In this document: positions 1 through 64,000 of the stretch, in pieces
Numbering within the stretch: the stretch's first letter is position 1
Layout: each line of letters opens with the position of its first letter
Origin: Roseibium sp. HPY-6
Lineage (GTDB): Bacteria > Pseudomonadota > Alphaproteobacteria > Rhizobiales > Stappiaceae
Direction: 5' to 3'
NCBI RefSeq assembly: GCF_040530035.1
Contig: NZ_JBEWCD010000003.1
Location: 372,001 to 436,000, forward strand
Length of the DNA stretch: 64,000 nt
The notes under the pieces: model-generated
The model's input: only the letters and a program-made list of their open reading frames with translations
The model's database searches: none
What the model was told of the DNA's origin: nothing
Program-made: the position numbers and the translations under genes

Positions 1-1316
1 GCGCGGCGCTCCAGGATCGGCATGAGCGACTTTGCCAGCGCGGCATCGCTCTCTTCCATCTGAAGAGTGGCCGTCAGCTGTCCTTCGAAACTGCGTGCGA
101 CGGATCGCATTTCCCCGTCATCCTTAACGGTGACGATCACACCGGCAGGCCCGAACACCTCTTCCTGCAGGTCGCGGTTTCCGACAAAGGTCTCGGCACT
201 GGCCCGGTAGACGGCCGGCGTTGCTCCCCTGTTGTCGCTGACTGAGCTGAGCAGCGTTTCGACACCGGCAACGGCTCCGATCCGGCCTTGCCCGTCCCGG
301 CAGGCGCTCGCGATCCCGTCGGTCAGCATGGTTTGCGCGCCAACGGCCTGGAGTGCCTTTACGGCGCTGGTCGCAAAGCTGTCGGCCTTCTCTCCGGCAT
401 GAACGACAACAACGCCCGGATTGGTGCAGAACTGGCCGACGCCCATCGTAAGAGACCCCGCCCAGCCTTCGCCGATCGCCTCCGCACGTGCTTCCAAAGC
501 TCCCGGTAATAAGAAAACCGGATTGACGCTACCGAGTTCACCGAAAAACGGAATCGGTTCCGGCCGCGCGGCGCAGAGATCGAAAAGCGCACGTCCGCCC
601 CTGAGTGAACCGGTAAAACCAACCGCCTTGATAAGCGGATGCTGGACGACGCCCTGACCGAGCGCAAGTGTCGTGCCCTGCAGGAAACCGAATGTCCCTG
701 CCGGGAGGCCGCATGCCTTGACCGCAGCATCGATGGCCTGGGCAACCAGCTCGCCCGTCCCAGGGTGCGCCGGATGGCCCTTAACCACGATCGGACAACC
801 GGCAGCGAAGGCCGATGCCGTGTCGCCGCCTGCCGTGGAAAACGCCAGCGGAAAGTTGGACGCGCCGAAAACGGCAACCGGTCCGATCGGTCTCTGCACC
901 AGAAAAAGTTCCGGGCGCGGCAGGGGTTGACGATCCGGCAACGCGCTGTCGTGGCGCCGGTCCAGATAGTCGCCCTTCAGGATCGTTTCCGCGAACAGAC
1001 GCAGCTGTCCGGTCGTGCGGCCGCGCTCTCCGTCAAGACGTGCTGCGGGCAGAGCGGTTTCCTGACCACCAATCTCGGTCAGGTCCGCACCCCGCGCCTC
1101 GATTTCGTCTGCGATCTTTTTCAGAAAAGCGGCTCTTTCCTGATCGCTCGTGGTGCTGAATATTTCGAAAGCATCGTCCGCAGCGCGGCACGCCCGATCG
1201 ACATCGTCTACCGACGCTTCGGAAAAACTGTTTGGAGCGCCGTCGGCCGGCTGCGACTGAAACGTCGCGTCGCCTGAGACCCATTCCCCGTTGATGAGAT
1301 TCTTGCCCGTTAGCAT
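1..1316 (-). CDS. 2-oxoglutarate semialdehyde (2,5-dioxovalerate) dehydrogenase, 3' end missing
   Basis: The reading frame is open from an ATG at 1316 to the window edge (438 codons), so the C-terminal part, probably 80-90 residues, lies outside. It is an aldehyde dehydrogenase superfamily protein that would oxidise 2-oxoglutarate semialdehyde to 2-oxoglutarate with NAD(P). Visible family residues are the cofactor-pocket segment GASNFPLAFS (151-160), VVKGHPAHP with Lys179, the general base in FFGELGSVNP (Glu260) and the nucleophile in GQFCTNPG (Cys297). The GHPAHP and GQFCTNPG forms are typical of the ketoglutaric-semialdehyde subgroup rather than of betaine or succinate-semialdehyde enzymes. 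It starts 12 bases after the XylX-like dehydratase, whose product would be its substrate. The family call is firm; the substrate is inferred from subgroup and context. Confidence 0.85.
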   Translation of the reverse strand, partial: MLTGKNLINGEWVSGDATFQSQPADGAPNSFSEASVDDVDRACRAADDAFEIFSTTSDQERAAFLKKIADEIEARGADLTEIGGQETALPAARLDGERGRTTGQLRLFAETILKGDYLDRRHDSALPDRQPLPRPELFLVQRPIGPVAVFGASNFPLAFSTAGGDTASAFAAGCPIVVKGHPAHPGTGELVAQAIDAAVKACGLPAGTFGFLQGTTLALGQGVVQHPLIKAVGFTGSLRGGRALFDLCAARPEPIPFFGELGSVNPVFLLPGALEARAEAIGEGWAGSLTMGVGQFCTNPGVVVVHAGEKADSFATSAVKALQAVGAQTMLTDGIASACRDGQGRIGAVAGVETLLSSVSDNRGATPAVYRASAETFVGNRDLQEEVFGPAGVIVTVKDDGEMRSVARSFEGQLTATLQMEESDAALAKSLMPILERR

Positions 1317-1328
1317 CCCGCTTGTCCC

Positions 1329-2483
1329 TTAGATTAGATTGCGTTTTGACAGATTGCGCATGAGCGCGCTTGTCCCGAATGTCCACTCCGCGCACTCGGT
1401 CGAGAGCCGGACTGTATTGCGCAAAGTGCCAAGCTGCGCGCATGAAATACTGACGATATCGCCGAGCTTGTGCGTGAACCCCTCGCCGGGAGCGTCGCGA
1501 TCCTCGGTCGGCGCGAAAAGCGTCCCCAGGAACAGCATGAAGCCGTCGGGATACTGGTGGTGCCGCCCGCGCGTCTGGGCGACAAGGTCCTGCGGATCGC
1601 GGCTGATCTCCGTCATGGTGGAATGACCGGCGAGTTCAAATCCGTCCGTCCCCGATACGGTCAGATCCAGTTCAAGCCGGCGCACATCGTCCATCGAGAA
1701 AGTGTCGTCGAAAAGCCTGATCGCGGGACCGAACGACGTGGACGCGTTGTTGTCTTTGGCCTTGCCCAGCAACAACGCGGAGCGGCCTTCCACATCCCGC
1801 AGGTTGACATCGTTGCCAAGCGTCGCCCCCTTGACGGTCCCGGAACTATCGACCGCCAGAACCACTTCCGGTTCCGGATTGTTCCAGTTCGAAATGGGAT
1901 GAAGGCCGACGGATGAGCCAAAGCCGACGGCGGACATCGGCTGTGATTTGGTGAACACCTCGGCATCCGGTCCGATGCCGACTTCCAGATACTGCGACCA
2001 GACATCCTCGGCGATCAGGGCATCCTTGAGCTGAGCCGCTTTCTCGGACCCCGGCGTAACGGATCTGAGGCTGTCGCCGATAATGGCCGTGCAACGTTCG
2101 CGGATCTTCTCGGCTTTTGCCGGATCGCCTTTTGCCTGCTCCTCGATCACCCGCTCAAGCATGGAAAATGCGAAAGTGACACCACAGGCCTTGATCGCCT
2201 GAAGGTCCGCAGGGGCGAGCAGCCAGGGCAGGGCCGGATTGGGGCTTTCAACGGAATTGGCCGCAATTTCGTCCACTGTGCCGATGGCGACGCCGTCCGC
2301 ACCGGTGATCCAGCCTGCGGGATCTTCCAATTCGAGCAGGTCCCGCATCGTGGACACGGCAGCGCAGGTAATGTCGATCAGAGTGTCGCCGCGCAACACG
2401 CAAAGACTGGGCCCGGACAGATCCGGCCGCCAGGCCCGGAACACAAAAACTCCGTCGCCCGGCAGATTAAGTTGAGAAGTCAT
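1329..2483 (-). CDS. fumarylacetoacetase-family 2-keto-3-deoxy-pentonate dehydratase (XylX-like)
   Basis: 384 residues, the length of Caulobacter XylX, a fumarylacetoacetate-hydrolase-fold enzyme that dehydrates 2-keto-3-deoxy-D-xylonate to 2-oxoglutarate semialdehyde. The C-terminal half carries the fold's acidic metal site (PEPEVVLAVDSSG, LGNDVNLRDVEGRS) and the sequence SWDN-like region HPISNWNNPEPE. The start codon overlaps the stop of the upstream hydrolase gene as ATGA (2480-2483), and the semialdehyde dehydrogenase follows at once, which is the order expected for the last two steps of a non-phosphorylating pentose (Weimberg-type) route. The family is clear; the exact keto-deoxy acid is not shown by the sequence and could be a xylonate, arabonate or a related sugar acid. 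Confidence 0.8.
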   Translation of the reverse strand: MTSQLNLPGDGVFVFRAWRPDLSGPSLCVLRGDTLIDITCAAVSTMRDLLELEDPAGWITGADGVAIGTVDEIAANSVESPNPALPWLLAPADLQAIKACGVTFAFSMLERVIEEQAKGDPAKAEKIRERCTAIIGDSLRSVTPGSEKAAQLKDALIAEDVWSQYLEVGIGPDAEVFTKSQPMSAVGFGSSVGLHPISNWNNPEPEVVLAVDSSGTVKGATLGNDVNLRDVEGRSALLLGKAKDNNASTSFGPAIRLFDDTFSMDDVRRLELDLTVSGTDGFELAGHSTMTEISRDPQDLVAQTRGRHHQYPDGFMLFLGTLFAPTEDRDAPGEGFTHKLGDIVSISCAQLGTLRNTVRLSTECAEWTFGTSALMRNLSKRNLI

Positions 2484-3316
2484 GATGATATCGTGTCCAC
2501 GTCTGCAGGTTGGCTGGACTTGTTTAACCAGACGCCCAGTGCATCAATCAAGGGGCTCTTTTGCGAATTCAGATCGCTGAGGATGCTCAGGTGGTGCGCC
2601 CCGCGGACAATTATGTGTCCCGCACCGGCAGTTTCAGCCATCGCCAGTGACTGCTTCTTGAACTCGTCCGTTTCGTCACCGCCGACCACGCAAAGAAGGG
2701 GCACATCGATTGATGCACCAATCAGAGTGTGTGATCGAATCTCTTGCTCCGTCAGCCCGATCTCGTCCTGCAGGAAAGATTTGGCAACAGGTGCAAGATC
2801 GTAGACGCCGCTGATCCCGACAATACCGGCGATCCGGTCAGTAAGTCCGGCTTTGAGAGCTGTGCTCACAGCCAAATGCGCACCAGCGGAGTGTCCGACG
2901 AACAAGAACCGGATGGGGTCCGGATAAAACGCAGCAAGCTTGGCAAGGGCTGCAACCGCGTCCGCAACGAGATCGTCCATCCGAAATTCCGGCATGAGGC
3001 GGTACTCGACATTTGCGCATGTATTCCCAAACGCAGACAATCCGGTCAGCACGCACCGATGATCTTCCGCAGTGAGGCTGCGCCAGTAACCTCCATGAAT
3101 GAAAACCGGGACGACATTGCCTTGACCGGCGCCGCACTTCGCCAGTTCAATCCACTGCCTTTCGTGAGGGCCATAAGCAAGCCTTTCAAAAGACAACGAC
3201 TTGCCGACGGTGCTGCTGGCCTCCGCCCGCCACCGGAGCCAGTCATCAAAATCATCCAGGACATCCGAGAACCGGAACTGAGGGTCCCAGGTTCTGCGTT
3301 CGTCGAAGTCAGTCAT
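2480..3316 (-). CDS. alpha/beta hydrolase, arylformamidase (kynurenine formamidase)-like
   Basis: 278 residues with an alpha/beta-hydrolase fold of the esterase/kynurenine-formamidase type. The oxyanion-hole motif HGGYW is at 74-78, the nucleophile elbow GHSAGAH puts the serine at 143, the acid is probably Asp214 in VVGGDETDEF, and the histidine is in RGAHHLSI (241-242). The ATG at 3316 is preferred over one 24 bases upstream because it overlaps the upstream stop as ATGA, as at other junctions in this operon. No tryptophan-degradation gene is nearby, so a true kynurenine formamidase role is doubtful. Opening a lactone or cleaving a carboxylic ester or formamide of the imported compound fits the context better. 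Confidence 0.75.
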   Translation of the reverse strand: MTDFDERRTWDPQFRFSDVLDDFDDWLRWRAEASSTVGKSLSFERLAYGPHERQWIELAKCGAGQGNVVPVFIHGGYWRSLTAEDHRCVLTGLSAFGNTCANVEYRLMPEFRMDDLVADAVAALAKLAAFYPDPIRFLFVGHSAGAHLAVSTALKAGLTDRIAGIVGISGVYDLAPVAKSFLQDEIGLTEQEIRSHTLIGASIDVPLLCVVGGDETDEFKKQSLAMAETAGAGHIIVRGAHHLSILSDLNSQKSPLIDALGVWLNKSSQPADVDTISS

Positions 3317-3951
3317 GCAGGTGTCTCCGAATGCGAACAAAGTAGATCAGCTGCCTTGGCCAGCTCTGATCGAAGCTCGTTTCCTGTCACTTCACGGGTA
3401 CCAGGCAACAAGACGCCCACAATGCAACGCTTGCTCCGGCGTTCCGAAACGCAGGAGATCACGGCACGCTGTGCCGCCACCGCCTCGAATTGATGAGCAA
3501 GGGAAATCTCGGCAAGCCCGTCGGGATCGAAGGCAGGCGGCATCAGCACACTGTAATGCCGCTGAGGGGTTATGAACGAGATGCCGCGACCACTGGAAAA
3601 CGGACCGGTCGCACATGTCCCATCGCTCAAGACGGCGAGGAAGGCCGTCAGACGAGTCGATTGGCGCAGCTGGATGAGCACGGGCTCAGCTACAAGCGCA
3701 AATTCACCGAACCCGAGCGCGGACAACCCGGTTGCGAGCGCCGAGGGACCGCGCAGATAGGCCCCTCCGGTCGACCGGCTCAAGAGACCTTCGCTCTCCG
3801 CGATCGCAACGGCTCTATACCCCGACGTCGTGGCCAGTCCCACTGTGCGGGCAAGCGGGAGAGGCCCGGAAACAATCTTCTGAAGCGGTTGCTCAACCAA
3901 CCCTTCGAAGATATCGATCGCCTTGTCGTAGGGCGTATCGGTCTTATCCAT
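3313..3951 (-). CDS. short IclR-like putative regulator or ligand-binding protein
   Basis: 212 residues. Residues about 8-80 resemble an IclR-type winged helix: a leading helix (DKAIDIFEGLVEQPLQKIV), a recognition-helix-like stretch (TTSGYRAVAIAESEGLL) and a wing (GAYLRGPSALATGL). The remaining 130 residues are shorter than the usual IclR effector domain and show no motif I recognise. It overlaps the upstream fusion regulator by 8 bases (3944-3951) and the downstream hydrolase by 4, so it is translated within the operon. It may be a second regulator, a partner of the fusion regulator, or a repurposed small-molecule sensor. Its function is not established. Confidence 0.6.
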   Translation of the reverse strand: MDKTDTPYDKAIDIFEGLVEQPLQKIVSGPLPLARTVGLATTSGYRAVAIAESEGLLSRSTGGAYLRGPSALATGLSALGFGEFALVAEPVLIQLRQSTRLTAFLAVLSDGTCATGPFSSGRGISFITPQRHYSVLMPPAFDPDGLAEISLAHQFEAVAAQRAVISCVSERRSKRCIVGVLLPGTREVTGNELRSELAKAADLLCSHSETPA

Positions 3952-5305
3952 GTCGTGACCCTTGCTTGTTCACACCTTCCGACCGAAGTACGCGCAGGCT
4001 TGGGCCCTGGGACAGAATAGCAGTGTCTGGCAGATCCCAACCGACATGCCGTTCCGCCCAGGTATCAGCGCGCACGCTTGCCGTTTCCATACCACGGGGC
4101 AGAACGATCGGAACCGGCACTTCCACCCTGCGCGGTACGGACTTGCCGGAGAGGATATCCAACGCCACCTCGACGACCCTGGCACCCATCGCTGCCGGGT
4201 AGTCCAGCGCGACAAAGGGAACCTTGTGATAGAGCGCAAGCTTGTACATCTGGTTCAAATCGCCGCCGGTATGGGCAGGGATGCGAAGCTCGTTTTCAAT
4301 AAAGAACTTTAGCGACCCGACGCCTTGCAGTCCGCTGTCGCACCAAACGCCGTCTGGAGCACCACCTCCCTGGTCGAACAGACGCTGGATGGCTTTGCGG
4401 CCACCTTCTTCGGTCCAGTCGGTGTAGGTGACTGCCTCGATCTGAATACCTGGAAACTCCGAAAATCCGGAAAAGGCTGCCGACTGGCGCCGCATCGCCG
4501 GGCTTGCGCCTTCCAGGCCGGACAGCATCCAGATACGGCCGGTACCCTTGAGTCTTTCCGCCAGCCAGAGGGCGCTTATACGCCCTATGCGCCGGTCGGA
4601 GGCCGTCACGAAGGAAACCAGCGAAGACGGATCGCGCGGACGTCGGTCGACCGCGACAACCGGAAGTCCAGCATCCGCAACGTCCTTCAGCTTGCGGTCC
4701 AAGAAAGGCGAATGGGCGTTGGTCGTGCTGACGAGAAGCAGATCAATTCCGCTTCCGACAAGCTCGTCTATCTGGTTCACCTGCGTCCCGGCGTCGTCTC
4801 CGGCCTCCCGGACAAGAAAGGCCTCAATCCGATCCGCATGCAGACGCTCCGCGTAGCGCATGCTTTCAAACATCGCCTTGCGCCATTCATTTGAGAGGGA
4901 CGCGTTTGCAAAGCCAATACGGAACGGAGCAGACCCTTTGTAGGCATCCGTGGAGACCGTTTCAAAGAGGCGCGCATCCCATTCGGTGCTCGCATGATGA
5001 GCATCCACCGCGGTTCTGTCGAGTGGCAGCGTTGTGGTGCTGCCCGGCAGCGCAGCGTCAATGGCTTCGAGTGGCACAAAGGCAAGTTCAGCGGCCTTTG
5101 GTCCAAGTTTCAAGGAGCCGTGATCAACCCTTACCAGCCAGCCCCGCAGTGTCAGCGCCCTCAGAAGCCCGAACCCGGTCGACCGGCCCATGCCGACTTC
5201 GCTCAGGATCTCGTGCGTGGGTCTTGGGCTGTTCCGATGATCAAAACAGCTCAAGATCCGGGCAATACGGACGAGGTTGGATCTTGGAGTTTCGCCGGTT
5301 GGCAC
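3944..5305 (-). CDS. transcription regulator: IclR-like winged helix fused to a periplasmic-binding-protein domain
   Basis: 453 residues from a GTG at 5305, with a GAGG ribosome site just upstream and no in-frame ATG nearby. Residues 8-80 look like an IclR helix-turn-helix and wing (LVRIARILSCFD, RSTGFGLLRALTLRGWL, GSLKLGPKAAELA). Residues about 110-430 form a type I periplasmic binding protein domain that aligns almost without gaps to the transporter binding protein encoded at 8802-9929. Shared stretches include IGF-NAS-SN-WR-AM, FVTASD--GRISA-WLAE, GVW-DSGLQG-GS and HTGGD-N-MY. There is no signal peptide, so it should sense the same or a derived ligand in the cytoplasm and control this operon. 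LacI regulators pair such a domain with a different DNA-binding fold, so this architecture is unusual. Confidence 0.85.
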   Translation of the reverse strand: MPTGETPRSNLVRIARILSCFDHRNSPRPTHEILSEVGMGRSTGFGLLRALTLRGWLVRVDHGSLKLGPKAAELAFVPLEAIDAALPGSTTTLPLDRTAVDAHHASTEWDARLFETVSTDAYKGSAPFRIGFANASLSNEWRKAMFESMRYAERLHADRIEAFLVREAGDDAGTQVNQIDELVGSGIDLLLVSTTNAHSPFLDRKLKDVADAGLPVVAVDRRPRDPSSLVSFVTASDRRIGRISALWLAERLKGTGRIWMLSGLEGASPAMRRQSAAFSGFSEFPGIQIEAVTYTDWTEEGGRKAIQRLFDQGGGAPDGVWCDSGLQGVGSLKFFIENELRIPAHTGGDLNQMYKLALYHKVPFVALDYPAAMGARVVEVALDILSGKSVPRRVEVPVPIVLPRGMETASVRADTWAERHVGWDLPDTAILSQGPSLRVLRSEGVNKQGSRHG

Positions 5306-5326
5306 GGTCGCGCCCTCAACCTGGTT

Positions 5327-6286
5327 TCAACGTCGTGACCGGCGCATGTAAACAGCCGCCGCCAGCAAGATCAAACTTCCCTTGATCACGAGCTGCAACT
5401 CGATCGAAAGCCCAAGGATGACAACAATGTTAAACAGCGAGACAAGCACGAGCGTTGCCAGCAGAACACCCGGAACACTTCCCTTGCCGCCACTCAGCGC
5501 AGCGCCACCGATAACGGCAGCGGCGATCGAGTCGAGTTCATAACCACGCCCGGTCCAGTTGTCGACGATCCCGACATAGCCGACCAGGACGAGCCCGGCC
5601 AATCCGGCAAGGACACCGGAAATCATGAAGGCGCTGACCACAAGCAGACGGGTCGGAGCTCCTGTCATGTAGGCCGCTTCGGGATTGTCACCGTAGAGTT
5701 TCAGACGTCGCCCATAAACGGTGTATTCGAGCAGCCAGTGCGCGGCGAAGGCAACAATGGCCAGCAGCATCAGCGCAACGGGGATCCCGAACAGGTCGCC
5801 TGTCGCAAGCCAACGGAATGTTTCCGGCAAGGTTCCACCCGGGGCACCGCCCGTATAGGCGAAGCGGACCCCCTGCAGCACGATCATCGTTGCAAGCGTT
5901 GCCAGAAAAGGCGTCACGCCCCGATAGGCGACAAGATATCCGTTGATGCCGCCGATGAGCGCGCCGAGCAGGATACCAACCGCAAAGATCACGACGGTGT
6001 TGTCGTTCAATCCAATGGAAAGAACCGCGACAGTGGCCATTATGGAGGCGACCGACAGATCCAGCCCGCGAACGATGATGACGATCATCTGCCCGATCAC
6101 GACAAACCCGAGCGGCGCTGCCTGAAGCAGAATGTCGCTCAGGTTTGCCGGGCTCAGGAATCTGGGTGACAGGACCGTCGTGACCGCCCAGATGACGACC
6201 AGAAAGCCGGTCAGCAGGAGCAACTCCCGGTTTTGCTGTGCCCGGACCGTGCCGCTGTCTTTTCCAAAAAGCGCCGTCATGCTCAT
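5327..6286 (-). CDS. sugar ABC transporter permease (CUT2/RbsC type), second of the pair
   Basis: 319 residues with 8-10 hydrophobic segments and the BPD_transp_2 pattern of ribose-type permeases, including GLDLSVASIMA, YGDNPEAAYMTG and the C-terminal GGAALSGGKGSVPGVLLATLV loop that meets the ATPase. The ATG at 6286 overlaps the stop of the neighbouring permease gene as ATGA, so the longer open frame upstream is not used. It would sit in the inner membrane and form the channel together with the product of 6283-7227. Substrate is unknown; CUT2 systems usually take up monosaccharides. Confidence 0.9.
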   Translation of the reverse strand: MSMTALFGKDSGTVRAQQNRELLLLTGFLVVIWAVTTVLSPRFLSPANLSDILLQAAPLGFVVIGQMIVIIVRGLDLSVASIMATVAVLSIGLNDNTVVIFAVGILLGALIGGINGYLVAYRGVTPFLATLATMIVLQGVRFAYTGGAPGGTLPETFRWLATGDLFGIPVALMLLAIVAFAAHWLLEYTVYGRRLKLYGDNPEAAYMTGAPTRLLVVSAFMISGVLAGLAGLVLVGYVGIVDNWTGRGYELDSIAAAVIGGAALSGGKGSVPGVLLATLVLVSLFNIVVILGLSIELQLVIKGSLILLAAAVYMRRSRR

Positions 6287-7227
6287 TTGCTTTTTCTCCC
6301 GACGAAGATGGAGACGGCGGCGATGATGATCAGTCCTTCCGCAATCCACTGGTAGAAGCTGGAAACGTTCATGAAATTCAGGACATTGGCGAGCAGGGCC
6401 AACACAATCACGGCAAGAAGGGTTCCCAGAACGCCGCCGCGGCCACCGGCAAGCAGCGTCCCGCCGACAATGACCGGCGTGATTGACTTGAGATCGAACC
6501 CGACACCGGCTCTTGGGTCGCCGACGCCGAAACGTCCGCAGATATAGATCGCCGTGACCGCCGCCAGAAGTCCCGATAGCGCATAGACGATCAGCTTGGT
6601 CGATTTGACCGGGACACCTGAAATCGATGCCGCCTGTTCATTGTCGCCGATGGCATAGATCCTGAGGCCAAGCCTGGTTTTCCAAAGCAGGAAGCCGGCC
6701 AGAAGGTAAAGCATAAGCGTGAAGATGGTCCCATATGGGATCATGCCGATGCGCCCGTAGACCAGATCCTCGAAGAACAGGGGAACCGATCCTGTCGGCT
6801 GGCGCGTTATCAGCAGCGCCAGGCCTGACAGGATGGTTGAGGTTCCCAGGGTCACGATCAGCGGATGGATACCCACAAAGGTGACGATGCTGCCATTGAT
6901 CGCGCCGATGAAGACGCCAAGGCTGAGAACAATGGCGATCGCGGCTGCAAAGCTGGCGGGATCTTCCCCCGCGATCGAGGCAAAGACAACGGTCAGAAGG
7001 CCGAGCGCACCGGCATAGGACAGGTCGATCCCGCCGGAAAGAATGACGATGGTCTGCGCAAGGGCGACAAGCGCAAGAGCAACCATCTGATCCTGCACGT
7101 TGGCAAAATTGAGCGGGGTGGCGAAGCGGTCCGAACTGTACATCCCGACAAGGACAACAAGCCCGATCAGAGCGAGCACGACCAGATGCACCGGTTGTGT
7201 ACGCGTCATGCGAATTACATCATCCAT
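6283..7227 (-). CDS. sugar ABC transporter permease (CUT2/RbsC type), first of the pair
   Basis: 314 residues, strongly hydrophobic, same family as the permease that follows it. Family landmarks are GIDLSYAGALGL, IYAIGDNEQAASISGVP and the loop ITPVIVGGTLLAGGRGGVLGTLLA. The ATG at 7227 overlaps the ATPase gene end (7220) by 8 bases, which suggests translational coupling; an in-frame ATG 18 bases downstream is possible. Two different permeases imply a heterodimeric channel. Confidence 0.9.
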   Translation of the reverse strand: MDDVIRMTRTQPVHLVVLALIGLVVLVGMYSSDRFATPLNFANVQDQMVALALVALAQTIVILSGGIDLSYAGALGLLTVVFASIAGEDPASFAAAIAIVLSLGVFIGAINGSIVTFVGIHPLIVTLGTSTILSGLALLITRQPTGSVPLFFEDLVYGRIGMIPYGTIFTLMLYLLAGFLLWKTRLGLRIYAIGDNEQAASISGVPVKSTKLIVYALSGLLAAVTAIYICGRFGVGDPRAGVGFDLKSITPVIVGGTLLAGGRGGVLGTLLAVIVLALLANVLNFMNVSSFYQWIAEGLIIIAAVSIFVGRKSK

Positions 7228-8743
7228 TGGAAGTTACCCCGTGATGGCTGGGTGTCTCGGCTGCCGCGACACTCATGATCGCCTCTTCCGATATCTCCTG
7301 AGACGTCAACTCGGCCGCCAACTCTCCATCCCGCATGACGAAGACACGGTCACAAAGTCCCACGATTTCAATGAGTTCAGACGAAATGGCGAGGATCGCC
7401 ATGCCTTCATCCGCCAAGTGCCGGAGCATCTTGTAGATCTCTGATTTGGCGCCGACATCAACCCCGCGCGTTGGCTCATCGAGGATGAGCACTTTAGGCC
7501 TGTTCTCCAGAAGGCGCGCAATCAGAACCTTTTGCTGGTTCCCCCCCGAAAGCGCGGAGATCGGCAGACCGACATTGTCGACTACAACGCCAAAACGCTC
7601 CTTCATGACACGCGCCCGGGCTTCCTCGTGGCCAATGGCAACACGCGCCGGATGAACCCCGTGTCCAGGCGTTGTCGCGGCAAAATTGCGCGCAACGGAA
7701 CTGTTGAGGAACAACCCGTCATCCTTCCGGCTTTCGGTGAGCATGAGAATGCCGGCATCGATGCTGTTGGATGGCGAGCGGTAATCCAGCGGCTCGCCTT
7801 CTATCAGGACGGTACCCTTCGCGCCTTCCGCGCCGTATATGGCAAGCGCAAGTTCCGTTCGCCCGGAACCGACCAATCCCGCCAGGCCAAGGATTTCACC
7901 TGCCCTGACTTCGAAGCTGACCGGAGCCAGGCCATCGGCAACGATCAGATCCCTGACATCAAGCATGGGTGCACCGGTCTCACCGTCACGTGGCTTTTGC
8001 GGGAAGAGGTTACCCAGTTCGCGTCCGACCATCGCGGCAATGACCGTATCATGCGTGTATTCGGAAACGGGCCCCTGGGATGTGACCACGCCGTCCTTTA
8101 TGACGGTGATGTCCGTGCAGATCTCGAAGATCTCGTCCAGACGGTGTGACACATAAACGATGCCGAGGCCCCGTGAACGCAACTCATTGATGATTTTGAA
8201 GAGATGCCGGGTCTCGTTTTGAGACAGGACTGCCGTCGGCTCGTCCAGTATCAGAACCCTGGCATCGGAACGAAGCGCTTTTGCTATTTCGACCATTTGC
8301 TTGTCGGCGACGCTCAGATCGTCGACGAGGGATCTCGCGGAGAGATGGATGCCGAGTTTTTCCAGCAATGTCTCCGTCTGGACGACAAGTGCTTTTCGAT
8401 CAATCAACCCAAACCGGGTCAGTGGCTCGGCATCGAGAAAAATGTTCTCCGCAACACTTAGCGCTCCTATGGTGGAGAACTCCTGATGCACGACGGCAAT
8501 TCCGGCATCGAGGCTCGCTCTCGGGCTCGACCAGTCTTCCTGTTTTCCGCTGAATTCGACGTGTCCGGATGTTGGATGATAGAGGCCTGTCAGCAGTTTG
8601 ATGAGGGTCGATTTTCCCGCACCATTCTCGCCGCAAAGCGCGACGGATGCGCCCGAATGGACCTCGAATTCAATTTCTTTCAGAACCTCGTTCGGTCCGA
8701 ACGACTTTGACAGCGCGCGCGCGGCCAGTACCGGCTCAGACAT
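7220..8743 (-). CDS. sugar ABC transporter ATP-binding protein with two ATPase domains (RbsA/MglA type)
   Basis: 507 residues from the ATG at 8743, with GGAGGAG eight bases upstream; the longer open frame reaching 8896 would run into the preceding gene's end. The first half has a full Walker A (GENGAGKST), signature-like LSVADKQMVEIAKAL and Walker B ILDEPTAVL. The second half has the degenerate Walker A GLVGSGRTELALAIYG, signature LSGGNQQKVLIARLL and ILDEPTRGVDVG. A normal domain followed by a degenerate one is the hallmark of CUT2 sugar importers. It energises uptake through the two permeases encoded directly downstream. Confidence 0.93.
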   Translation of the reverse strand: MSEPVLAARALSKSFGPNEVLKEIEFEVHSGASVALCGENGAGKSTLIKLLTGLYHPTSGHVEFSGKQEDWSSPRASLDAGIAVVHQEFSTIGALSVAENIFLDAEPLTRFGLIDRKALVVQTETLLEKLGIHLSARSLVDDLSVADKQMVEIAKALRSDARVLILDEPTAVLSQNETRHLFKIINELRSRGLGIVYVSHRLDEIFEICTDITVIKDGVVTSQGPVSEYTHDTVIAAMVGRELGNLFPQKPRDGETGAPMLDVRDLIVADGLAPVSFEVRAGEILGLAGLVGSGRTELALAIYGAEGAKGTVLIEGEPLDYRSPSNSIDAGILMLTESRKDDGLFLNSSVARNFAATTPGHGVHPARVAIGHEEARARVMKERFGVVVDNVGLPISALSGGNQQKVLIARLLENRPKVLILDEPTRGVDVGAKSEIYKMLRHLADEGMAILAISSELIEIVGLCDRVFVMRDGELAAELTSQEISEEAIMSVAAAETPSHHGVTSNG

Positions 8744-8771
8744 GGCTGGTTCTCCTCCCCGATCCCAGTTT

Positions 8772-8793
8772 CCGGGCGGCCGAAGCCGCCCGG
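8772..8793 (-). other. strong hairpin with UUCG tetraloop between binding protein and ATPase genes
   Basis: The transcript reads CCGGGCGGC-UUCG-GCCGCCCGG, a perfect nine-pair stem capped by a stable UUCG loop, in the 58-base gap after the binding-protein stop. There is no following run of U, so it is not a good intrinsic terminator. Such hairpins after a binding-protein gene commonly protect the 3' end or reduce read-through, giving more binding protein than membrane components. That role is inferred. Confidence 0.8.
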
Positions 8794-8801
8794 TGTGAGG
8801 C

Positions 8802-9929
8802 TTATTTTGGATAGTTTGCAGTGAAAGTTGCCGGATCGTAGTCCGCGCCGACGCCGGAGGACATGATGACCGATCCCGGCTTATCCATAAGAGCATAGTC
8901 GGCGGTAAAGACGTCAGCTTTCACAGAGGGAGTCTCATGACCTTCCGACACGACCACCTGCTGGTTCACCTCGATCCGGCGCGGAATGCCCTTGCCGTCA
9001 AGCACGTCAAACAGGACTTCGAACCCTTCGGCACCCATTGCGGGCGGGTAATCGATACCGATCATCGGAACGTCGTTCTGCACGGAGAGCTGATACATCG
9101 CGTTGAAGTCGCCACCGGTGTGTGGCGGGATCTTTCCGGCTTCGTATCCGGCCGCAAGAAAGGCCTCGATGGAACCGGAGCCCTGCAGACCGCTGTCTGC
9201 CCACACGCCTGCAATCTCGTCACCATATTTCTGGATCAGTGCCGACATGATGGTCTTGCCGTTCGCGGGCGACCAGGAGGTGTATTGCGTTTCCAGAACC
9301 TCGATTCCCGGGAACTGGTTGAACACCTCCATCGCGGCCTTGATCCGGTTTTCCGCTGGCGAGGCACCGGCCAGCCCGCCAAGCATGACAACCTTGCCTT
9401 CGCCGCCGAGCTTTTCCGCGAGCCACTGAGCAGAAATGCGGCCCAACGCCTGGTCGGATGCCGTGACGAAGGTAATGTAGTTTTCGTCGGACGAGACCTG
9501 GCGGTCCACGAGAACCACCGGGATCCCCTGACGCTTGGCCCGGCGCACCGCCGGATCAAGAGCTTCAGCGGTTGCCGGACTGATCAACAGAATATCGACA
9601 CCCTGGGCAATGAGATCCTGAACATCGGCGGCCTGTTTGGACGGATCGTCATTTGCGTCCGTGATAATGAAACGCTCGATCTTGTCGGCGTGCCGTTCCG
9701 CTGCCGCTTCGATCCCGTGCAGCATGGCAACACGCCACGGATTTGAAATCGATGCATTGGAGAACCCGATGACATAGGGTCCGTCCTTCTTGAATTCCGC
9801 GGCATCGAATATGTCCACGGATCCTGGGTTCCAAAGGAACGTTCTCGGAACGCCGTCGTAGTCGGCAAGAGCCGTGCCTGCGGACAGGCAAAGGGTTGCG
9901 GCCGCAGCCACAATTGTTCTGATACGCAT
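8802..9929 (-). CDS. sugar ABC transporter periplasmic substrate-binding protein
   Basis: 375 residues. The ATG at 9929 has GGAGGAG upstream and begins a clean signal peptide (MRIRTIV, then AAAATLCLSAGTALA with probable cleavage after residue 22); the ATG 12 bases upstream is less likely. The mature part is a type I (ribose/xylose-like) periplasmic binding protein: IGFSNASISNPWR opens the first lobe, DGADILLI-type strands follow, and ADSGLQGSGS and HTGGDFNAMY lie near the cleft. It would capture the substrate for the importer encoded downstream. The cytoplasmic regulator at 3944-5305 contains a close copy of this domain, pointing to the same ligand class. Ligand unknown. Confidence 0.93.
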   Translation of the reverse strand: MRIRTIVAAAATLCLSAGTALADYDGVPRTFLWNPGSVDIFDAAEFKKDGPYVIGFSNASISNPWRVAMLHGIEAAAERHADKIERFIITDANDDPSKQAADVQDLIAQGVDILLISPATAEALDPAVRRAKRQGIPVVLVDRQVSSDENYITFVTASDQALGRISAQWLAEKLGGEGKVVMLGGLAGASPAENRIKAAMEVFNQFPGIEVLETQYTSWSPANGKTIMSALIQKYGDEIAGVWADSGLQGSGSIEAFLAAGYEAGKIPPHTGGDFNAMYQLSVQNDVPMIGIDYPPAMGAEGFEVLFDVLDGKGIPRRIEVNQQVVVSEGHETPSVKADVFTADYALMDKPGSVIMSSGVGADYDPATFTANYPK

Positions 9930-9977
9930 ATTCTCCTCCATAATTATGCGTTCGTGGATATGAAATTTCAGGAGTGT

Positions 9978-11264
9978 TTATTCCGCGGCCAGGATCAGTC
10001 CCGGAGAACGCGGGTCGCTCTGTCGGGGGTCCTTCCAGGCGCTGCCGTCCTTCATGATCATGGCCAGGTTGTCCTGCTTTTGAAGCAGTGAGACATCCTG
10101 AACGACATCCCCACGAACAAGCAGCAGATCCGCAAGGTAGCCTTCCTTGATCTGGCCGAGCTCACCGCTCCGGCCCATAAGCTCGGCACCGACATGGGTG
10201 GCACAGCGAAGCGCCTCGACCGGCGAGTAGCCAAAGTAGCGGACGAAATGCTCGATATCGCGAGCGTTCTGACCCATCGGCGTGACCGAGAACCCATAGT
10301 CGCCGCCGACGACCACACGGACCCCGCGTTTGCGGATTTCGTGATAAGTCGCGCAAGTCGCTTCGAATTTCCGGAACAAACCCATGCTTTCAGCAACTTC
10401 CCGGGTCAGGCCGACAACGTCGCCTTCACGCGTGCTATTGTGAACAAGCCCGAAGGCCGGACCGACGAAGATGCGGTCCTTGGCGCCTTCAAGCATGTCG
10501 AGCGCTTCCTCATCCGCAAAGTCGCAGTGATAGATGCAGTCGACACCATGACGCACTGCCATCTTCACGCTCTTGGACGATCTGGCATGGGCGGCCACCA
10601 TCTTGTCGAAGGCATGCGCAACCTTGACGAACGCTGCCAGCTCCTCGTCTTCCGTTGGGGTGATTTCCGCCCGCGCATGGCTGACGAACTCGTCGCCGGA
10701 AATATTGATCTTCATGATATCGACACCGTCGCGCACGCATTCGCGGGCAACGCGCCGCATTTCGTCCGGCCCGTCTGCAACCAGACCAAAGCTTTCCTGG
10801 TAGATGTGCCGCTTGCGCTCGTCACCGAGCCCCGCTGTCGTTGTCACTTCAGGACTGCCGGCCATCATACGCGGTCCATCGATCAGACCCTCGTTGATGG
10901 CATCCCTCGCCGTCACACCGAGCATGGGCTTTGCGGAGGCCGCTTCGAAAATAGACGTGAAACCGTGGCTCAAAAGAAGTCTCAGGTTCTGCGCCGTTAG
11001 CAGCATATGCCGTTCCGGACATAGCTGACCCAACTCGGTCGGCTCCGAAATTCCTGTAAAGCTCGGGTGGCAATGGCCTTCGACCATGCCCGGCATGAGA
11101 GTCATGCCGGTCCCGTCAATCAGATTGTCAGACAAGCCGGAAGGCACGTCCGTGCCTTCGATAACCTTTGCAATACGGTTGCCTTCGACCACAACGGTGC
11201 CCGGAACGGCTGCGTCCGCGACACCGTTCCAAATCATCGCACCCTGGATAACGGTTTGTGTCAT
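9978..11264 (-). CDS. metal-dependent amidohydrolase (imidazolonepropionase-like family)
   Basis: 428 residues. The ATG at 11264 is preferred to a GTG 18 bases upstream because GGGAGG precedes it at the right distance. It is an amidohydrolase-superfamily TIM barrel: an N-terminal composite beta-sandwich strand (VVVEGNRIAKV), the metal motif PGMVEGHCHPSF, KINISGDEF with a likely bridging lysine, further histidines in VAAHARSSK and IYHCDFADEE, and an aspartate in VVVGGDYGFSV, then the C-terminal return GYLADLLLVRGD. There is no signal peptide, so it acts in the cytoplasm. It is the first gene of the transporter operon and probably hydrolyses a C-N bond or lactone in the imported compound. The actual substrate cannot be read from sequence. 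Confidence 0.85.
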   Translation of the reverse strand: MTQTVIQGAMIWNGVADAAVPGTVVVEGNRIAKVIEGTDVPSGLSDNLIDGTGMTLMPGMVEGHCHPSFTGISEPTELGQLCPERHMLLTAQNLRLLLSHGFTSIFEAASAKPMLGVTARDAINEGLIDGPRMMAGSPEVTTTAGLGDERKRHIYQESFGLVADGPDEMRRVARECVRDGVDIMKINISGDEFVSHARAEITPTEDEELAAFVKVAHAFDKMVAAHARSSKSVKMAVRHGVDCIYHCDFADEEALDMLEGAKDRIFVGPAFGLVHNSTREGDVVGLTREVAESMGLFRKFEATCATYHEIRKRGVRVVVGGDYGFSVTPMGQNARDIEHFVRYFGYSPVEALRCATHVGAELMGRSGELGQIKEGYLADLLLVRGDVVQDVSLLQKQDNLAMIMKDGSAWKDPRQSDPRSPGLILAAE

Positions 11265-11280
11265 TTGATCCTCCCAAGTC

Positions 11281-11307
11281 ACGCCGGCAACGTGTTACGC
11301 CCGGCGT
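11281..11307 (-). promoter_or_regulatory. 5' leader hairpin of the amidohydrolase operon
   Basis: Perfect seven-base arms ACGCCGG (11281-11287) and CCGGCGT (11301-11307) lie just before the ribosome site of the first operon gene. In the leader RNA they would form a hairpin that could affect stability or initiation. No known riboswitch is recognised. Confidence 0.4.
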
Positions 11308-11336
11308 GTTTTGGGGAGGATGCCAGACTTAAGGCG

Positions 11337-11391
11337 GACAACAAGACAGGTTGTCGCAGCATTTGCCCGTATTTTGGATTATCCCGAAATA
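11337..11391. promoter_or_regulatory. two inverted repeats upstream of the transport operon, operator candidates
   Basis: The first is GACAAC-N7-GTTGTC (11337-11355), perfect in six-base arms. The second is an imperfect 22-base palindrome at 11370-11391, with eight of eleven pairs matching, centred on TATTTTGG / CCCGAAATA. Both lie in the 277-base gap upstream of the amidohydrolase, where the operon promoter must be. They are the natural candidates for binding by the IclR-like regulators encoded downstream. Binding is inferred, and I cannot fix the -35/-10 boxes. Confidence 0.45.
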
Positions 11392-11541
11392 TGGATAAGT
11401 AATTTTACTTTTGCCGCGCACATAGATCCCTCGCCGTCGATCTTGACCAGATAGGACGAGGGAACGCCTGGCAAGTGCGCGGCATCACCAGACCCTGCAC
11501 GGCAAAGTCATGGAGTTCTAGGAACAGATTTCAGGATAGCG

Positions 11542-11832
11542 CTATGAACCGCCGCTGATTGCCGCTTCAGAACCGGCAGCAGTCACAACGTCCGGGTCGC
11601 CCGGTGCGAGGTAACGCTCTTGCGCCTGGACCGCTTTCTGGCCGTCGCCCGGAAGATTTGTGTTGTAGGCCTGACGGGGGAAAGGCTGAATTGTATGAAT
11701 GCCCATATTGGCATCCATCGCGTTTCCAGCGCCCACCGTCACGGTGTCACGGTGGCTCATGTAGTCGGCGCATCCGCCCAGCAGCAAAAGGGCCGCAAGC
11801 GCAACCAGCCGATCAGTTCTTCGAGTAAACAT
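11542..11832 (-). CDS. small Tad/Cpa-locus lipoprotein
   Basis: 96 residues. The ATG at 11832 follows GAGG by six bases and starts a lipoprotein signal with lipobox LLGGC, so the mature protein is an outer- or inner-membrane-anchored lipoprotein of about 75 residues. The body (MSHRDTVTVGAGNAMDANM, then PFPRQAYNTNLPGDG) matches my memory of a small conserved protein found beside cpaC in alphaproteobacterial Tad pilus loci. The gene overlaps the 3' end of cpaC by 20 bases. It may assist the secretin or take the place of CpaD. Its exact role is unknown. Confidence 0.75.
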   Translation of the reverse strand: MFTRRTDRLVALAALLLLGGCADYMSHRDTVTVGAGNAMDANMGIHTIQPFPRQAYNTNLPGDGQKAVQAQERYLAPGDPDVVTAAGSEAAISGGS

Positions 11833-13303
11833 AACCATCCTCAAGTTCCAGATCGACAATATGACCGTAGGGACCGATCAGGCCGTCGCCTTCCTTGTAT
11901 TTGCGCAGCATGTCCTTGTTCACTTCCAGAAGACCGAGCGCGAACATTTCGACGTCATTTGTCGGGCGCGTCTGATCTAGGGGCGAGGCCAGCGGTTCAT
12001 TGGGACGAGCCGGCCGCACCAGCCTGGGTGTCACCACAATAACAAGATCGGTTTCGCGCTTTTGAAAGCTGGTCGACCGGAACAACACGCCGAGTACCGG
12101 CACCTGGCCAAGCCAGGGAAGCTGACTGATGTCGCGGGTATCGACGTTCTCCAGAAGACCCGCAATTGAAAAGCTCTGGCCGTCCTTGAGTTCGATCACC
12201 GCTTCCGCGCGGCGTGACGTAAAACCGGGATTCCCGTTTACGTTGATCGAGTTGTCGATATCACTGACCTCGGTCATCACACGCAAGTTGATACGGCTGG
12301 CGTCGAGGACTGTCGGAACAAATTCCAGACGAACGCCGAAGGGACGATAGTCCGTCGAGGATGCGACACCGCCGGAATTGGACACTGCGGTCTGGATGGG
12401 CACCTCACCGCCAACATGAAAACGGGCCGTCTCACCGCTGATCGTGGTGAGGTTCGGCTGCGCCAGCCGCCGTACCAGACCCTTGCCTTCCAGCGCGTCG
12501 ATGATGGTGTCAATGCGAAGTCCGGCCGTTTCCAGCACCTTTCCGATCAGCGTTCCGAAGGGAAGGGCGCCCTGCTGCGCCACGCTGGCACCGGACCCCA
12601 GGAGTGCGACGAGACCACCGTCACCGTCGGTGCCGACCTGAACGCGCGAACCGCTGGTGCTGATATTGCCATTGTCGGACCGGCCGACCCAGTTGACCCC
12701 GAGATCCCGTCCGATCGATCGGCTCGCCTCCAGCACCCTGACTTCGAGGGCCACCTGTTGCGGACTGCGGACACTGACCGCATTGATCACCGGATCTTCC
12801 GAAAACTGCTGGGCAACTTCCAGAACCTTGGCCAGTTCCACGGCATTGTTGACGGCCCCGCTCAAACGGATCTTGTTGCCGACATTGGAAACGGACACTT
12901 GAGACGTCGGTGCGACAGCCCGGATGGCGCGCACCACGTCGTCGAAATTAAGCTGCACACGCACTTCAATAACGCCAAGAAGTGTCTTTGAGGCATCGTA
13001 GATCGAAATGTTAGTCAGGCCGGGCGCTTTGCCCTGAATGTAAAGAACCTGTTCGGACAACGGCACGATGTCCGCCGTTTCCGGATTACCGACAACGAGA
13101 TCTGAAAACTTGCTGTTCGTCCTTACGGTCCGGGTTGTGCCGGGCTGCATTGTGACCCTTGAAACGCTGCCGCCGTTCACGACAAGCGTCATTTCATCAA
13201 CTTGCGCGCTGGATTCTTGAGCGCCTGCAAGGCCAAGCACGATCACGCAGATCACTACTGTCAAAATGGACGATATCTTCACGTCGTGCCTCGTCTTTGG
13301 CAT
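11813..13303 (-). CDS. cpaC: CpaC/RcpA-type secretin of the Flp/Tad pilus
   Basis: 496 residues from ATG 13303; a TTG six bases upstream is also open and neither has a strong ribosome site. A signal peptide (SSILTVVICVIVLGLAGA) precedes an N-terminal pilus-associated domain (MTLVVNGGSVSRVTMQPG), a BON-like segment (VRAIRAVAPTSQVSVSNVG) and the secretin core with VALEVRVLEASRSIGRDLGV and the closing VPVLGVLFRSTSFQKRETDLVIVVTPRLV. It forms the outer-membrane channel for Flp pilus export. The usual neighbours cpaB, cpaD, cpaE and cpaF are absent from the window, so the pilus locus is split in this genome. Confidence 0.9.
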   Translation of the reverse strand: MPKTRHDVKISSILTVVICVIVLGLAGAQESSAQVDEMTLVVNGGSVSRVTMQPGTTRTVRTNSKFSDLVVGNPETADIVPLSEQVLYIQGKAPGLTNISIYDASKTLLGVIEVRVQLNFDDVVRAIRAVAPTSQVSVSNVGNKIRLSGAVNNAVELAKVLEVAQQFSEDPVINAVSVRSPQQVALEVRVLEASRSIGRDLGVNWVGRSDNGNISTSGSRVQVGTDGDGGLVALLGSGASVAQQGALPFGTLIGKVLETAGLRIDTIIDALEGKGLVRRLAQPNLTTISGETARFHVGGEVPIQTAVSNSGGVASSTDYRPFGVRLEFVPTVLDASRINLRVMTEVSDIDNSINVNGNPGFTSRRAEAVIELKDGQSFSIAGLLENVDTRDISQLPWLGQVPVLGVLFRSTSFQKRETDLVIVVTPRLVRPARPNEPLASPLDQTRPTNDVEMFALGLLEVNKDMLRKYKEGDGLIGPYGHIVDLELEDGYVYSKN

Positions 13304-13609
13304 TCGCAAAATTTAAGGTCACGCAAGGTCATTTTTATTTCCACATCTCAGCACAAATGCCGAAGATATTGAAATTGCCCCCGCCCTACTGACCTCAATA
13401 CTAAGATGCTGACGATTAACGGCTCGTGAAAAAAATCTGAAAACTGAAAACTATCATTCCGAAACTATATTAAGACATCGGTTGTCAGTTTTCTTACGTT
13501 CAAAGTCTTTGTAACAAGTATCAATATTCAACCGGCATACACCATTAAAGTGCGTCTGTCGGCCGATCATTTTGGGTAAATTCGTCCGGCTTTCCGGATG
13601 ACAAATCGG
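13304..13609. other. AT-rich intergenic region upstream of cpaC
   Basis: 306 bases without a gene, visibly richer in A and T than the surroundings. It must hold the minus-strand promoter for cpaC, but no single -35/-10 pair stands out. A short direct repeat of CTGAAAA lies near 13436-13450. Confidence 0.5.
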
Positions 13610-14245
13610 TCAGTTGGCAGAGCCTTGGCGTTTTTCGTATCTGACCTTGCCATCAGAGGTGACGACGCGACGGAAAAGCGCAGACCCTTGAGCTTCTTCC
13701 GGCTGGCGTGCGAACGTGACCCGCGGAATTGTGCGGGCGCTTTCAAACCGGTTGGCCGCCTGCGCCGACAAAGCTGGAGAAAACATCGCCGCGGCGGTCG
13801 TGGAATGGAAGAAATCGATGTCTCTGTCGATCTTCGTTTTCAACTTGTCGATCGGTATATCGGAATCGCCTCTTTCGATCCGCATCAGCCTGACGCCGGA
13901 CTGGATCTGGCTGAGGCGCTGGTCGATCTTTGAAAGCCGGTTCTGCACACCCGTGTTCATCAGGCTGACACTTCCGGAGATCCGCTTTTCGAATTCCTGA
14001 AGGCCGCTGAGTTGCTGTCGGATCTGATTGAGTTCCGTCGTGGCGGACCAGGTGAAAAAGAGACCAACGAACAACAGCACCGTTACCCCGACCGAAACCG
14101 CGTTGAGGGCCATCAGCACGCGGACATTGCGCTGCAGGAACGCCGTCAGCGGAGAGGTGGCAGGCGCAGGTTTGGTGCCTTTTTCAGAAGCGGCACCGCC
14201 GGTTCCGTGAGCAGCTGCGTTTCCGGTGTTCCCGTTGGCGATCAT
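13610..14245 (-). CDS. single-pass membrane protein with coiled coil, Tad-locus associated
   Basis: 211 residues from ATG 14245; a TTG at 14257 that overlaps the upstream stop as TTGA is an alternative start. A Gly/Ala/Pro-rich cytoplasmic stretch of about 40 residues is followed by one membrane helix (ALNAVSVGVTVLLFVGLFFTW) and then a heptad-like region (ELNQIRQQLSGLQEFEKRI to QNRLSKIDQRLSQIQSGV) suggesting a coiled coil outside. The C-terminus is basic. I do not recognise a named family. Its position directly after the TPR lipoprotein and upstream of cpaC suggests a part in pilus assembly. Confidence 0.65.
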   Translation of the reverse strand: MIANGNTGNAAAHGTGGAASEKGTKPAPATSPLTAFLQRNVRVLMALNAVSVGVTVLLFVGLFFTWSATTELNQIRQQLSGLQEFEKRISGSVSLMNTGVQNRLSKIDQRLSQIQSGVRLMRIERGDSDIPIDKLKTKIDRDIDFFHSTTAAAMFSPALSAQAANRFESARTIPRVTFARQPEEAQGSALFRRVVTSDGKVRYEKRQGSAN

Positions 14246-14253
14246 CAGCTTTT

Positions 14254-14766
14254 TCAACCCCGATTGGCAAAGGAGACGCTGTTGCGCAGGAGTTCCAGGT
14301 TGTTTGCTGTCGTCTGATTGTTCGGGTCAACGTCATACGCTTTGAGGAAATAGCGTCGCGCTGCCACAAGGTTGCCGCGAAGAAGATATGAGTATCCGAC
14401 ATTGTTCAGATACTCGGGACGGTTGGGTATCATCCGCGCAAGCCGCTTGTAGCCGATATCCGCATTATCGAAGCGCCCGATCATGTCGGCGGATGCCGAG
14501 TAACCGATCCAGGCAACCGGATCTTTCGGATAGACCTCAACGGCGCGCTTGTAGATCGCATACGCCTTGCCGTAGTTCTTTTCCCGGAACTGGACTTTCG
14601 CCTTGGTAAGAAGCTCATCGTCCGGGTAGTAGGCAACTTTGGAAAGATCCTGGTTCGACGCAGCACTGTCGCCGTAAGTGGACAGGTTTGCCAGATCCCC
14701 GGACTGACACCCCGTCAGCAAAAATGCCGATATCGCTAAAGCAGAGAACCGTTTACGCAACCACAT
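14254..14766 (-). CDS. TPR lipoprotein, TadD-like
   Basis: 170 residues with a lipoprotein signal ending in the lipobox LLTGC. It then has about three tetratricopeptide repeats: LTKAKVQFREKNYGKAYAIY, a degenerate unit around WIGYSASADMIGRFDNADIG, and NNVGYSYLLRGNLVAARRYF ending in DPNNQTTANNLELL. TadD proteins are TPR lipoproteins that help assemble the Flp pilus secretin, which fits cpaC 1 kb downstream on the same strand. GAGAGACA precedes the ATG. The family assignment is by architecture and context. Confidence 0.75.
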   Translation of the reverse strand: MWLRKRFSALAISAFLLTGCQSGDLANLSTYGDSAASNQDLSKVAYYPDDELLTKAKVQFREKNYGKAYAIYKRAVEVYPKDPVAWIGYSASADMIGRFDNADIGYKRLARMIPNRPEYLNNVGYSYLLRGNLVAARRYFLKAYDVDPNNQTTANNLELLRNSVSFANRG

Positions 14767-15032
14767 TGTCTCTCACCCACACCGCTTATACTCTGTCAGG
14801 GGCAATTTACTGCAGTAGCGTTACTAAGCAGTATTCACAATAGCCCCCGCCGCTACTCTGTCGGTCTTTGGGAAGAATAGGGAATTTGAGAAAATTATTG
14901 GTTAAAGGCGTCAAATTACATTTTGTAAAATGAGTGCCAAGATGTTCAGACACGCTCAAGAGATGAAACTGCGCTGTCTTGAGCAGCGGCAGCCGGTCCG
15001 GCCCTGTGCATTTCTTGAACTGTTCGCCGGGC

Positions 15033-15764
15033 TCAGCTCGCCTTGGGTTTGCGCCGTTGCGCTGCCAGCTCGCGGGTATAGGCAAACAGCGATTCAAGGC
15101 TGGTCATCGCACAGGCACAATCCCGCCGTTCCAATGCTTCGCACAGCGCTTCATGATGTTCTGCGATCCGCTCCCGGTCTCTCAACCGGTATACAAGCAT
15201 GTTCATCAAAGGCTGCATGGCCTCGAAAGCCGCCGAGAGCTGGAAGGTCAGCAGAGGGTTGCCGGTCGCCTGAGCGATGATTGAATGAAAGGCGACGTCG
15301 GACGCGCAGAATGTCTCATCGCTGGTTTGCGGGTCGCGCTGACGGTCAATCTCCGCACGAAGACCTTCCAGATCGACTTCAGAACATTTTTCAGCCGCCA
15401 GCGGCAATGCTGACGTTTCCAGCGCGAACCGTGCCTCAATGGCGTCTTCCAGCGGAATGTCGTTCATACCGATCAAAAGCCGCGTCATGGTCACGAGATT
15501 GTCCTGCGCTTCCGGCCATGTGATCCGGTTGACGAACGCACCGCCGGATGATCCCCGTTCGCTTCTGATCAGGTTCTGGGCTGCAAGGCGCTTCAGAGCT
15601 TCCCGGACAGTGGATCTGGAAACGCCGAACCGTTCTGCAAGATCGGCTTCGCTCGGCAGGCGTTCTTCACCGGCAAGCCGCCCTTCGAGAATTGCATCTC
15701 GGATCGCATTGGCAATCTGGACAGACAGTCCTTCCTTTTGAATCGTGTTGAATTCAATCGCCAA
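15033..15764 (-). CDS. GntR-family regulator, FadR/FCD subgroup, divergent from the DMSP operon
   Basis: 243 residues from a TTG start at 15764 supported by GAGGGG five bases upstream; no ATG is available nearby. The winged helix is at 12-75 (RLPSEADLAERFGVSRSTVREALKRL is the helix-turn-helix region). The all-helical FCD effector domain fills 85-235, with metal/ligand-site histidines in DVAFHSIIAQATGN and AEHHEALCEALERRD. It is divergent from the DUF2182-dmdA operon with a palindrome between them, so it probably represses that operon and itself until an acidic metabolite of DMSP breakdown binds. The regulation is inferred from position. Confidence 0.88.
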   Translation of the reverse strand: MAIEFNTIQKEGLSVQIANAIRDAILEGRLAGEERLPSEADLAERFGVSRSTVREALKRLAAQNLIRSERGSSGGAFVNRITWPEAQDNLVTMTRLLIGMNDIPLEDAIEARFALETSALPLAAEKCSEVDLEGLRAEIDRQRDPQTSDETFCASDVAFHSIIAQATGNPLLTFQLSAAFEAMQPLMNMLVYRLRDRERIAEHHEALCEALERRDCACAMTSLESLFAYTRELAAQRRKPKAS

Positions 15765-15842
15765 TGGGGCCCCTCACGTGCTTTTCGACCGAAACCCGGA
15801 CACGTTAGAGGCAGGTCTCCACCCGGTCAATTGCAAAAAAAC

Positions 15843-15857
15843 AAATGTCAGACAATT
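15843..15857. promoter_or_regulatory. GntR-type operator candidate TGTCAGACA
   Basis: TGTC-A-GACA at 15846-15854 is a perfect odd palindrome, and two further outer positions on each side also pair (AA at 15843-15844 with TT at 15856-15857). FadR-subgroup regulators typically bind short TGT...ACA palindromes of this kind. It lies in the 156-base gap between the divergent GntR gene and the DMSP operon. TTGACTTTTAAAT just downstream may belong to the operon promoter. Confidence 0.55.
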
Positions 15858-15920
15858 AAATGTTTGACTTTTAAATTGAGGAAGCGCAGCGTAACCGTCA
15901 AAGAAAAATGGGAGGAGCGG

Positions 15921-16703
15921 GTGAAGACAATCGCACGTCTTTTGCCCGGCCATGGCTTGCTGTGGCTGACGTTTTTTGCAAGCGTCCTGATTGCGTGGGG
16001 TGTTCTCTTCGCAACGCATTTGCCTGTCGTAACGCCCGATGAAGACTTCGGGCTGGCCTATCTCATCTCCCTTTGCACGCAGACAGTGGCCGATACCGGT
16101 TTTCTATCCGCGGTCTTCATGTGGTCGCTGATGTCTCTGGCGATGATGGCGCCAACTGCGTTTCCGGCGTTTAAAACCTACGCGGATCTGACTCACACGG
16201 ACGCTGCGAGCGGCAAGTCACTTGCGGTCCTCGTCACCGGATATCTTGCGGTATGGGTTGGCTTCGCGGTGCCGGCAGCCTTTCTGCAGGTTCAGCTCGC
16301 TCAAATGGGGCTCCTCGACCAGGCAGGCCGCTCAACATCGGGACTGCTCAACGGCGCGCTGATGGCGCTGGCGGGCCTTTACCAGTTCAGCAGCTTCAAG
16401 AATGCCTGTCTTTCGGCGTGTCAGAACCCGATGACTTTTTTCTTCAATCACTGGAACCCCGGACTGCGGGGCGCCCTACAGCTCGGGCTCCGGCTGGGAG
16501 CGGTCTGTCTCGGATGTTGCTGGGCATTGATGCTGCTCGCATTCGTCGCCGGCACGATGAACCTCGCCTTCATGGGCCTGGCCATGGTGTTGATGACGCT
16601 TGAAAAGCTTCCCCAGATCGGTGCGCGGCTAAGTGCACCGCTCGGGGTTTTTCTCGGAATTGGCGGGGCGGTCGTGATCGTCCTCTCACTTGTGAATCTC
16701 TAG
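15921..16703 (+). CDS. DUF2182 integral membrane protein
   Basis: 260 residues. The GTG at 15921 is chosen because GGAGGAG lies immediately upstream; the longer open frame would cover the operator and the GntR start. Seven or so hydrophobic helices are visible, with the family segments SLAMMAPTAFPAFKTYADL, the YQFSSFKNACLSACQNP helix bearing cysteines, GLRLGAVCLGCCWALMLLAFVAG and LEKLPQIG. DUF2182 proteins are predicted metal-binding membrane proteins of unknown function that pair with DUF1326 genes, as here. It heads the dmdA operon, so a role in handling sulfur compounds or a metal is possible but unproven. Confidence 0.8.
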   Translation: MKTIARLLPGHGLLWLTFFASVLIAWGVLFATHLPVVTPDEDFGLAYLISLCTQTVADTGFLSAVFMWSLMSLAMMAPTAFPAFKTYADLTHTDAASGKSLAVLVTGYLAVWVGFAVPAAFLQVQLAQMGLLDQAGRSTSGLLNGALMALAGLYQFSSFKNACLSACQNPMTFFFNHWNPGLRGALQLGLRLGAVCLGCCWALMLLAFVAGTMNLAFMGLAMVLMTLEKLPQIGARLSAPLGVFLGIGGAVVIVLSLVNL

Positions 16704-16718
16704 TCAGGGAGAAATCTC

Positions 16719-17345
16719 ATGTCCGGATGGTCCATTCGCGGCGAATTGATACTGAATTGCAACTGCACCGTCTTCTGTCCCTGCGTGGTGTCCCTCGGCA
16801 AGCATCCGCCGACGGAAGGATACTGTCAGGCGTGGGCCGGCGTTCGCATTGACGAAGGCCACTACGAGGGCGAGGATCTTTCGGGACTGAACGTGGGTCT
16901 GGTGCTGGAAATCCCCGGTCTTATGGCACGGGGAAACTGGAAGGCTGCCGCCTATATCGATGAACGCGCAAGCGATGCCGCCTATGACGGTCTCCTGAAG
17001 ATCTTTTCAGGTCAGGCGAAGGGCACGACCGGCCTCTTCCGCGTTTTGGTAAGCGAGTTCCTCGGCGCCGAACGCGCGCCTGTCTCCTATACCAACGAAG
17101 GCAAGAAGCGTCGGCTGATCGTCGGTCGCGCCATCAAGGGCGAAGTCGAGCCGGTTCAGGGCGGAAACCCGGATGAGGACATCGTCGTGACGAATACCGA
17201 ATACTGGATGGGACCGGACATCACGGTCGCAACGGCCACACAGGGCCGCGTGCGCGCCTATGGCCGCGTCTGGGATTTTGATGGCCGCAGTGCCGAAATC
17301 TGCCAGATCGACTGGTCCGGACCAGCCGCTGAACAGGCCGCATAG
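16719..17345 (+). CDS. DUF1326 cysteine-motif protein
   Basis: 208 residues, soluble, 15 bases after the DUF2182 gene. The N-terminus carries the cysteine cluster LNCNCTVFCPCVVS typical of DUF1326, which suggests metal or thiol chemistry, and the rest is beta-rich. Genome pairs of DUF2182 and DUF1326 are common, and the two probably work together at the membrane. Here they precede dmdA by 12 bases. No biochemical function is known to me. Confidence 0.8.
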   Translation: MSGWSIRGELILNCNCTVFCPCVVSLGKHPPTEGYCQAWAGVRIDEGHYEGEDLSGLNVGLVLEIPGLMARGNWKAAAYIDERASDAAYDGLLKIFSGQAKGTTGLFRVLVSEFLGAERAPVSYTNEGKKRRLIVGRAIKGEVEPVQGGNPDEDIVVTNTEYWMGPDITVATATQGRVRAYGRVWDFDGRSAEICQIDWSGPAAEQAA

Positions 17346-17357
17346 GGAGGATCCGGC

Positions 17358-18479
17358 ATGCAGGTCCCGGCTCTTTCAGTCTCCCGCCGCACGCGCTACA
17401 CGCCGTTTTCGCGGCGCGTGCAGGCAGCAGGTGTCAAGGCTTACACGGTCTACAATCACATGCTGCTTCCGACGGTTTTCAACTCCGTCGAAGAAGATTA
17501 CAGGCACCTGAAAACCAAGGTTCAGGTCTGGGATGTCGCTTGCGAGCGGCAGGTTGAACTCTGGGGCCCTGATGCCGCGCGCCTGGTCCAGATGCTGACG
17601 CCGCGCGATCTTTCCACGATGAGCGAAGGACAGTGCTACTACACGCCCATGGTCGATGAGACCGGCGGCATGCTCAATGACCCGGTGACCACAAAGCTTG
17701 CGGAAGACAAGTTCTGGGTGTCGGTTGCCGACAGCGATCTTCTTTTCTGGATCAAGGGGCTTGCACACGCACTGCGACTGGAAGTCGATGTCGACGAGCC
17801 GGATGTGTCGCCACTCGCTATCCAGGGTCCGAAGGCGGAGGAACTGGTCGCCCGTGTGTTCGGTGAGGAGATCAGGTCGATCCGCTTCTTCCGCTACAAG
17901 CATGTCGACTTTCAGGGAAAAAAGCTCGTCCTCGCCAGGTCGGGCTATTCCAAGCAGGACGGGTTTGAGCTTTATGTCGATGGATCCCACCTGGGCGAAC
18001 CCATCTGGGACGCCCTGATGGATGCCGGACAGGATCTTGACGTTCGCGCCGGCTGCCCGAACATCATTGAACGGATCGAAGGACAATTGCTGTCTTACGG
18101 CAATGACATGACCCGCAACAACACGCCGCATGAATGCGGTCTCGGCAAATTCTGTCAGACCCAGGCGGCCATCGGCTGCATCGGCCGCGATGCCCTGCTG
18201 CGCGTTGCCGTCGAAGGTCCGGTCCGCCAGATACGCAGCATCGCGATCGACGGGGATCCGGTTCCACCCTGCGACGAACTGTGGCCGATCATTGCAGGTG
18301 GTAAACAGGTCGGTACGGTCAGTTCGGCCGCCTACTCACCGGATTACCGGACCAATGTTGCTATCGGCATGGTGCGGATGACCCATTGGGACGACGGCAC
18401 GAAGGTGCAGGTCGATACGCCGCATGGCATGCGGAGCGCGACAGTCTGGGAAACATCCTTCACCAGTCAGGGAGGCTGA
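17358..18479 (+). CDS. dmdA: dimethylsulfoniopropionate demethylase DmdA
   Basis: 373 residues of the GcvT (aminomethyltransferase) superfamily, but closest in memory to Ruegeria DmdA: VKAYTVYNHMLLPTVFNS, KVQVWDVACERQVELWGP, MVDETGGMLNDPV, DEPDVSPLAIQGPKA, RAGCPNIIERIEGQLLSYGN and the short CGLGKFC segment all follow the DmdA pattern. It transfers a methyl group from DMSP to tetrahydrofolate, giving 3-methylmercaptopropionate, in the cytoplasm. The downstream CoA ligase and acryloyl-CoA reductase-like genes support this over glycine cleavage or sarcosine roles, and no gcvH or gcvP is nearby. GGGAGG precedes the start. Confidence 0.92.
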   Translation: MQVPALSVSRRTRYTPFSRRVQAAGVKAYTVYNHMLLPTVFNSVEEDYRHLKTKVQVWDVACERQVELWGPDAARLVQMLTPRDLSTMSEGQCYYTPMVDETGGMLNDPVTTKLAEDKFWVSVADSDLLFWIKGLAHALRLEVDVDEPDVSPLAIQGPKAEELVARVFGEEIRSIRFFRYKHVDFQGKKLVLARSGYSKQDGFELYVDGSHLGEPIWDALMDAGQDLDVRAGCPNIIERIEGQLLSYGNDMTRNNTPHECGLGKFCQTQAAIGCIGRDALLRVAVEGPVRQIRSIAIDGDPVPPCDELWPIIAGGKQVGTVSSAAYSPDYRTNVAIGMVRMTHWDDGTKVQVDTPHGMRSATVWETSFTSQGG

Positions 18480-18480
18480 C

Positions 18481-20115
18481 ATGCGGGAGCACTACGAGGC
18501 ATTTTCCAAACAGGATGCCAACCATGTTCCTCTATCACCGCTCTCGTTTCTGGAACGTACGGCGACCATCTTTCCCGATCGAACCGCTGTTGTTTACAAC
18601 AACCTGCAACGAACCTGGAGCGAAGTGCATACGCGGGTGCGCCGCCTCGCCTCAAGCCTTCAAAAGAGAGGTATCGGACAGGGCGACACGGTGTCGGTCC
18701 TGGCCGCCAACACCCCGGAACTGTTTGAGCTTCACTATGCGGTTCCGCTGACCGGAGCGGTGCTCAACACCATCAATATCCGTCTCGAGCCCGAGACGGT
18801 TGCCTATATTTTCGAGCACAGCGACGCGCGTCTCGTCATTGCCGACACGGCGTTTTCCGGCGTCGTCAGCAAGGCCTTCGAGATCAACGGCAAGGCGCTA
18901 CCCATCGTCGATATCGTCGACCCGGAGGGGCCGGGTGGCGAGAGGATCGGGGAGGCAACCTACTCGGATCTGATCGACACCGGTGATCCCGCCTTCGCCT
19001 GGCAAGGTCCGCAAGACGAGTGGCAGGCCCTGGCACTCAATTATACCTCCGGCACATCCGGGCGGCCGAAGGGGGTCGTCTATCACCATCGCGGCGCCTA
19101 TCTCATGGCAATGGGCACACCCGTCGCCTGGGAACTGCCGCGGCATCCGGTCTATCTCTATACGGTGCCGATGTTTCACTGCAATGGCTGGTGTCATGCC
19201 TGGACCATGACGCTGATGGCCGGAACCATTGTCTGCATTCGCCAGGTCACCGGCAAGGCCGTCTTCGACCTGATCGGCAAGCTTGGCATCACGCATCTTG
19301 GTGGTGCACCGATTGTGTTGTCGATGCTGGTGAACACGCCTGAAGAGGACAGAAAACCGCTCTCCGGGCCTGTGAAGATCATGACGGCTGGTGCGCCTCC
19401 TCCGGCGGCTGTATTGGCGGCGACAAAGTCTCTCGGGTTTGAAGTCATGCAGGTCTATGGCCTCACCGAGACCTATGGCCATGTGGTCCAATGCCTTTGG
19501 CGCGAGGAGTGGGAAGATCTTTCGGCGGACGAACAGGCTGAACTGCAATCCTGGCAGGGCGTCGGCTTTCCGATGACCGAAACGGTGGACGTTGTGAACC
19601 GGGAGACCGGCGCTTCCGTTCCGTGGGATGGCGAAACCCAGGGCGAGATTGTCATTCGCGGCAACACCGTCATGAAAGGTTATTATAAGAACGCGGAAGC
19701 AACCGATGAAGCCATGTCGGGTGGCTCCTTCAAGTCGGGAGATGCCGCTGTCCGTCATTCGAACGGTTATGTACAGATCCGGGACCGGTTGAAGGACGTC
19801 ATCATCTCAGGCGGCGAAAACATCTCCTCTGTCGAGGTGGAAGGCGTGTTACACCGCCATCCGGACGTGGTTCTGGCGGCAGTCGTCGCGCTGCCGGACG
19901 AGACATGGGGAGAGGTCCCGTGTGCATTCGTTGAACTGAAAGAAGGCAGCACGGTCACCGAGGAAACTCTGATCGAATTTTGCCGCCAGCACATGGCCGG
20001 GTTCAAGCGGCCGAAGAAAATCGTCTTTACCGAGTTGCCAAAGACGGCGACCGGAAAGATCCAGAAATTTGTCCTGCGCCAGGATGCCAGGGCAATGACC
20101 GAAAACTCCAGCTAA
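18481..20115 (+). CDS. dmdB: 3-methylmercaptopropionate-CoA ligase (DmdB-like acyl-CoA synthetase)
   Basis: 544 residues; the ATG at 18481 directly follows the dmdA stop and has GGGAGG upstream, so an upstream GTG at 18424 is rejected. ANL-superfamily motifs are present in order: the P-loop-like YTSGTSGRPKG near 200, GLTETYGH, YYKNAEAT with the hinge KDVIISGGENISS, and the catalytic lysine in PKTATGKIQKF near the end. The protein adenylates a short or medium carboxylic acid and loads it on CoA. Next to dmdA the expected substrate is methylmercaptopropionate, the product of DMSP demethylation. The family is certain; the substrate is inferred from the operon. Confidence 0.88.
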   Translation: MREHYEAFSKQDANHVPLSPLSFLERTATIFPDRTAVVYNNLQRTWSEVHTRVRRLASSLQKRGIGQGDTVSVLAANTPELFELHYAVPLTGAVLNTINIRLEPETVAYIFEHSDARLVIADTAFSGVVSKAFEINGKALPIVDIVDPEGPGGERIGEATYSDLIDTGDPAFAWQGPQDEWQALALNYTSGTSGRPKGVVYHHRGAYLMAMGTPVAWELPRHPVYLYTVPMFHCNGWCHAWTMTLMAGTIVCIRQVTGKAVFDLIGKLGITHLGGAPIVLSMLVNTPEEDRKPLSGPVKIMTAGAPPPAAVLAATKSLGFEVMQVYGLTETYGHVVQCLWREEWEDLSADEQAELQSWQGVGFPMTETVDVVNRETGASVPWDGETQGEIVIRGNTVMKGYYKNAEATDEAMSGGSFKSGDAAVRHSNGYVQIRDRLKDVIISGGENISSVEVEGVLHRHPDVVLAAVVALPDETWGEVPCAFVELKEGSTVTEETLIEFCRQHMAGFKRPKKIVFTELPKTATGKIQKFVLRQDARAMTENSS

Positions 20116-20130
20116 CAGGGCAGTTAGATT

Positions 20131-21123
20131 ATGACTTTCAAAGCACTCCTCGTGGAAAAGGATGACGAAGGCAAGACGTCGGCATCGGTACAGGATCTCG
20201 ACGACAGCCGGCTGCCTGAAGGTGATGTGACCGTCGCCGTCGAGTACTCGACGCTGAACTACAAGGACGGGCTTTGTGTCGGGCCGGGCGGCGGCTTGGT
20301 CAGAAACTACCCTCATATTCCAGGCATCGATTTTGCCGGCACGGTCCTGGAGTCTTCCGACGACTGGTACAAGCCGGGCGACAAGGTCGTTCTGACCGGC
20401 TGGCGCGTCGGTGAGGTCTGGTGGGGTGGCTATGCGCAAAAGGCGCGCGTCAAGGGCGAGTGGCTCGTGCCCCTGCCGGAGGGCCTTTCCACCCGCAACG
20501 CCATGGCGATCGGAACGGCCGGGTTCACCGCAATGCTTGCTGTCATGGCTCTGGAAAATCATGGCCTGAAGCCGGAAGACGGCCCTGTTCTTGTAACGGG
20601 CGCCGCCGGCGGTGTCGGCTCGGTCGCAACGGCCATTCTCGCCAATCTCGGCTATGAGGTTGCCGCCGTCACGGGCCGCGAAAGCACATGGGACTACCTG
20701 AAGTCGCTTGGCGCCAGCCGGATTGTGCCCCGTGACGATGTCAACGAGACCGTCAAGCGCCCGCTGGAAGCGGAAACCTGGGCCGGTTGCATCGACGCAG
20801 TCGGCGGCGCGATGCTGGCACGCGTGCTCGGCCAGATGAAATACGGCAGCTCCGTCGCAGCCGTCGGTCTCGCAGGCGGCGCTGCGCTTCCTGCAACCGT
20901 CATTCCGTTCCTGCTCCGGGGCGTCAACCTCCTCGGCATCGACAGCGTCATGCGACCTTACGAAGCCCGCCTTCCCGCCTGGGAGCGTCTCGCGAAGGAC
21001 CTGCCGATGGACAAGCTCGAAGCCATGATCCAGCCCGCGACCCTGGCAGACCTGCCCGGCCTCGGCGCCGACATTCTCAAGGGCCAGGTAAAGGGCCGTG
21101 TTGTTGTCGACGTGAACGCTTGA
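20131..21123 (+). CDS. acuI: acryloyl-CoA reductase AcuI (MDR family)
   Basis: 330 residues of the zinc-free medium-chain reductase YhdH/AcuI group. Landmarks are STLNYKDGLCVGPGGG, HIPGIDFAGTV, GWRVGEVWWGGYAQKARV and the NADPH loop TGAAGGVGSVA, with IDSVMRPYEAR near the end. AcuI reduces acryloyl-CoA to propionyl-CoA and protects DMSP-using bacteria from acrylate. In Ruegeria and relatives it is also co-transcribed with dmdA. The gene follows dmdB by 15 bases and closes the operon. Confidence 0.92.
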   Translation: MTFKALLVEKDDEGKTSASVQDLDDSRLPEGDVTVAVEYSTLNYKDGLCVGPGGGLVRNYPHIPGIDFAGTVLESSDDWYKPGDKVVLTGWRVGEVWWGGYAQKARVKGEWLVPLPEGLSTRNAMAIGTAGFTAMLAVMALENHGLKPEDGPVLVTGAAGGVGSVATAILANLGYEVAAVTGRESTWDYLKSLGASRIVPRDDVNETVKRPLEAETWAGCIDAVGGAMLARVLGQMKYGSSVAAVGLAGGAALPATVIPFLLRGVNLLGIDSVMRPYEARLPAWERLAKDLPMDKLEAMIQPATLADLPGLGADILKGQVKGRVVVDVNA

Positions 21124-21146
21124 GGTTGAACCGCAAGTCGCTCAGG

Positions 21147-21264
21147 CACGGCCTCATCCTGAGGAAGGCCAGAGGCTCGTCTCGAAGGATCAGCGGCAAG
21201 CACTCCACCGTGTAGCCCATCCTTCGAGGCTCTGCTGCGTGTCGCACCTCAGGATGAGGCCGTG
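21147..21264. repeat. long interrupted palindrome with perfect 18-base arms
   Basis: The arm at 21147-21164 (CACGGCCTCATCCTGAGG) is the exact reverse complement of 21247-21264. A second, nested pair (CTCGAAGGAT at 21181-21190 and ATCCTTCGAG at 21219-21228) lies inside, so the whole 118 bases could fold into a double-stemmed structure. It stands 23 bases after acuI and could act as a 3' mRNA barrier. It looks like a dispersed palindromic intergenic element. Confidence 0.85.
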
Positions 21265-21308
21265 TTCTACGCAGCTAAGCGATAGTGGAATACGATCGTT
21301 CATTCAAA

Positions 21309-21591
21309 GGGTGTCATCCCGGTTTGCCGCACAGGCGGCAAGACCGGGAACCAGTAATCCGCATGGGTCGCAAATGAGAAGGACGGTCAGACAAGAGGTT
21401 ACTGGATCCCTGCCCGCGCAGGGATGACAAGGAAAATGGGACTGGCCGCACCTTCCAAAGCCTCAAGACTTAACTCCAACTTCGTCACCCCGGACGCAGC
21501 ACAGCGGAGATCCGGGGCCGGAGAGCCAAGGTCTTCCGGGTGGTCACTCAGGAAACCGACAGGTCATTGCCTCCCCGATCCCGGCGCGCGC
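21309..21591. repeat. duplicated intergenic unit, copy 1
   Basis: A 283-base unit repeated 432-436 bases downstream with only a few differences. It contains several stems: CCCGGTTTGCCGC / GCGGCAAGACCGGG near 21317-21350, CCCTGC / GCAGGG near 21409-21424, and CCCCGGA / TCCGGGG around 21488-21517. No open frame in it looks like a protein. Confidence 0.85.
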
Positions 21592-21689
21592 TACGCTTGG
21601 CCGGGATGACGACGGGTATTTGTGCGCCATATGGCCAAGACGACTTCGCCAATGTGGCTACTCGACCAGACAAGAGAGTCTGATCCACC

Positions 21690-21735
21690 GAGGCCTTATC
21701 CTGAGGAGGGCCAGAGGCCCGTCTCGAAGGATCGA
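21690..21735. repeat. partial copy of the palindromic element
   Basis: GAGGCCTTATCCTGAGGAGG and the following GGCCAGAGGC-CGTCTCGAAGGAT closely repeat the left half of the palindrome at 21147-21190. The right half is missing, so this is a half element sitting between the two 280-base units. Confidence 0.7.
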
Positions 21736-21744
21736 CCATTTATA

Positions 21745-22023
21745 GGTTGTCATCCCGGTTTGCCGTACAAACGGCAAGACCGGGAACCAGTAATCCGTGT
21801 GGCTCGCAAATGAGAATGGTTAGACAAGAGGTTACTGGATCCCTGCCTGCGCAGGGATGACAAGGAAAATGGGACTGGCAGCACCTTCCAAAGCCTCAAG
21901 ACTTAACTCCAACTTCGTACCCCGGACGCAGCACAGCGGAGATCCGGGGCCGGAGAGCCAAGGTCTTCCGGGTGGTCACTCAGGAAACCGACAGGTCATT
22001 GCCTCCCCGATCCCGGCGCGCGC
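21745..22023. repeat. duplicated intergenic unit, copy 2
   Basis: A 279-base near-identical copy of 21309-21591, with scattered substitutions and a net loss of four bases (one lies in the GTCACCCC to GTACCCC change). It ends 13 bases before the LysR gene stop. Together with copy 1 and the half palindrome it fills the 912-base gene-free stretch 21124-22035. Confidence 0.85.
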
Positions 22024-22035
22024 GTCAGCCGACAC

Positions 22036-22929
22036 TCACCGCAATTCCGCTTTCAGAAAATCGACCATGACGCGGACTTTTCGCGGCAGGTAGGCCTTGC
22101 TTGGATACAGGATCCAGGCGGCCGTGTCGAAATCGGTTGCGGCGCAGTCAAACTCCGGAAAGAGGTCGATCAGCCGGCCCTCTTTCAAATCGCTCCGGAT
22201 CAGCCAGTTGGCCAGAAGTGCAACGCCCATACCGAGACGCGCGCCTTCCCGCAACGACAACGCACTCGCGATCACGGTCTTGCCTGAAACATCGACCTGA
22301 AACGGCGCGACACCCTCTTTCCGAAACTTCCAGCTGCTTCGAAAACCCGGAAGCGCAAAACACAGGCAATTGTGATTCTTAAGGTCCTTTGGAGCCTTTA
22401 CCGGCCCGTAACGGTCCAGATAGGACGGTGAAGCGACAACACGATAGTGGGAGGAAAACAGCCTGGTTGAAATCAGGTCTCCCTTCGGCGCGGCGGCCAG
22501 TCGGATCGCCAGATCAAGGCCTTCTGCAAGCAGATCCATGTTGTAGTCGGAGGGATAGAGCTCGACCGAAAGATCCGGATAACGCTCCTGGAAGAGCGGC
22601 AGGACCGGCATGATGCCTTCCTGCGCGAAGGCAACCGAGGCGGTCATCTTGAGCGTTCCCCTCGGCTGCGCCCCTTGAGAGGCCGCTTCCTCCCCGGCCG
22701 TTTCAAGTTCTTCAAGCAGCGGCGCAATCCTTTGAAGGTATCGCCCGCCTTCCTCGGTCAAGGCGAGTTTCCGCGTGCTGCGCTGGAAGATCCGGACGCC
22801 AAGATCGCGTTCCGTATTGGCAACGATCCGCGATACGCTGGAGGCATCGACGTCCAGCGCACGCGCGGCACCCGCAATGCTGCCGATGTCACGGACGAGC
22901 AGCAGCGCCTTGAGAGCTTCAATATCCAT
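22036..22929 (-). CDS. LysR-family transcription regulator
   Basis: 297 residues, the normal LTTR length. The N-terminal winged helix (ALLLVRDIGSIAGAARALDV, then ASSVSRIVANTERDLGVRIF) is followed by the linker helix and the two-lobed effector domain starting near 90 (GTLKMTASVAFAQEGIMP). It is of the subgroup that includes DsdC/AaeR-like regulators of oxidoreductases. It diverges from the azoreductase gene with 94 bases between them, so it probably controls that gene. The inducer is unknown. Confidence 0.88.
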   Translation of the reverse strand: MDIEALKALLLVRDIGSIAGAARALDVDASSVSRIVANTERDLGVRIFQRSTRKLALTEEGGRYLQRIAPLLEELETAGEEAASQGAQPRGTLKMTASVAFAQEGIMPVLPLFQERYPDLSVELYPSDYNMDLLAEGLDLAIRLAAAPKGDLISTRLFSSHYRVVASPSYLDRYGPVKAPKDLKNHNCLCFALPGFRSSWKFRKEGVAPFQVDVSGKTVIASALSLREGARLGMGVALLANWLIRSDLKEGRLIDLFPEFDCAATDFDTAAWILYPSKAYLPRKVRVMVDFLKAELR

Positions 22930-23023
22930 TCGTGCAGTTTACGCACGATTCTGCTGCGCGGCATCGTATTTTTCTTCACTGATCGCAGAAATAGCCTTGG
23001 GCATCCCACAACGGAGATTTCCA

Positions 23024-23638
23024 ATGACATTGCTCTTGCGCATCAATTCAAGTTCACGCCAATCCGGCTCGCACTCCACGGCGGTGGCAGACCACTTCGA
23101 AACCTGCTTTCGCGAAAAACATCCGGGCTGCCGCGTGATTTCCCGGCACGTGGCCGACGGATCCATCCCGCTCATCAGCCAACAGACCATCGAAGGCTTT
23201 TACACCGCACCAACCGACATGACAGATGGTCTGAGGGAAGCGACAGCGCTTTCCAACACGTTGATCTCTGAACTGCAGCAAGCCGACACGCTTCTGATCA
23301 CCGCTCCCATCTACAACTTCAGCGTCCCGGCAGCGCTCAAGGCCTGGATCGACCAGATCGTCAGAATGGGGCATACCTTTTCCTATGAAGACGGGTCGTT
23401 TCAGGGACTTGCAAAAACGCGCCGCGCGGTTGTCGTGTGCGCTTATGGCGCTGAAGGGTACCTTGAAGGCCAGCCGTTCGCCGTCGCCAATTTTGTTGAG
23501 CCTTATTTGAAATTCCTGCTCACGTTCCTCGGGATCGAGGACATAAGGTTCATCTCCGTTCAGGGCACGACGGGTGATGCTGAGACTGTTGCGGAACGGA
23601 TCGCAGCAGCCAAGCAGGAATGCAGCCAGGCAGCGTGA
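23024..23638 (+). CDS. FMN-dependent NADH azoreductase / quinone reductase
   Basis: 204 residues from ATG 23024, chosen for CGGAG at a proper distance; the long frame upstream overlaps the LysR gene and is not coding. It has a flavodoxin-like fold: an N-terminal FMN-phosphate loop (INSSSRQSGSHS), the substrate/flavin segment APIYNFSVPAALKAWIDQI and the GAEGYLEGQ turn. Such enzymes reduce quinones or azo compounds with NADH and protect against thiol-reactive quinones. Divergent from LysR, it is a typical LysR-regulated detoxification unit. Confidence 0.85.
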   Translation: MTLLLRINSSSRQSGSHSTAVADHFETCFREKHPGCRVISRHVADGSIPLISQQTIEGFYTAPTDMTDGLREATALSNTLISELQQADTLLITAPIYNFSVPAALKAWIDQIVRMGHTFSYEDGSFQGLAKTRRAVVVCAYGAEGYLEGQPFAVANFVEPYLKFLLTFLGIEDIRFISVQGTTGDAETVAERIAAAKQECSQAA

Positions 23639-23729
23639 CGCCAGGCATTGGCGAATAGACTCGGGTGCGGTGCGCCTTCCTGTCGCGAACCGCGGCCCCA
23701 AAAGTCGCGGTTTCCACCCTGAATCCGGT

Positions 23730-23758
23730 TGCAATCCGCCGAAACCTCCCATATAAGC
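23730..23758 (+). promoter_or_regulatory. sigma-70-type promoter of rpmI-rplT
   Basis: TTGCAA (23730-23735), a 17-base spacer and TATAAG (23753-23758) match the housekeeping consensus well. The start codon of rpmI is 153 bases downstream, leaving a leader of roughly 145 bases that could carry ribosomal-protein feedback control. I do not see a defined L20-binding structure. Confidence 0.65.
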
Positions 23759-23911
23759 GCCCGGTCCAGAGCCGTCCGGCTTGTCGTGGACTGGATTTTT
23801 GCATTCCGATGCAAGGTCCTCCCGGCAGAAAAGGGCATGCCGTGTCGGCTCTGAATGCTCCAACAAAGAAAGCGTCTGCTTTACGCGGATGCGCCAAGGA
23901 AAGGATGCAAA

Positions 23912-24109
23912 ATGCCCAAGCTGAAGACGAAATCCGGCGCCAAGAAGCGCTTCAAGGTGACCGCGACCGGCAAGGTGAAAACCGCGCAGGCCGGCAAGCG
24001 CCATGGCATGATCAAGCGCACGAACAAGTTCATCCGCAACGCCCGTGGAACGACCACGCTGAGCGACCAGGATGCACGCATCGTAAAGCAGTTCCTGCCA
24101 TACGCATAA
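23912..24109 (+). CDS. rpmI: 50S ribosomal protein L35
   Basis: 65 residues, very basic, with the L35 pattern [20 protein letters not shown], then [15 protein letters not shown] and the short C-terminal VKQFLPYA. The start at 23912 has AAGGA upstream. rplT follows after 26 bases, the standard order. infC is not adjacent here, and pheS does not follow rplT. Confidence 0.98.
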
Positions 24110-24135
24110 CGCCAGCCCCGAAGGAGATCATCTAA

Positions 24136-24495
24136 ATGTCACGCGTCAAACGGGGCGTAACCGCCCACGCTCGCCACAAAAAAGTTCTGAAGGCCGCAAA
24201 AGGTTATTACGGCCGCCGCAAGAACACCATCCGCGTTGCCAAGCAGGCCGTCGAGAAGGCAGGACAATACGCCTACCGCGACCGCAAGGCCAAGAAGCGC
24301 ACGTTCCGTTCGCTCTGGATCCAGCGCATCAACGCGGCAACCCGCCAGCACGGCATGACCTATGGCCGTTTCATCGACGGTCTGAACAAGGCGGGCGTTG
24401 AAGTCGACCGCAAGGTTCTGTCCGACCTCGCCATCAACCAGCCGGACGCGTTCAAGGTCCTGGTCGACAAGGCACAGGGTGCACTGGCCGCTTAA
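24136..24495 (+). CDS. rplT: 50S ribosomal protein L20
   Basis: 119 residues, full length. It begins [19 protein letters not shown] and has the family motifs [37 protein letters not shown] and [16 protein letters not shown]. It binds 23S rRNA early in large-subunit assembly. AAGGAG precedes the start. Confidence 0.99.
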
Positions 24496-24519
24496 GGTTG
24501 TTGCGAAAAGACGTTCCAG

Positions 24520-24550
24520 AAAGCGCGGTTCACTTGGCCGCGCTTTTTTA
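24520..24550 (+). terminator. intrinsic terminator after rplT
   Basis: AAAGCGCGG (24520-24528) and CCGCGCTTT (24538-24546) form a perfect nine-pair stem with a nine-base loop, and the right arm runs into a T tract. It lies 25 bases after the rplT stop and ends the rpmI-rplT operon. Confidence 0.9.
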
Positions 24551-24753
24551 TTTACCGGGAGGCTGTCATTTCGGCGCAGGCCTGGACAAAGGCGACTGTC
24601 AGGCTCGACTCGCAAAACAGCCACGAGTTGCATTTTTAAAACATTTCCCTTTTTTATTGCAAAACCATCCATTGCAAGCCTACCCTGTAAGATCGGTTTG
24701 GTCCGAGCGCGTCGTCAGAACGCGCCAGCCCGGTTCAATGGAGGGGTAGATCC

Positions 24754-26190
24754 ATGGAATTCGTGCAGTCTTTTTTCGGTTTGATCGAAACTCTGACCTG
24801 GGGATGGGCGCTTATCCCGTTCCTCGTGATTATCGGGGTCTTCTTCACGGTCATGACCGGATTTGTTCAGATCCGGTTTTTCAAACGCATGTTCCGCGTC
24901 TTGTCTTCAAAGAACCAGACCGGTGATCCCAACGCCATTTCGGCGCGCGAAGCGCTGTTACTGTCGGTCGGCGGCCGCGTTGGCGGCGGCAACATAGCGG
25001 GCGTCGCGGTCGCCATTACCCTTGGTGGTCCAGGCGCTGTTTTCTGGATGTGGGCCGTCGCGCTTGTCGGCATGTGCACAAGCCTGATCGAGTGTTCGCT
25101 GGCGCAGCTTTACAAGCGCTCCGAAGGCGACGGCACGTTTCGCGGCGGCCCGGCGCGTACCATCATCCATGGGCTGGGATCGGATTACCGCTGGCTCGCG
25201 GTTCTTTACGCCATCTGCCTGATTGCGTCTTTCGCTTTCGGTTTTAACGCATTCCAGGGCAACACGGTTGCAGGTGCCGCCGAGGAAAGCCTTGGCATCG
25301 GCCGTCTATGGACGGGAATCGGCCTGACCGCCATAACCGGACTGATCGTCTTCGGCGGTATTCACCGGATCGCGAAAGTCGCCGATGTGGTCGTTCCGAT
25401 CATGGCGGTCGGCTATATCGCGATGGCACTGATCGTGATTCTTGTAAACGTCACAGAGGTTCCGGCCGCCATCTACATGATCGTGGCCAACGCATTCGGT
25501 CTGGAAGAAGCCGTCGGCGGCGGTATGGGCGCCGCGCTCGCACAAGGTTTGCGTCGGGGTCTGTTCTCCAACGAAGCCGGGCTCGGCTCAGCGCCAAACG
25601 TCGCAGCAACGGCCGATGTCCGCCACCCGATCAGCCAGGGGATAACCCAGTCCTTCTCCGTCTTCATCGACACGATCATCATCTGCACCTGTACGGCCCT
25701 GATCATTCTGCTGGGCGATGTCTATACGCCGGGCGACGAGGCCGTCGATGGTATCGTTCTAACCCAGCAGTCGCTTGCCTCGCATCTGGGTGGCTGGACG
25801 AGCTATTTCCTGACGCTGGCGATCCTGCTGTTTGCCTTCAGCTCGATCATCTACAACTACTATCTCGGCGAAAATGCGCTGACATCGATGACCGGGAATT
25901 CCGCCGCAATCCAGGTGTTGCGCATTCTGGTCATGGGAGTGGTGTTCCTCGGCGCAACGGCACCCGGAGCAACAGCGGTCTTCTTCTTCTCTGATCCGTT
26001 GATGGGCGTTCTCGCGGTGGTGAACCTTCTTGCCCTGATGATGCTGTTCCCGACTGCAAAGCGGATACTTGACGACTTCAAGGAGCAGGTGAACGCAGGC
26101 ATCGCCCGGCCTGTCTTCAATCCGGACAAGTTCCAGGATCTGGATATCGACCGCACGGCCTGGACCGGGAAAGATCCGGAGTTGGATTGA
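24754..26190 (+). CDS. alanine/glycine:cation symporter (AGCS family)
   Basis: 478 residues with about 11 membrane helices. The family signatures are clear: LLLSVGGRVGGGNIAGVAVAI followed by TLGGPGAVFWMW in the first third, and RGLFSNEAGLGSAPNVAATA in the middle, which lines the substrate and sodium site. It imports alanine, glycine or related neutral amino acids with Na+ across the inner membrane. GGAGGGG precedes ATG 24754. The first motif reads GGRVGGGN where many members have VGTGN, a small deviation near the binding site. It is a single-gene unit after the rplT terminator. Confidence 0.93.
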   Translation: MEFVQSFFGLIETLTWGWALIPFLVIIGVFFTVMTGFVQIRFFKRMFRVLSSKNQTGDPNAISAREALLLSVGGRVGGGNIAGVAVAITLGGPGAVFWMWAVALVGMCTSLIECSLAQLYKRSEGDGTFRGGPARTIIHGLGSDYRWLAVLYAICLIASFAFGFNAFQGNTVAGAAEESLGIGRLWTGIGLTAITGLIVFGGIHRIAKVADVVVPIMAVGYIAMALIVILVNVTEVPAAIYMIVANAFGLEEAVGGGMGAALAQGLRRGLFSNEAGLGSAPNVAATADVRHPISQGITQSFSVFIDTIIICTCTALIILLGDVYTPGDEAVDGIVLTQQSLASHLGGWTSYFLTLAILLFAFSSIIYNYYLGENALTSMTGNSAAIQVLRILVMGVVFLGATAPGATAVFFFSDPLMGVLAVVNLLALMMLFPTAKRILDDFKEQVNAGIARPVFNPDKFQDLDIDRTAWTGKDPELD

Positions 26191-26222
26191 TGCAGCCTTC
26201 AAGGATCGGATAGGGTTGGCTG

Positions 26223-26729
26223 ATGTCACCTTATCTGAAAGAGAACCGGCTGCAGGACGTCATTGCCGCCATCCAGGTTATGGGCGCTTATGACGAATAC
26301 AGCAGCCGCAAAGCTGATCTTTGGTCTGCGCAACTCGGCGTGCCCCAGAGCGGAGAAGACTGGTTTGAGGTCTGCCGGGAACATCCGGAATTCTTTCGGA
26401 CCAACACAACGGAAGACGGTGGTGACGATGCAACCTGGGTTGGCATTCGCTGGCGATGGGCCACAGGACGCGTGTATTCTCCGGACGCAGGACGAAATCT
26501 GACACCGGATGAAATCTCGTCTTTGCCCGCTGTCGACAAAAAGAAACTCACGCGCGCACCTCTCACCAGCAGCCAGATCGAGACACTGATCGCTTCGGCC
26601 ATTCAGCTGCATTCCAGGGCGATAGAACACAAGCGCGAGCTGCGCTGGTGGGCCATTCCCGCAATCAGCGCCGCGACCGCATTTGTCGGCGCCGTTCTCG
26701 GCGCATTCGCCCGTTCATACTTCCAATAA
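26223..26729 (+). CDS. conserved hypothetical protein with C-terminal membrane anchor
   Basis: 168 residues. The first 130 are soluble, opening with YLKENRLQDVIAAIQVMGAY and containing DWFEVCREHPEFFR and WVGIRWRWATGRVY. A helix rich in charge (LIASAIQLHSRAIEHKREL) leads to one membrane segment (WWAIPAISAATAFVGAVLGAF) with only a few residues after it, so the protein is tail-anchored with the body probably in the cytoplasm. I recall related hypothetical proteins in many bacteria but no function. It starts 32 bases after the symporter gene. Confidence 0.7.
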   Translation: MSPYLKENRLQDVIAAIQVMGAYDEYSSRKADLWSAQLGVPQSGEDWFEVCREHPEFFRTNTTEDGGDDATWVGIRWRWATGRVYSPDAGRNLTPDEISSLPAVDKKKLTRAPLTSSQIETLIASAIQLHSRAIEHKRELRWWAIPAISAATAFVGAVLGAFARSYFQ

Positions 26730-26842
26730 TGCAAAAGCCGGCTGTCTATCATCACGCTGGCTCACAAAAACCTGTCCGGTAGCGCACCAATCCGTTAACT
26801 TTTGTGACCTTCATTTGGCCGGATTCCGCGGACAAAAGGTTA

Positions 26843-26858
26843 ACGCCTACCTATATTG
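26843..26858 (+). promoter_or_regulatory. conserved promoter box, copy 1
   Basis: ACGCCTACCTATATTG. The same 16 bases with one change occur at 27423-27438, and in both cases the last base lies exactly 72 bases before the start codon of a small gene. TATATT could be the -10 element. Confidence 0.6.
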
Positions 26859-26929
26859 GCATGGTGATTGCGACGTTTCAGGCAAGACGGCACTGAGCGT
26901 GCCATTCTGAAACAACGAGGCGTAGATTT

Positions 26930-27274
26930 GTGCGAGTAAACCCGGTCAGTGCAGCAAGCCGTTCCAATGTGAGGCGCAAGCGTCCCGCAACGGGAGAGGC
27001 ACGGGCCGAAGCTCAGGCGGACTTTGCCGGGTATCTGCCACCACCGCCGTCACCGGAACCGGAACCGGAGCATGGCCGGCGTCAGGACACCCTGTTCAAG
27101 CACTACCACCCGAACTCTGTGTTTCTGGCGCATCTGATTGCGACCCGTGACGGTGAACTTTATCCCCGCCCGCGCAAGAAGACCGTCCCTGAAATCTGTT
27201 CGGACGTCTATAAGGCGACCGCGGCGCTGCCGCGCCAGCGTGTGGCGGGGCACCTGATCAAGACCCACCGCTAG
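26930..27274 (+). CDS. small hypothetical protein with N-terminal V-x-PVSA motif, paralogue 1
   Basis: 114 residues from a GTG at 26930, with CGAGG nine bases upstream. The N-terminus MRVNPVSAASRSNVRRKRP resembles that of the next gene. A proline-rich hinge (PPPPSPEPEPE) separates it from a C-terminal part (LFKHYHPNSVFLAHLIATR and ICSDVYKATAALPRQRVAGH). No membrane segment or known domain is visible. It has its own terminator and a promoter box shared with the next gene. Function unknown. Confidence 0.65.
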   Translation: MRVNPVSAASRSNVRRKRPATGEARAEAQADFAGYLPPPPSPEPEPEHGRRQDTLFKHYHPNSVFLAHLIATRDGELYPRPRKKTVPEICSDVYKATAALPRQRVAGHLIKTHR

Positions 27275-27324
27275 CAGCGGTGCTTTCAAGTTATTGGGTT
27301 TCCAGATGTACCACTGGAGTTCCT

Positions 27325-27358
27325 GACCCGGAGCAGCTTTGCTCCGGGTCTTTTTTTT
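27325..27358 (+). terminator. intrinsic terminator after the first small gene
   Basis: GACCCGGAGC (27325-27334) and GCTCCGGGTC (27341-27350) form a perfect ten-pair stem with a six-base loop, followed by eight T. It is a textbook rho-independent terminator. Confidence 0.95.
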
Positions 27359-27422
27359 CACGCCGCCAGCACACTCGCGTGAACCAGCTTCAAATGTGAT
27401 GCACGGCACAGTTTTCCGCTGC

Positions 27423-27438
27423 ACGCGTACCTATATTG
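27423..27438 (+). promoter_or_regulatory. conserved promoter box, copy 2
   Basis: ACGCGTACCTATATTG, differing at one base from the box at 26843-26858 and equally spaced (72 bases) from the aligned start codon at 27510. Confidence 0.6.
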
Positions 27439-27509
27439 AATGAAGTTCCGGAAAACCCCGGACCTCCGACTCGATTGGCCACGGACTGGCCCGCCACGGA
27501 GACTAAATG

Positions 27510-27830
27510 ATGCAAGTAACACCCGTATCTGCCATTCACGAACTGCGTATCCGTCAAAAACCGCAGGAAACGCATTCAATCGAAACTGAGCCAGCATCGA
27601 CAAACAGCGGACGGTTTGCCGATATGGCGATGGCACCGCTTCTTGTCGCATCGGCTGCAATGCGCGAGACTTACCATGGTGCGCATGCTGAATACGCGGC
27701 CCAGTTGCTGGCAAATGATGTATCGCATGCTGAAACATCCCTGGAACGCCAGAGTCAGCTGCAGCACTACAGTGCTTTAACGGCGTATGAAGACGACGAG
27801 CGGAGCCACACGATCTCCCTGTCTGCCTGA
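27510..27830 (+). CDS. small hypothetical protein with N-terminal V-x-PVSA motif, paralogue 2
   Basis: 106 residues. ATG 27510 is preferred to the ATG three bases earlier because MQVTPVSA then lines up with MRVNPVSA of the neighbouring gene and GGAG is eight bases upstream. The rest (MAPLLVASAAMRETYHGAHAE, LLANDVSHAETSLERQ) is mostly helical and acidic-neutral, with no recognised domain. Its similarity to the first small protein beyond the N-terminus is weak. It ends 14 bases before the convergent multicopper oxidase gene. Function unknown. Confidence 0.6.
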   Translation: MQVTPVSAIHELRIRQKPQETHSIETEPASTNSGRFADMAMAPLLVASAAMRETYHGAHAEYAAQLLANDVSHAETSLERQSQLQHYSALTAYEDDERSHTISLSA

Positions 27831-27844
27831 CACACGTTCTGTCG

Positions 27845-29230
27845 TCAGTCTTCTATCCTGAGAAAACCGGCAAGGCCGGTTTTCTGGTGTTCGATAACGT
27901 GGCAATGAAACGCCCAGTCTCCCGGATTGTCCGCGACCAGAGCCACATCCATTGTTTCCTGGGAAAGCAGCAGCGCCGTATCGGTTACGAGCGGTGCCAG
28001 TTTGCGTTTGTTCGAGCGCAGCAGCACGAACGAAACACCATGAAGATGGATGGGGTGAGCGTTAGGCGTTTCATTGCGAAGCCTTAGAACATAGGATTTT
28101 CCAAGCTTGAGCGTCGCCAGCGGATCGAGCGGGCCGGGAACATCGCCCGGCCAGGCTGTGCGATTGATCGACCAGAAGGTATAACCGAGCGTTCCGCAGA
28201 TGCTGGCTTGAGGCGCATCGCCTTCCGGTGACCAGCCGAAGACGAACTCAATCACTTCGGCGTTGTTGAGATCTGGTTGCGGAACAGGGTTCGGAGGCAA
28301 CGGTTTCAACTCGCGCAGGTCCCGCTTTGAGCTGGTGCCTTTGGCAACAAAGCGTGCCAGAATCTTCTGGTCGAATTTCTTTTTCAGGACCAGCTTGACG
28401 GCCGTGCCTTCCTCGTCCGGCACCTTCAGTGCAATATCCGCGCGCTGTCCCGGCGACAGCTCAATATCCCGGGCAGGCAGAGGGGATGGCAGCGGATTTG
28501 AATCGATGGCAATCACTTCCGCCGCCGCGCCTTCGATCTCATATTTGCCAACGCGCGTGACATCTGTAACGGCAAGCCGCAGCCGCACAAGGCTCCCCGC
28601 CTTCAGCTCATAAACAGGGTCCACCTGCCAATTGACCGTCGACACCGTCCCGAGCGTACCACCCCTTGCGGCGCTTCGTGCCTTGAACAGGGAAATGAAC
28701 TGTCCGTCACCGCCAAGCCTGAAATCGCGAATGTTAAGCGGAAGATCCCGATCAAACCCGGGGTCTTCCGGCTCTTCGACCACCATCACACCGGTCATGC
28801 CGCGCGCCATCTGCTCCAGCGTGTTGCAATGCGGGTGATACCAGAAGGTGCCAGCGTCCGGTGGCGCAAATTCGTATCGAAACGTTTGCCCGGGTTCGAT
28901 CGGATACTGGGTCAGGTAAGGCACGCCATCCATCGCATTTGCGATCCTGAAGCCGTGCCAATGCACGACGGATGCCTCGTCAAGGGTGTTTGTAACCGAA
29001 ATGGTTGCCACTTCGCCCTGCTTGAAGCGGAGCACCGGTGGGGGACCGTCCGGTGAAAAGCTCATCATGTCTTTCGTTATCGTCCCAGGCAGAATACCGT
29101 GGTCGATACGGGACATCATCAGGGTGTGGCTGGCTGCATGTGCCTGATGCGCCACCAAGCCGCCGGCAGAAAACGTCGCCAGCATGCCTGCACCACCGGC
29201 CAGCAGCTCCCGGCGCGATATACGTGACAT
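27845..29230 (-). CDS. multicopper oxidase with Tat signal peptide
   Basis: 461 residues. A twin-arginine leader (SRRELLAGGAGMLATFSAGG) directs folded, copper-loaded export to the periplasm. All four copper-binding motifs are present: HWHG and WYHPH in the first domain, HPIHLHG and HCHVIEH in the last, with the type 1 cysteine in HCH and a leucine at the axial position. It should couple one-electron oxidation of a substrate (cuprous ion, phenols or metals) to oxygen reduction. No methionine-rich insert typical of CueO is seen, so a copper-tolerance role is not assured. GAGG precedes the ATG. Confidence 0.92.
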   Translation of the reverse strand: MSRISRRELLAGGAGMLATFSAGGLVAHQAHAASHTLMMSRIDHGILPGTITKDMMSFSPDGPPPVLRFKQGEVATISVTNTLDEASVVHWHGFRIANAMDGVPYLTQYPIEPGQTFRYEFAPPDAGTFWYHPHCNTLEQMARGMTGVMVVEEPEDPGFDRDLPLNIRDFRLGGDGQFISLFKARSAARGGTLGTVSTVNWQVDPVYELKAGSLVRLRLAVTDVTRVGKYEIEGAAAEVIAIDSNPLPSPLPARDIELSPGQRADIALKVPDEEGTAVKLVLKKKFDQKILARFVAKGTSSKRDLRELKPLPPNPVPQPDLNNAEVIEFVFGWSPEGDAPQASICGTLGYTFWSINRTAWPGDVPGPLDPLATLKLGKSYVLRLRNETPNAHPIHLHGVSFVLLRSNKRKLAPLVTDTALLLSQETMDVALVADNPGDWAFHCHVIEHQKTGLAGFLRIED

Positions 29231-29311
29231 GGTTTACCTCATGAGTTCAGGCGCGTCCGGGCGCACTGAACACCTGATTGATGGCTTGGGCAAGATCCGC
29301 GATGACGCAGG

Positions 29312-30907
29312 TCAATATCCGGCCGCGTGCCCGTCCTTGCGCGGATCGGACCCTGCCGTCAGGAGATGACGGGCCTTGTCGATCATGATTGCCTGACTTC
29401 CGCCGATCGGGCCCGGTGCTGGACGAACCTTGTGTCCAAGCGCCCTCAAACCGTCGATTGTCGAGGCCGGGATCAGTCTTTCTGCCTCAAGGTCATGAGT
29501 GTTCAGGTCGAAGAACATACGCGGGAAATCGATCGCCGCCTGCACATCCATGCCGTAGTCGATGATGTTCGTCAGAAGATGGGCGTGTCCGCAGGCCTGG
29601 TACTGGCCGCCCATCACCCCGAATGACAGGAAGGGAGCGCCATCCTTCAGCACCATGGCCGGAATGATTGTATGGAGAGGCCGTTTGCCGCCATCGATCG
29701 AATTCGCATATCCGGGCGCGGCCTTGAATGACCTGCCTCGGCTATGGAGCAGCACACCGCTTGCCGGTGCGACGATTCCGGACCCGAAATCGCTGAAAAG
29801 CGAATTGATGAAGGAAACCGAAAGACCGTCCTTGTCGACAACGCTCAGATAGACGGTGTCCGTCTGCGGCGAAAGGGACGCCTCGGGAAGTGCGGAAACG
29901 CGGGTTTCGCGTGACACCAGCCCCGCGAGCTGGTCGATATAGTCCGACCCGATCAGCCGTGTGTGGCACACATCCATGTAATTCGGGTCCGTGACGAACT
30001 TGTCCCGAACCGCGTAAGCGATGCGGGAAGCCTCCATCTCCAGATGGAAACGCTCCGGCCCAAGCGGGTCCAGATTTTCCAGATCGAACTTTTCTAGGAT
30101 TCCAAGGATCACAAGCGCGATGACACCCTGCCCGTTGGGGGGCAGTTCGGCGACGGAGAAGCCCTTGTAGTCGCGCATGACGGGAGCAACGGCGGTGGTG
30201 TGGCACGCAGCAAGATCATCTTCGGTCATGAGGCCACCCTTGGCCTGAAGCGCCGACACGATGTCACGGGCGATGTCGCCGGTGTAGAACGCATCCGCCC
30301 CGCCTTCGGCGATTTGCTCGAGCGTATCGGCAAGATGGGGGTACTTCAAAATAGTACCGGCTTCTGGCGCCTGTCCGTTGATCAGGTAGCGCGCCGCCGA
30401 GATCTCATCCCCTGAGAGTTTCGTAACATTTTGCGCCCAGTCCCGCGCAACTCTCGGCGCAACGGGGAACCCTTCGCGGGCATATTCAATGGCTCTCTTG
30501 AAAAGTTCTCTGAAGGATCGCGTGCCGTGGGCCGACAGCAGTGTTTCCCAGGCCCTCACGGCTCCGGGTACGGTGACGGCGTGGGCGGACGTGTCCGCTA
30601 TCTCTTCGACACCCAGTTCCGCAAGACGCTGGGGCGACGCGGCCTTGGGCGCTGCACCCGATCCGTTGAAACCGGTCAGACGGCCATCGGGCTCCGTAAC
30701 GATCGCAAAGCAGTCGCCACCAATGCCGGTCATGTGCGTTTCGACGACACATTGCACGGCCACACCTGCGATCGCGGCATCAACCGCGTTGCCGCCAGTT
30801 TGCAAAACTTCCAGAACCGCGCTGGTCGCAAGCGGGTGAGAGGTTGCGGCGGCCGCGTTGCGCGCAAAAACCGGCGAGCGCCCCGGAGCCTGAAAATCAC
30901 GCTTCAC
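29312..30907 (-). CDS. gamma-glutamyltransferase family protein
   Basis: 531 residues from GTG 30907 with GGAGG six bases upstream. It is an Ntn-hydrolase proenzyme: the small-subunit nucleophile is the threonine of DTVYLSVVDKDGLSVSFINS, and GVLLHSRGRSF plus the oxyanion-type turn RPLHTIIPAMVLKDG follow. N-terminal landmarks are ATSHPLATSAVLEVLQTGGN and MTGIGGDCFAIV. No signal peptide is seen, unlike periplasmic GGT, so it is probably a cytoplasmic member (GGT-like or oxamate amidohydrolase-like). Substrate unknown. It lies upstream of the oxidase on the same strand with an 81-base gap. Confidence 0.88.
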   Translation of the reverse strand: MKRDFQAPGRSPVFARNAAAATSHPLATSAVLEVLQTGGNAVDAAIAGVAVQCVVETHMTGIGGDCFAIVTEPDGRLTGFNGSGAAPKAASPQRLAELGVEEIADTSAHAVTVPGAVRAWETLLSAHGTRSFRELFKRAIEYAREGFPVAPRVARDWAQNVTKLSGDEISAARYLINGQAPEAGTILKYPHLADTLEQIAEGGADAFYTGDIARDIVSALQAKGGLMTEDDLAACHTTAVAPVMRDYKGFSVAELPPNGQGVIALVILGILEKFDLENLDPLGPERFHLEMEASRIAYAVRDKFVTDPNYMDVCHTRLIGSDYIDQLAGLVSRETRVSALPEASLSPQTDTVYLSVVDKDGLSVSFINSLFSDFGSGIVAPASGVLLHSRGRSFKAAPGYANSIDGGKRPLHTIIPAMVLKDGAPFLSFGVMGGQYQACGHAHLLTNIIDYGMDVQAAIDFPRMFFDLNTHDLEAERLIPASTIDGLRALGHKVRPAPGPIGGSQAIMIDKARHLLTAGSDPRKDGHAAGY

Positions 30908-31160
30908 TGAATTCCTCCAACCCGAATTTCACATCACTTGTTCCGTTTCGCCGTAGAAGTTTCTCGGCAAAGCTACCTATTCGCCTGCGTTCTTGTCTGC
31001 TAGCAAGCCCTGAGTGAGGGCAGCACCTTAAGGATTGGCTGGCAAATGCGCAAACACACAATTCCGGCGCAAACAGCCATCTATGGCTTACGCCGAATGA
31101 CGCATATTGCAAGATCTGTTTGCCCCGCCCCGTTATGAACCGTCAAAAGGATGACATTCA

Positions 31161-31595
31161 ATGGCAAATGGCATTTCACTTTCAACGGCAGAGACCATCA
31201 CTTCTGCCGCATTTGCAAAAGCAGCCGAACTGGGATTGAAGCCGCTGACGGTTGTGGTCCTTGATGCGGGCGGACACACGATCATTTTGAAACGTCAGGA
31301 CGGATCTTCGAACCTGCGTCCGGAGATCGCCACCGGTAAGGCGAACGGTGCCCTGGCGGTTGGAACCGGTACAAGATGGCTGAATGCCAACGCGGAAACA
31401 CGCCCACATTTTGTCAACGCTCTGAACGGTGTCGCAGGAGGTAATATCGTCCCGGTCCCAGGTGGCGTTCTTGTCAGAAACGAAGCAGGTGAAACAGTCG
31501 GCGCGGTCGGCATCACGGGCGACACGTCGGAAAATGACGAGGCCTGCGCCGTGGCCGGTATCGAGACAGTCGGACTGGTTCCTGATTGCGGATAA
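31161..31595 (+). CDS. GlcG/HbpS family heme-binding-domain protein
   Basis: 144 residues, the full length of the GlcG/HbpS (DUF336) domain. Typical segments are ETITSAAFAKAAELGLKPLTV, VVLDAGGHTIILKRQDG, IATGKANGALAVGTGTR, GGVLVRNEAGETVGAVGITG and DTSENDEACAVAGIE. Members bind heme or small metabolites; GlcG is linked to glycolate metabolism but its role is unsettled. No partner gene is adjacent. Divergent from the gamma-glutamyltransferase across 253 bases. Confidence 0.85.
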   Translation: MANGISLSTAETITSAAFAKAAELGLKPLTVVVLDAGGHTIILKRQDGSSNLRPEIATGKANGALAVGTGTRWLNANAETRPHFVNALNGVAGGNIVPVPGGVLVRNEAGETVGAVGITGDTSENDEACAVAGIETVGLVPDCG

Positions 31596-31749
31596 TCCGG
31601 GGGTTCGTCAACGCGCCCTGACCCCGGCCAGATTGAGCCTGGCGGAGGGCCGGAGCGAAGCGACACATCGGATCCGGATCGTGCCGGGTTGAGGCTTCAA
31701 CGGTGGCGTGCATGCGCAGTGAAGCCGTCCGGCGCAGTCTTTGTCAGGC

Positions 31750-32343
31750 CTAGCTTTTGTCGGACAGCTGGTTGATCTTCTTCTGCATCTCTTCCAGCTG
31801 ACGCTTCATGTCGTCCAGATCCCCCGATTCGGTCTGGCCTTTCTTGGCAGCGCCTGCCTCCGACCCGGAATTTGTGGCGCCACCGGATTCGCCTGTCGGA
31901 AACGGCATGAACATTTTCATGGCCCGTTCGAACATTTCCGTGTTGCGCTTGACCTGATCCTCGATCGCCTCGAACGCGGTCGCGCCGAACGCCTCGCTCA
32001 TTTGCGAGCGAAGCTTTTCCTGCTCTTTGGTAAGCGAGGTCATGGAGTATTCGAGAAAGCTCGGAACGAGCCCCTGCATACTGTCGCCATAAAACCGGAT
32101 CAGCTGGCGCAGAAAGGTGACAGGCAGCAGGTTCTGCCCCTTGCCTTCCTGTTCGAAAATGATCTGGGTCAGCACAGAGCGGGTGATGTCTTCTCCCGTC
32201 TTGGCGTCATAGACCACAAAATCCTCTTCTCCCTTCACCATCACCGCCAGATCCTCGAGCGTGACATAGGTGCTGGTGCCCGTATTGTAGAGCCGCCGGT
32301 TGGCGTATTTCTTGATGATTGTCGGCTCGCTTGTCTTAGCCAT
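31750..32343 (-). CDS. phaR: polyhydroxyalkanoate synthesis repressor PhaR
   Basis: 197 residues from ATG 32343. The N-terminal PhaR DNA-binding domain opens with [19 protein letters not shown] and [22 protein letters not shown], then the PHB-accumulation domain around [21 protein letters not shown] and [20 protein letters not shown]. The C-terminus ends in a short coiled coil ([18 protein letters not shown]). PhaR senses PHB granules and represses phasin and synthesis genes. It is divergent from phaA across 298 bases. Confidence 0.95.
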
Positions 32344-32531
32344 GCGTCGTTTCCGCCTGTCAGCCTTGCGGCTAGTTTTTCCATGTGACGACAAGACTTT
32401 CGCAGGCCTGTCATCTCCTCCGCCTAAGAGACTAAGCCAATCGTATCGGATCTTGCCACTCTTTTTATGTGCGCCGACGAAAGGATTATGCCGCAAATGC
32501 GAAAACACCGCTCACATAAGGAGTGATACGG

Positions 32532-32560
32532 TTGACACGATACGACGGTCAGTTTCTAGT
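32532..32560 (+). promoter_or_regulatory. sigma-70-type promoter of phaA
   Basis: A perfect -35 TTGACA (32532-32537), a 17-base spacer and a 4/6 match -10 TCTAGT (32555-32560). It sits about 80 bases before the phaA start, in the phaR-phaA gap. Confidence 0.6.
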
Positions 32561-32641
32561 CCTTCCATAGTTAAGGACCGCAAGGTGCCTTCGCAGTACC
32601 AACCATTTACGGCCGTTCGGCCTAAAGTCCTGGAGAGTAGT

Positions 32642-33823
32642 ATGAGCGCTTCCACCGATATCGTTATTGTCAGCGCGACCCGCACACCTGTCGGATCCTT
32701 CAACGGTTCATTCGCCAATGTACCGGCGCATGATTTGGGCGCTATTGTCATGAAAGCGGCCATGGAACAGGCCGGCGTTGAAGGTGGTGACATCGACGAG
32801 GTCGTCTTCGGTCAGGTTCTGACCGCGGCACAGGGTCAGAACCCGGCGCGCCAGGCTGCGATCAACGCAGGTATTCCGGACGGATCGACGGCCTGGACTC
32901 TCAACCAGGTTTGCGGTTCCGGCTTGCGCACCGTTGCCATTGCAGCGCAGCAGATCCAGACCGGTGACGCGACGATCATGATGGCAGGCGGACAGGAAAA
33001 CATGTCGCTTTCGCCGCACGCAGCCCATATGCGCAACGGCTACAAAATGGGCGACTACAAAATGATCGACACCATGATCAAGGACGGCCTCTGGGACGCT
33101 TTCAACGGCTATCACATGGGCCAGACTGCTGAGAACGTTGCCGAAAAGTGGCAGATCAGCCGCGACCAGCAGGACGAGTTCGCGGTGGCGTCCCAAAACA
33201 AGGCTGAAGCAGCCCAGAAAGCCGGCAAGTTCAAGGACGAAATCACGCCGGTGACCGTCAAGGAGCGCCGGGCCGAGAAAGTGGTCGAAGACGACGAATA
33301 CATTCGCCACGGCGCGACGCTTGAAAGCGTTGCCAAGCTGCGTCCGGCCTTTACCAAGGAAGGCTCGGTCACCGCGGCCAACGCCTCCGGCATCAATGAT
33401 GGCGCCGCGGCGCTGGTGGTCATGAGCGCTGCGGAAGCCGAAAAACGCGGCCTGACCCCGCTGGCGCGCATTGCGTCCTGGGCAACGGCTGGCGTCGACC
33501 CGGCAATCATGGGCTCTGGTCCGATCCCGGCATCGCGCAAGGCACTTGAAAAGGCAGGTTGGGCGGCAGCCGATCTTGACCTGGTCGAAGCCAACGAGGC
33601 TTTCGCCGCACAGGCCTGCGCGGTCAACAAGGACATGGGCTGGAACCCTGATATCGTCAACGTCAATGGCGGAGCCATCGCTATCGGACATCCGATCGGT
33701 GCATCGGGTGCCCGTGTTCTGACGACGCTCCTCCATGAGATGAGCCGCCGCGATGCCAAAAAAGGCCTCGCGACACTCTGCATCGGTGGCGGAATGGGCG
33801 TTGCCATGTGCCTGGAGCGCTGA
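32642..33823 (+). CDS. phaA: acetyl-CoA C-acetyltransferase (beta-ketothiolase)
   Basis: 393 residues, the standard thiolase length, from ATG 32642 with GGAGAG upstream. The acylated cysteine is in [12 protein letters not shown] (Cys91), and the catalytic His and second Cys are in [13 protein letters not shown] and [14 protein letters not shown]. It condenses two acetyl-CoA to acetoacetyl-CoA for PHB synthesis. phaB follows, and phaC is not in the window. The longer frame starting at 32300 overlaps phaR and is not used. Confidence 0.97.
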
Positions 33824-33840
33824 TCGCGCGGATTTGACAA

Positions 33841-33872
33841 GGATCATGGCCGGAACCAACCGGCCGTGGTCC
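33841..33872 (+). other. phaA-phaB intercistronic hairpin
   Basis: Arms 33841-33853 and 33860-33872 pair over 13 positions with two G-U wobbles around a six-base loop (AACCAA). No T run follows, so it is more likely an mRNA-stability element than a terminator, although a separate phaB promoter in the remaining 90 bases is possible. Confidence 0.6.
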
Positions 33873-33960
33873 AAGCACTGAAGTTTTAATAGAAAACACT
33901 CTGTTGAAGAGCCGGGAGCAGGAGCTCCAAAGGGCCAACTGGAAGTCAGGAGGAAGGGGA

Positions 33961-34689
33961 ATGAGCAAGGTCGCACTGGTCACAGGCGGAACACGCGGCA
34001 TCGGCGAGGCAATCTCGCGCGGTCTGAAGGACGCCGGCTACACTGTGGCAGCCACCTACGCGGGCAACACGGAGAAGGCGGAAGCCTTCAAGGCGGAAAC
34101 CGGCATCCATGTCTTTAAATGGGACGTGTCCGACCCCGAAGCCTGCGCCGCCGGGATCGCCCAGGTCGAGAGTGAGCTCGGCCCGGTCGAGGTACTGGTC
34201 AACAATGCCGGCATCACCCGTGACGGCATGTTCCATAAGATGGACTTCGACCAGTGGCGCGCCGTGCTGTCCACCAACCTCGATTCCATGTTCACCATGA
34301 CCCATCCGGTTATTAACGGCATGCGTGGACGCGGATCCGGCCGGATCATCAATATTTCGTCGATCAATGGTCAGAAGGGCCAGATGGGCCAGACCAACTA
34401 TTCCGCCGCCAAGGCCGGTGTCATCGGCTTTACCAAGGCACTTGCCCAGGAAAACGCCTTCAAGGGCATCACGGTCAACTGCGTCTGCCCGGGTTACATC
34501 AACACGGACATGGTCGCGGCGATGCCGGAAAAGGTTCTGGAATCCATCGTGTCGAACATCCCGGTCGGCCGGCTTGGCCATCCCGAAGAGATTGCCCAGA
34601 CCGTCGTCTACCTCGCGTCGGATGCCGCTGCTTTCATGACGGGCGCCGTCATGACAATCAACGGCGGTCAGTACGTCGCAAACGGCTAA
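33961..34689 (+). CDS. phaB: acetoacetyl-CoA reductase
   Basis: 242 residues of the short-chain dehydrogenase family: NADPH loop TGGTRGIGEAIS at 9-20, NNAGITRDGMFHKM, catalytic Ser/Tyr/Lys in NISSINGQKGQMGQTNYSAA (Tyr and following Lys), and the PhaB-like VNCVCPGYINTDMV. It makes (R)-3-hydroxybutyryl-CoA for PHB. AGGAGGAAGGGG precedes ATG 33961, so the upstream extension is discarded. Confidence 0.97.
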   Translation: MSKVALVTGGTRGIGEAISRGLKDAGYTVAATYAGNTEKAEAFKAETGIHVFKWDVSDPEACAAGIAQVESELGPVEVLVNNAGITRDGMFHKMDFDQWRAVLSTNLDSMFTMTHPVINGMRGRGSGRIINISSINGQKGQMGQTNYSAAKAGVIGFTKALAQENAFKGITVNCVCPGYINTDMVAAMPEKVLESIVSNIPVGRLGHPEEIAQTVVYLASDAAAFMTGAVMTINGGQYVANG

Positions 34690-34721
34690 CCGGCAGGCCG
34701 AGTGATTTGTTCCAAGTTCAA

Positions 34722-34747
34722 GGGGCGCTCGCTGGGCGCCCCTTTTT
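34722..34747 (+). terminator. intrinsic terminator after phaB
   Basis: GGGGCGC (34722-34728) and GCGCCCC (34736-34742) form a seven-pair stem with a seven-base loop, then five T. It ends the phaA-phaB unit. Confidence 0.9.
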
Positions 34748-35074
34748 CGTCAAAGGCGCCTGCAGGCTCAACAGAACCCTGCACCGGATATGGCAAACAA
34801 GCGATCCTGTCCCACCCCGACAATATGCTGCTGGTTTTGTACGCCATGCAGGAATTTCGAAGTCAAATTTGAATCCTTGAAGCGCAAATGACCGCAGAGC
34901 GGACAAAGTTGGCTTTCGCTGCGGTTGCGCCAATGGCTGCTTTCAGTACGCCCAAAAAAGTGTCGTTCCAAGAAGAAAGGAAAGGCACAAAAAACTGGAC
35001 TAGCAGATGTCGCGTTACTTTTCGCCAGTAGCAAAGCTGGCCCATGTCTTCACCGTAACTTAATTGTTGGTGTT
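34748..35074. other. AT-richer gene-free stretch
   Basis: No convincing gene. Short frames are present on both strands, including one on the minus strand with a CPLCG pair, but none has a ribosome site or a family resemblance. Base composition is lower in GC than the flanks and continues into the gene at 35075-35875. Confidence 0.5.
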
Positions 35075-35875
35075 TCAGCCATCCTGTTGCCGAGTACGCT
35101 CCGATGCCTTTGCCATTGCTTCACGGTATGTTCCATAGATGCCTATAACTGAGCCAAGCAGGAACACGATCGCTGCGAAAACCTCGGACAACGTTGCCAT
35201 GAAAGAATACTCACGCGCGCGGCTCTCTGCCTTTGCATAGACCAGCTCCCGAAGAGACAGCATGCTATTGGTCAGGGTCAAGTACGGTTCATATTCCTTC
35301 ATGAATGCAACCTCGTACTGATCAACGAGGCTTGTCAGAGAAGCAACTTTGTCGGGTGTGACCGTGTTTCGTGAGATAGAAGCTGATCCTATTATAGAGG
35401 TTAATTGCTCATCAAACCCAGCCCTTAGCTGGATGAGCTGGGATAAACGATCGTTTGTTTCTTGAACGAGTTTCTGCAAGCGCTTTTCGTTGTCACCCAA
35501 AGGCACGGCGAGAGCTTCATGCCTTACCCTTTCTACACGGACTGCCAGAGCACCAAAGTCATCGAACAAGAGTTGAAGCTTCGAAAGTACCTCTGTGTTC
35601 CAAATTACTTCGGTGAAGTAGTCGTTATCATCTAACGAAGCACTTCCCTCCGTTGCTGAGCGTAAGATGGCCTTCTCGATGTTTTGAAGGCGCAGAACAA
35701 TACCGTCAAATTGATCATCCGTCCTGCTGTTTACGACCGAACGCATTGTCGTCTCGACCGTCCGAGCCTGAGCACCAACAATCTCTTTCGCCATCCAAGA
35801 CAGCAGTATTAATGCTGCTGAGATGACCCCGACAAGATACCCGTAGCTATCCAACTTTCTCAATAGTCCGACCAT
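35075..35875 (-). CDS. hypothetical two-helix membrane protein with coiled-coil middle
   Basis: 266 residues. One membrane helix near the N-terminus (YLVGVISAALILLSWMAKEIV) and one near the C-terminus (SEVFAAIVFLLGSVIGIYGTY) bracket about 190 residues rich in heptads (LRLQNIEKAILR, KRLQKLVQETNDRLSQLIQL). The loop is probably periplasmic, which resembles chemoreceptor-like sensor topology, but no HAMP or signalling domain follows. Codon choice is more AT-rich than in neighbouring genes, suggesting recent acquisition. No family is recognised. The ribosome site before ATG 35875 is weak. Confidence 0.6.
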   Translation of the reverse strand: MVGLLRKLDSYGYLVGVISAALILLSWMAKEIVGAQARTVETTMRSVVNSRTDDQFDGIVLRLQNIEKAILRSATEGSASLDDNDYFTEVIWNTEVLSKLQLLFDDFGALAVRVERVRHEALAVPLGDNEKRLQKLVQETNDRLSQLIQLRAGFDEQLTSIIGSASISRNTVTPDKVASLTSLVDQYEVAFMKEYEPYLTLTNSMLSLRELVYAKAESRAREYSFMATLSEVFAAIVFLLGSVIGIYGTYREAMAKASERTRQQDG

Positions 35876-36060
35876 CGATGGGGAGCCCTTGTTCTTGGAA
35901 GATCGCGGGGTAAGCGTATCGGATTTCGGTAGTGTTGGCGCTAGAAGGTTTTGTGACGATTTTTACGTGAATTGAGAACCGGATATTGGCGCTACGTGCA
36001 GCACTAATAAACTTGGGCTCTAAGCGGTCGGTCGACCTTCCGGATAAATGGGTCCTGACC

Positions 36061-36648
36061 CTAGGCAAGTATCATGCTGACGCGGTGGTCGAGGTCTTCG
36101 CGCATCGCCTCTGCTGTCCAGCCGGCTCTTCCACGAAACATGTAGCCTTGCCGGATGTCATAGAGCAGCCGCGCCCGTTCCAGTGACGGAAAGTTTGCGG
36201 GCAGGATGCCCTTTTCCTTTTCCAGGTCAAACCGCGCCGCCAGACGCCGGTCCGTATCGTCGATCGCCTTTTCGACCCGCTCCTTAACGCCATCCACTTC
36301 GCCGATGCTTGCCGAAACGCTTGACGCCAGAAAGCAGCCCTTGGCACCGCTTTCATGTGCTGTTGCATAGAGGATGACTTCTTCGAGAAACCCGCGGACG
36401 GCCTTGCGGATATCTTCCTCGCCCTCGAAAACGACAACCGGCGCGCACCCGTCGACGTCGCCGTAAAGGTCGATTGTCTTGAGGAAAAGTTCGCGCTTGT
36501 CGCCGAAGGCGGCATACATGCTTGGCCCGCTGATGCCCATCGCCCGGGTGAGATCCTTGAGCGACGCGCCGTCATAACCCTTTGCCCAGAACACATTCAT
36601 GGCCGCCATCAGCGCCTGGCGGCTATCAAATGTTCGTGGGCGGCCCAT
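36061..36648 (-). CDS. TetR/AcrR-family regulator
   Basis: 195 residues from ATG 36648 (MGRPRTF); a TTG 18 bases upstream is an alternative start. The helix-turn-helix is at about 20-50 (ASLKDLTRAMGISGPSMYAAF, then GDKRELF). The C-terminal domain fits the subgroup with CFLASSVSASIGEVD. It is divergent from the peroxiredoxin-like gene across 88 bases that contain repeated TGTATCG motifs, so it probably represses both units and responds to an electrophile or oxidant. That signal is a guess. Confidence 0.87.
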   Translation of the reverse strand: MGRPRTFDSRQALMAAMNVFWAKGYDGASLKDLTRAMGISGPSMYAAFGDKRELFLKTIDLYGDVDGCAPVVVFEGEEDIRKAVRGFLEEVILYATAHESGAKGCFLASSVSASIGEVDGVKERVEKAIDDTDRRLAARFDLEKEKGILPANFPSLERARLLYDIRQGYMFRGRAGWTAEAMREDLDHRVSMILA

Positions 36649-36652
36649 TTTT

Positions 36653-36720
36653 TTTGTATCGTTCAATATATAACTCTTGACTCTGACGTTCCGCGATATT
36701 TATGTATCGATCGTTATATA
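36653..36720. promoter_or_regulatory. repeated TGTATCG motifs, TetR operator candidates
   Basis: TTGTATCGTTCAATATATAA and ATGTATCGATCGTTATATAT repeat the same TGTATCG-TC...TATATA pattern in the same orientation about 47 bases apart in the gap between tetR and the peroxiredoxin-like gene. The second contains the palindrome ATCGAT. They could bind the TetR protein and block both promoters. Confidence 0.45.
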
Positions 36721-36736
36721 TATCATGGAGCCGCTT

Positions 36737-37273
36737 ATGACAAATCCAAAGCCTCTTGTAGGCGAGACGTTCCCGAAAATCACCGTCCCGCAACTGGGCG
36801 GCGGACAACTGGACCTCGGCAGCCCGGCGAATGGACACGATTGGCAATTGGTAGTCGTCTATCGGGGCAAGCATTGCCCGATCTGCACGCGATACCTGAA
36901 AGAACTCGACGACATTGTCCCGGAACTCGCCAAAATCGGCATCGATGTCGTCGCCGTATCCGCGGATCCGGAAGAAAAGGCGCAAGAGCAAGTAACGGAA
37001 GCCGGTGTTTCATTTCCCGTCGGTATCGACATGAGCGTCTTTCAGATGCAGGAGCTGGGGCTCTATGTTTCCGATCCCCGGTCGGCTGCGGAAACAGACC
37101 GGCCATTCGCCGAACCCGGTGTTTTTGTCGTCAACAGCAGCGGCAAACTGCAAGTCGTCGACATTTCGAATGCTCCCTTCGCACGGCCCGCATTGGCGTC
37201 TTTGCTCATGGGCCTGAATTTCATCAAGAACCCGGACAACAACTACCCAGTGCGAGGAACCCACCATGGTTGA
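36737..37273 (+). CDS. peroxiredoxin-like (AhpC/TSA redoxin) protein
   Basis: 178 residues from ATG 36737, with GGAG six bases upstream; an ATG 12 bases earlier is in frame. It has a thioredoxin fold of the AhpC/TSA type: GETFPKITVPQLGGG, then VVVYRGKHCPICTRYLKEL with a CPIC redox pair, VVAVSADPEEKA, FPVGIDMSVFQMQELGLYVS and the C-terminal FAEPGVFVVNSSGKLQ. The CxxC in place of the usual TxxC peroxidatic motif suggests a disulfide reductase or atypical peroxidase. It heads a three-gene operon with SnoaL-like genes. Confidence 0.82.
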   Translation: MTNPKPLVGETFPKITVPQLGGGQLDLGSPANGHDWQLVVVYRGKHCPICTRYLKELDDIVPELAKIGIDVVAVSADPEEKAQEQVTEAGVSFPVGIDMSVFQMQELGLYVSDPRSAAETDRPFAEPGVFVVNSSGKLQVVDISNAPFARPALASLLMGLNFIKNPDNNYPVRGTHHG

Positions 37274-37670
37274 TAACAGCGCCCGCGCAAACGAGGTCCA
37301 AGCGGTTATCGAGACCCTGATCCACAACGTTGGCAACAACAACACGGGCATTCTCGACGAAATCTATCACGACGACATGAAAGTCATCATGCTCAGCCCT
37401 GATGATGAAGTCAGCGTGTCCGACAAAACGGCTTTCAAGGAAGTTGTCCTGTCCGCGCTGAAGGAAAACAACGGGTCAATCGGAACCTGGGCGAAGTTCC
37501 ATCACATAACGGTCGAGGGCGAGAATGCCCACGTTCTCATCTCCCGGCGGAATGAGCTGACAGGGCCTGATATGCAGATCACGCTTGGGATCGATCTCAT
37601 TCATGTTCAGGGCCGCTGGCAGATCACGCGTGAAGTCATTCTCACAAGACCTCTGCCCGAAGCCGCCTGA
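37266..37670 (+). CDS. SnoaL/DUF4440-like NTF2-fold protein, cytoplasmic
   Basis: 134 residues, overlapping the peroxiredoxin-like gene by 8 bases. The NTF2-like cone fold is suggested by AVIETLIHNVGNNNTGILDE, IYHDDMKVIMLSP and the closing strands LGIDLIHVQGRWQITREVIL. No signal peptide is present. Such proteins are isomerases, hydrolases or ligand binders; no activity can be assigned. Confidence 0.72.
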   Translation: MVDNSARANEVQAVIETLIHNVGNNNTGILDEIYHDDMKVIMLSPDDEVSVSDKTAFKEVVLSALKENNGSIGTWAKFHHITVEGENAHVLISRRNELTGPDMQITLGIDLIHVQGRWQITREVILTRPLPEAA

Positions 37671-37729
37671 AGCTACGGCATCGATCCGGGGTTCCGGACT
37701 GCACCCAAACCACTTCGAAAGATTTCAGC

Positions 37730-38191
37730 ATGACCATCAGGAAATCCATCGCGGGCATCGCCTGCGCCGCAACCCTTTTTGCCGCCGCAACGGCCTCGAC
37801 CGCGCAAAACAGTGATCCTGTTTCTGAACTCCACGGGCTGAATGACCGCTTCAACGAGGCGATCGCAAACCACGACGCCAACGGCGTTCTCGATCTTTAC
37901 GCGGAAGACACGATCTGGATCGAGCAAGGCAAACCAGCTGTCAAGGGACTGGAAGAACCGCGCAAGCTCTTTGAGTTCGTGGCCGCCAACAAGGGTGAGG
38001 TGACCCACTCCGTCGACACGCTGTTTGTGTCCGATGACGGAACGCTTGCCGTGATGATCGGATCTGTCGATGCCAGGATGGAGAGCGTCGGACTGGATGC
38101 AACGGGAACCTATCTCTACGTGCTGGAACCAGATGAAAACGGTTGGAAAGTCGTCACGGACATGTGGCATCAGCACGCCGCACAAGAGTGA
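37730..38191 (+). CDS. SnoaL/DUF4440-like NTF2-fold protein, exported
   Basis: 153 residues with a signal peptide (IRKSIAGIACAATLFAAATA, cleavage near STAQ). The mature part is NTF2-like: LHGLNDRFNEAIANHDANGV, LDLYAEDTIWIEQGKPAVKG and YLYVLEPDENGWKVVTDMWH. It follows the cytoplasmic NTF2-like gene after 59 bases and is probably in the same unit, giving one family member on each side of the inner membrane. Role unknown. Confidence 0.75.
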   Translation: MTIRKSIAGIACAATLFAAATASTAQNSDPVSELHGLNDRFNEAIANHDANGVLDLYAEDTIWIEQGKPAVKGLEEPRKLFEFVAANKGEVTHSVDTLFVSDDGTLAVMIGSVDARMESVGLDATGTYLYVLEPDENGWKVVTDMWHQHAAQE

Positions 38192-38233
38192 TATTTGTGT
38201 GTCGTCGAGCATCGGTCAGGCGTTGGCCGGTGC

Positions 38234-38959
38234 TCACTCCGCGCTCGTCTTGGGATGCAAGAAATTCAGGAAGGACCGCGCATCCGGCTTCGGGCCTTTC
38301 CCGGCAAGCGGGACGACTTCGGTCACCGTCATATCGAAAACGGCAATCATCTCGATCTGACCGTCTAGCAACGTAATTTCCTGCCTGGTCGGGCGGATAC
38401 TGAGCGTTCCCTTGAGCTGAACCGGCTCGTATATCGAATCGGCCTGCCAGTCGGTCGCAAGCTTGTAACGGATCATCTGGTTCGGATCCGGAGCCGGCAT
38501 ATGGCTGCACATCCCGCGCTCAGGCACCAGATAGCCGGTTGCCGATGTGTCGCTGCCGGCGTCGAGAACGGGAATGACGTAGCCTGGTATCACGATGTTT
38601 TTGCCGTCCAGATCCGGATTGCCGGCAAGAGATGCCTCTGCACGTTTCCTGGCAATTCGTTTTCTCTGCGAAAGAAGCCAATCCGTCTCGACCCCGGAAA
38701 CCGCCAGCTTGGCTTCTTCCCGATCGAGCCTCTCCTTCATTCGGCGGCGTTTTTCGTCGTCGATACCTTGTGCAGTGAGCTGTTTCCGCAGACGGATCAC
38801 AGTCCCGAGCGCCCTCAGTTCGAAGATGCTCAACGCTGCAAAGGGATCATCGAAATCTGCAGCCTCGGCGTCAATCAGATCGTCCCACGCAACTTGCTTT
38901 GCCGCCCAGGAAGGGTGCATGAGCAGCATCAGCAGTATCAGGCAAAGGACTGCTCGCAT
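38234..38959 (-). CDS. DUF3299 exported protein
   Basis: 241 residues with an N-terminal signal (AVLCLILLMLLMHPSWA). A charged helical stretch (KRRRMKERLDREEAKLAV, SQRKRIARKRAEASLAG) precedes the DUF3299 core: IVIPGYVIPVLDAG, FLVP-like GYLVPERGMCSHMPAPDPNQ and LKGTLSIRPTR. DUF3299 proteins are periplasmic, are often next to ABC-type lipoprotein exporters, and have no known function. Here it stands alone, convergent with the SnoaL-like genes. Confidence 0.78.
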   Translation of the reverse strand: MRAVLCLILLMLLMHPSWAAKQVAWDDLIDAEAADFDDPFAALSIFELRALGTVIRLRKQLTAQGIDDEKRRRMKERLDREEAKLAVSGVETDWLLSQRKRIARKRAEASLAGNPDLDGKNIVIPGYVIPVLDAGSDTSATGYLVPERGMCSHMPAPDPNQMIRYKLATDWQADSIYEPVQLKGTLSIRPTRQEITLLDGQIEMIAVFDMTVTEVVPLAGKGPKPDARSFLNFLHPKTSAE

Positions 38960-39298
38960 TTCGAGGACCTGTGGGTTCTTTTCAAGCCGAATACCAATCT
39001 GATAACAGATTCACGCCAGCCAGGCATGTCACTTCACTGTAAGGACTGAATTGTGATCTTTCTCGCAAACAGTTTCAGACAGGTAGACAGTGCCGCCAAC
39101 CTTGCCAAGCTTGAGACCTGCCGGTTGCAGATAGAGCGTAACAAAAGCATCTTTTTTGCGCTTTTGAACCTTCACGTGGTGGCCGGACGCATACAGTATG
39201 TCGCCGTTATTTTATGATCCGGCATTCCGTTGAGCCTTGACCTCAACACCCCCTTGCCCCTATTTCCCGGGAACACCCGATCAGGAGCTTCTGGCAAT
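38960..39298. other. intergenic region between DUF3299 and yciB
   Basis: 339 bases between divergent genes. It must contain both promoters, but I see no strong -35/-10 pair, no long hairpin and no plausible short gene. Confidence 0.5.
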
Positions 39299-39940
39299 AT
39301 GGAATTAGAACACGCCCCGAACGATCCGACGCGCAAGGAACTCTCCCCGCTTTTGAAGCTGGCGTTGGAGCTCGGTCCACTGGCGGTTTTTTTCCTGTTC
39401 AACTCGCGCGGTGAACAGATTGCCGCGATGTTTCCGGTGCTTCAAACTGTCGGCGAGCCCATTTTCCTGGCAACGGCAGCCTTCATGGTCGCCATTACGA
39501 TTTCGCTGACCGTTTCGCTCTGGCTGACACGCCGTTTGCCGATCATGCCGCTTGTCTCCGGCGTCGTGGTCATGGTCTTCGGGGCTCTGACCCTGTGGCT
39601 GCATGATGAACTCTTCATCAAGCTGAAACCGACCATCGTGAACTGCCTGTTCGGCTCCGTCCTGCTTGGCGGTCTTTTGTTCGGCAAGGCGCTTCTAGGC
39701 TACGTTTTTGACAGCGCGTTCAAGCTGACGGACGAAGGCTGGCGCAAGCTGACGTTCCGCTGGGGCGTCTTTTTCTTTGTTTTGGCGTTGATCAACGAAA
39801 TCGTCTGGCGCAGCTTCTCCACCGATTTCTGGGTGAGCTTCAAGGTGTTCGGTATCATGCCGATTACGCTGGTGTTCACGCTGACCCAGCTTCCCCTGAT
39901 CCAGAAGTATGCGATCACGGATGAGGCCAAGGACGCCTGA
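39299..39940 (+). CDS. yciB: YciB/IspZ inner membrane-spanning septation protein
   Basis: 213 residues with five or six membrane helices. The family pattern is clear: [71 protein letters not shown] and [20 protein letters not shown]. YciB supports cell-envelope synthesis and division. ATG 39299 has AGGAG upstream; the longer frame adds a non-hydrophobic stretch without a ribosome site. It is far from ftsY here, although the two are neighbours in many relatives. Confidence 0.93.
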
Positions 39941-39959
39941 TCCTCTTTCCGCCTGACAC

Positions 39960-40379
39960 TTAGTGACCCTCGTGCCCGAATGACACGTCGCGGCGCGCGC
40001 CGGTGATGGAGATCGAGAAGCCTGCGATCACATCGATCATCGAAATGGCCATCAGGATGAAGAACAGCGACGTCGCGGCCTGCTGCAGGACGAGGAATTC
40101 AACGAGATAGGCGACGAAGACCACAACAGAAAACATGTGATCGAGCAACGCCGTAGTGCCAATACGAGTCGCCTTCAGGATTTCGATAAACAGAAAGAAA
40201 AGCCCGAGGGTGATCAGGAGGTCGCTTGCCAGCAACTCGAAGGTCGCGCCGGACACCATCGCGATCGAAATCACGGGTTGGGACCAGAACTGAGGATTGT
40301 CGGCTCCCGCAGTAAAGGCAAGGCCGTTATAGATCAGCAGCGAGAAAAGCGTAAAAGGAATTGCCGAAAAAAGGCGCAT
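39960..40379 (-). CDS. hypothetical four-helix membrane protein
   Basis: 139 residues, four hydrophobic helices (AIPFTLFSLLIYNGLAFTAG, ELLASDLLITLGLFFLFIEIL, LDHMFSVVVFVAYLVEFLVL, LFFILMAISMIDVIAGFSIS) and a short His-containing tail (GHEGH). No domain is recognised. It is convergent with yciB with only 19 bases between stops. Confidence 0.7.
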   Translation of the reverse strand: MRLFSAIPFTLFSLLIYNGLAFTAGADNPQFWSQPVISIAMVSGATFELLASDLLITLGLFFLFIEILKATRIGTTALLDHMFSVVVFVAYLVEFLVLQQAATSLFFILMAISMIDVIAGFSISITGARRDVSFGHEGH

Positions 40380-40462
40380 AGCGCAGCTCCTGATAAAGCA
40401 GCCCTCGTGAGGGCGAATTACGGCGACCTGACACGATCAGATGAGCTATTTCAAGGCAAAAG

Positions 40463-40494
40463 AAAAAGGCCGGCCTGTCGAAACAAGGCCAGCC
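40463..40494 (-). terminator. intrinsic terminator downstream of rpmF
   Basis: On the minus strand GGCTGGCCT and AGGCCGGCC form a stem with one C-A mismatch around a nine-base loop, followed by a run of T. It lies about 40 bases after the rpmF stop. Confidence 0.75.
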
Positions 40495-40535
40495 TCAATC
40501 CTGGTTTGCCATGCGGCGATCCACCCTGAAAACGC

Positions 40536-40721
40536 TTATGCGTCGTCCTTCGGGGCAAGGATCTGACGGCCCCGGTACATGCCGGTCTTCAGGTCAACGT
40601 GATGCGGGCGACGCAGTTCGCCAGAATCCTTGTCCTCGACGTAAGTCGGCTGCTTCAGGGCGTCCGCAGAACGGCGAAAACCGCGCTTCATGCGCGAGGT
40701 TTTTCTCTTTGGAACGGCCAT
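40536..40721 (-). CDS. rpmF: 50S ribosomal protein L32
   Basis: 61 residues. The L32 pattern is intact: [20 protein letters not shown], then a middle with [16 protein letters not shown]. It lacks the zinc cysteines of Cys-type L32, as is normal in alphaproteobacteria. ATG 40721 has GGAG upstream. It lies 181 bases after mtgA on the same strand, an order seen in many Hyphomicrobiales. Confidence 0.98.
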
Positions 40722-40902
40722 TTTGTTTTTCTCCGTGGTCCATAACCGCGCGGCCCGGACCGGGTTAGCCCGGGGCGTGGCGTCACGCAACGTGTTGGAA
40801 TGCGCGGCGTTATACAGGCAACGTCAGCGTTTTGCCACCCCAAAGACGAAATTTTCTTGGCTGATTTTGGTCATTCGCCCCGGTGAACGAAGTGCTTGAT
40901 GG

Positions 40903-41640
40903 TTAATTTGCCAATACGCAGCCGAAAATCGGCCCTGCGGAGCGGACGCGCGCAAGATTTGTCGCCGCCAGACGCCTGTGCCCGGCTGACGGTTTTGCAG
41001 GGTTCCGGCCAAGCGGATTGGGCAAAGCAGTCGCAAGGCGGGCCGCCTCCGTGCGTGTCAGATCTTTCGCGGCTTTGCCGAACCAGGCCTGCGCAGCGGC
41101 TTCGGCACCGAAGATTCCTTCACCCCACTCCGCAATATTGAGATAAATTTCAAGAACCCGCTTCTTGGAGAGGATTGCGTCGATCATCAACGCAAGCGGC
41201 AGCTCCAGCGCTTTGCGCACATAAGACCGTTCGCCCCACAAATAAAGGTTCTTGGCCGTCTGCATGGTAATTGTGCTGGCACCGCGCGGCCGCTCTCCTT
41301 CACTCAAAGCTTCGACCTGATCCTGGAGCGCGTCCCACTCAACGCCATCATTGGTGCAAAACCCGCTGTCCTCGGAAGTAATCACCGACCTGATCAGGTT
41401 CGGCGAAATCTCTTCAAGCGGCACCCATTCCCGGTCGACCCACAATAACTGGACATATCGGGCAATCATCAGCGTACTGACAGGCGGCACGACGGAATAA
41501 ACGACCGTTAGAACGGGTGGAAGCAGAATCAGGACGAGGAGCAGTTGCAGCGCACGCCTGCGCAGCGCCTGCCAGAACGTTCGTTTCGTTGGGGACCTTG
41601 CAGCTGCTCCCTTCCCCGTAGCCGCTTTACCCCGTGCCAT
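40903..41640 (-). CDS. mtgA: monofunctional peptidoglycan glycosyltransferase
   Basis: 245 residues. A basic N-terminus and one membrane anchor (LQLLLVLILLPPVLTVVYSV) precede the GT51 domain: the catalytic-glutamate motif VITSEDSGFCTNDGVEW, RGASTITMQTAKNLYLW, KALELPLALMIDAILSKKR and EIYLNIAEWGEGIFGAEAAA. It polymerises lipid II into glycan strands on the periplasmic face. The start overlaps the upstream methyltransferase gene by 14 bases. Confidence 0.95.
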   Translation of the reverse strand: MARGKAATGKGAAARSPTKRTFWQALRRRALQLLLVLILLPPVLTVVYSVVPPVSTLMIARYVQLLWVDREWVPLEEISPNLIRSVITSEDSGFCTNDGVEWDALQDQVEALSEGERPRGASTITMQTAKNLYLWGERSYVRKALELPLALMIDAILSKKRVLEIYLNIAEWGEGIFGAEAAAQAWFGKAAKDLTRTEAARLATALPNPLGRNPAKPSAGHRRLAATNLARVRSAGPIFGCVLAN

Positions 41641-42847
41641 TCAGCTTCCGTTCGTTGTCGACAATGAAGTCCCGGATAATCGGCACGGCGTCGCGTTCTT
41701 TCGACAGAAGCAGCTGGAACACCATATTCGATCCGTGCAGAAAACCGAGCTCCACGGCGCACAGGTAAAACTCCCACATCCGGCAGAAGGCTTCATCGTA
41801 AAGCTCGGATGCGGCCTGGCGCTGCTGTTCAAATCGCACACGCCAGTCACGGATCGTATAGTAATAATGCAGCCGCAGGATTTCCGCGTCGCAGACCCAT
41901 AACCCGAGGCGTTCGGTCGACGCAAAAACTTCCGACAAGGCCGGCACGTATCCACCAGGGAAAATATATTTGCGGATGAAGGGGCCTGTTGTTCCGGGCG
42001 GTGTCATCCGGCCAATCGAATGAATGACGGCAAAACCCCGTTCCGTCAGGCAGTCGCGCACCTTGCCGAAATAGGCATCTAGATGACCGATGCCGACATG
42101 CTCCATCATTCCAACGGAAATCACCCTGTCGAACTGACCCTCGAACTCACGATAGTCCTTCAGTACAAACGTAACCCGGTCCTGCACGCCCGCGGCCTCG
42201 ACGCGTTCCTGTGCAATCTTCATCTGATCGGGCGAGACGTTCAATGAGGTCACGCGCGCACCGGCCTGCGCCATGCGGATCGCGAGGGATCCCCAGCCAC
42301 CGCCGATTTCGAGCACTTCCATGTCGTCTTCCAGGTCAAGCTTGGCAACCAGATGGGTCAGCTTCGCGTCCTGCGCCGCTTCAAGGCTTGCGTCTTCAGA
42401 CGTGTAGTAGGCACAGCTGTAGTTCAGTCCGTCATCGAGAAACAGCCGGTATAGCTCGGTCGACAGGTCGTAATGATGCTGCGCCTGTTTTTTCGCGCGT
42501 TCGACACTGTTCTTTTGATGATGGCGCCTCAGCGCTTTCCAGCCCTTGCGCAGGAGCCCCTGAACAGGGTGAGCCCCAAGCGGTGCCCGGTTGATGGAAA
42601 ACAGGAACATGAAGTCATAGCACGTGGACCCTTCTTCCATTGTCATCGTGCCGTCCATATAAGCCTCCCCCGCAGCCAGCTCGGGGTTCAGGAAGAGGGA
42701 TCGGTACAGCTTCTTGTCATGCAGTCTGATCGTAACCGTCGGGCCGTCTTCTCCTGAACCGAACTCATGTACCCCGCCATCGGTATCAATCACACGCATA
42801 CGTCCGCGTTTGATAAAGGAACGCAGCAGGCTCGACAGCAATTTCAT
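41627..42847 (-). CDS. cyclopropane-fatty-acyl-phospholipid synthase-family methyltransferase
   Basis: 406 residues, the length of CFA synthases. The N-terminal lipid-binding part (LNPELAAGEAYMDGTMTMEEG) leads to the SAM domain: AQHHYDLSTELYRLFLDDGL, NYSCAYYT, the SAM loop VLEIGGGWGSLAIRMAQ, ISVGMMEHVG and KYIFPGGYVPALSEV. The enzyme transfers a methylene or methyl group from SAM to unsaturated phospholipid chains. Its coupling with mtgA places it in an envelope-related unit. Whether it makes cyclopropanes or another modification is not shown. Confidence 0.9.
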   Translation of the reverse strand: MKLLSSLLRSFIKRGRMRVIDTDGGVHEFGSGEDGPTVTIRLHDKKLYRSLFLNPELAAGEAYMDGTMTMEEGSTCYDFMFLFSINRAPLGAHPVQGLLRKGWKALRRHHQKNSVERAKKQAQHHYDLSTELYRLFLDDGLNYSCAYYTSEDASLEAAQDAKLTHLVAKLDLEDDMEVLEIGGGWGSLAIRMAQAGARVTSLNVSPDQMKIAQERVEAAGVQDRVTFVLKDYREFEGQFDRVISVGMMEHVGIGHLDAYFGKVRDCLTERGFAVIHSIGRMTPPGTTGPFIRKYIFPGGYVPALSEVFASTERLGLWVCDAEILRLHYYYTIRDWRVRFEQQRQAASELYDEAFCRMWEFYLCAVELGFLHGSNMVFQLLLSKERDAVPIIRDFIVDNERKLNGTG

Positions 42848-43052
42848 GGACAGGTCTCCGGGATTAACGTCCGATCGGTGTGGGCCCCACCGTCGGACAA
42901 AAGGCTTTACCGATCAATTTTTTAATTTCCAGCCTTGACGACAAAGAGAATTGGTTTCAGGGAAACCGGACCTGGGGCATGAGCAGGAAACGAGGACCCG
43001 TTCGCGCGCCCAACCAACAACGGCACTGGCGCAAGACCGCCCGGAGATTACT

Positions 43053-43958
43053 GTGACATTTGACCTCAAGCAGCATCTGGCGGCGCAAGCAAGCCGCATC
43101 GAAGCCGCTCTGGACCAGCTCCTGCAAGAAAATGCGCTTGAGGAAGAAACCGCGCGCCCGCCACGCCTCCTTTCTGCGATGCGCCATGGTGCGCTCAACG
43201 GTGGCAAGCGTTTGCGGCCCGTTCTCGTCATCGAAACCGCCAGGCTTTTCGCACGCGACGACGACGGCATTCTGCAAGCGGCATGCGCTCTGGAGCTGAT
43301 TCACTGCTACTCGCTGATCCATGACGACCTGCCTGCCATGGATGACGATGACCTTCGCCGTGGCCAGCCGACAGTGCACAAGGCCTTTGACGAAGCAACG
43401 GCGATCCTGGCGGGCGACGCGCTCCTGACACTTGCCTTTGACGTGATTGGTGGCGAAACCGTTCATGACGACCCCACCGTGCGGCTGCGTCTCTCGCGGG
43501 AACTGTCGCGCGCCTCGGGAATCGGCGGCATGGCGGGTGGGCAGATGCTTGATCTCGAATCTGAGCACCGGGAGCGCACCGAAACCGAAATCCGTCTGCT
43601 GCAATCCATGAAAACCGGCGCACTACTGCGCTATGCCTGTCGCGCGGGCGCAATTCTTGCCGGTGCACCGGCAGAAGACGTGGAGCGGATCAGCCGCTTC
43701 GGCGAGATAATCGGCCTCGCATTCCAGCTTGCGGACGATCTGCTCGACGTTGAAGCCAGCTCGGAAGTCATGGGCAAGGCCACCGGAAAGGACGCCGAGG
43801 CAGGCAAGGCAACACTTGTTGGTCTTTGGGGTGCTCCCAAAACACATGATGAATTGAAAAGATTGCGCGCCGAATCAGAAGCGCTGCTGTCGCCTTACGG
43901 CGAACGTGCCGAAACGCTTACAGCCCTGGCAAACTATATCGTCAATCGTTCGAACTGA
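43053..43958 (+). CDS. ispA: polyprenyl diphosphate synthase (farnesyl/geranylgeranyl type)
   Basis: 301 residues from a GTG at 43053 with CGGAG six bases upstream; the open frame before it lacks family similarity. The first aspartate-rich motif is HDDLPAMDDDDLRRG, the second is QLADDLLDVE, and GGKRLRPVLVIETARL binds the diphosphate. It condenses isopentenyl diphosphate with allylic primers in the cytoplasm. The usual partners xseB and dxs are not adjacent. Its 3' end overlaps the convergent tyrC gene by 17 bases. Confidence 0.93.
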   Translation: MTFDLKQHLAAQASRIEAALDQLLQENALEEETARPPRLLSAMRHGALNGGKRLRPVLVIETARLFARDDDGILQAACALELIHCYSLIHDDLPAMDDDDLRRGQPTVHKAFDEATAILAGDALLTLAFDVIGGETVHDDPTVRLRLSRELSRASGIGGMAGGQMLDLESEHRERTETEIRLLQSMKTGALLRYACRAGAILAGAPAEDVERISRFGEIIGLAFQLADDLLDVEASSEVMGKATGKDAEAGKATLVGLWGAPKTHDELKRLRAESEALLSPYGERAETLTALANYIVNRSN

Positions 43959-44886
43959 CAGGGTTTCCAGCAACGTGGCGTCCGAAGTCCGGGGCGTCTG
44001 TTTCCTGACCTGCCTCGATAATCGAGCGCCGGATGCCTCTGGTGCGCGTGAAGAGATCGAACAGCATCTGTCCATCGCCCCAACGGATCGCGCGTTGCAT
44101 AGCGGACAGGTCTTCGGAGAACCGCGCCAGCATCTCCAGGATGGCTTCCTTGTTGTTGAGACAGACATCGCGCCACATGGTCGGATCGGATGCCGCAAGA
44201 CGCGTGAAGTCGCGGAAACCGGAAGCGGAATACTTGATGACCTGAGACTTGGTCACGGTGGCAAGGTCGTCCGCGGTTCCAACGATATTGTAAGCAATCA
44301 GATGCGGCAGATGGGAAACAATCGCCAGCACCAGATCGTGGTGCTTGGGTTCCATCAGATCCACATCCGACCCGCAGCCCTGCCAAAACGCCTTGAGCTT
44401 TTCCAATGCAGCTGCATCGACGTCTGCAGACGGTGTCAGGATGCACCAGCGCTGATCAAACAGGGTTGGAAAGCCCGCGTCCGGACCGGATTGCTCGGTA
44501 CCTGCGATCGGGTGACCAGGAATGAAGTGGACGCCATCGGGAACATGAGGGCTGACCTGTTCGACAACGGATTCCTTGGTCGAGCCCGCGTCGGTCAGGA
44601 TTGCGCCGGGCTTCAGTGCGGGCGCGATCCACTTGGCGACGGCTTCATTGGCCCCTACCGGCACACACAGGACGACGAGATCAGCCCCCTCAACGGCAAC
44701 GGCGGCATCAAGCGAATAGTGATCGCCCAAACCAAGTTCTTCCGCACGCTGCAGCGTCGCCGGCGAACGCGTCGAGATGGCGATTTCTTTTGCGAGGCCG
44801 CGCTGGCGGGCAACCTGGGCAAGGGACGATCCGATCAGGCCAATACCGATCAGGGCGATCCGATCAAAAAGGGGAGCACCGGTCAT
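43942..44886 (-). CDS. tyrC: prephenate/arogenate (cyclohexadienyl) dehydrogenase
   Basis: 314 residues from ATG 44886. The NAD(P) loop IALIGIGLIGSSLAQVAR is at the N-terminus, followed by VLCVPVGANEAV, LTDAGSTKESVV, the prephenate-site FIPGHPIAGTEQSGPDAGF and LVLAIVSHLPHLIAYNIV, then a helical dimerisation domain. It catalyses the oxidative decarboxylation towards tyrosine. It is third in the chorismate mutase-hisC-tyrC unit, 17 bases after hisC. Confidence 0.94.
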   Translation of the reverse strand: MTGAPLFDRIALIGIGLIGSSLAQVARQRGLAKEIAISTRSPATLQRAEELGLGDHYSLDAAVAVEGADLVVLCVPVGANEAVAKWIAPALKPGAILTDAGSTKESVVEQVSPHVPDGVHFIPGHPIAGTEQSGPDAGFPTLFDQRWCILTPSADVDAAALEKLKAFWQGCGSDVDLMEPKHHDLVLAIVSHLPHLIAYNIVGTADDLATVTKSQVIKYSASGFRDFTRLAASDPTMWRDVCLNNKEAILEMLARFSEDLSAMQRAIRWGDGQMLFDLFTRTRGIRRSIIEAGQETDAPDFGRHVAGNPVSSND

Positions 44887-44903
44887 GTGTTGTTGTTCTG
44901 CCT

Positions 44904-46040
44904 TCAGGCTTGTCCCAGAAAGTCTTTCAGATGTTGAAGAACGGCGCGATTTGCCTCTTCGGAACCGACCGTCATGCGCAACGAATTCGGCAGACCATAA
45001 TTCCCGACCTGACGCAGGACGCACCCATGTTGCAGAAGATAGGCATCCGCATCTGCCGCACGTTTCCCTGGCTCGTCAGGAAAGTGAACCAGTACGAAAT
45101 TTCCAACACTCGGCGTTACCTTCAAGCCGAGTTTTTCCAGCTCCTGGGTGATCCATGGGAGCCATTCGTCATTGTGTTCAATTGCCCTGGTAACGAACTC
45201 CCGGTCTTTGACCGCTGCGATCCCGGCCGCAATTGCCATCCCCGAAACGTTGAACGGCCCACGGATCCTGTTCAGCGCATCGATAATGTGTTTCGGTCCG
45301 AAGCCCCAGCCGATCCGCAGATTGGCAAGGCCATAGATCTTCGAGAAGGTTCGTGTCATCACAACGTTCTGCGCCGTCGCTGCGAGCTCGATCCCGCTCT
45401 CGTAATCGTTCTTGCGCACATACTCCCCATAGGCCGCATCAAGAACCAGAAGGATATGCGCAGGCAGTGCCTCGTGTAGGCGCTTGACCTCCTCAAACGG
45501 CAGGTAGGTGCCCGTCGGATTGTTCGGATTGGCGATAAAGACCATTTTCGTCTTGTCGTTCACCCTCGCCAGGATAGCATCGACGTCGGTCTTCAGGTTC
45601 GTTTCGGGTGCAACAACAGGCGTTGCACCCGCTGCCCTTATGGCAATGTCGTAAATCAGGAAGCCATGTTCGGAATAAATCGCCTCATCGCCTGACCCTA
45701 GATAGGCGTAGGCAAGAAAGCTCAGGATTTCATCGGAACCGGCGCCGCAGATTATGCGATCGGGGTGCAGGCCATAGATTTCGGCGATCGCGTCGCGAAG
45801 TTCGTTGGCAGCGCCATCCGGATAGAGCTCCAGATTTCTGGCAACAGTTTCAATGGCCGCTTTGGCCGCCGGACTTGCACCGAGCGGCGTTTCGTTGGAC
45901 GAAAGCTTGTGCACGGTTTTACCGTGCGTGCCCTTGGACTTACCGGGAACGTAAGCGGCTATGTCCATGACACCGGCGCGCGGCTGCGGGCGATCCGGCT
46001 TGGTGTTGTCGGCGTGCGTCATGTGCGTCATCTCGTTCAT
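44904..46040 (-). CDS. hisC: histidinol-phosphate / aromatic aminotransferase
   Basis: 378 residues, class I/II PLP enzyme. Motifs are [65 protein letters not shown], the PLP lysine in [17 protein letters not shown], and the C-terminal [17 protein letters not shown]. Sitting between chorismate mutase and tyrC, it very probably serves tyrosine and phenylalanine synthesis as well as, or instead of, histidine synthesis. The start overlaps the chorismate mutase stop as ATGA. Confidence 0.93.
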
Positions 46041-46906
46041 CGTTGCGGCTCCTCGCCGCCAAATTCGTCGTCTTCATCGCCATCGGCATCGATTGGCGCG
46101 GCGTATCCGCCAACACACCGCAGGACATCCGGTTCAGCCCCTGCTGCAACACAGGCTTTGCGAACATCTTCTTCCGTCAATTCGCCTGATATGGCGAGCA
46201 GGGCATCGACACCGTTTGCCGAACGGAAGAAGCTCAGGACCTCGATACCCTGATCCATCAGCCTGCCCGGCAGCACATCCGACCAGCGTGCATCGTAAAC
46301 GGCAACATCTGCAGTTTCCGCAAGACTGCCGGACCTGGCCAGAACAAGCGCTGGCAGATCTGCCGGCCGCTCGTCGAGCATGACGAAAGGCAGCCTTGCA
46401 CGCACCTGTGCACCTGCTTCGCTCAAACCGCGCCACCAGGGCAACTCCGCCCGGTCCGTCAGGGCGACCAGGCCGATCGCTCCTTCGGACGATAGACCAA
46501 CGGCGTCGACCACATCGGCAGCATCGCTGCACGGATCAAGTTCGGTCGCAAATCCGAAATTGAAGCGGGCGAGATCAAGCATCTCGATCAGCTCGGCACC
46601 GCCATCCAGATAAATGACCGGTCTGGTCTGCGCCGCAGAACACGCCCCGACAATGTCACGCCAGATGTGTTCAACCGCTGTCAGGGGCAATGATCCCTGA
46701 TGCCGTTCCACCATTTGCCGGACACTGTCCGCATCCCTTTCCGGATCAAAAAAATCCGAAGTGGCACCACCAGATTCACGGGCGGTTTGAATTGCCGTCT
46801 CCAGCTCTGCGCGTTCCATCAACGCCTGGTGAATGCGCGTGTCGATATCGTCAACGCGCGCGCGCAGGTCAACATCGGTCGTCGCGCCGTCCGGTGCTTG
46901 CGGCAT
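46037..46906 (-). CDS. AroQ-type chorismate mutase with a long C-terminal domain
   Basis: 289 residues from ATG 46906; an upstream ATG at 46984 is possible but has a poor ribosome site. Residues 10-100 match the all-helical AroQ mutase: [39 protein letters not shown] and [16 protein letters not shown]. The remaining 190 residues ([58 protein letters not shown]) resemble a decayed or diverged binding domain, not an active prephenate dehydratase with its TRF motif. It starts the aromatic amino-acid unit; the tail may give feedback control. Confidence 0.85.
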
Positions 46907-47131
46907 GTGGTGTTCCAGCCTTGGTTTTTTCGTCAGCGGCGCATAGTCATAGGCATGTGATCGCCCAAACGCAAAAGAAATCATTGACTCGGCAAGCAAG
47001 GCGCGGCTAGGTCGCCAGTCTGTCTGTAGTGCAGAACGGCTTCTCCATGCGAATCCTCGAGCGCAGACAGCTGCAAACTGACACAATCGGCGCGTTTTGA
47101 GAGTCGAAAAAACAAGATTGCCCAATTGATC

Positions 47132-48334
47132 ATGCCAGCTGACAGTCAAAATCCGGCAGCACACGATACTGTAAAGGCGAATGAAGCGGAGACGCCTTCC
47201 AGCAAACTCGTGCGGTTTCCGGCGGAAGAGCCGCTGGAGCTGGATTCAGGCATCCGACTCGGACCGTGGCAGATTGCCTACGAAACCTATGGCGCGCTAA
47301 ACACCGACCGGTCGAACGCCATCCTGATCTGCCATGCTCTGACCGGTGATCAGTATGTCGCGTCAACCAATCCTGTGACCGGCAAGCCGGGCTGGTGGAA
47401 CCTGATGGTCGGGCCCGGTAGACCCATCGATACAGATCATTATTTCGTTATCTGTGCCAACGTGCTGGGCGGCTGCCTTGGCACGACCGGACCGGCGACT
47501 ATCAACGCGGAAACGGGTGTGCCTTACGGCCTCGATCTTCCCGTGGTAACCATCCGCGACATGGTGCGTGCGCAGGCGCGCCTCGTGGATCACCTCGGTA
47601 TCGAAACACTTTTCGCCGTCATCGGCGGATCGATGGGCGGCATGCAGGTGCTCCAATGGGCGGCCAGTTATCCGGAGCGGGTGTTTGCAGCCATACCGAT
47701 TGCTGCGGCGGCCCGGCATACGTCGCAGAACATCGCCTTTCACGAAGTCGGTCGGCAAGCAATCATGGCGGATCCGAACTGGCGTGGCGGTAGTTACATC
47801 GAAGAAGGCGTCCGGCCAACCAAGGGCCTGGCAGTGGCCCGGATGGCGGCGCACGTCACTTACATGTCCGACGAATCCCTGCACCAGAAGTTCGGGCGCA
47901 ATCTTCAGGATCGCGAGAACCTGACCTTCGGGTTCGACGCCGATTTCCAGATCGAAAGCTATCTTCGCCATCAGGGCATGACCTTCGTCGACCGCTTTGA
48001 CGCCAACTCCTATCTCTATGTCACGCGGGCGATGGACTATTTCGATCTTGCACAGGAGTTTGGCGGCACCCTGCCGAATGCATTCGCGGATACAAAAACC
48101 CGGTTTTGCGTGATGTCGTTTACGTCGGACTGGCTGTTCCCGACATCGGAAAGCCGCAGCGTTGTGAAAGCACTCAATGCCGCTGCGGCAAACGTTTCCT
48201 TCGTCGAGATTGAAAGCGACCGTGGTCACGATTCATTCCTTCTGGACGTGCCCGAAATGTTCGATACCATCCAGGGCTTCATGACAGGCGCCGCCCATGC
48301 GCGCGGCATTCCAGCGCCGGGGGAGGCTCCCTGA
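47132..48334 (+). CDS. metX: homoserine O-acetyltransferase
   Basis: 400 residues from ATG 47132. An alpha/beta-hydrolase-fold acyltransferase: [17 protein letters not shown], the [19 protein letters not shown] loop, the nucleophile elbow [14 protein letters not shown], and the acid/base [14 protein letters not shown] and [13 protein letters not shown]. It activates homoserine with acetyl-CoA for methionine synthesis. metW follows after one base pair, the conserved alphaproteobacterial pair. I see no SAM-II riboswitch in the 225-base upstream gap. Confidence 0.95.
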
Positions 48335-48335
48335 C

Positions 48336-48968
48336 ATGAACCTTGCTCCCAGGCAGACACGCCCCGGCGAAGTTCGGGGTGACCACAAGGTTGTTGCCGC
48401 GCTTGTCCCGGTCGGCGCGCGTGTCCTTGATATCGGCTCGGAAGACGGCGCGCTTCTCGACCATCTCGTCCATGAACGCCAGGTCGACGGCCGTGGTGTG
48501 GAGCTGAGCCAGGCAGGCGTGAACCGCTGCGTTGCACGCGGGCTTTCCGTGATCCAGGGTGATGCCGACAAGGATCTCTCGGACTATCCGGACGACGCGT
48601 TCGACGTTGTCATCTTGAGCCAGACCCTGCAGGCGACCCGCGAGCCGAAGAAAGTCATGCGTGAGCTTCTGCGCATCGGCAAACAGGTGGTCGTTTCGAT
48701 CCCGAATTTTGCCCATTGGCGCAACCGCATGCAGCTCCTGTTCCGCGGCCGTATGCCCGTTACGAAATACCTGCCCTATGAGTGGTACGACACGCCGAAC
48801 ATCCATTTCTGCTCGCTGCGCGACTTTGTCGAACTGTGCCATGAACTGGATGCAGACGTGGAAAAGGCGATCGCGCTGAGCGCGACAGGCAACAAGATCC
48901 CGGTCAACGCGCCCTGGTGGGTGTGGAATATCGTTGCTGAACAGGCCGTATTTTTGCTGAAACGGTGA
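48336..48968 (+). CDS. metW: methionine biosynthesis protein MetW
   Basis: 210 residues from ATG 48336 with GGGGGAGG upstream and the metX stop one base before. A small SAM-methyltransferase-like domain: VLDIGSEDGALLDHLV, GVELSQAGVNRCVARGLSV, VILSQTLQATREPKKVM and SIPNFAHWRNRMQLLFRGRM with YDTPNIHFCSLRDF. MetW works with MetX in the homoserine acetylation step in related bacteria, and its own reaction is unclear. Confidence 0.95.
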   Translation: MNLAPRQTRPGEVRGDHKVVAALVPVGARVLDIGSEDGALLDHLVHERQVDGRGVELSQAGVNRCVARGLSVIQGDADKDLSDYPDDAFDVVILSQTLQATREPKKVMRELLRIGKQVVVSIPNFAHWRNRMQLLFRGRMPVTKYLPYEWYDTPNIHFCSLRDFVELCHELDADVEKAIALSATGNKIPVNAPWWVWNIVAEQAVFLLKR

Positions 48969-49031
48969 TCCTTAACCGCTCACGCGCGCCAGCGTTCCGA
49001 CAAAGCCTTTTAAGAAACCGGCGTACCGCCG

Positions 49032-49832
49032 TCACGATCCTTCCGGCGCTTCACGAGACAACTGGATCCGCTGTGGTCGGACTGCCCGGACAGGCTTTAG
49101 CCCCGTCGCGACACCCTCGGGAATGAAAACCGGACGCAGCACTCTGAGACGGCTCCGTTTGCCGTCGGCCGGAAGGCTTTGGAACACGACTTTTTCCGCT
49201 TCCACGACCAGCACGCCGCCAAAGACCGGCCAGATTCTGCGGCCGATCCCTTCCCAGGTTCTTGCCGCACGCAGGATCGTGCGCGCCTTTGATGGCGGCA
49301 TGAACAGCGCTTCCTTATCGTCGACAACGTTGAATTCGCAGCTCTTGAGAAGGTCTTTTAGCTGGCCGCTTGAATAAGGGCGGCCGTACCCGAAGGGTGA
49401 CAATTCGGATTGCGCCCAAAGCCCGCGCCTGTTCGGCACGACCGCAATCAACCGGCCACCGGGCGACAACAGGCGCCAGGCTTCCTTGAGCATAGCCTCC
49501 GGATCCGAGCAATGGTCGAGCGCATGCACCAACATGACCCGGTCAAAGGATATGTCGGGAAATGGTAACGCCGCATCCTCCACCAGCGCACACGTACTGT
49601 CTCGCTCCCGCGGCCAGGGCACAGCACCTTGCGGCGCTGGCATGGCAGCAATCGCGCGTTCCGCCATGTCGAGATACGGCCGCATGAATGGCCCGGCATA
49701 ACCAAGCCCCAAAAGCCGTTGTCCGTTCAGATCCGGCCACATTTCCCGGATAGGTGCACCGATCAGGCTTCTAAGCAGGCGCCCGAGCGGTAAATCGTAA
49801 AATGCACGCAAATGAACGACGTCGAGATACAT
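49032..49832 (-). CDS. class I SAM-dependent methyltransferase
   Basis: 266 residues. The SAM loop is RLLGLGYAGPFMRPYLDMA, motif II is LPFPDISFDRVMLVHALDH and motif III is EAWRLLSPGGRLIAVVPNRRG. The C-terminal half after 165 is basic (AARTWEGIGRRIWPVFGGVL, KRSRLRVLRPVFIPEG) and has no recognised domain. Genes of this kind commonly lie divergent from gloB in Hyphomicrobiales, as here. Substrate unknown. Confidence 0.8.
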   Translation of the reverse strand: MYLDVVHLRAFYDLPLGRLLRSLIGAPIREMWPDLNGQRLLGLGYAGPFMRPYLDMAERAIAAMPAPQGAVPWPRERDSTCALVEDAALPFPDISFDRVMLVHALDHCSDPEAMLKEAWRLLSPGGRLIAVVPNRRGLWAQSELSPFGYGRPYSSGQLKDLLKSCEFNVVDDKEALFMPPSKARTILRAARTWEGIGRRIWPVFGGVLVVEAEKVVFQSLPADGKRSRLRVLRPVFIPEGVATGLKPVRAVRPQRIQLSREAPEGS

Positions 49833-49981
49833 AAGGGCACGGGCCTAAAATCGGGTTCGAACTGGCTTGAGGCGGACTGCTCCTCTGCGGGGACTGAAAG
49901 CGCAGGCTTCCCGTCTTGCCCTCCGGCTTCCTGTTTGCCACTGTGACAATCAACAAGTCAATCACTTCGGAAACCTTCCTC

Positions 49982-50764
49982 ATGACCTTGAACGACACAA
50001 CCGAGATCCTCCAGTTTCCCTGCCTTAACGACAATTTCGGCGTGTTGGTTCACGACACCGGGAGTGGCACGACCATCGCCTTCGATGTCCCCGACAGCGG
50101 GCCTTACGAGAAAGCGCTGCAGGAAAAGGGCTGGACGCTTACGCACATTCTCATCACGCATCACCATTGGGATCATGTGCAAGGGCTGGGTGAGTTGAAG
50201 CAGAAGACAGGCGCGACAGTTTTTGGCCCGGCCAGGTCTCGCCAGAAAATTACCGAGTTGGATCGCTTCGTAGAAGACAGCGATCACATTCGCTGCGGTC
50301 CCTACGAAATCAAGGCGATTGCAACGCCGGGCCACACGCTCGATCAGATTTCCTGGTACATCCCGGTGATCGGGATGGCGCATACGGGCGACACTCTGTT
50401 TTCTCTCGGGTGCGGCAGGGTGTTTGAAGGCGACAAGGAAATGATGTGGTCGTCCCTCGCCAAGCTCTTGCGGGAACTCCCTGACGACACGAAAATCTAT
50501 TGCGGCCATGAGTACACGGCAGCAAACGCGGCTTTTTCACTCACGATAGAGCCGGACAACGCGGACCTAAGGGCGCGTGCGGAAGAAGTGAAACAATTGC
50601 GGGCGGACAACCAGCCAACCCTGCCGACAACAATGGCCTTGGAGAAGGCGACCAATCCGTTTCTAAGAGCGGGTGAGGCATCCGTTGCGGAGGCGCTCGG
50701 CATGTCGGGCAAATCAGCCACAGAGGTTTTTACGGAGATCCGCACACGAAAAGACAACGCGTAG
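49982..50764 (+). CDS. gloB: hydroxyacylglutathione hydrolase (glyoxalase II)
   Basis: 260 residues. Metallo-beta-lactamase fold with the two-metal motif THHHWDHVQG, further ligands in TPGHTLDQISWY and HTGDTLFSLGCGR, and the glutathione-binding IYCGHEYTAANAAF. It hydrolyses S-lactoylglutathione, the last step of methylglyoxal removal. ATG 49982 begins the family-typical N-terminus; its ribosome site is weak. Confidence 0.95.
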   Translation: MTLNDTTEILQFPCLNDNFGVLVHDTGSGTTIAFDVPDSGPYEKALQEKGWTLTHILITHHHWDHVQGLGELKQKTGATVFGPARSRQKITELDRFVEDSDHIRCGPYEIKAIATPGHTLDQISWYIPVIGMAHTGDTLFSLGCGRVFEGDKEMMWSSLAKLLRELPDDTKIYCGHEYTAANAAFSLTIEPDNADLRARAEEVKQLRADNQPTLPTTMALEKATNPFLRAGEASVAEALGMSGKSATEVFTEIRTRKDNA

Positions 50765-50888
50765 GCCTGTTTCATTGCCAAGCGTTCCGTCGGCAATAAT
50801 ACTCAAACCATTTCTGCACACTAAGCCTTAAAACCCCGGTTTCTGTCCCCCATATGGTTGCCATTGTGATCATGTGAGGGCAGAAACC

Positions 50889-51095
50889 ATGACACCCGCA
50901 AACATTCCGGCGTCCACATCCCGCACGGCCGAACAGCGTGCGCAGGACGTCGTTCACCGCATTGTCAGCCAGGCGGAAGCAATTCCAATGCATCACGGTG
51001 GCGGCCACAAACTCGATATGCAGATCCTCTACGATGAGGTGGTGGCTGCGCTTCGGGAAACGATTGACGATCTTGCCTATTGTTCCGAGGCGTGA
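50889..51095 (+). CDS. small hypothetical protein
   Basis: 68 residues from ATG 50889 with GAGGG eight bases upstream. The protein is soluble and predicted helical (EQRAQDVVHRIVSQAEAI, MQILYDEVVAALRETIDDL) with a His-rich turn (MHHGGGHKLD). No known domain. The good ribosome site and codon use argue that it is real. Confidence 0.6.
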   Translation: MTPANIPASTSRTAEQRAQDVVHRIVSQAEAIPMHHGGGHKLDMQILYDEVVAALRETIDDLAYCSEA

Positions 51096-51154
51096 GTTTT
51101 TTGTAACAATTGCGAACAACATCCATTTTGACTCTTACCGAATTCGTTGTTCCA

Positions 51155-51601
51155 ATGTCACCTTCCTCCAATCTGACCGCCAATGAGGTCGTTGACCTCC
51201 TGAAAATGCAGCCTCATCCGGAAGGCGGGTATTTTGTCGAGACATTCCGGGACGACCTCACCGACGCCCACGGCAGGGCGGCCTCCACCCTGATTTACTT
51301 TCTCCTCCCCGAAGGCGTGCTGTCTCGGTGGCACAAGGTCGATGCCGCTGAAACCTGGCACTGGTACGCAGGTGCCCCTTTGGAACTGTCGATCAGCGCC
51401 GAAGGTAAGACCAAGAGCGTTGTCCGGCTTGGAAACGACCTTGTCGCCGGCGAACGCCCTCAAGGCATTGTGCCGCGTGCCGGCTGGCAGCAGGCTCGTT
51501 CCCTGGGCGCGTGGACGCTGGTTGGCTGTACGGTTGCGCCCGGTTTTCAGTTCGAGGGATTTGAAATGGCGCCGGACGGGTGGGAGCCAGGCGGATCATA
51601 G
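51155..51601 (+). CDS. DUF985 cupin-fold protein
   Basis: 148 residues. It matches the DUF985 cupin pattern: EVVDLLKMQPHPEGGYFVET, ASTLIYFLLPEGVLSRWHKV, ETWHWYAGAPLELSI, and GWQQARSLGAWTLVGCTVAP-GF near the end. The His/Glu positions of a cupin metal site are present (HPEGGY, RWHKVD, TWHWY). Function is unknown; some relatives bind sugars or metals. Confidence 0.85.
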   Translation: MSPSSNLTANEVVDLLKMQPHPEGGYFVETFRDDLTDAHGRAASTLIYFLLPEGVLSRWHKVDAAETWHWYAGAPLELSISAEGKTKSVVRLGNDLVAGERPQGIVPRAGWQQARSLGAWTLVGCTVAPGFQFEGFEMAPDGWEPGGS

Positions 51602-51611
51602 GAGTGCGCCT

Positions 51612-52034
51612 GTGCGTGGAAGAACCATTCGCGGATATCTGATCAGCCTGGCCGTCGCGAGTGCAACGATCATCCTGACACTGAACTTCGTTCAGCCCGG
51701 CGGCCCAGGGGGCATAAATGCTGCACATTTGCTGATCTTTGGGGTTGTGCTCTTGGTAACCGGGGCGCTCACAATCATTCCATCAATATTCCTGATCATG
51801 GCGTCCGAGAGGAATGCGATCAGAAATCCGCTTTTCTATGTCGCCTTTTCAAGTCTGCTGAGCATTTTCGTACTTCCGGTAATTTCACTTCGTATGGACC
51901 TTCAAATACTCACGCAGTCGCTAGTCTTTCTGCCCGGCGGCATCGCCTCCGGCTGCACCTACTGGTGGTTCGCAGGCCGAAAGGCAGGCAAACGACCGGA
52001 AGATTTACAGAAGCAAATCAACGTCTTCGACTGA
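51612..52034 (+). CDS. hypothetical four-helix membrane protein
   Basis: 140 residues from a GTG at 51612 with GGAG seven bases upstream; it starts 11 bases after the cupin gene and is likely co-transcribed. Four hydrophobic segments are visible (GYLISLAVASATIILTLNFV, AAHLLIFGVVLLVTGALTII, FYVAFSSLLSIFVLPVISL, SLVFLPGGIASGCTYWWFAG), and the tail is basic. No family is recognised. Confidence 0.65.
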   Translation: MRGRTIRGYLISLAVASATIILTLNFVQPGGPGGINAAHLLIFGVVLLVTGALTIIPSIFLIMASERNAIRNPLFYVAFSSLLSIFVLPVISLRMDLQILTQSLVFLPGGIASGCTYWWFAGRKAGKRPEDLQKQINVFD

Positions 52035-52044
52035 CCGACGGTCA

Positions 52045-52072
52045 CCCCGGAACGCGAGCCGGTCTTCCGGGG
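52045..52072. terminator. possible bidirectional terminator stem between convergent genes
   Basis: CCCCGGA (52045-52051) and TCCGGGG (52066-52072) are perfect seven-base arms between the convergent stops at 52034 and 52099. There is no clear T run on either side, so activity as a terminator is uncertain. The arms also match those inside the 280-base repeat units. Confidence 0.4.
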
Positions 52073-52098
52073 CGACAGACGTCTGAAACAGCGTTGGA

Positions 52099-52716
52099 TC
52101 AGGCGGCGGCCTTGGCGCGTGCGACGGCGGCTTCGAGATCAGCGTCCGGATTAATGGTCAGGATACTTGGCTGGTGCCGCGTGGTCACAACGGTCTTGAT
52201 GCCGACAAGCCCGAACCACCAATCCATGTAGGCCGAGTGAAAGTCTTCGCCGTACTTCTTGTCTGCGCCCGGTGCATATACTCCGGAACTGTAAAACACA
52301 TGTGCCGTCTTGTTTTCCAGCAACCCGAAATACCCTCGTTCCGGTTCAAATCCGAACAGGAGACCCGGTTGCGTGATTACGTCAATATAATGCTTCAGCT
52401 TGTAGGGAATGCCGCCGTTCCACATCGGAACGTTGAAGACATATTCGTCTGCCTCAATGAACCTTTGCGTGACTTCAACAACCTGGTCCCAAGCGCTCTT
52501 GCCTGCAGCATCCATTTCTCCGACGCCGAAGAAAGACAGTTTGGCAGCGTTTTTGTCACCGTCGAATTCCGGCAGGTCTGCCGACCAAAGGTTCAGGCTG
52601 TCGACCTGGACCGCCGGCTCTCTTTGTAACCGCGCACTGAGATAGGTATCGGCCAGAAGAGCGGACTGAGATTTCGGCCCGCGCGGGGAGGCGTTGATAT
52701 GCAGGATCTTGGTCAT
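52099..52716 (-). CDS. azoR: FMN-dependent NADH azoreductase
   Basis: 205 residues from ATG 52716, with AAGGAG upstream. It is a classical AzoR: INASPRGPKSQSALLADTYL binds the FMN phosphate, VFNVPMWNGGIPYKLKHYID is the flavin/substrate segment, and SSGVYAPG is the family loop. It reduces azo dyes and quinones with NADH. The gene is divergent from a CGNR regulator with an inverted repeat between them. Confidence 0.93.
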   Translation of the reverse strand: MTKILHINASPRGPKSQSALLADTYLSARLQREPAVQVDSLNLWSADLPEFDGDKNAAKLSFFGVGEMDAAGKSAWDQVVEVTQRFIEADEYVFNVPMWNGGIPYKLKHYIDVITQPGLLFGFEPERGYFGLLENKTAHVFYSSGVYAPGADKKYGEDFHSAYMDWWFGLVGIKTVVTTRHQPSILTINPDADLEAAVARAKAAA

Positions 52717-52777
52717 TGCGGAAAACTCCTTGCGATGAGATATCAAAACTTGGCAACCATCTAAATACATATTTGAC

Positions 52778-52800
52778 GGTTACAAACAATATCGATAACC
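52778..52800. promoter_or_regulatory. inverted repeat between azoR and the CGNR regulator
   Basis: GGTTA (52778-52782) and TAACC (52796-52800) are separated by 13 bases; related half sites (CAACCATC, GGTTTC) lie on both flanks. This is the natural operator position for the CGNR protein. Binding is inferred. Confidence 0.4.
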
Positions 52801-52855
52801 ATCAAAATCCTAATTTGCAGGTTTCAAAAACCCGTGAAGATGTCAGGAAACCCCA

Positions 52856-53479
52856 TTGAGCGAGCCGCAAAAACCGCCCCCAATCCTCATCGCAGATCAC
52901 CCGGCGCTCGATTTTCTGAACAGCGTGGGCGCCCCGCACGGCACCGAGATCGAGTGGATCAACAATGGCGCAGCTTTGCTGTCGTGGATGACGGCGGCGG
53001 GTCTGTTAAGCGAAGCCGGGGCCTCTGGCATTGCGGAGAGCGCCAGTACGAAAGACCTTGACGAAACCGCAGCGCGCGCAAGGGATCTGCGTGAATGGTT
53101 TCGTGATCTGATTATCCGTCAAGACGGACTTTCCGGTTGGAAGCTGGCACCAGACGAAATCGAGCTTATTAGCCGGATCCTGTCGAAAGGCACCTATCGG
53201 TTTCAGCTCCAACCAGGAGACTCTGACGAAGCGCAGCTTCGTCTTTCAAGCGGTTACGAGATCAACGAGGCAGAGGACCTGCTGGTCCCGATTGCGCACC
53301 AGATTGCAGACCTTTTGAGCGAAACAGATTGCCAGCTGACGCGAAATTGCGATGGACCAACCTGCACATTCTGGTTCACTGACATTACGAAGAACAAGAA
53401 ACGCCGGTGGTGCGACATGAAGATCTGCGGCAATCGCGCCAAGACTGCCGCCTTCCGTGAGCGCAAGAAACAATCGTAA
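52856..53479 (+). CDS. CGNR zinc-finger regulator (ABATE domain)
   Basis: 207 residues from a TTG at 52856 with AGGA seven bases upstream; no ATG fits. The N-terminal ABATE-like domain opens with ADHPALDFLNSVGAP and the C-terminal zinc finger reads NCDGPTCTFWFTD, then WCDMKICGNRAKTAAF with the CGNR signature. These are putative stress-related DNA-binding regulators. Divergence from azoR suggests that it controls that gene. Confidence 0.88.
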   Translation: MSEPQKPPPILIADHPALDFLNSVGAPHGTEIEWINNGAALLSWMTAAGLLSEAGASGIAESASTKDLDETAARARDLREWFRDLIIRQDGLSGWKLAPDEIELISRILSKGTYRFQLQPGDSDEAQLRLSSGYEINEAEDLLVPIAHQIADLLSETDCQLTRNCDGPTCTFWFTDITKNKKRRWCDMKICGNRAKTAAFRERKKQS

Positions 53480-53552
53480 AGCGAACGAAATTTACGACGC
53501 TGCAGACAATGCGATCGTTGCATCTGAACGGGATTTCAGGAATCGTTGAACC

Positions 53553-53957
53553 ATGTGCAGCATCAGATCCGGACGCCTTTCCGACTATCCCGTTATCCGT
53601 CAATATGATGAATTCATGGGCGATCGGCGGCTTGACCTGCAGGCCGGAGAATTGCGTGTCGCCGACGCCGAAGGCTCAGAGGCGATTGGGTATCTCCGCA
53701 TTTCACCAAAAGGCTTCTTGAACTGGCCATTTGTCGCTTACCTCTGCGTGAAATCGGAGTTTCGCAATCACGGCGTGGGAAGACAGTTGATCGAGCACGC
53801 CATCCAGGACGACAGATATGTTCGATTGTACATCTCGACCGAAGCAAACAACTTTGCGATGCAATCGCTTCTTAAAAAGATTGGGGCGGACGAGATCGGA
53901 TACGCGGACCAACTGAATTTCAGCAACGAAAGAGAATTGTTCTACCGGCTCAAGTGA
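53553..53957 (+). CDS. GNAT-family N-acetyltransferase
   Basis: 134 residues, a single GNAT domain. The acetyl-CoA loop is CVKSEFRNHGVGRQLIEHAI, and the later strand RLYISTEANNFAMQSLLKKI with the GADEIGY turn completes the fold. The acceptor cannot be predicted. The gene stands 73 bases after the CGNR regulator. Confidence 0.85.
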   Translation: MCSIRSGRLSDYPVIRQYDEFMGDRRLDLQAGELRVADAEGSEAIGYLRISPKGFLNWPFVAYLCVKSEFRNHGVGRQLIEHAIQDDRYVRLYISTEANNFAMQSLLKKIGADEIGYADQLNFSNERELFYRLK

Positions 53958-54062
53958 TGCCCGCGACCTCTCAACTGCGGAAGTTCCTGGCGTTTTGGGC
54001 GAACCTGCCAGCGGACGAGTACAAAGCGCCTACTTTCGGGAAAGATGAAGACGGAGAGCAGG

Positions 54063-54551
54063 ATGAATGAGCAGACGGGACCCGACGAGGCGCTCGTGGC
54101 GGCAGTCGGACACTACCTGGACCAGTCAGGCAAGCTCCTGAAACTGGTATCTGACCAACCAAACGCCGATGAGTTGCTCGCCATTCAGCTTGCGCCGGAT
54201 GCATTCGATACCGGATTTCACCTCGCGGTCGCCATTCAGTTCGCAGCGCGCGCGTTGTGCCTGCCGGTGGGACATCCCGTGCCGGAAATCGTTGAGCCCT
54301 ACAGCCTGAAGAGCCTCAGGTCTTTGCATGAGGATGTTCGGACCGCGATCAATCAGATCCCGCCGATCGATTGGGACAGCAACGTTTCGCACATCGCAGG
54401 TGAAGCTGAGCTGACACAACGAGCTGCTGACTATGTCGTGTGTTTCGCCTTTCCAAACATGCTGTTTCATTTCACGCAGGCCTATGCCGGTTTGCGTCAC
54501 GCAGGCCTGAAGATCGGAAAGGCGGATTTCGACGGGCTGCATAAGTACTAG
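54063..54551 (+). CDS. DUF1993 family protein
   Basis: 162 residues from ATG 54063 (GGAGAG upstream); an ATG 18 bases earlier is in frame and equally open. It has the four-helix DinB-like pattern of DUF1993: AVGHYLDQSGKLLKLVSDQP, LAPDAFDTGFHLAVAIQFAA, and the closing FPNMLFHFTQAYAGLRHAGL followed by IGKADFDG. Such proteins may bind a metal, and their function is unknown. Confidence 0.78.
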   Translation: MNEQTGPDEALVAAVGHYLDQSGKLLKLVSDQPNADELLAIQLAPDAFDTGFHLAVAIQFAARALCLPVGHPVPEIVEPYSLKSLRSLHEDVRTAINQIPPIDWDSNVSHIAGEAELTQRAADYVVCFAFPNMLFHFTQAYAGLRHAGLKIGKADFDGLHKY

Positions 54552-54627
54552 CTCACATCGAGAACTGCCACGACAGAACGAAGAGTGGATCAGCTTCTGG
54601 AAATTCCGATCGTGGGGTCAGCGCCTG

Positions 54628-55953
54628 TCACGCGAGACCCGCGATTGCGTTGGCAAAGTCCTGCGCGGAGAATGGTTCCAGGTCCTCAACGCCTTCTCCG
54701 ACACCGATGAAATGCACCGGCAAGCCATGCTTCGCCGCAATGGCAACCAAAATACCACCGCGCGCGGTTCCGTCGAGCTTGGTCATAACGAGACCGGTGA
54801 CGCCGGCCACCTTGCCGAAAATCTCCACCTGGTTGAGCGCGTTCTGGCCGGTTGTCGCATCGAGCGTCAAAAGAACGGTGTGAGGAGCCTCGGGATCGTG
54901 TTTCCGGATCACGCGGATGACCTTCTCAAGTTCATCCATCAGCTCCGCCTTGTTCTGCAGCCGACCGGCCGTATCGATGAGCAGGACGTCAACCTGCTTT
55001 TCCTGCGCTTCTTTCATGGCGTCGAAGGCAAGACCGGCGGCATCGGCGCCGGTATCCCTGGCTATCACGTCGGCGCCGGTCCGTTCGCCCCAGATCTTGA
55101 GCTGCTCCACGGCGGCCGCGCGAAAGGTGTCACCGGCTGCGAGCATGACTTTTTTGCCTTCCGAGCGGAGCTTCTTGGAGAGTTTGCCGATCGTCGTCGT
55201 TTTGCCGGTCCCGTTGACACCCACCATCAGGACAACATGCGGTTTTTTGCCCATATCAAGATCGAGAGGCTGGGCCACCGGCTTGAGGACCTTCTCGACC
55301 TCTTGCGACAGGATTTCCCGCACTTCTTCTGGCGAGATTTCCTTGTTGTACCGGCCATCGGACAGCCGATCCGTAATCGCCATTGCCGTGTCGACGCCAA
55401 GATCGGCCTGGATCAGGATGTCTTCCAGCTCCTCGAGCATGGAGGCGTCGAGCTTGCGCTTGGTGAAGATGGACGAGATACCTTCGGTCAGCGAGGCCGA
55501 TGACCGCGACAGGCCCTTTTTCAGCCGCTGAAACCAGGAGAGCTTGGGCTCTTCGGGGTCAACGGACGGATCAGTGGGGACGTCTTTCGGCTCGACCGCC
55601 TCCGCCGCTGGCTCAGTGTCTTCCAAGGGTGTGTCGGCATCCGGATCCGATCCGACGTCGGTCGAAACAAAATCATCTGCGGGCAAAGGTGTTTGCTTTG
55701 CGGAGAATTCCGGCACGATGCCCGGACCGCCATCGAGCCCGAAGGTCTTCAGGGGCTCATCTAGAGCGGCAACCGGCTTGACTTCCATTTCAGTCGTGAG
55801 CTCGGGTTCCACAGCACCAAGCCGTTTTTCGTCCACATTTTCCGCGCTGTCGGCTTCGGCCGGACTCTTTTCAACGGTTTCCTCCGGTTGTTCCGCCGGG
55901 GCTTCCTTGCCGCCGAACAGCCGACCCAGAAATCCGCGTTTTTTCTCGCTCAT
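54628..55953 (-). CDS. ftsY: signal recognition particle receptor FtsY
   Basis: 441 residues from ATG 55953. A short basic start (MSEKKRGFLGRLFGGKE) and an acidic, low-complexity stretch to about 135 precede the NG GTPase: GVNGTGKTTTIGKLSKKL (G1), AGDTFRAAAVEQL, DTAGRLQNKAELMDEL (G3), TKLDGTARGG (G4) and the closing FIGVGEGVEDLEPF. It docks ribosome-SRP complexes at the membrane. The longer open frame upstream overlaps mtaB and is rejected. mtaB ends 29 bases before it on the same strand. Confidence 0.97.
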   Translation of the reverse strand: MSEKKRGFLGRLFGGKEAPAEQPEETVEKSPAEADSAENVDEKRLGAVEPELTTEMEVKPVAALDEPLKTFGLDGGPGIVPEFSAKQTPLPADDFVSTDVGSDPDADTPLEDTEPAAEAVEPKDVPTDPSVDPEEPKLSWFQRLKKGLSRSSASLTEGISSIFTKRKLDASMLEELEDILIQADLGVDTAMAITDRLSDGRYNKEISPEEVREILSQEVEKVLKPVAQPLDLDMGKKPHVVLMVGVNGTGKTTTIGKLSKKLRSEGKKVMLAAGDTFRAAAVEQLKIWGERTGADVIARDTGADAAGLAFDAMKEAQEKQVDVLLIDTAGRLQNKAELMDELEKVIRVIRKHDPEAPHTVLLTLDATTGQNALNQVEIFGKVAGVTGLVMTKLDGTARGGILVAIAAKHGLPVHFIGVGEGVEDLEPFSAQDFANAIAGLA

Positions 55954-55982
55954 GAAACCGCCTAAAAGGATCTCGCCGCCTG

Positions 55983-57251
55983 TCAGGCAGCCTTGGAAAG
56001 AGCTTCGCCCAGAAGATGCCGCCCGGTGTGACCGACAATACGAACATCGAGGATCTCTCCGGCGTGCCCGCCGGCAAGTTCGACCTGCGTAAATTGTTCC
56101 GTCCGCCCCAGGCCTTCCTTCTCGATCAGGACAGGGCGGACTTTGCCGATTTCCCCCGCCAGATGATTGGTCAGGGCCTCTTCGCCCTTGGCGCGGAGCC
56201 GTGCACCCCGTCCCTTGACGATTGACCGGTCCAGTTGAGGCATGCGCGCCGCAGGCGTTCCCGGGCGCGGGGAAAACGGAAACACATGGAGATGCGTCAA
56301 TCCGCATTCGTCGACGATCTTAAGGGAGTTCTCGAACATCGCCTCGGTTTCGGTCGGAAAGCCTGCGATGATGTCCGCACCGAAGACCACATCCGGTCTC
56401 AAGCGCCGCACATCCTCGCAGAAACGGATTGTATCCGCCCGCAAATGCCGCCGCTTCATCCGTTTCAGGATGAGATCATCGCCGGCCTGTAGCGACAGAT
56501 GAAAGTGCGGCATCAGGCGATCATCCTCGGCAATCACCCGCATAAGATCGTCATCGGCCTCAATCGAATCGATCGAGGAAAGCCGGAGCCGCTTGAGGTC
56601 CGGCACCATTTTCAGGATCTTGGCCGTCAGCGTCCCCAGCTTTGGCGTGCCGGGAAGGTCCGAACCATACGACGTGATATCGACGCCGGTCAGAACGATT
56701 TCGTTGTAACCATTTTCAACGAGCCGCCGGATCTGGTCGATCACAACGCCCATGGGAACCGACCGCGAGTTGCCGCGGCCGTAGGGAATGATACAGAAGG
56801 TGCAGCGGTGGTCGCAGCCGTTTTGAACCTGCACGAATGCGCGCGCACGGCCCGTCAGCCCGTCGATCAGATGACCGGCGGTTTCTTCGACACTCATGAT
56901 GTCGTTGACCCGCACCTTCTCGGTTTCCGAAATCCCGAAGGCGGCGACATCCTGATAGGACTTGCGCTCAAGCTTTTCGGTATTACCGAGAACAAGATCG
57001 ACTTCGTCCATTGCGGAAAAGGTCTCGGCTTCCGTCTGGGCTGCGCAGCCGGTGACAATCACACGCGCTGACGGATTGTCGCGCTTCGCCTTGCGCACAG
57101 CCTGGCGGGCCTGTCTGACAGCTTCGTTGGTCACCGCGCAGGTATTGATGAGGACCGCATCCTGAAGACCCGCGGCCTCCGCCTCACGCTTCATCACTTC
57201 GGACTCATAGGAGTTGAGCCGGCACCCGAATGTTACGACATCGATGCTCAT
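55983..57251 (-). CDS. mtaB: tRNA (N6-threonylcarbamoyladenosine37) methylthiotransferase MtaB
   Basis: 422 residues from ATG 57251, which overlaps the dapF stop as ATGA. The UPF0004 domain carries three cluster cysteines (TFGCRLN, NTCAVTNEA, TGCAAQT), the radical-SAM motif is NGCDHRCTFCIIPYGRG, and a TRAM domain ends the protein (LIEKEGLGRTEQFTQVEL). It adds a methylthio group to t6A37 of tRNAs reading ANN codons. The dapF-mtaB-ftsY order is common in Hyphomicrobiales. Confidence 0.95.
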   Translation of the reverse strand: MSIDVVTFGCRLNSYESEVMKREAEAAGLQDAVLINTCAVTNEAVRQARQAVRKAKRDNPSARVIVTGCAAQTEAETFSAMDEVDLVLGNTEKLERKSYQDVAAFGISETEKVRVNDIMSVEETAGHLIDGLTGRARAFVQVQNGCDHRCTFCIIPYGRGNSRSVPMGVVIDQIRRLVENGYNEIVLTGVDITSYGSDLPGTPKLGTLTAKILKMVPDLKRLRLSSIDSIEADDDLMRVIAEDDRLMPHFHLSLQAGDDLILKRMKRRHLRADTIRFCEDVRRLRPDVVFGADIIAGFPTETEAMFENSLKIVDECGLTHLHVFPFSPRPGTPAARMPQLDRSIVKGRGARLRAKGEEALTNHLAGEIGKVRPVLIEKEGLGRTEQFTQVELAGGHAGEILDVRIVGHTGRHLLGEALSKAA

Positions 57252-58156
57252 GAGGCCGCTCCGGCCTCCGTTGAATCGCCAGACGCGGTTTTGCGCCACT
57301 CCAGCGTTTCAAGATCGATTTCACCCTCGAATTCAATTTCCGTTAGCCCGGTCATGAGGACGTGGCTGTCGCTTTCGCGCCACTCAATGCCGATCGGCCC
57401 GCCAGGAAGGTGAACCGTTGTCTTGCGGCCTGTCTTGCCATCACGCGCAGCCGCGACTCCAACGGCGCAGGCGGCCGTTCCGCACGCCAGGGTCAGGCCA
57501 ACGCCCCGCTCCCAGACTTTAAGGCGGATCTGGTCCTCATCGAAGACATGCGCCAACGAAATATTCGCACCTTCCGGGAAAATCGGGTGGTGCTCGAGAA
57601 GCGGGCCGAAGCGTTCCAGTTCATAGCCCTCGACATCATCAACCCAGAAGATCGCGTGGGGGTTTCCCATGCTGAGCGCCGCCGGTGTGTGCAGCACCGG
57701 GTCATCGATCGGACCGATCTGGAGTTCGATCGCGCGCGTGTCCGCGAATTCTTCCGCAAGCGGGATCTCGTCCCATGCAAGACGCGGGGCTCCCATGTCG
57801 ACGGTGACATTGAATGGTCCCGGGCTGTCGAATGCGTGCAAAAGGCCTGCACCGGTTTCGATCGTCACAAGATCCTTGCCGCCTTCTTCCATAAGCAGCC
57901 GGCCAATACAGCGGGTCGCATTGCCGCAAGCCGACACTTCGCCGCCATTCTGATTGTGAATACGCATGAAGGCGTCGACACCGAGCGCGGACTTTTCAAC
58001 GGTGATCATCTGGTCGAAACCGATGCCGGTGTCCCGATCACCCAGTCTGGCGATAACCTCGTTGGACAAGCGTAGCGGCTGTGCGCGCGCGTCCCAGACG
58101 ACGAAATCGTTGCCAAGGCCATTCATCTTCAAAAAGGGTCTGATGTCAGACGCCAT
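57248..58156 (-). CDS. dapF: diaminopimelate epimerase
   Basis: 302 residues. Two mirrored half-domains carry the catalytic cysteine pair: GGEVSACGNATRCIG in the first and VGLTLACGTAACAVGVAAA in the second. KMNGLGNDFVVWD opens the protein, and MGNPHAIFWVDDVE is the conserved middle loop. It converts LL- to meso-diaminopimelate for lysine and peptidoglycan. First gene of the dapF-mtaB-ftsY unit. Confidence 0.96.
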   Translation of the reverse strand: MASDIRPFLKMNGLGNDFVVWDARAQPLRLSNEVIARLGDRDTGIGFDQMITVEKSALGVDAFMRIHNQNGGEVSACGNATRCIGRLLMEEGGKDLVTIETGAGLLHAFDSPGPFNVTVDMGAPRLAWDEIPLAEEFADTRAIELQIGPIDDPVLHTPAALSMGNPHAIFWVDDVEGYELERFGPLLEHHPIFPEGANISLAHVFDEDQIRLKVWERGVGLTLACGTAACAVGVAAARDGKTGRKTTVHLPGGPIGIEWRESDSHVLMTGLTEIEFEGEIDLETLEWRKTASGDSTEAGAAS

Positions 58157-58375
58157 AACGAGTGCACTTCTTAATCGAGCAGAGAAATTGATCGGTTTGT
58201 CGCGATCAGTTGCCCCTATATGGCCGAAAACGCGCGGAATTTCCAGTGGGGCCGGCGCTCAGACCAGCCATGCAGTCTGCGCCGGCCTTTCCAGCGTATA
58301 AGACAGCTTCCGTTTTACCTCAGCTGCTTTCTCAGTAGCAGACCCAAGCGGCAACACATGTGTCAAACGAGGCTT

Positions 58376-58915
58376 TCAAAGACGGATGCACATGCGTGCA
58401 CCAGGCCTGGTTTTCTCGAGCAACAGTTTCATGTGTTCGGGCGCAACGGCGACACACCCTTCCGTCGGCGAATAGGTTTCTCGCGCGATGTGAAAAAAGA
58501 TCGCGCTGCCCTTTCCCTTCACCGCGGGAAACATGTTGCAGTCGAGGACGACGACAATGTCGTAGAGACGGTCGTCGCGCCACATTTTTTCGTGGCTCGC
58601 ATCGAAGGGTAACGAGACCGGTCGGTTGTAAAGATGAGAGGCCGGGTCGTCGCACCAGGCAGAAGAGGGCGTCAACGGCTCTACCGGCAGCGTTGTTTTC
58701 GGCGGCAAGCCCTTGTCCGGCCTGTAATAGACATGGAGAAGCTCAAAAAACCCCACAGGAGTTCCGCCATCCCCTTCTTTTTTACGGACAAGAAGACCCG
58801 ACCTCCCCAGAGCACACGGAACCGTGATCGCGCCGAAAGTTAATATTCCCTTTGTCCTGTCATGCGGCAGAGCGCGCACGTCCAGCGAATCCGCCAATTT
58901 ACCGGTATTAACCAT
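58376..58915 (-). CDS. L,D-transpeptidase (YkuD family) with TEGC catalytic motif
   Basis: 179 residues from ATG 58915; the longer frame upstream covers the cenR gene region and is not plausible. The YkuD core is seen as ILTFGAITVPCALGRSGLL, KKEGDGGTPVGFFEL, and the active site IFFHIARETYSPTEGCVAVA, with the nucleophilic cysteine in TEGC in place of the usual S/THGC. The family makes 3-3 cross-links or attaches lipoproteins in peptidoglycan. No signal peptide is seen, which is unusual for a periplasmic enzyme. The gene is divergent from cenR across 193 bases. Confidence 0.82.
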   Translation of the reverse strand: MVNTGKLADSLDVRALPHDRTKGILTFGAITVPCALGRSGLLVRKKEGDGGTPVGFFELLHVYYRPDKGLPPKTTLPVEPLTPSSAWCDDPASHLYNRPVSLPFDASHEKMWRDDRLYDIVVVLDCNMFPAVKGKGSAIFFHIARETYSPTEGCVAVAPEHMKLLLEKTRPGARMCIRL

Positions 58916-59108
58916 GAGCGTGGGACTGACCTTCCTTTTTTCCGATTGAAGGCATTGATAAACCAGACCTAAACCCCGCGTGAAGAAGAATTGACGAACA
59001 CCTGCTTGTGCGGCGAGAATTTCCCACGCACATAGAGGCAGGAACACGCATGTGTAGTTTGCACAAGTTGGCGTGATCAGTTTGAGACTTTTGGCGAGGA
59101 CCGCACCC

Positions 59109-59792
59109 ATGACCGCCCGCACGATCTTGATTGTCGATGATGACACCGAACTGCGCGAAGCGCTCGTCGAACAGCTCTCGCTGTATGACGAGTTCGAAAC
59201 CATACAGGCAGACTCGGCCACTTCCGGCATCGGCCTTGCCAAGGACGAGCATGTCGACCTGCTTCTGATGGATGTCGGCCTGCCGGACATCGACGGCCGG
59301 GAAGCTGTAAAGCTCTTGCGCAAAAACGGCTTCAAGGCGCCGATTATCATGCTGACAGGGCATGATGGGGACAGTGACACGATCCTTGGCCTTGAAGCGG
59401 GCGCGAACGATTATGTCACCAAACCGTTCAAGTTCGCAGTGCTTTTGGCCCGTGTGCGTGCGCATCTTCGCCAGCACGAGCAGAGCGAAGACGCGACCTT
59501 TGCCATCGGACGCTATTCCTTCCGGCCGGCCGCAAAGGTCATGCAGGACGATGCCGGCAGCAAGGTCCGGTTGACGGAAAAGGAAACGTCGATCCTCAAA
59601 TTCCTCTACCGCGCTGGCGAAAAACCGGTGACGCGCGACGTGCTGTTGCACGAGGTCTGGGGATATAATTCCGGTGTTACGACGCACACCCTGGAGACGC
59701 ACATTTACCGCCTGCGTCAAAAAATCGAGCGTGATCCGTCCAACGCCGAGCTTCTTGTCACAGAAGCCGGTGGATATAAGCTTGTGCCCTAA
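59109..59792 (+). CDS. cenR: OmpR-family response regulator CenR
   Basis: 227 residues from ATG 59109. The receiver domain has the acid pocket ILIVDDDTELREAL, phosphorylation Asp in LLLMDVGLPDIDG, and Thr/Lys switch residues in MLTGHDGD and YVTKPFKF. The C-terminal winged helix has LTEKETSILKFLYRAGEKPV, RDVLLHEVWGYNSGVTTHTL and ETHIYRLRQKIERD. It closely resembles CenR, the essential cell-envelope regulator of Caulobacter and relatives. No histidine kinase is adjacent, so its partner CenK is elsewhere. An L,D-transpeptidase is divergent from it, an envelope target that fits. Confidence 0.9.
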   Translation: MTARTILIVDDDTELREALVEQLSLYDEFETIQADSATSGIGLAKDEHVDLLLMDVGLPDIDGREAVKLLRKNGFKAPIIMLTGHDGDSDTILGLEAGANDYVTKPFKFAVLLARVRAHLRQHEQSEDATFAIGRYSFRPAAKVMQDDAGSKVRLTEKETSILKFLYRAGEKPVTRDVLLHEVWGYNSGVTTHTLETHIYRLRQKIERDPSNAELLVTEAGGYKLVP

Positions 59793-59817
59793 CGGGTAAT
59801 CAGCGTAAATCTTGGGC

Positions 59818-60324
59818 ATGAGCCTTGCCCAAGACATTGCGATTCTCAAACAAATCCCGATGCTTTCGGACTTTCAGGACGACCAGCTCCGCTTGCTGGC
59901 GTTCAGTGCTGAAAGCATGGATTACCAGGATGGCCAGCGCCTCTTTGAAGAAGAGGAACGGGCTGACGGTGGTTTGGTGATCACAAACGGCACCGTAGTG
60001 CTTCTGAAAAAATCCGAAGACGGATTTGAAGAAGTCGATCGCGTGGGCAAGGGCACCCTTCTCGGCCAGACCGCCCTTTTGACCGAATGCAGGCGTCCCT
60101 GCCGCGCCGATGCCGAAGGTCCGGTGAGTATCATCCGGATCCGCCGGGCGCTCTTCAAGCGCATGATCCAGGAATATCCGGAACTCGCGCAGCGTCTTTT
60201 CGAACAGCATTCGCTCAAATACCGCGCAACAATCGCCGCGCTCCGGCCGATCGGCGACAAGATGGCGGAGCTCGAGCAGCTCAACGCCGAACGGCGCGTG
60301 CGCGACGACGCCAAGGGTGAGTGA
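59818..60324 (+). CDS. stand-alone cyclic nucleotide-binding domain protein
   Basis: 168 residues from ATG 59818, 25 bases after cenR. The cNMP-binding beta-barrel is visible: IPMLSDFQDDQLRLLAFSAE, GGLVITNGTVVLLKKSEDG, VGKGTLLGQTALLTECRRPC and RRALFKRMIQEYPELAQRLF. It has no helix-turn-helix, unlike Crp/Fnr regulators. The phosphate-binding cassette reads LGQTALLTECRRPCRA, where the consensus has FGE and RxA, so nucleotide binding is plausible but the glutamate is replaced by Gln. It may act on the cenR pathway through protein contact. Confidence 0.8.
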   Translation: MSLAQDIAILKQIPMLSDFQDDQLRLLAFSAESMDYQDGQRLFEEEERADGGLVITNGTVVLLKKSEDGFEEVDRVGKGTLLGQTALLTECRRPCRADAEGPVSIIRIRRALFKRMIQEYPELAQRLFEQHSLKYRATIAALRPIGDKMAELEQLNAERRVRDDAKGE

Positions 60325-60408
60325 AGTCCCGTCAGGAAGCAGGTCCGGGCTTCAACAGGTTTGGAATGAGATCTGACAACAAAGATATCGGCTTTAAAGG
60401 CTGAGCGC

Positions 60409-61728
60409 ATGACCGACCGACGATATGAGACTGACGTTCTGGTGGTTGGCGGTGGCACGGCCGGCTTCGGCGCTGCCGTGGCTGCCGGACGCCAGGGGCT
60501 GCGCGTGACACTGCTTGAAGCGACCACAAAAATAGGCGGTGTCATGGCATTTTGTCCCGGCATGCCCTGGGGCGGGGGCTACCCGGTTGACCGGATTGTC
60601 GGAGGGCTGATCGAGGAACTGACGGATCGGCTTGCCGCGATGGAACCGCCTGCAGCCGAAAAGCGCCCGTGCACCTTGGCGAATTTCGGTCCCGAAATCG
60701 TCTACGACCACGACAATGCAACACTCACGATGTTCGAGATGCTGGAAGAGGCAGATGTTCTGGTCAGGTTGGGAGCAACTGCCCTGGAACCGCATATGGC
60801 CGGTAACCGGATCGAGAGCGTTACGTGCTGCGACAGGAACGGACTCTTTACGATCGTCCCGGGCATTGTCATCGACTGTTCCGGCGACGGTGATGTCTCG
60901 GCAAAGGCCGGCGTTCCTTTCGCGCTCGGAGACGCATCCGGCAACATGATGGCGGTCACGATTTCTTTTCACATGATCGGCGTGGACTGGGTCGCTGCGT
61001 TCGCCGACCCTGATCCATACTTTGAAAGATTTGCGGCGCGTGGCATCGAAGAGGGGCGGCTCCACGCCGATCTGGCCAAACTCTACCTCATGCGCGGCTT
61101 CCACGACGGCACGGTGTTCTGCAATTCGGTTCACATTCGCGGCGTGGACGGAACTGATCCCGTTGCCGTGGGCAGGGCAACCCAGGAAGGCCGCCGACGC
61201 TGTCATCAGCTGGCACGGTTTCTACGTGATGATGTGCCCGGTTTCCAAAATGCCCACATGTCGATGCTGTCGCCGACGGTCGGTGTGCGAGAAACGCGCA
61301 AACTGGAAGGTGTCTATCGCGTTACAGGTGAAGACCTTGCGCGAGCGACAAAGTTTCCAGACGGGATCGTTGCCTGTGACAATCCCATAGACGATGTCAT
61401 GCGATCGAACGGTGGCATGACCCACGATGCGGCGATCGAGGCCGGTGATTTCTACACAATTCCCTTCCGGTCCCTTCTCCCTGCAAAGATTGAAAACCTG
61501 ATGTTTGCAGGCCGGATACTGTCGGCGGATCCGGTAGCATTCGCCTCTGTGCGCGGCATGCCCCAATGCATGGCGATGGGTCAGGCGACCGGGACAGCTG
61601 CCGGGCTCGCGCTCAAAGAGGGGGTCAACGTGCAGGACGTTTCCATCGAGGCCTTGATAAAATCTCTGAGCAAACAGGGGATCAATCGTCTGAAACAGTT
61701 TGTTCCCCAATCAGATGCTGCTGAATGA
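60409..61728 (+). CDS. FAD-dependent oxidoreductase (FAD_oxidored family)
   Basis: 439 residues. The N-terminal Rossmann loop is VLVVGGGTAGFGAAVAAGRQ, followed by LLEATTKIGGVMAFCPGMPW, VIDCSGDGDVSAKAGVPFAL and the C-terminal FAD contact NLMFAGRILSADPVAFASVR ending in GQATGTAAGLAL. The C-terminal pattern RETRKLEGVYRVTGEDL is typical of the FAD_oxidored (PF12831-type) group seen with xylan or sugar degradation genes. It has no signal peptide and the substrate is unknown. It starts 84 bases after the cyclic-nucleotide gene. Confidence 0.82.
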   Translation: MTDRRYETDVLVVGGGTAGFGAAVAAGRQGLRVTLLEATTKIGGVMAFCPGMPWGGGYPVDRIVGGLIEELTDRLAAMEPPAAEKRPCTLANFGPEIVYDHDNATLTMFEMLEEADVLVRLGATALEPHMAGNRIESVTCCDRNGLFTIVPGIVIDCSGDGDVSAKAGVPFALGDASGNMMAVTISFHMIGVDWVAAFADPDPYFERFAARGIEEGRLHADLAKLYLMRGFHDGTVFCNSVHIRGVDGTDPVAVGRATQEGRRRCHQLARFLRDDVPGFQNAHMSMLSPTVGVRETRKLEGVYRVTGEDLARATKFPDGIVACDNPIDDVMRSNGGMTHDAAIEAGDFYTIPFRSLLPAKIENLMFAGRILSADPVAFASVRGMPQCMAMGQATGTAAGLALKEGVNVQDVSIEALIKSLSKQGINRLKQFVPQSDAAE

Positions 61729-61948
61729 ACGCTCGGCAAGACTGCTGGTTTTCCGCTCTACCCTGCATACCTGACAGCAACAACAGCCGCCGATGTCTGT
61801 GGATCGAAAGTCTAACTGTTGCAGACTGTTCTGTGCCACATTTCATTCCCAACTCCCGATAAAGCGCTTCTTGGGGAACGCAACTGAACCGGGAGCTGCG
61901 ACGGCGGTTTCGAGGCACAGGGAAAATTTGCATGGGAGTACCGACAGA

Positions 61949-63076
61949 ATGAGTGACACACCATCCGGCCCGCTCGGCGACAGGGTAGAACGGTTCAAGC
62001 TGCTCAACGCAAAGATGGCAGAGCAGGTGACACGCACAGCAAGTTACCGCTGCCTGAGCCCCTACCCTCATGCGGGAAAAAACCGGGTCCGGCGGATCGT
62101 CATGATGGGAATGGGATGTTCAGCTGTTGTGGGCGACCTGTTGCGCCTCTTTCTGTTTGCCGAACACAGCCACGTCGAAGCGCGCGTGATCAACGATTAT
62201 CGCCTGGACTGGTACTTCAATGATGAGGCCATCGCCGATCCGCACACGGTTTTCGTGATGTGTTCCTACAGCGGGTCGTCGCAAGAGCCTCTGATCGCCT
62301 ATAATTATCTCGCCGCGCGGACAAAGAATATTGTCGTGTGGTCGTCCGGCAAGGGCGGTGATGAGCTGGAAGCCCGCGCGCTTGCTGACGGCCACGCGGC
62401 CTTTCAGTGGCAGCTTGAAGAAGAAGACCCGGAATATCCTCTGTTCAGTGCCGTTGAATTTTTTGCGAGCGCCACGGCAATCTGCCGCGAATTGGGGATC
62501 CTGACCGAAACGAGCGACAGTCTCCTTAAGCGGTCGGGCCAGTTTCTTGCCGACAATGAAGATCTGACAGGCGCTGCCGCTCTAGCCGAGCGTCTCGTCG
62601 GGCGTGACCTGCTTGTTCTGTCAAATCCGATCTGGGATGAGTCGGTCGTGAAACTGATCAGGATGTATTTCAACGAGATCGCGATGGTGAACATTGCGAC
62701 CAATCTCATACATGAATTCACTCACAGCCAGATAGCGGCGGTTGGACCGACGTTGCGTCCGCTTTCGATCCTTGTCCTGCGCACCCCTTCAGGCCATCCA
62801 TTCGAGGAAGATCGCGTGGCGGCGATGAAATCGCTCTTGTCCAGATGCCCGTCTGCGGGCAACGTCGATGTCCACGAGTTCAAGGCACCGGAGGGTCCGC
62901 TTCTCGATACGTCGCTGCACACCTTGCATTTCTTCGCGAGCGTTGCCGCACATCTGTCGGAGATCGACGAAAAGCCTTCGTTCGAACTGATTTCCAATGC
63001 CTCCGGAAATCCCTGGTACAATCAGGGCTCGATCAAGGATCGCGGCGACCAGACCCGTCTCGCCGGTGATGAGTAG
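61949..63076 (+). CDS. SIS-domain protein, phosphoglucose/phosphomannose isomerase-like
   Basis: 375 residues from ATG 61949, GGGAG upstream. The first SIS domain has VMMGMGCSAVVGDLLRLFLF and the phosphate loop VMCSYSGSSQEPLIAYNYLA with VVWSSGKGGDELEARAL. The second has DLLVLSNPIWDESVVKLIRM, NLIHEFTHSQIAAVGPTLRP and the closing SVAAHLSEIDEKPS. The layout follows bifunctional PGI/PMI enzymes, which isomerise hexose or mannose phosphates. It overlaps the formyltransferase gene by 8 bases, hinting at a modified-sugar pathway. Substrate unproven. Confidence 0.75.
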   Translation: MSDTPSGPLGDRVERFKLLNAKMAEQVTRTASYRCLSPYPHAGKNRVRRIVMMGMGCSAVVGDLLRLFLFAEHSHVEARVINDYRLDWYFNDEAIADPHTVFVMCSYSGSSQEPLIAYNYLAARTKNIVVWSSGKGGDELEARALADGHAAFQWQLEEEDPEYPLFSAVEFFASATAICRELGILTETSDSLLKRSGQFLADNEDLTGAAALAERLVGRDLLVLSNPIWDESVVKLIRMYFNEIAMVNIATNLIHEFTHSQIAAVGPTLRPLSILVLRTPSGHPFEEDRVAAMKSLLSRCPSAGNVDVHEFKAPEGPLLDTSLHTLHFFASVAAHLSEIDEKPSFELISNASGNPWYNQGSIKDRGDQTRLAGDE

Positions 63077-63935
63077 CCAAGCGGAAGATTGGGGCGAATG
63101 CATTCCATCCGGAAAAAGCATCGAGCCAGGTACGCGCGTCCTGCTGCTTGCCAGTGACGTGCCGCTTTTTGCCTGCATCGCCGCAATCGATGAGATCAAC
63201 GCAACGCCTAAGAACCCGCTCATTTTGGCGGGGGTCGCAACAGACGCAATCACGGACCCGAATGCGCGCATAAGCGCGAGGAAGCGTCTGTGGCAGCACT
63301 ACACGCCGGAACAATGTGCTCAATCTTACCAACGCACCCGTTCCTACTGTCTGGAAAATGAAATCGCATTCTTCTCCGGCTCTATTCACGCCAGGCCTCT
63401 TCAGGAGTGGCTTGCGGTCTGCAAGCCGGACATCGTTCTTTCCGCATTCTACGGACAGCTCATCCCTGAGAGTGTGCTGCATGCCCCGAAACTGGGCGCC
63501 TTTAACGTTCACCCTTCAGACACGCAACATGGAATCCGCGGTCCGCGGCCCTTTCTTGATACGATCGAAGCTGGCCTCAAACAGGAAAACGGGCACCTTG
63601 GAAAAGTCGTCATACATGAACTCGACTCCCAATTTGACGATGGCCGCGTTGTTGTTGAAACGCCCGGCCTTCCCTTTCACGACTGCGATGGTGTTCTGCC
63701 GGCAAATCCGCTCCATATCGGCTTCAAATTCTGCCTGTTTGCCTATCCCGTACTTGTAAAGGCATTGCTTGCCGCACTGATCGACAAGGGGCGTGACTTT
63801 ACGCCCTTCCAGATTGCCTATTCTGAAGACGTCAAGGCCGAGCTTGAACGCTATCGCTATGGCAAGCACATCGGTTTTACGCCGGCAAGCGAACTGATCG
63901 ATCGCATGCGTGGCTGCCTCAAAAGAAATGCATGA
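63069..63935 (+). CDS. formyltransferase-family protein (Fmt/sugar-formyltransferase type)
   Basis: 288 residues from ATG 63069, overlapping the SIS gene by 8 bases. The 10-formyl-THF domain is indicated by VLLLASDVPLFACIAAIDEI, DIVLSAFYGQLIPESVL, the catalytic Asn-His motif GAFNVHPSDTQHGIRGPRPF and an Asp in HELDSQFDDGRVVVE. No C-terminal OB domain of Met-tRNA formyltransferase follows, so initiator tRNA is not the likely acceptor. Coupling with a sugar isomerase suggests formylation of an amino sugar. It could continue into genes past the window edge. Confidence 0.75.
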   Translation: MSSQAEDWGECIPSGKSIEPGTRVLLLASDVPLFACIAAIDEINATPKNPLILAGVATDAITDPNARISARKRLWQHYTPEQCAQSYQRTRSYCLENEIAFFSGSIHARPLQEWLAVCKPDIVLSAFYGQLIPESVLHAPKLGAFNVHPSDTQHGIRGPRPFLDTIEAGLKQENGHLGKVVIHELDSQFDDGRVVVETPGLPFHDCDGVLPANPLHIGFKFCLFAYPVLVKALLAALIDKGRDFTPFQIAYSEDVKAELERYRYGKHIGFTPASELIDRMRGCLKRNA

Positions 63936-64000
63936 CGCCTGATCTGAAACGGCCGGCGTGACTCCATGAGAGCTCAGGCAAGCACTTGCGGCGATGGCTT

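Follow-up and report, generated by a model that had tools for sequence, protein, structure and literature searches.

The coupling of a winged helix to a binding-protein sensor is already known as a general idea. SgrR of Escherichia coli is a cytoplasmic protein with a winged helix and a solute-binding-protein domain, the latter with a type II solute-binding fold and the former from a winged-helix family other than the one discussed here. The LacI/GalR regulators use a type I binding-protein fold as a cytoplasmic sensor, and the same fold is found in the CUT2 binding proteins (YtfQ and RbsB, as well as the sensor domain BT1754), which are exported or face the periplasm. In AraR of Bacillus subtilis, a GntR winged helix is attached to a core that has homologues among LacI regulators and sugar-binding proteins, and the protein responds to the sugar handled by the genes that it controls (PMC4218819).

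The regulator described here, encoded in a window of 64,000 nucleotides (the whole stretch of DNA analysed) from Roseibium sp. HPY-6, resembles each of these systems in part. Like AraR, it joins a non-LacI winged helix to a LacI/sugar-binding-protein type of core. However, its winged helix is of the IclR type, and it comes with a partner protein, whereas AraR is a homodimer whose accessible description (PMC4218819) speaks of no second protein with a winged helix. It shares the type I fold with LacI/GalR proteins but not their helix-turn-helix, and its best Pfam match is Peripla_BP_4 rather than Peripla_BP_1. The CUT2 binding proteins are its nearest sequence matches, yet a winged helix occupies the position at which they have a signal peptide. 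Canonical IclR proteins have their winged helix in common with both the regulator and its partner, and the partner also has the linker and the beginning of the effector domain; in the regulator, however, a binding-protein domain stands in place of the effector domain, and in the partner the effector domain is cut short. The IclR winged helix joins the list of those coupled to binding-protein sensors. In the open literature, which covers few subscription journals, neither a binding-protein domain attached to an IclR winged helix nor a two-subunit IclR regulator was found described; in the accessible part of PMC6055005 both architecture words occur, in unrelated tables.

The regulator gene lies within a minus-strand operon, which comprises, in order of transcription and preceded by a putative control site, the following features (positions are those of the window):

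11337..11358, minus strand: candidate operator TGCGACA-N7-TTG with the dyad GACAAC-N7-GTTGTC (upstream comparison)
9978..11264 (open reading frame listed to 11282), minus strand: amidohydrolase, first gene of the operon (PF01979)
8802..9929 (open reading frame listed to 9941), minus strand: transport binding protein (Pfam; pocket comparison)
7220..8743 (open reading frame listed to 8896), minus strand: ABC transporter ATPase (Pfam; start by analogy with locus L010)
6283..7227, minus strand: ABC permease (Pfam)
5327..6286 (open reading frame listed to 6349), minus strand: ABC permease (Pfam; start inferred)
3944..5305, minus strand: regulator of 453 aa, IclR winged helix plus type I periplasmic-binding-protein domain (Pfam, BLASTP, 20 relatives)
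5066..5284, minus strand: winged-helix part of the regulator, residues 8-80 (PF09339 at residues 11-60)
4004..4978, minus strand: sensor (binding-protein) domain of the regulator, residues 110-434 (PF13407; Foldseek)
3313..3951, minus strand: partner, shortened IclR-type protein of 212 aa (start overlaps the regulator stop by 8 nt)
2480..3316 (open reading frame listed to 3340), minus strand: alpha/beta hydrolase (Pfam; start inferred)
1329..2483, minus strand: fumarylacetoacetate-hydrolase (FAH) family protein (Pfam)
1..1316, minus strand: gene cut by the window edge, which from its sequence we take to encode an aldehyde dehydrogenase (open frame; whole in loci L009 and L010)

This order is retained on two other Roseibium contigs (L009 and L010), the regulators of which are 91% and 80% identical to that of the window, and, from the amidohydrolase through the FAH protein, on a Peteryoungia desertarenae plasmid. 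The amidohydrolase was seen near only 14 of 21 regulators. It has 17 matches of solved structure at E<=1e-20, the best being a protein named trum-mut and others being named Xaa-Pro dipeptidase, arginine carboxypeptidase, imidazolonepropionase and ochratoxinase. In L009 (11990-15297), the aldehyde dehydrogenase is followed by convergent genes for what are presumably a short-chain dehydrogenase and an epimerase-like protein, and all three may belong to the same breakdown pathway.

The regulator and its shortened partner

The first-pass annotation described 3944-5305 as an IclR-like winged helix followed by a type I binding-protein domain, an architecture that both Pfam and BLASTP bear out; the domain is of the CUT2 type. 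The frame, for which no strand had been given, is on the minus strand and starts with GTG; since it is open in the window and in 20 relatives alike, a frameshift or assembly error can be excluded. HTH_IclR was found where a DNA-binding domain had been placed, near the N-terminus (residues 11-60), with a score barely above the Pfam cut-off (23.4 vs 22 bits), and a winged-helix profile of 16 regulators matched six canonical IclR proteins from the same genome over 70 columns (probability 96, E 2.8e-9). Pfam found neither a LacI-type helix-turn-helix nor a GntR winged helix in the regulators, and PF01614, the IclR effector domain, was absent from regulator and partner, a search of the whole genome placing it at eight sites, none of them at the regulator locus.

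The remainder of the protein is a binding-protein domain. Peripla_BP_4 covers residues 130-388 with 106 bits, while Peripla_BP_1, the Pfam family that includes the LacI sensors, reaches only 25.7 bits. The alignment with the binding protein of the operon is nearly gap-free, as had been reported (BLASTP: residues 109-434, 42% identical over 329 columns with 5 gaps, E 2e-94). In a comparison across the genome the operon's protein matches the regulator at 43%, above the general background of sugar-binding proteins, the six other matched places reaching 24-30%. The proposed extension of this likeness to the stretch before the first lobe holds in that this stretch lies within the start of the gap-free alignment, but taken alone it is weak, with 3 of the first 19 columns identical. 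By sequence, the nearest solved structures are the sugar-binding domains 2x7x, 2ioy and YtfQ. A structure prediction of modest confidence (mean pLDDT 61.5), used for fold assignment only, gave 2x7x, 2ioy and 5ocp, all sugar-binding proteins, as best Foldseek matches. As read from the sequences, the operon's transport protein has a signal peptide and the regulator, with the winged helix at its N-terminus, has none, in line with the cytoplasmic location suggested for it.

A second IclR-like gene, absent from the first-pass annotation, begins within the end of the regulator gene. This partner is encoded directly downstream of the regulator in 21 of 21 loci, and wherever the genes are separate its start overlaps the regulator stop by 1-14 nt (19/19 loci). 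On plasmids of Paracoccus pantotrophus and P. yeei (L017 and L018, each at 11995-13992), regulator and partner are a single 665-aa chain in which the winged helix and the binding-protein domain are followed by a second IclR winged helix; the window partner by itself matches this final portion only weakly (31% over 100 columns, E 2e-5). Alone, the window partner has no Pfam match, and scans of 15 single partners detected HTH_IclR in 10 and MarR_2 also in 10. However, a profile of these proteins (n=15) matched six canonical IclR proteins (L069-L074, i.e. six of the genome's eight IclR_C places, the two weakest being left out) over 106 columns (probability 98.4, E 8.9e-15), from the winged helix through the linker into the start of the effector domain. 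A structure prediction of the partner from three near sequences was discarded (pLDDT 36).

A search for the partner covered 136 genomes of one family and scored as many as 25 candidates in each. Strong matches (E<=4.6e-37) came up at six places, each of them a regulator locus. As the partner model contains five of these six, the informative result is that no strong match was found away from a regulator. Weaker matches (E>=2e-15) end by position 162 of the 184 in the model and lie within longer open frames.

Distribution of the regulators and origin of the sensor domain

Besides that of the window, 20 regulator loci were found: two in Roseibium, three on the Peteryoungia and the two Paracoccus plasmids, ten in samples of the order and class, and five in one family. 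HTH_IclR and Peripla_BP_4 were both detected at E<=0.1 in all 16 regulators of the first set and in all five found later. Such proteins are rare. Counting the genome of the window each time, they occur in 3/45 genomes of the genus (E<=1e-60), 3/87 of the family (E<=1e-70) and, at the same E-value with the four best candidates per genome scored, in 10/397 of the order sample and 2/385 of the class sample. Under these settings a phylum sample of 398 genomes contained none beyond the genome of the window. The families of genomes G165 and G171 (five genomes each) yielded no further one. Nine other places from the order and class samples were rejected, as they encode transport proteins. In the three annotated plasmid records (Peteryoungia and the two Paracoccus), the only name given is 'substrate-binding domain-containing protein', and regulators of this kind may therefore be miscounted as transport proteins.

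Essentially the whole mature binding protein has been incorporated into the regulator. Even its C-terminal tail is retained in the relatives that we call type B, which make up nine of the ten regulators from the order and class samples and the five from one family. Some further observations concern individual loci. Genome G1220 has two diverged regulator-partner pairs (L089 and L090, with 12/12 and 9/12 of the predicted pocket residues discussed below). In type B loci L049, L050, L052 and L088, as in the window, an alpha/beta hydrolase gene follows that of the partner, hinting at a place in the same pathway as the rest of the cluster. Locus L056 (6403-8862) has the same amidohydrolase (76%) and a binding protein with a 12/12 pocket, but none of the four candidates scored in its genome qualified as a regulator at E<=1e-70; frames read as transposase-like lie nearby, and the regulator may have been lost.

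Where the sensor domain came from was examined in trees of 16 regulator sensor domains, 15 transport proteins of the window's type and six of another type. The regulator domains form a single clade (99/99, and in 100% of 200 bootstrap trees) placed among the window-type transport proteins, and they still do so with the five later loci added (21 domains, 99/99). Separate origins for types A and B are thus unsupported, both being within this clade. The first-pass annotation had proposed that the operon gained a private sensor when a duplicate of its binding-protein gene was joined to a winged helix, and the 42% identity and fully matching pocket of the two proteins would be consistent with this. 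It is, however, difficult to reconcile with the single clade and with the outcome, under the model used, of forcing regulators and operon binding proteins together: for the Roseibium/Peteryoungia regulators and the operon kind of window-type binding proteins (4+5 rows) the log-likelihood fell by 102 and the AU p was 5e-49, and for a wider clade with seven type A regulators (7+5 rows) the AU p was 0.0013. Moreover, six of the loci placed in the tree (two Paracoccus, four type B) have a transport protein of the other type, with no more than 20-24% identity to the sensor domain of the window regulator, the Paracoccus regulator itself being 22% identical over 272 columns to the binding protein of its own cluster. 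The view that the sensor was copied from the binding protein encoded in the same operon was accordingly rejected, and we regard local duplication as scarcely tenable. As judged from these trees, the sensor goes back to a single old fusion, in which a relative of the transport protein of the window was joined to the winged helix; the descendants of this one event now lie beside transporters with binding proteins of differing type.

Predicted pocket and mode of action

Pockets were compared at twelve positions that we take to be the ligand contacts of ribose-binding protein, located on 2ioy. The sensor had been proposed to have the transporter's own specificity, and 12/12 of its predicted contacts are equal to those of the operon's transport protein vs 42% overall identity. 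Only one in 200,000 random sets of 12 columns was entirely identical between the two proteins, a figure to be read with the facts that pocket columns are more conserved than average and that four other transport proteins reach 11/12. Among the 15 window-type transport proteins, five score 12/12 (the window, L009, L010, L016 and L042), four score 11/12 (L019, L035, L038 and L039, 58-61% identical to the window's protein) and six score 8/12 (L023, L030, L040, L041, L043 and L044, 49-60% identical), while 2ioy itself scores 4/12. All five 12/12 proteins belong to operons with an amidohydrolase; near the other transport proteins compared, one was seen only in L065 (L041), as a 30% match, L019 being outside this comparison. 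Because the pocket is matched, a single binding screen could seek the ligand of both regulator and transport protein.

The first 16 regulators score 10-12 (10/12 in L053 and L054) and the later five 12, 12, 9, 9 and 9 (9/12 in L090-L092); these lower scores suggest, on sequence grounds, that ligands may differ within the family. Between the comparison of the first 16 and that of the later five, two pocket columns differ by one position, both inside one conserved block. The six other-type transport proteins, although no more than 26-29% identical overall to that of the window, have 8-9 of the 12 residues, which would fit a related ligand. Among the type B loci, the binding proteins beside the regulators of L047-L050, L088 and L089 are 51-56% identical to the Paracoccus one, and those of L047-L050 are only 28-29% identical to the window's, yet have 8-9 of the 12 pocket residues in common with it.

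The reading that we prefer, to which we would give a probability of roughly two in three, is that regulator and partner make up one cytoplasmic, two-subunit, ligand-responsive transcription factor that would sense a ligand of the transporter's kind and control the operon. In the larger subunit, an IclR winged helix would be followed by a complete sugar-type binding-protein domain where other IclR proteins have their effector domain. The smaller one would have its own IclR-type winged helix with a linker and only the start of the effector domain, and would thereby provide the other half of a DNA-binding pair of winged helices. The binding-protein domain would close in the cytoplasm on a small molecule of the kind imported by the adjoining ABC transporter, and, as happens in LacI or AraR, closure would shift the paired winged helices, altering their hold on an operator close to the -35 region. 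With ligand present, the genes for uptake and breakdown would be turned on, a ligand-relieved repressor being slightly likelier than an activator. The architecture, the single origin, the matching pocket and the pairing of the genes are established by the comparisons described here; that the two proteins form a complex and bind DNA, what the ligand is and in which direction regulation works are inferred. We are evenly divided on the broader proposal of an obligatory two-subunit family, in which an ancestral IclR-type factor would have split its jobs: in one subunit a transport binding protein would have replaced the effector domain, making this subunit the sensor, while the other would have retained the winged helix with a withered effector domain and provide the grip on DNA, and the resulting heteromeric DNA-binding unit would sometimes be encoded as a single chain (IclR helix-turn-helix, binding protein, IclR helix-turn-helix). 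A heteromeric bacterial regulator made of two unlike IclR-type subunits, as is suggested here, would be unusual.

The pairing of the two genes has to be weighed against the view that they encode separate regulators, merely co-transcribed and acting at different sites, each of which could self-dimerise through its own winged helix. Such independence is hard to square with frames that overlap in every locus with separate genes and are naturally fused in Paracoccus, with the absence of a detectable PF01614 domain from the window partner, or with the failure of 136 genomes to yield a strong partner match apart from a regulator, and we consider it unlikely. The nature of the ligand is another point of contention, as the sensor might bind an intracellular inducer or a product of breakdown instead of the imported compound: in the cytoplasm, where the regulator is located, the amidohydrolase may already have processed that compound, and some relatives keep the regulator beside a transporter with a binding protein of the other type. 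Nevertheless, all 12 contacts are equal between regulator and transport protein in the four loci that have both (the window, L009, L010 and L016), which makes this a doubtful possibility, if one worth bearing in mind. It is very improbable that the gene is decaying or that its product is a cytoplasmic binding protein without a part in regulation, as the marginal helix-turn-helix score in the window might suggest, given that the frame is intact and this domain detected in all 21 loci and that both pocket and partner are conserved.

A candidate operator

Upstream comparison yielded the candidate operator listed above, an element also found in L009 and L010, although of these two only L009 has the complete dyad. 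The more general pattern TGNGACA-N6/7-TTG was drawn by eye from upstream regions and the promoters of related genes are not independent, so its counts should be read accordingly. Across 1.14 Mb, both strands counted, there are 14 occurrences, seven of which are at promoters of regulator loci. Of the 16 promoters in the discovery set, seven have an exact copy (those of the window, L009, L010 and L049-L052), and the other nine (L016-L018, L046-L048 and L053-L055) lack it even with one mismatch. Among five hold-out promoters, from loci added later, four have it with at most one mismatch, one of them exactly, and L090 does not, against a background of 0.02 per 150-nt strand in a pool that includes these five loci. 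Six-base dyads in the upstream regions of 15 genes included no shared palindrome and were for the most part close to what shuffled sequence gives, and upstream 8-mers were shared by at most three rows (near-copies L048, L050 and L054 left out). In an alignment of the upstream regions of four type A operons, one row (L016) is divergent. In type B loci, the TTG part is often within a TTGAC that resembles a -35 box, in which case the putative element would overlap the promoter. The half-site of this candidate element resembles that of the IclR-family repressor KdgR.
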